A stretch of 11,648 nucleotides of DNA from a bacterium (GTDB taxonomy: Bacteria; 4484-113; JALSIF01), in assembly GCA_026981635.1 (NCBI GenBank), contig JALSIF010000263.1:1-11648 (forward strand), in the 5' to 3' direction. How positions within the stretch are numbered: the first letter of the stretch is position 1; every line of letters begins with the position of its first letter. Of the stretch, positions 1 through 11,648 are shown piece after piece. A model generated the notes under the pieces. That model worked only from the letters and a program-made list of their open reading frames with translations, was not told where the DNA came from and did not search any database. The translations under genes were made by a program, and so were the position numbers.

Positions 1-294
1 CCCCTGGGCCATGAGCCGCTTGGCCTCCCGCTCCACCTGCCGGATCATGGCCTGGCGGAAGTCGGCCAGCTCCGCCCTCACCACCTCGTCAACCAGCTCC
101 ACCGCTTCCTGCCCCAGCCTCTGCCTCAGGGCGGCAAGTAGCACCGTGGGGTCCTCGGGGGGCCGTTCGGGCATCCTCACCGGACGAACAGGCTCTTCTC
201 CCGGCTGGTCGCTTAGGCCGGTAAGAGAGACCAGCCGGTCCTCTCTGACCTTGACCCGCTTGATGATTCGGACTTTCTCTCGCTGACTAGACAA
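1..294 (-). CDS. fliH: FliH, flagellar export regulator, N-terminal part (cut by window edge)
   Basis: FliH binds and restrains the FliI ATPase of the flagellar type III export apparatus at the cytoplasmic face of the basal body. The visible 98 codons run open from a TTG at 294-292 to the window edge. The product begins with a basic stretch (QREKVRIIKRVKV), has a Pro/Glu-rich linker, then a charged helix rich in E, R, A and L, as in FliH N-termini. The TTG start lies inside the last codons of fliG, overlapping its end by 8 nt, and has a strong Shine-Dalgarno GGAGGT 5 nt upstream. Position directly after fliG is the standard flgBC-fliEFGH order. The family is poorly conserved, so the name rests on position plus composition. 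The open frame itself is clear. Confidence 0.72.
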   Translation of the reverse strand, partial: MSSQREKVRIIKRVKVREDRLVSLTGLSDQPGEEPVRPVRMPERPPEDPTVLLAALRQRLGQEAVELVDEVVRAELADFRQAMIRQVEREAKRLMAQG

Positions 295-1300
295 ACTCTA
301 CCTCCCCACCACGGGCGATGATGATCTGACCTTCCTCCTCCAGCCTCCTGATGGTGGCCACGATCCGCTGCTGGGCGTCCTCCACATCCTTGAGCCTGAC
401 CGGACCCATGTACTCCATGTCCTCCTGCAGGGTCTGGGCGGCTCGCTGGCTCATGTTCTTGAAGATGCGGTTCTTTACATCGTCGCTTACCGCCTTGAGG
501 GCCAGGGCCAGGTCCTTCATGTCAATCTCCCGGAGCACCAGCTGGATGGAGCGGTCGTCCAGCAGGCGGATGTCCTCAAAGACGAACATCCGCTTCTTGA
601 CCTCCTCGGCCAGCTCCGGGTCCTGGTCCTCCAGGCTTTCCAGGATGAGCCGCTCGGTCCCCCGATCCACCCGGTTGAGCACCTCCACCAGCGCCTGGAT
701 GCCCCCCACCTGACTGAACTCGGTCTCCAGCAGAGTGGAGAGCTTCTTCTCCATCACCCGCTCCACCTCCCTCACCACATCAGGGCTGGTGCGGTCCATG
801 GTGGCGATGCGGCGGGCCACCTCCACCTGGGTCTCGGGCGGTAGTCCGGAGAGGATCTGGGAAGCCGATTCCGGCGGCAGGTAGGAAAGGATCAGGGCGA
901 TGGTTTGGGGGTGCTCGTTCTGGATGAAGGCCAGAAGCTGCTGGGGGTCGGTGCGCTTGAGGAAGTCAAAGGGGCTCACCTTGATAAAGGAGGAGAGCTT
1001 GCTGATGATCTCGTCCGCCTTGCCCGAGCCGAGCGCCCGCTCCAGCACATCCCGCGCATAGCCCACCCCGCCAAGGCTTATATAGCGCTGGGCAAGCAGC
1101 ATGTTGTAGAACTCCTCCAGCACCTCCTCCTGCAGCTCGGGCTCAATCTTCTGGAAGTTGGCGATCTCCAGGGTGATGGATTCGATCTCCTCCTCCGACA
1201 GGTGCTTTAGCACCTCAACCGAAAGCTGCTGGCCGAGGGCGATGAGCAGCACCGCCACCTTCTGGCGCCCGTTGAGATCACTTAGTGCTCTGCGCGGCAT
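287..1300 (-). CDS. fliG: FliG, flagellar motor switch protein
   Basis: FliG is the rotor protein of the flagellar C ring. It joins the FliF MS ring to FliM and contacts the stator to generate torque. The 337-residue product has the usual family length. It shows the EHPQ motif at residues 129-132 (middle domain, FliM contact), a GG pair at 199-200 that begins the linker to the C-terminal domain, and the MFVFEDI motif at 238-244. The charged torque helix follows (RSIQLVLREID then DLALALK). The N-terminus (NGRQKVAVLLIALG) is typical. The ATG at 1300 has only a weak upstream purine stretch, so translation may depend on reading through from fliF 55 nt upstream. Its end carries the SD and start of fliH. 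Confidence 0.97.
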   Translation of the reverse strand: MPRRALSDLNGRQKVAVLLIALGQQLSVEVLKHLSEEEIESITLEIANFQKIEPELQEEVLEEFYNMLLAQRYISLGGVGYARDVLERALGSGKADEIISKLSSFIKVSPFDFLKRTDPQQLLAFIQNEHPQTIALILSYLPPESASQILSGLPPETQVEVARRIATMDRTSPDVVREVERVMEKKLSTLLETEFSQVGGIQALVEVLNRVDRGTERLILESLEDQDPELAEEVKKRMFVFEDIRLLDDRSIQLVLREIDMKDLALALKAVSDDVKNRIFKNMSQRAAQTLQEDMEYMGPVRLKDVEDAQQRIVATIRRLEEEGQIIIARGGEVEFV

Positions 1301-1355
1301 CCTGCGACGGCTAACTCCCTTTACCTCCCATACCCGAGCTCACTGCTACCCTCTC

Positions 1356-2936
1356 CTAGTCCTCAAACAACCAGCTCCGCAGCACGCTGACAATATCCTC
1401 GGGCCGCTCCAAGATGAGGCGGCCGATCTCGCTTCTGAGCTTGCCTACCTTGGTCTCCTCCTCCTCTGGCACCTCCCGCAGGATGTACTCCTCCTCGGGG
1501 ATGTCCTTGCCGATGATCACGTCAATCTTGCCCCCCGGCACTGCCGCGGTGACCACCCGGGCCGCCGTCCTAAGCCGGGCCAGGAACATGGCCACCACCC
1601 CGGCCAGGGCGAGCAGCAGGGCCACCCACAAGGAGATGCGGGTGACGGTCTCAAAGGTTCTCGCCCGCCGCTCGGCCGCCACCTGGGCGGAGATGATCGG
1701 GCTGGGCTGGACCTTGAAGGGCTGCCCCACTACCGTGATCTGGTCTCCCCCCTCGGGGTTGAAGCCCACCGCCGAAGCCACCAGGTCCCGTACCACCTGG
1801 GCCTTGTTGTCGTCCCACTCCTCGGTGTTGACCACCACCGAGACCGACTTGCTGACGATCTTGCCCAGCGCCTCCTCAATCCGGCTGACCTCGCGGTTTA
1901 CCTCATACTCAATCTTGGTGCTCTCGCTCTCGGTGCCCAGGGCCTCCTGCCCACCGGTGGGCTGGGGCTCCTGGTAGCCGGGGATGTTGGTGGTGGTGCC
2001 GGGGACCCCTCCGGTGGGCTGGGCCTCGCCCAGTCCTCGCTGGCGGGTGCTCTCCAGCTTCTTGGGGATCCCCTCAGTTCCCACCACCGGAGCAAAGGTC
2101 TCGCTCTCGCGGGACTTCTTGTCAAAGTCCATCACCACCTCAACCTGGGCGGAGACGTTGCCCTGGCCGAAGATGGGCTCCAGAAGTCCCTTCAGTTTCT
2201 GCTGGTAGTAGAGCTCCACCTGCCGCTTGAGCTTGATCTGCTCGTTTGTGGCCACCGCCCCTCCCTCACTGTCACGGGGCCAGAGCAGGTTGGAATACTG
2301 GTCGGTGATGGTGATGTTTTCCGGGGTGAGGTAGGGGACCGAGTGCTCAATCAGGTGGACCAGGGCGTTTACCTGATTGGGGCCCAGGCTGGCGTTGGGC
2401 CTGAGGGTAAGTTGCACCGCCGCGGTGGAGGCCGATTCTCGCCCCAGGAAGGCGCTCTCCGGCGGAATGGTGACATTGACCGAGGCATCCACCACCTGCT
2501 CCAGCTGGCGGATGGTGCGAGTGAGCTCTCCCTCAATGGCGCGGATGCGCATCGCCTCAAGCTCGGGGCCGGTTATGCCAAGGCGAGCCTGTTCAAAGAC
2601 CTCATATCCCACTACTCCCCGCGCCGGCAGTCCCTCACTGGCCAGCTCCAATCTGAGCTCCGGGGCTCGGTCCCGGGGAACCAGAATGGTCCTGCCTCCC
2701 TCGGCCAGCCGGTAGCTCACCCCCTTCTTCTTGAGCTCCTTGGCGATGGCTCCGGCATCCTTGCTGTCCAGGTCGGTATAGAGGACCTCAACTTCCCCCG
2801 GGGCGGCGCCGATGAGGCTCTTGGGCAGGTAGAAGGCCATGACCACAAGCAGCCCCAGCCCGATCAAGAAGACCGCCTTGCCGAGGGGCTTCAGGCTTGC
2901 CCAGAACTCACCGATCCGCTTGCCGATCTCCTCCAT
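1356..2936 (-). CDS. fliF: FliF, flagellar MS-ring protein
   Basis: FliF forms the MS ring in the cytoplasmic membrane, the platform for the rod, export gate and C ring. The 526-residue product has a first membrane segment at about residues 20-38. The periplasmic ring-building motif region follows (VEVLYTDLDSKDAGAIAKEL, then the SVNVTIPPES segment near 152-161). A low-complexity insert contains two QPTGG copies (306-310 and 325-329). A second membrane helix lies at about 434-454, and an acidic cytoplasmic tail ends in RPEDIVSVLRSWLFED, the FliG-binding peptide. The ATG has a Shine-Dalgarno AGGGAG 6 nt upstream, within sequence that can fold (see separate entry). It lies between fliE and fliG in the operon. 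Confidence 0.97.
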   Translation of the reverse strand: MEEIGKRIGEFWASLKPLGKAVFLIGLGLLVVMAFYLPKSLIGAAPGEVEVLYTDLDSKDAGAIAKELKKKGVSYRLAEGGRTILVPRDRAPELRLELASEGLPARGVVGYEVFEQARLGITGPELEAMRIRAIEGELTRTIRQLEQVVDASVNVTIPPESAFLGRESASTAAVQLTLRPNASLGPNQVNALVHLIEHSVPYLTPENITITDQYSNLLWPRDSEGGAVATNEQIKLKRQVELYYQQKLKGLLEPIFGQGNVSAQVEVVMDFDKKSRESETFAPVVGTEGIPKKLESTRQRGLGEAQPTGGVPGTTTNIPGYQEPQPTGGQEALGTESESTKIEYEVNREVSRIEEALGKIVSKSVSVVVNTEEWDDNKAQVVRDLVASAVGFNPEGGDQITVVGQPFKVQPSPIISAQVAAERRARTFETVTRISLWVALLLALAGVVAMFLARLRTAARVVTAAVPGGKIDVIIGKDIPEEEYILREVPEEEETKVGKLRSEIGRLILERPEDIVSVLRSWLFED

Positions 2937-2942
2937 ACCACG

Positions 2943-2968
2943 CTCCCTCTAGGGAGGATTTCCTCCCC
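2943..2968 (-). promoter_or_regulatory. fliF leader with two mutually exclusive hairpins covering the SD
   Basis: Read on the minus strand, the 54-nt fliE-fliF gap holds three short blocks in a row. GGGGAGGA (2968-2961) comes first, then TCCTCCCT (2958-2951), then AGGGAG (2948-2943), which is the fliF Shine-Dalgarno. The middle block is complementary to both neighbours: GGGAGGA with TCCTCCC gives 7 bp, and CTCCCT with AGGGAG gives 6 bp. The two pairings cannot coexist, and only the second hides the ribosome site. Both loops are only 2 nt as drawn, so the terminal pairs would open. The complementarity is seen; a regulatory role is inferred. Confidence 0.4.
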
Positions 2969-2990
2969 CTGACAGCCCTGCCTGGGCCGA

Positions 2991-3314
2991 TCAGATGGGC
3001 ATGCGGGCGAGCTCCTGGTAGGCCTCCACCACCCGGTTTCTCACCTCCACTGCAAGGTTCAGGGCCAGCTCGGCCCGGGTGATGGCCATCACCACCTCCT
3101 CAAGCTCAACCGGCTCGCCAGCGGCGTAGGCCCGGGTGAGGGTGTCGGCCCTCTGCTGGAGCTCCTCCAGCTGCTCAATCTTTTTCACCAGAAGCTCACC
3201 AAAGCTCTGCCCCTCGCTTCGCTCCTCCCTGAGCGGAGCGGGCCTGCCCAGCCCTCCGAACCTCCCCTTGCTGGCCTCCCCTGTGAGGCCGCCGATAAAA
3301 AGCTCACTTCCCAT
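2991..3314 (-). CDS. fliE: FliE, flagellar hook-basal body junction protein
   Basis: FliE is a small export substrate that joins the MS ring to the proximal rod. The 107-residue product matches family length. It ends in the conserved C-terminal helix pattern (LNLAVEVRNRVVEAYQELARMPI, close to the usual VRnKvveAYqEImrM). The N-terminal third is rich in G, R and S, as is normal for this disordered part. I prefer the ATG at 3314 because GGGGTGA lies at a proper distance. A GTG two codons earlier (3320) is in frame but too close to that site. It sits 27 nt after flgC and 54 nt before fliF, in the canonical flgB-flgC-fliE-fliF block. Confidence 0.93.
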   Translation of the reverse strand: MGSELFIGGLTGEASKGRFGGLGRPAPLREERSEGQSFGELLVKKIEQLEELQQRADTLTRAYAAGEPVELEEVVMAITRAELALNLAVEVRNRVVEAYQELARMPI

Positions 3315-3341
3315 CCTCACTCACCCCATAGCAGAGGCTTG

Positions 3342-3749
3342 CTACCTGGCCAGCAGACCGATGGTCCGCTGGGCGATGGACTTGGCCGTCTCCAGTACGG
3401 TGGCGTTGGCCTCCCAGGCGCGCTGGGCGGCGATCAGGTCCACCAGCTCCATCACCACATTCACATTGGGATACTCCACATACCCATCGGGCCGCGCGTC
3501 GGGGTGGCCCGGGTCGTAGACCAGCCGGGGCGGGGTGGGGTCGCGCTCAATGGAGGCGATCTCCACCCCCCTTACCTCCCTGCCCTCCACCTTGGCCCGC
3601 ATGATGACCAGTTGCCGGCGGAAGGGCCCCCCCTCCGGTGTGCGGGTGGTGTTGGCGTTGGCGATGTTTCCGCTGATTACGTCCATCCACAGGCGGTTGG
3701 CGGTAAGCCCACTGCCGGCGATGGAAATAAGCTCTCCTATGGTCCCCAC
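3342..3749 (-). CDS. flgC: FlgC, flagellar proximal rod protein
   Basis: FlgC is a proximal-rod component exported through the flagellar apparatus and assembled in the periplasm. The 135-residue product has the rod-family N-terminal signature GSGLTANRLWMDVISGNIANANTTRT in two halves around residues 13-38. It also has the C-terminal amphipathic helix of axial proteins (NVVMELVDLIAAQRAWEANATVLETAK), as FlgC proteins of this length do. The start is a GTG at 3749, preceded by an AAGGGGTG-type site on the minus strand. It is separated from flgB by 83 nt, the loosest junction between neighbours in this operon; that gap includes an 8-bp CCGGCCGG palindrome but no gene. Confidence 0.96.
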   Translation of the reverse strand: MGTIGELISIAGSGLTANRLWMDVISGNIANANTTRTPEGGPFRRQLVIMRAKVEGREVRGVEIASIERDPTPPRLVYDPGHPDARPDGYVEYPNVNVVMELVDLIAAQRAWEANATVLETAKSIAQRTIGLLAR

Positions 3750-3832
3750 GTCCGATCACACCCCTTCCACTTTTTTGCCTTTCTGGTCGGAAGCGTCCAT
3801 CATTCTTCCATCACCCATGACCTGCCGGCCGG

Positions 3833-4216
3833 TTAGACCGATCTTCCTCTAATCACCAGCCGGTAGAGCCCGATGCGTTTTTCGGCCATTGAATGCAGTG
3901 CCTCTATGGCGATGGCATTTTCGGCATGGGCCGCCATCTCAAGATCAATGTCCACCCCACTCTGGTCGTTTCGGTAGCGGGCAGGCAGGACAAGCTCCAC
4001 CGGCTCAAGCCTCTCCAGGCGGGAGATCCTTTCCTCTTTGCTCCCCTCTCCGGTCATGATCTCCCTGAGCTTGCCCTCAAAGGCCACATCCCGCCTGCGA
4101 TAGCGGGGAGTGTTGGCGTTGGCAATGTTTGCAGCGATCATCTTTTGGCGCCTCAGCCGCCCCTTCAGGGAGGCCTCAATAACCGCTAGGGTTAGATCAG
4201 AGCCCAGAACGTCCAT
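3833..4216 (-). CDS. flgB: FlgB, flagellar proximal rod protein
   Basis: FlgB is the proximal-rod protein nearest the MS ring. The 127-residue product carries the N-terminal rod signature RRQKMIAANIANANTPRYRRRDVAFE at about residues 22-47. It also has a C-terminal helical segment (DLEMAAHAENAIAIEALHSMAEKRIGLYRLVIRG) that in this family closes the coiled coil. The ATG at 4216 shares one base with the TGA of the upstream HDOD gene (TGATG) and has GGAGG 7 nt upstream. This is a classic arrangement for translational coupling. A GTG one codon earlier (4219) would also be in frame but is too near the SD. Confidence 0.95.
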   Translation of the reverse strand: MDVLGSDLTLAVIEASLKGRLRRQKMIAANIANANTPRYRRRDVAFEGKLREIMTGEGSKEERISRLERLEPVELVLPARYRNDQSGVDIDLEMAAHAENAIAIEALHSMAEKRIGLYRLVIRGRSV

Positions 4217-5109
4217 CACGCCGCCTCCATCACCGCCAGCTCCTCCAGGTCGGAAAGACTAGCCTGCAACCTATCCAGTAGATCGGAGAGATAGCCCTCG
4301 TCTTTACCAATAAGCTCCAGCACCCCGGGGTCAAGGCCGCCGCTGGTTCCGTCCACCGCCATGCCGATGCCCAGGGCCAGGGAGGCGTGGTTGGCCAGGT
4401 GGACCACCGCCGCCATCAGACGAAACTCCTCCGGTGCCTCCAGCGGCCGGTAGAGGTGGAGGATGGCCTGGGAAAAGACCTCGGGCAGGTTCCACTGCTC
4501 CACCACCTTGGCCCCCAGCTCGGCGTGGTCAAAGCCCAGCACCTCCCGCTCCGCCTCGGCGAAGGTCTTGCCATCCTCCACCACCTTGGTGTAGATCTGC
4601 TCAAAGGCCTCAATCACATAGGTCTCCAGCACCGTCTTGCCGATGTCGTGGAGCAGACCGCAGACGAAGGCCTCCTCCGGGTCTAGCCGCCTGATGTCAC
4701 TGGCCACCGTGCGCGCCGCCACCCCGGTGGCCAGGGCGTGGCGCCACAGATCCCCTCGCTTCATCCCGTAGCCCGGAGTGGGCTTGTCGTAATAGTCATA
4801 GAGAGCGATGGCGTAGATCAGCCCCTTGAGGGTCCTCAGCCCCAGAAGAACGATGGCGTCCATCACCGTGCTGATGCGGCGGGGAAAGCCATAGAAGGCC
4901 GAGTTGGCAAGTTTCAGGATGCGGGCGGTGAGTGCCTGGTCGGTGCTTAGCACCTTGGCCAGCTCACGGATCTCCACCTCCGGGTCCTGGATCATGGGCA
5001 CCACCCGGTGCACCACACCGGGCAGGGGAGGGAGTTCCTTGACCTTGGCAAGGATCTCCTCCATGGTGGGCAGCTCCTGGTCCTTCCTCCTCTCGTCATC
5101 CCCAGCCAT
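4216..5109 (-). CDS. HDOD-domain signalling protein, first gene of the flagellar operon
   Basis: HDOD domains are HD-related helical output domains, usually without demonstrated enzyme activity. They are often tied to motility, chemotaxis or cyclic-di-GMP signalling. The 297-residue product shows family hallmarks: LPPLPGVVHRVVPMI near residue 26, DQALTARILKLANSAFYGFPRRISTV near 57-82, then LLGLRTLKGL. Unlike many members it keeps an HD dyad (LLHDIGK, 154-155) together with other candidate metal-site histidines (H124, H195, H218), so residual hydrolase activity cannot be dismissed. It has a strong SD (GGAGGA) before the ATG and its own promoter. It overlaps flgB by one base, so its synthesis is tied to rod assembly genes. 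The exact role in motility is not evident from sequence. Confidence 0.88.
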   Translation of the reverse strand: MAGDDERRKDQELPTMEEILAKVKELPPLPGVVHRVVPMIQDPEVEIRELAKVLSTDQALTARILKLANSAFYGFPRRISTVMDAIVLLGLRTLKGLIYAIALYDYYDKPTPGYGMKRGDLWRHALATGVAARTVASDIRRLDPEEAFVCGLLHDIGKTVLETYVIEAFEQIYTKVVEDGKTFAEAEREVLGFDHAELGAKVVEQWNLPEVFSQAILHLYRPLEAPEEFRLMAAVVHLANHASLALGIGMAVDGTSGGLDPGVLELIGKDEGYLSDLLDRLQASLSDLEELAVMEAA

Positions 5110-5135
5110 AGCTTCCTCCTGATCTCTGGTGTGAA

Positions 5136-5165
5136 ATTCTACCGTCTAATATCCCGTATAGTCAT
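5136..5165 (-). promoter_or_regulatory. Promoter of the HDOD-flagellar operon
   Basis: On the minus strand ATGACT (5165-5160), an 18-nt spacer and TAGAAT (5141-5136) make a sigma70-like -35/-10 pair. The predicted start of transcription is near 5129, leaving a leader of about 20 nt that contains the SD of the HDOD gene. The block immediately upstream (5166-5195) is AT-rich and fits an UP element. No sigma28 or sigma54 pattern stands out here, so the operon looks served by the housekeeping factor. Confidence 0.62.
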
Positions 5166-5190
5166 TATTCATAATAATAATAATAAACAA
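5166..5190. repeat. AT-rich block with five ATA triplets
   Basis: Positions 5171-5185 are five tandem ATA triplets (read TAT on the minus strand) inside an almost pure A/T stretch, in sharp contrast to the GC-rich surroundings. It abuts the -35 box of the flagellar promoter, where an UP element for the RNA polymerase alpha subunit would bind. Confidence 0.6.
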
Positions 5191-5481
5191 CTAACACAGA
5201 AGAATTAGCCTTCCTATCAGATGCAGTTCAGTCACTTATCTGTCCATTCCTTGCAACTGAGACGCCTAAGCGTCTTAGAAGCCCCAGACCCAGTCCGGCA
5301 AGGCCGTCCGGGAGGCGCCCCTAATCTTAGGGCTAGAAGCAGCTCCGTCAAGTGCTGATAAGGGTTCCCAGCGAGTTGTCCACAACAGTCCACCGCCTCA
5401 GTGCCCACCAGAGCGCAAGGAAAAATCTAAAAATCTTTTTCACTAACATAACCAAACAGGGACTAACAGCTTATCCCCCTC
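5191..5481. other. Intergenic region with short inverted repeats, no gene seen
   Basis: This is the 3' flank of the dehydratase gene and the far upstream of the flagellar promoter. I see no convincing reading frame. It holds a hairpin AGACGC-CTAA-GCGTCT (5260-5275) and an inverted repeat CCCTAA-TC-TTAGGG (5319-5332). A TTGTCCACA nonamer at 5376-5384 lies within GTTGTCCACAAC. Near 5420-5440 there is an A/T stretch with a direct repeat of AAAAATCT. On the minus strand, the direction of the dehydratase transcript, that last part reads AAAGATTTTTAGATTTTT. It could help transcription end, but no stable stem precedes it. Confidence 0.5.
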
Positions 5482-6525
5482 TCAGACCGAGGTCTCCTCC
5501 AGCAGGCGGGGAAGATCGCTGAGCAGGCCGGAGCGGTGGAGGAGGTCCCTAACCTCCTCACGGCTCAGGGGCTCCTGCTCCAGGGTGGAGTAGGCCCGGA
5601 GGGGCCGGTTGGCCACCGGGGCGAAGGGGTCAATTACGAAGTAGTCGTCAAACTCCTCCGCCACCAGCGACTCCTCGGGGCTCATCAGCTCCTCGTGGAG
5701 CTTCTCCCCCGGCCTTACTCCGATAGTCTCAATCTCAATCTGGCTGGGGCTAAAGCCAAAGACCGGGGCAAGCTCCTCAACCAGCACCTCCAGAAGGTCG
5801 GCGATCCTAACCACCGGCATCTTGAGCACATAGATCCGACCGCCCTCGCCCAGTCCCCCTGCCGCCAGCACCAGCTCGGCCGCCTCCCCCAGGGTCATGA
5901 AGAAGCGGCGCATCTCCGGGTGGGTGAGGGTGACTGGCCCCCCCTTCCTGATCTGGCGAACGATGGTGGGGATGACCGAGCCGCGGCTGGCCAGCACGTT
6001 GCCGAAGCGCACCACGGTAAAGGTGGTCTTGCGGCTCCCCTTCCACCGCTCGGCGCTGACCACCAGTCGCTCTGCCAGCAGCTTGGTGGCCCCCATGGTG
6101 TTTCGGGGGCTGACCGCCTTGTCGGTGGAGACCGCCACCACCCGCTCGGCCTCCGCCTGGAGGGCCGCCTCCACCAGGTTCTGGGTACCGATGACGTTGG
6201 TCTTTACCGCCTCAAAGGGGTTGTACTCACAGGCGGTGACATGCTTGAGGGCGGCGCAGTGGAAGACCACCTCCACCCCCTCCATGGCCCGCATCAGCCG
6301 CTCCCGGTCGCGGATGTCGCCGATGAGCAGCCTGACCCGCTCATACAGCCCCTGTTCCCTGAGCTCCTCAGCTAGGAGGTGCTGGGCAAACTCGTTGCGG
6401 GAGAAGACCCGACACACCCTGGCCCCCGAGGCCAGCACCCGCCAGAGGAGCTCCCGGCCGATGGAGCCGGTGCCGCCGGTGATGAGCACCGTCCGGCCGG
6501 TGAGGTAGCCTAGGGAATACTCCAT
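5482..6525 (-). CDS. CapD/FlaA1-type nucleotide-sugar 4,6-dehydratase
   Basis: This is an extended short-chain dehydrogenase/reductase that probably acts on UDP-GlcNAc or a similar nucleotide sugar, the first step toward modified sugars for surface polysaccharide or flagellin glycans. From the ATG at 6525 the product is 347 residues, the size of the short soluble members. It has the NAD(P)-binding TGGTGSIG (16-23), CAALKHV near 90-96 and STDKAV (133-138). NTMGATK (142-148) puts Met where classical SDRs have the catalytic Tyr, the SMK-type triad known in the WbpM/CapD branch. RPGEKLHEEL lies toward the C-terminus. Longer in-frame starts exist, but TAGACT lies exactly 7 nt before 6525, pointing to a leaderless start there. 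It could be UDP-GlcNAc 4,6-dehydratase (PseB-like) or a related 4-epimerase; substrate is not decided by sequence. Confidence 0.88.
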   Translation of the reverse strand: MEYSLGYLTGRTVLITGGTGSIGRELLWRVLASGARVCRVFSRNEFAQHLLAEELREQGLYERVRLLIGDIRDRERLMRAMEGVEVVFHCAALKHVTACEYNPFEAVKTNVIGTQNLVEAALQAEAERVVAVSTDKAVSPRNTMGATKLLAERLVVSAERWKGSRKTTFTVVRFGNVLASRGSVIPTIVRQIRKGGPVTLTHPEMRRFFMTLGEAAELVLAAGGLGEGGRIYVLKMPVVRIADLLEVLVEELAPVFGFSPSQIEIETIGVRPGEKLHEELMSPEESLVAEEFDDYFVIDPFAPVANRPLRAYSTLEQEPLSREEVRDLLHRSGLLSDLPRLLEETSV

Positions 6526-6532
6526 CACGATA

Positions 6533-6538
6533 AGTCTA
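6533..6538 (-). promoter_or_regulatory. -10 box of leaderless dehydratase gene
   Basis: Minus-strand TAGACT ends 7 nt before the ATG at 6525, the spacing expected when transcription begins at the start codon. No SD precedes that ATG. A clear -35 at 17 nt is not visible. Confidence 0.5.
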
Positions 6539-6588
6539 TCGGCTCCCTCGCTCGCCGGTTGACCCTCCGCCGGCCTGGGGCTCGTTGC

Positions 6589-6594
6589 TAGAAT
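6589..6594 (+). promoter_or_regulatory. Extended -10 box of leaderless nitrilase gene
   Basis: TGCTAGAAT (6586-6594) is an extended -10 element (TG-N-TANNNT) whose last base is 7 nt before a GTG at 6602. A TTGACC at 6559 is too far away (24 nt) to be its -35. Confidence 0.55.
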
Positions 6595-6601
6595 GCCGCC
6601 G

Positions 6602-7552
6602 GTGAGTGAGCCCAGCCCCAAGCGCCGCTACACCGTCGCCCTGATCCAGTTCTCCCCCCGCCTGGGGGCAGTGGACGACAACCTCTCCACCATTGAGGAC
6701 TACCTCCGCCAGGCCCGTGAGCGGGGCGCAGATTTGGCCGTCTTCCCTGAGCTTGCCCTCTCCGGCTACCTGGTCCAGGACCTGGCCGGCGAGGTATACC
6801 TCACCGAGCTCCCCCGCCCGGAGCGCAACCGCCGCTGGTGGGACCGGCTGCTAGACCTCTCCCGCACCCTCCCCCTGATAGCCGGCTTGCCCTACCGCGA
6901 CGAGAGCGGCCTCTACATCGCCTCCGCCCTGCTTGCGGAGGGCAAGCTCCTTGCCCTCCACCGCAAGGTATATCTCCCCACCTACGGCCTCTTCCAGGAC
7001 CAGCGCTTCTTTGACCGCGGCCAGCTCCCCACCCTGGCCGCCACCGGGGCCTTCGGCCGGCTGGGCCTGCTCATCTGCGAGGATGCCTGGCACCCCCTGC
7101 TGGTAAACGCCACCGCCCTGATGGGGGCCGAGGTGCTGGTCATCGTCTCCGCCTCTCCCGCCGGCGGCGCCGCCACCGAGGTGGCCTATTCTGCCGAGTG
7201 GTGGGCCACCTTCTGCTCCGTCTACGCCAAGCTCTTCGGCTGCTACGTCCTCTTTGCCAACCGCACCGGCAGCGAGGACGGGGTGATCTACTCCGGCTCC
7301 AGCCGGGTGGTGGACCCCTTCGGCCGGGTGGTGGTGGAGGCCGACGGCAAGGAGGGCAGACCCGCCCCCCTGGAGGACGGCATGCTCATCGCCGAGCTTG
7401 ACCTGGAGGAGGTCTTCCGCGCCCGCACCATCCTCCCCCTGATGAGTGACGAGGACCCCCGCCTGCTGAGGGAGATCTTTGACCGCCTGACCGCCGGCTG
7501 GCAGAGTTTGCCGCCGGCCGCCTCCGGCAAGGCCCAATCAGGTGGAAGCTGA
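6602..7552 (+). CDS. Carbon-nitrogen hydrolase (nitrilase superfamily), NAD synthetase glutaminase-like
   Basis: The 316-residue product is a stand-alone nitrilase-fold amidase. From the GTG at 6602 the Glu-Lys-Cys triad is seen at E50 (VFPELALSGY), K122 (HRKVYLPTYG) and C159 (LICEDAW). The FPELALSGY, LPTYGLFQDQRFF and LLICEDAW stretches resemble the glutaminase domain of glutamine-dependent NAD+ synthetase more than other branches. No synthetase domain follows, so the true amide substrate is unknown. An ATG at 6593 is in frame but lies inside the -10 box, so the GTG is preferred. The stop overlaps the next gene (mqnA-like) by 11 nt, so both are surely co-transcribed and a link to menaquinone synthesis or amide release is possible. 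Confidence 0.85.
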   Translation: MSEPSPKRRYTVALIQFSPRLGAVDDNLSTIEDYLRQARERGADLAVFPELALSGYLVQDLAGEVYLTELPRPERNRRWWDRLLDLSRTLPLIAGLPYRDESGLYIASALLAEGKLLALHRKVYLPTYGLFQDQRFFDRGQLPTLAATGAFGRLGLLICEDAWHPLLVNATALMGAEVLVIVSASPAGGAATEVAYSAEWWATFCSVYAKLFGCYVLFANRTGSEDGVIYSGSSRVVDPFGRVVVEADGKEGRPAPLEDGMLIAELDLEEVFRARTILPLMSDEDPRLLREIFDRLTAGWQSLPPAASGKAQSGGS

Positions 7553-8294
7553 GCCGGCCAAGCCCCTCAGGGTGGGACTGCCCAACTACACCTTGGCCGA
7601 GCCCTACGCCCGCGCTTTCCCCGGGGCCCTGCGCCTGCCTCCCGCCGAGCTAAACCAGCTTGCCGCCCAGAACAAGTTGGATCTGGTCCTCACCAGCTCC
7701 CTGGCGGTGATTGAGCTGGGCCTTTTCCCCCATCCCCTCTATGGCATCGGGTGTTCTGGTGAGGTGATGAGCGTTCTTCTGGTGGGTGCGCCGCCTGAGG
7801 AGTGCGAGCGGCTGGTGCTGGACCCCGCCTCCCGCACCTCCAACGATCTCGCCCGGCTGGTGGTCCAGAAGCTCAGGGGTTCCCTTCCCCCCACCTCACA
7901 CCGTCCTGCGGGAGTGTCCATTGATCCCTCTCCAGGGGAGGCCTGGGTGGTGATCGGCGACCCCGCCCTGGGCCTCTCAGGCGATCTCCCCCGCCACGAC
8001 CTGGGCCGGCTGTGGAAGGAGCTCACCGGCCAGGGCTTCATCTTCGCCCTCTTTGGCCTCAGGGACGCCGGCCACCTGGAGGAGGCGAGCCGGGCCATCG
8101 CCCAGGCCCTGGAGAGGGCCGAGGAGGAGGAGTTTGCCTCCCCGGTGGAGATGCTGAGTGAGAAGGTGGGTCTGAGCAGGCGGGCCGCCCGCCACTACTT
8201 CGGCCAGTGCCTTGACTACCGCCTCACCGCCGACCACTGGCGAGGGCTGGAGCTCTTTATGGAGCTCCGCTCAGCCCTTTCCCCCTATCTCTGA
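7542..8294 (+). CDS. mqnA: MqnA-type chorismate dehydratase (futalosine menaquinone pathway)
   Basis: MqnA dehydrates chorismate to 3-enolpyruvylbenzoate, the first step of menaquinone synthesis by the futalosine route, in the cytoplasm. The 250-residue product follows the family pattern. It begins RVGLPNYTLAEPYARAF, has PAELNQLAAQNKLDLVLTSSLAVIE, then GIGCSGEVMSVLLVG (the GxVxSVxL signature). LDPASRTSNDLARL (the D..SRTS signature) follows, then VVIGDPAL and HDLGRLWKELTGQGFIFALF. The start is a GTG at 7542 inside the end of the nitrilase frame, with only a weak AGG upstream, so coupled translation is likely. Related MqnD enzymes share the fold, but the motif order and IGDPAL favour MqnA. No other mqn gene is in the window. 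Confidence 0.85.
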   Translation: MEAEPAKPLRVGLPNYTLAEPYARAFPGALRLPPAELNQLAAQNKLDLVLTSSLAVIELGLFPHPLYGIGCSGEVMSVLLVGAPPEECERLVLDPASRTSNDLARLVVQKLRGSLPPTSHRPAGVSIDPSPGEAWVVIGDPALGLSGDLPRHDLGRLWKELTGQGFIFALFGLRDAGHLEEASRAIAQALERAEEEEFASPVEMLSEKVGLSRRAARHYFGQCLDYRLTADHWRGLELFMELRSALSPYL

Positions 8295-8315
8295 GATCTT
8301 TTACTTCCCCGACCA

Positions 8316-8347
8316 GGTGGCAGGGGTGGGAGCCTTAGCCTGCCGCC
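8316..8347. terminator. Possible hairpin between convergent mqnA and osmC
   Basis: GGTGGCAGG (8316-8324) pairs with CCTGCCGCC (8339-8347) over 9 bp with one G-U pair and a 14-nt loop. It lies between the convergent stops and overlaps the last codons of osmC. No U-rich tail follows on either strand, so an intrinsic terminator is only a weak call. Confidence 0.3.
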
Positions 8348-8784
8348 CCCGACTGGACGATGTTTAGTTCAAGCTCCATCGGGGCGTTGAGCAGCCGGGA
8401 GATGGGGCAGCCCGCCTTGGCCGCCTCCACCGCCTGGCGGGCCTTGGCCTCGTCGCTCCCCGCCGGCACCACCACGGTGGCGGTAAGCTTGGCCAGGGTG
8501 ATGGTGGGTGCCCCCTCCACCATCTCAAACTTTATGGTGCACCCTGCCTCAATCTTCTCCGGGGTAATGCCCACCTTGCCCAGCTCGGCCGAGCTGGCCA
8601 TGGCGAAGCAGGCCGCGTGGGCCGCCGCCACCAGTTCCTCCGGGTTGGTCCCCGCCTCCTCGCCAAACCGCTTGGCGAAGTTGTAGGGGGTGTCAGAAAG
8701 CACCCCGCTCTCACTGCTCACCCAGCCCTTTCCGTCCTCCAGGCCGCCTTGCCAGACGGCGTTTGCCTTGCGCAGCTTCTCCAT
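8335..8784 (-). CDS. osmC: OsmC-family peroxiredoxin
   Basis: OsmC proteins are cytoplasmic thiol peroxidases that reduce organic hydroperoxides. The 149-residue product matches the OsmC rather than the Ohr lineage: it has WQGGLEDGKGWVSSESGVLSDTPYNFAKRF at the N-terminus. The catalytic set is complete: peroxidatic C59 (HAACFAMA), second C126 (KAGCPISRLL), E49 (TNPEEL) and R39 (AKRFGE). These numbers are almost those known for E. coli OsmC. An additional C82 is present. The ATG has a strong GAGGAGG site. It is divergent from the HAD hydrolase gene, and both -10 elements lie in one inverted repeat, so the two may be regulated together. Confidence 0.92.
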   Translation of the reverse strand: MEKLRKANAVWQGGLEDGKGWVSSESGVLSDTPYNFAKRFGEEAGTNPEELVAAAHAACFAMASSAELGKVGITPEKIEAGCTIKFEMVEGAPTITLAKLTATVVVPAGSDEAKARQAVEAAKAGCPISRLLNAPMELELNIVQSGAAG

Positions 8785-8818
8785 CGTGCTCCTCCTCAGA
8801 AATAGTTAGTCAGAAGGT

Positions 8819-8858
8819 AGTTTATCAGTCCCATCCCCCTGATGGGGAATGATAAGCT
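8819..8858. promoter_or_regulatory. Dyad-symmetric divergent promoter of osmC and HAD gene
   Basis: AGTTTATCAGTCCCATC (8819-8835) and GATGGGGAATGATAAGCT (8841-8858) are near-perfect inverted arms around a 5-nt centre, with one inserted base and two mismatches. Each arm ends in an extended -10 box pointing outward: TGATAAACT on the minus strand toward osmC, and TGATAAGCT on the plus strand toward the HAD gene. With normal spacing the -35 region of each promoter falls in the other arm. The element can therefore act as an operator, a shared promoter, or both. Confidence 0.55.
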
Positions 8859-8867
8859 CCCCCTTCC

Positions 8868-9542
8868 GTGGCAGAGCTCAGGGCAGTCATCTTTGACCTG
8901 GACGGCATCGTGGCGGAGACCGAGCCCATCCAGATCGCCTGCTACACCGAGGCCTTCCGCCGGGTGGGCTTTCCCCTCTCCGCCGAGGAGTACCGCCAGA
9001 AGGTGGTCCTTGCCGGCATGCCCACCCGCGAGCTTTTTCGCTCCCTGGGTGGAAACGACCAGCGCTTTGAGGAGGAGCTTCTGCCCCTCAAGGACCGCCT
9101 CTACCGGGAGCGGGTTAGGCGGGAGCTCTCCCCCCGCCCCGGCCTCACCGAGCTTCTGGACGACCTTTCCCGCCACCGGGTAAAGACCATCCTGGCCACC
9201 GCCAGCCGCCGCAGGAACGCCCACTTCATCCTGGAGACCCTGGGCCTTGCCGACCGCTTCCTAGCCATCTACGGCCTAGAGGATGTGCTTCGCCCCAAGC
9301 CCGACCCGGAGGTATTCCTGGTCATCCTTACCGAGCACCGCCTCTCCCCCGATCAGGTTATCGCCCTGGACGACGCCCCCAAGGGGGTGAGGGCGGCGGC
9401 CGGCGCCGGCATAAGGTGCGTTGCCGTTCCCACTCCGGCCACCGCCGACGGCGACTTCAGCCTGGCCTGGCGCCGGGTGGAAAGCCTCACCGAGCTTAGC
9501 TACCGCTGGCTGGTGGAGGAGCTGGAGAAAGACCTAGGGTAG
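8868..9542 (+). CDS. HAD-superfamily phosphatase / beta-phosphoglucomutase-like hydrolase
   Basis: The 224-residue product is a HAD hydrolase with a helical cap between motifs I and II, as in the phosphatase and beta-phosphoglucomutase group. Motif I is FDLDG with nucleophile D10 and general acid D12. Motif II is T111 in ILATAS. Motif III is K144 in LRPKPDPEVF. Motif IV is D168-D169 in IALDDAPKGVRAA, where many relatives have EDS. The substrate is a small phosphorylated metabolite that cannot be named from sequence. The GTG at 8868 has no SD; TAAGCT ends 9 nt before it, so the mRNA is leaderless or nearly so. Its end overlaps the convergent phosphoribosyltransferase gene by 9 nt. Confidence 0.85.
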   Translation: MAELRAVIFDLDGIVAETEPIQIACYTEAFRRVGFPLSAEEYRQKVVLAGMPTRELFRSLGGNDQRFEEELLPLKDRLYRERVRRELSPRPGLTELLDDLSRHRVKTILATASRRRNAHFILETLGLADRFLAIYGLEDVLRPKPDPEVFLVILTEHRLSPDQVIALDDAPKGVRAAAGAGIRCVAVPTPATADGDFSLAWRRVESLTELSYRWLVEELEKDLG

Positions 9543-10025
9543 GCCCCCTGTCTCTTCCCCCTCCCCCTGCTTCTTGAGGTAGCCCCGCTCCCAGAAGAAC
9601 TTGGGCACGCCGGCAAGGCAGCGCACGAAGATCAGCCCCTCCACCCTCACCCCCCGTTCGCAGTCAATGTAGAGGCAGGCGGGGACCGTCTCCGCCCAGG
9701 GGCAGGCCGCCGCCACCTTGCGCAGCGCCCGGCGCATGCTCCTTCCGGTCCAGGCCGAAGTGTCCACCACCGCGATGCGCTCAAACTGGCGCGGGATGTG
9801 GTCCAGGTTAAAGAGGGTAAACATGGGAAGACTTAGCTGGTTGGAGAGATAGACCGCCACCATCAGCCCCGAGCGGTGGATGCCCACCACCGTATCAAGG
9901 GGACCTTGGGAAGAGAGCTTCTCCCTGAGCTTCCCTAGGTCCAAAAACCACTGCTCGGGTGAGATGCGGCTTGATCCGGCCTCATCCTGCGGCTGCCTTT
10001 CCTTCTCTGCCTCGACTGATTCCAT
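9534..10025 (-). CDS. Phosphoribosyltransferase-fold protein with unusual PRPP motif
   Basis: The 163-residue product looks like a small type I phosphoribosyltransferase. GIHRSGLMVAVYLSNQLSLP resembles the N-terminal PRTase strand-helix unit. AVVDTSAWTGRSM stands where the PRPP-binding motif (usually VVDD..DTGrT) belongs, and PKFFWERGY resembles the C-terminal fPWE element of purine-type enzymes. The motif is odd: the second acidic residue is Thr and the residue before TG is Trp, so the classical acidic pair is not intact. The first 25 residues are polar and probably disordered. TAGAAT lies exactly 7 nt before the ATG at 10025 on the minus strand, indicating a leaderless mRNA. Function unknown: salvage enzyme, regulator or inactive binding protein are all possible. 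Confidence 0.7.
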   Translation of the reverse strand: MESVEAEKERQPQDEAGSSRISPEQWFLDLGKLREKLSSQGPLDTVVGIHRSGLMVAVYLSNQLSLPMFTLFNLDHIPRQFERIAVVDTSAWTGRSMRRALRKVAAACPWAETVPACLYIDCERGVRVEGLIFVRCLAGVPKFFWERGYLKKQGEGEETGGLP

Positions 10026-10032
10026 CGGGGGA

Positions 10033-10038
10033 ATTCTA
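10033..10038 (-). promoter_or_regulatory. -10 box of leaderless phosphoribosyltransferase gene
   Basis: Minus-strand TAGAAT is followed by a 7-nt gap and then the ATG at 10025. There is no SD. It lies 30 nt from the oppositely directed -10 of the threonine aldolase gene, so the two promoters interleave. Confidence 0.55.
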
Positions 10039-10068
10039 GGTGGCCGGGCGGGCCTGCGCCCTTGGGGC

Positions 10069-10074
10069 TATTAT
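10069..10074 (+). promoter_or_regulatory. -10 box of leaderless threonine aldolase gene
   Basis: TATTAT ends 7 nt before the ATG at 10082. It is flanked by GGGGC on the left and GCCCC on the right, an inverted repeat around the box. No SD and no good -35 are visible. Confidence 0.55.
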
Positions 10075-10081
10075 CGGCCCC

Positions 10082-11146
10082 ATGGAGCTTCCGGTGGACC
10101 TTCGCTCTGACACGGTAACCAAGCCCTCCCCCGAGATGCGCCGCTGGATGTATGAGGCCGAGGTGGGCGACGACATCTACGGCGAGGACCCCACGGTGAA
10201 CCTCCTTCAGGAGGAGGTGGCCGAGCTTTTGGGGACCGAGGCCGCCCTCTTCGTCCCCAGCGGCACCATGGCCAACCAGGTCGCCCTCAGGGTCCACACC
10301 CAGCCGGGCGACGAGGTCATCGCCCACCGGGACAGCCACTGCATCCACTACGAGACCGGCGCCCTGGCCGCCCTTTCCGGCTGCCAGGTGGCCGCCCTGG
10401 AGGGGGAGGGGGGGCTGTTTACCCCCGACGATGTGAGGCAGGCGGTGCGTCCCAGCCGCCCCTACCTGCCCCGCAGCACCCTGGTGGTGATGGAAAACAC
10501 CCACAACCGGGGCGGCGGCACCATCTGGCCCCCCGAGCAGTTTGCCGCCGTCGCCGAGGTGGCCCACGAGCTGGGCCTTATGGTCCACCTGGACGGCGCC
10601 CGCCTGATGAACGCCGCGGTGGCCCTGGGCGTGCCCCCCACCACCTGGACTAGGCATACCGATTCGGTGGCCATCTGTTTCAGCAAGGGCCTTGGCGCTC
10701 CCATCGGCTCGGCGGTGGCAGGTTCTAGAGACTTCATTGAGGAGGCCCTCAGGGTGCGCAAGATGTTTGGCGGTGCCATGCGCCAGGTGGGGGTGATCGC
10801 CGCCGCCGCCCGCTATGCCCTGAGGCACAACGTTTCGCGCCTGGCCGAGGACCACCGGCGGGCAAGGGAACTGGCCCGGGGACTTGGGGAGATTGACCAG
10901 GAGCTTGGCGGTGGCCTCCTTTCAGTACCCGAGCCCCAGACCAACATCGTCATGGTGGACCTCTCCCCGCAGCGCCTGCCCGGGGCGGAGGAGCTAGCCC
11001 AGCGCCTCAGGTCGGAGCAGGTGCTGGTGGGCGCCTTTGGCCCCCACCGCATCCGCATGGTGGTCCACCTTGACCTCACCGACCAGTCGGTGGCCTTTGC
11101 CCTTGAGGTGTGGCACAGGGTGCTGGGAGAGGTGAGAAAAGGTTAG
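10082..11146 (+). CDS. ltaE: Low-specificity L-threonine aldolase
   Basis: This PLP enzyme (fold type I, beta-eliminating lyase family) splits L-threonine or L-allo-threonine to glycine and acetaldehyde in the cytoplasm. From the ATG at 10082 the product is 354 residues, the family size. It has the N-terminal [38 protein letters not shown] (cofactor phosphate region) and [11 protein letters not shown]171 and R174 lie in [12 protein letters not shown]. The Schiff-base lysine K202 is in [12 protein letters not shown]. An upstream in-frame ATG (10040) would add 14 residues unlike the family and would begin before the -10 box, so 10082 is preferred. It is divergent from the phosphoribosyltransferase gene. 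Ten nt after its stop a 6-bp hairpin may mark the transcript end. Confidence 0.93.
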
Positions 11147-11155
11147 TTCGCAAGT

Positions 11156-11171
11156 GGCTAAATAGTTAGCC
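11156..11171. terminator. Hairpin just downstream of the threonine aldolase stop
   Basis: GGCTAA-ATAG-TTAGCC is a perfect 6-bp stem with a tetraloop, 10 nt beyond the TAG. No U tract follows at once (GGGAAG), so termination is possible but not convincing. Confidence 0.3.
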
Positions 11172-11294
11172 GGGAAGTAGAAATTATTTGTGCCCCAGTG
11201 GGGTATTAACAGGTGCGTGGTCCTCTCTCTCTGCCGCCCCCACGGCTGGACCACGACTTCCTCCGACAGCCCCGGTAACCCCGGGGCTGAAATT

Positions 11295-11312
11295 GCGTCC
11301 CCGCGGGGACGC
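11295..11312. repeat. Perfect 18-bp palindrome
   Basis: GCGTCCCCGCGGGGACGC equals its own reverse complement. It is the centre of the hairpin series between the threonine aldolase gene and the next gene, and could be a protein-binding site or the stem of an RNA hairpin. Confidence 0.75.
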
Positions 11313-11435
11313 CCTTCCTTCCTCCCCACGGTCCCCACCCTGGGGACCGTGCTCCTAACCAGTCTTAGACTTAACCCACCATGGGCCGATCTGTCAAGTC
11401 TCCCCCTCTCCCCAAGGGAGGGGCGGCCCTCTGGT

Positions 11436-11451
11436 GGGGCTAGAATGCCCC
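11436..11451 (+). promoter_or_regulatory. -10 box inside inverted repeat, leaderless start of the last gene
   Basis: TAGAAT (11441-11446) is framed by GGGGC (11436-11440) and GCCCC (11447-11451), a perfect 5-bp inverted repeat with the -10 box as its loop. The ATG follows 6 nt after the box, without an SD. GCTAGAATGCC is also found before the nitrilase gene (6587-6597). Confidence 0.55.
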
Positions 11452-11452
11452 C

Positions 11453-11648
11453 ATGCCGGCTGAGGTTTCCCCGCTCATCTCGGTGGAGTTTTCCCACCGC
11501 GGAACCACCCGCCGGATCACCGCTCCCCTGCCCCCTTTCCTCACCGCCGACTTCCTCCTCCGCCAGTGGGAGCTGGTCGGGGAGGTAGCCCCGGCCGAGG
11601 GGAGGGTGCTGGTGGTGGGGATGGGGGGGAGCATCCTGCCCACCTCCG
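11453..11648 (+). CDS. Start of a gene with GMGGS motif, possibly a sugar-phosphate isomerase (partial)
   Basis: Only the first 65 residues are in the window and the frame stays open to the edge. A beta-strand followed by a glycine turn (RVLVVGMGGSILPTS) lies at about residues 51-65, preceded by a helical FLLRQWELVGEV segment. GMGGS after a hydrophobic strand at this distance from the N-terminus resembles the opening of SIS-domain bifunctional phosphoglucose/phosphomannose isomerases. Other nucleotide-binding folds have similar turns, so the family call is weak. The start is supported by the leaderless -10 pattern. It lies 306 nt after the threonine aldolase gene on the same strand. Confidence 0.5.
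   Translation, partial: MPAEVSPLISVEFSHRGTTRRITAPLPPFLTADFLLRQWELVGEVAPAEGRVLVVGMGGSILPTS

What the first reader, a model, noticed from the sequence alone, without database searches (positions are those of the whole stretch)
11147..11452. Dense array of perfect GC-rich hairpins between the threonine aldolase gene and the next gene
Four near-consecutive exact inverted repeats of 8, 9, 9 and 10 bp (11216-11351) are separated by linkers of 5-14 nt and flanked by smaller stems. The first has an inner stem. A 306-nt gap carrying this many perfect stems is hard to explain by GC content alone, and no U tracts follow, so they are not ordinary intrinsic terminators. It could be an undescribed structured RNA, a multi-hairpin 3' UTR protecting the upstream mRNA, or an array of operator palindromes.
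Basis: partly seen in the sequence, partly recalled or inferred. Interest (0 to 1): 0.66.

Follow-up and report, generated by a model that had tools for sequence, protein, structure and literature searches.

The report
Four-hairpin cluster downstream of aldolase gene
Between two genes of an unnamed, GC-rich bacterium lies a real and non-random row of four strong hairpins without the usual U-tails, which most likely marks the end of the upstream gene's messenger RNA and may protect it, although no relatives exist in the searched collections to prove any function.

Summary
Four perfect stems of 8, 9, 9 and 11 bp (not 10) lie at 11216-11351 with linkers of 11, 5 and 14 nt. None of 2000 dinucleotide shuffles gives four such stems (mean 0.2), and the gap folds at z -5.7 (+) and -4.6 (-). 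Among 193 intergenic gaps sampled from 41% of the genome, no other has more than two. There is no Rfam match, no copy in the genome, and no match in the nine other genomes of the phylum, in phages or in plasmids. The genome is the only one of its family held, and in six class-level relatives the aldolase gene has other neighbours, so covariation cannot be tested. The linkers are 82% pyrimidine with one G in 49 nt, and the C-over-G excess after this stop ranks sixth of 537 gene ends. Best reading: the transcript end of the aldolase mRNA, a cluster of U-less hairpins that stops polymerase (possibly with Rho at the C-rich linkers) and shields the 3' end. That kind is already described, so interest is modest. 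A leader RNA or an independent small RNA is not excluded. A CsrB-like sponge, an operator array and a dispersed repeat are not supported.

The parts
10082..11146 (+). Upstream gene: low-specificity threonine aldolase type (beta-eliminating lyase family)
   Evidence: Pfam PF01212 E 8.3e-102
11147..11215 (+). A+T-richer spacer after the stop codon (45% GC) with two small stems, GGCTAA/TTAGCC at about 11156-11171 and GCCCC/GGGGT
   Evidence: Composition; fold
11216..11255 (+). H1: 8-bp stem CGTGGTCC/GGACCACG with (TC)n bulge and inner GCCG/CGGC stem
   Evidence: -17.2 kcal/mol alone
11267..11289 (+). H2: 9-bp stem CAGCCCCGG/CCGGGGCTG, loop TAACC
   Evidence: -18.5 kcal/mol
11295..11312 (+). H3: perfect 18-bp palindrome GCGTCCCCGCGGGGACGC (7-bp hairpin with 4-nt loop as RNA)
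   Evidence: -13.4 kcal/mol
11313..11326 (+). All-pyrimidine linker CCTTCCTTCCTCCC between H3 and H4; with the other linkers, 40 of 49 nt pyrimidine and one G
11327..11351 (+). H4: 11-bp stem CACGGTCCCCA/TGGGGACCGTG, loop CCC
   Evidence: -20.7 kcal/mol
11375..11439 (+). H5: longer-range stem CCCACCA.../...TGGTGGG enclosing a CCCTCTCC-type hairpin, just upstream of the next start codon; part of the MFE fold, weaker evidence than H1-H4
11453..11648 (+). Start of the next gene (65 aa before the contig ends; ends in VLVVGMGGSILPTS, unidentified)

Best explanation
The array is the transcript-end module of the aldolase mRNA on the + strand. About 70 nt after the stop codon the nascent RNA folds four consecutive strong hairpins separated by nearly G-free, C/U-rich linkers. 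The hairpins make RNA polymerase pause, and the complex is released without a U-tract, either by the hairpins acting as a cluster or by Rho loading on the exposed C/U-rich linkers. The remaining GC hairpins then block 3'-to-5' exonucleases and stabilise the aldolase mRNA. Shown: the stems exist, exceed chance, lie at a gene's 3' end, lack U-tails, and have C-rich, G-poor linkers. Inferred: transcription of the + strand, termination, Rho involvement and protection.
For: Stems far beyond shuffles and fold z -5.7, stronger on the + strand. The cluster starts 70 nt after a stop codon, and PMC8355165 reports 98% of its correctly identified termination sites within 80 nt. In this genome stems of at least 8 bp are commoner in convergent gaps (3.7 per kb, 16 gaps) than in divergent ones (1.05 per kb, 61 gaps), so strong hairpins look mainly like a gene-end feature here. 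The C-over-G excess in the 200 nt after this stop ranks 6th of 537 gene ends. Linkers are 40/49 pyrimidine with one G. Rho is found in all nine other genomes of the phylum. Published work describes U-less hairpin clusters with spacing under 15 nt as terminators (PMC8355165) and U-less I-shaped terminators as the majority of strong transcript ends in a high-GC bacterium (PMC12403871).
Against: This genome also has ordinary U-tailed terminators: 13 of the 28 hairpins listed near stop codons have at least 5 T in the next 10 nt, so it does not need a U-less type. Rho was not found in this MAG, although the MAG is only 85% complete. Accessible YC dinucleotides are no more than expected from composition. 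The linker pyrimidine test was made after seeing the sequence. There are no transcript data and no homologues.
Confidence: 0.47

Rival explanations
1. The hairpins are the structured 5' leader of the next gene, or a readthrough-control element between two genes of one operon, tuning its translation or transcription.
For: Genes are codirectional; H5 (11375-11439) lies immediately upstream of the ATG and pairs GGTGGGG, the nearest purine-rich stretch to the start, with 11375-11381.
Against: No Rfam match; no relatives with the element; H4 ends 101 nt before the start codon; independent local hairpins show no obvious alternative terminator/antiterminator pairing.
Confidence: 0.2
2. An independent small RNA, about 150-250 nt, with four to five hairpins, made from either strand. 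On + its CCTTCCTTCCTCCC and CTTCCTCC linkers could pair with Shine-Dalgarno sequences; on - a perfect TTGACA at about 11398-11393 could serve as a -35 box.
For: Strong fold on both strands; A+T-rich 69 nt before H1 that could hold a promoter; TTGACA on - followed after 17 nt by TTAAGT (sequence).
Against: Promoter scan finds nothing on either strand; TTAAGT matches only 3 of 6 of the -10 consensus; no U-tailed terminator bounds either strand; no homologue.
Confidence: 0.18
3. A CsrB/RsmZ-like sponge RNA on the - strand with GGA motifs in the linkers between hairpins.
For: A CsrA-domain protein is encoded in the genome; - strand linkers read GGAGGAAGGAAGG and CGGAGGAAG.
Against: GGA total 9 against 6.7 in shuffles; accessible GGA 2 against 1.8 expected; no GGA in any hairpin loop, where the high-affinity sites of CsrB-type RNAs lie (established knowledge).
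Confidence: 0.04
4. DNA-level function or debris: operator palindromes, or copies of a dispersed palindromic repeat.
For: H3 and H4 share GTCCCC/GGGGAC; the genome does hold a dispersed palindromic repeat of the form CCCCTCCCtGCttGCGGGGAGGGG on a few contigs.
Against: H1-H4 have different sequences and no second copy in the genome; resemblance of H5 to the dispersed repeat is at shuffle level (16% of shuffles as good); single-strand linkers are strand-biased.
Confidence: 0.08

Closest known systems
Hairpin-cluster intrinsic terminators (Gupta and Pal 2021, PMC8355165)
   Same: Several hairpins, each less than 15 nt from the next, close downstream of a stop codon, no poly-U needed
   Different: Stems here are perfect and unusually strong (four of 8-11 bp) while that work counts stems from 2 bp; termination not measured here
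I-shaped (U-less) and tandem terminators of high-GC bacteria (class names as cited in PMC8355165 and PMC12403871)
   Same: GC-rich stems at a gene end without a U-tract
   Different: Four in a row; the same genome also uses U-tailed terminators
Rho-dependent terminators (rut sites)
   Same: C-rich, G-poor segment after the stop codon, Rho present in the phylum
   Different: The C-rich stretch is interrupted by strong hairpins; Rho gene not seen in this incomplete MAG
CsrB/RsmZ sponge RNAs
   Same: Array of hairpins with GGA-containing linkers on the - strand
   Different: No GGA in loops, no enrichment of accessible GGA

Membership tests
Hairpin-cluster intrinsic terminator | Two or more stable hairpins separated by less than 15 nt | tested here: met
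   Linkers 11, 5, 14 nt
Hairpin-cluster intrinsic terminator | Cluster begins within about 80 nt of a stop codon | tested here: met
   H1 starts 70 nt after the aldolase stop; criterion
Hairpin-cluster intrinsic terminator | Transcript level falls at the cluster | not testable with these tools
   No RNA data
Canonical L-shaped intrinsic terminator | U-tract directly after the stem | tested here: not met
   2-4 T in the 10 nt after each stem on +, at most 3 on -; scan finds none in the gap
Rho-dependent terminator | C-over-G bubble downstream of the stop | tested here: met
   Rank 6 of 537 gene ends
Rho-dependent terminator | Rho encoded in the genome | tested here: inconclusive
   Not found in the 85% complete MAG; found in 9 of 9 phylum relatives
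CsrB/RsmZ sponge RNA | Excess of accessible GGA, several in hairpin loops | tested here: not met
   2 accessible against 1.8 expected; none in loops
Known Rfam RNA family | Score at or above gathering threshold | tested here: not met
   No match in window; best sub-threshold match far below cut-off
Dispersed palindromic repeat of this genome | Sequence similarity to other copies | tested here: not met
   No copies of H1-H4; H5 alignment reached by 16% of shuffles

The most novel reading that the evidence does not exclude
A lineage-specific, undescribed regulatory RNA of about 150-250 nt with four consecutive strong hairpins and pyrimidine-rich linkers that expose anti-Shine-Dalgarno-like sequence, acting in trans or on the next gene.
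Probability: 0.1. Interest if true: 0.6.

Novelty: new member of a known kind. Interest (0 to 1): 0.3.

Why it matters
If it ends transcripts, it is a clean natural example of a strong multi-hairpin terminator without U-tracts in a poorly known phylum, useful for asking whether hairpin clusters alone, or with Rho at the linkers, release polymerase. If it is a separate RNA, it would be a new structured RNA.

Tried and rejected
Rfam at gathering and relaxed thresholds: nothing credible. tRNA/tmRNA: none. Promoter and U-tailed terminator scan: none in the gap. blastn in own genome and 60 relatives: only self-complementary and chance-level hits. A covariance model built from the single sequence (A1/R1), searched over the phylum's 10 genomes: best hit outside G000 E 0.56. 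Phage and plasmid records and the viral contigs: no match. Aldolase loci of six same-class genomes: the gene is followed closely by other genes, so no orthologous gap exists. ORFs across the gap (132 aa +, 167 aa -): no Pfam match, and a dicodon gene caller made no gene there. Dispersed-repeat origin tested and not supported. The next gene could not be identified from its first 65 residues.

Full report
What is there. The window is one complete contig (C263) of a 1.745 Mb MAG, 85% complete, the only genome of its family held and one of ten in its phylum. The gap 11147-11452 lies between a threonine aldolase type gene (PF01212) and the start of an unidentified + strand gene cut off by the contig end. 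It holds four perfect stems, H1-H4, at 11216-11351, of 8, 9, 9 and 11 bp, spaced 11, 5 and 14 nt. Two smaller stems precede them, and a longer-range stem, H5, follows just before the next ATG.

Is it more than chance? Yes. In 2000 dinucleotide-preserving shuffles none had four stems of at least 8 bp (mean 0.2, maximum 2), and none had three stems of at least 9 bp. The gap folds 5.7 SD better than shuffles on + and 4.6 on -. Among 193 gaps from 120 sampled contigs plus the window (715 kb, 41% of the genome) it has the most such stems (4; next 2) and ranks fifth in fold z-score. The only other place with three stems within 150 nt is a run of dispersed palindromic repeats on contig C297.

Anatomy. 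The stems are symmetric by nature, but the linkers are not. On the + strand they read TCTCTCTCT, ACTTCCTCCGA, AAATT, CCTTCCTTCCTCCC and CTCCTAACCA: 40 of 49 pyrimidine and one G (tested after the pattern was seen). The C-over-G excess in the 200 nt after the aldolase stop ranks sixth of 537 gene ends in the sample. No U-tract follows any stem on either strand.

What it most likely does. In this genome strong perfect stems are about three times denser in convergent gaps than in divergent ones (only 16 convergent gaps), which suggests they are mainly a gene-end feature. The cluster starts 70 nt after a stop codon. Hairpin clusters with spacing under 15 nt and no poly-U have been proposed as intrinsic terminators across 13 genomes with RNA-seq support (PMC8355165), and U-less terminators are the majority of strong transcript ends in the high-GC Methylosinus sporium (PMC12403871). 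I therefore read the array as the transcript end of the aldolase mRNA: pausing and release at the cluster, possibly with Rho on the C-rich linkers, followed by protection of the 3' end by the remaining hairpins. Every functional step is inferred. Against it, this genome also uses U-tailed terminators (13 of 28 hairpins near stops), and Rho was not found in this incomplete MAG although all nine phylum relatives have it.

Rivals. A leader element of the next gene, or an independent RNA, cannot be excluded. A - strand TTGACA at about 11398-11393 is followed after 17 nt by TTAAGT, a weak -10. A CsrB-like sponge is unlikely, since accessible GGA motifs are at chance, although a CsrA-domain protein exists. 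An operator array or dispersed repeat is unlikely, since the stems differ from each other and have no copies.

Limits. No homologous gap could be found: blastn and a single-sequence covariance model find nothing in the phylum, phages, plasmids and viral contigs give nothing, and the aldolase gene has other neighbours in six class-level relatives. Intergenic statistics rest on a simple dicodon gene caller and on 41% of the genome; that caller starts the next gene at 11483 instead of 11453, which does not affect H1-H4.

Verdict. A real, unusually dense hairpin cluster, most likely a strong example of a described kind of U-less transcript end; no evidence for something categorically new.

Noticed in passing
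L253 (G000:C297) 720-960, 2306-2520, 4910-5240, 6690-6870: Dense clusters of a dispersed palindromic repeat (CCCCTCCCtGCttGCGGGGAGGGGgctGGGGgGTGGGG); about 20 copies, concentrated on contigs C29, C133, C158, C297 and C316. The uneven spread could mean a repeat-rich region or mis-binned contigs.
   Followed up: partly
L264 1297-1812 (G000:C68): A 171-aa ORF holds two CsrA-like stretches in tandem (a weak first and a full second one), an unusual CsrA architecture in a flagellated organism.
   Followed up: no
G000 whole genome: No Rho RNA-binding domain found although all nine other genomes of the phylum have it; probably MAG incompleteness.
   Followed up: partly
window 8785-8867: Divergent gap between an OsmC-like and a HAD hydrolase gene carries a strong nested hairpin (AGTTTATCAGTCCCATCCCCCTGATGGGGAATGATAAGCT), possible operator or leader.
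   Followed up: no
window 11367-11401: Inverted repeat AGACTTAAC-N17-GTCAAGTCT (8 of 9 pairs) with a - strand TTGACA overlapping one arm; could be an operator or promoter of the - strand or of the next gene.
   Followed up: no
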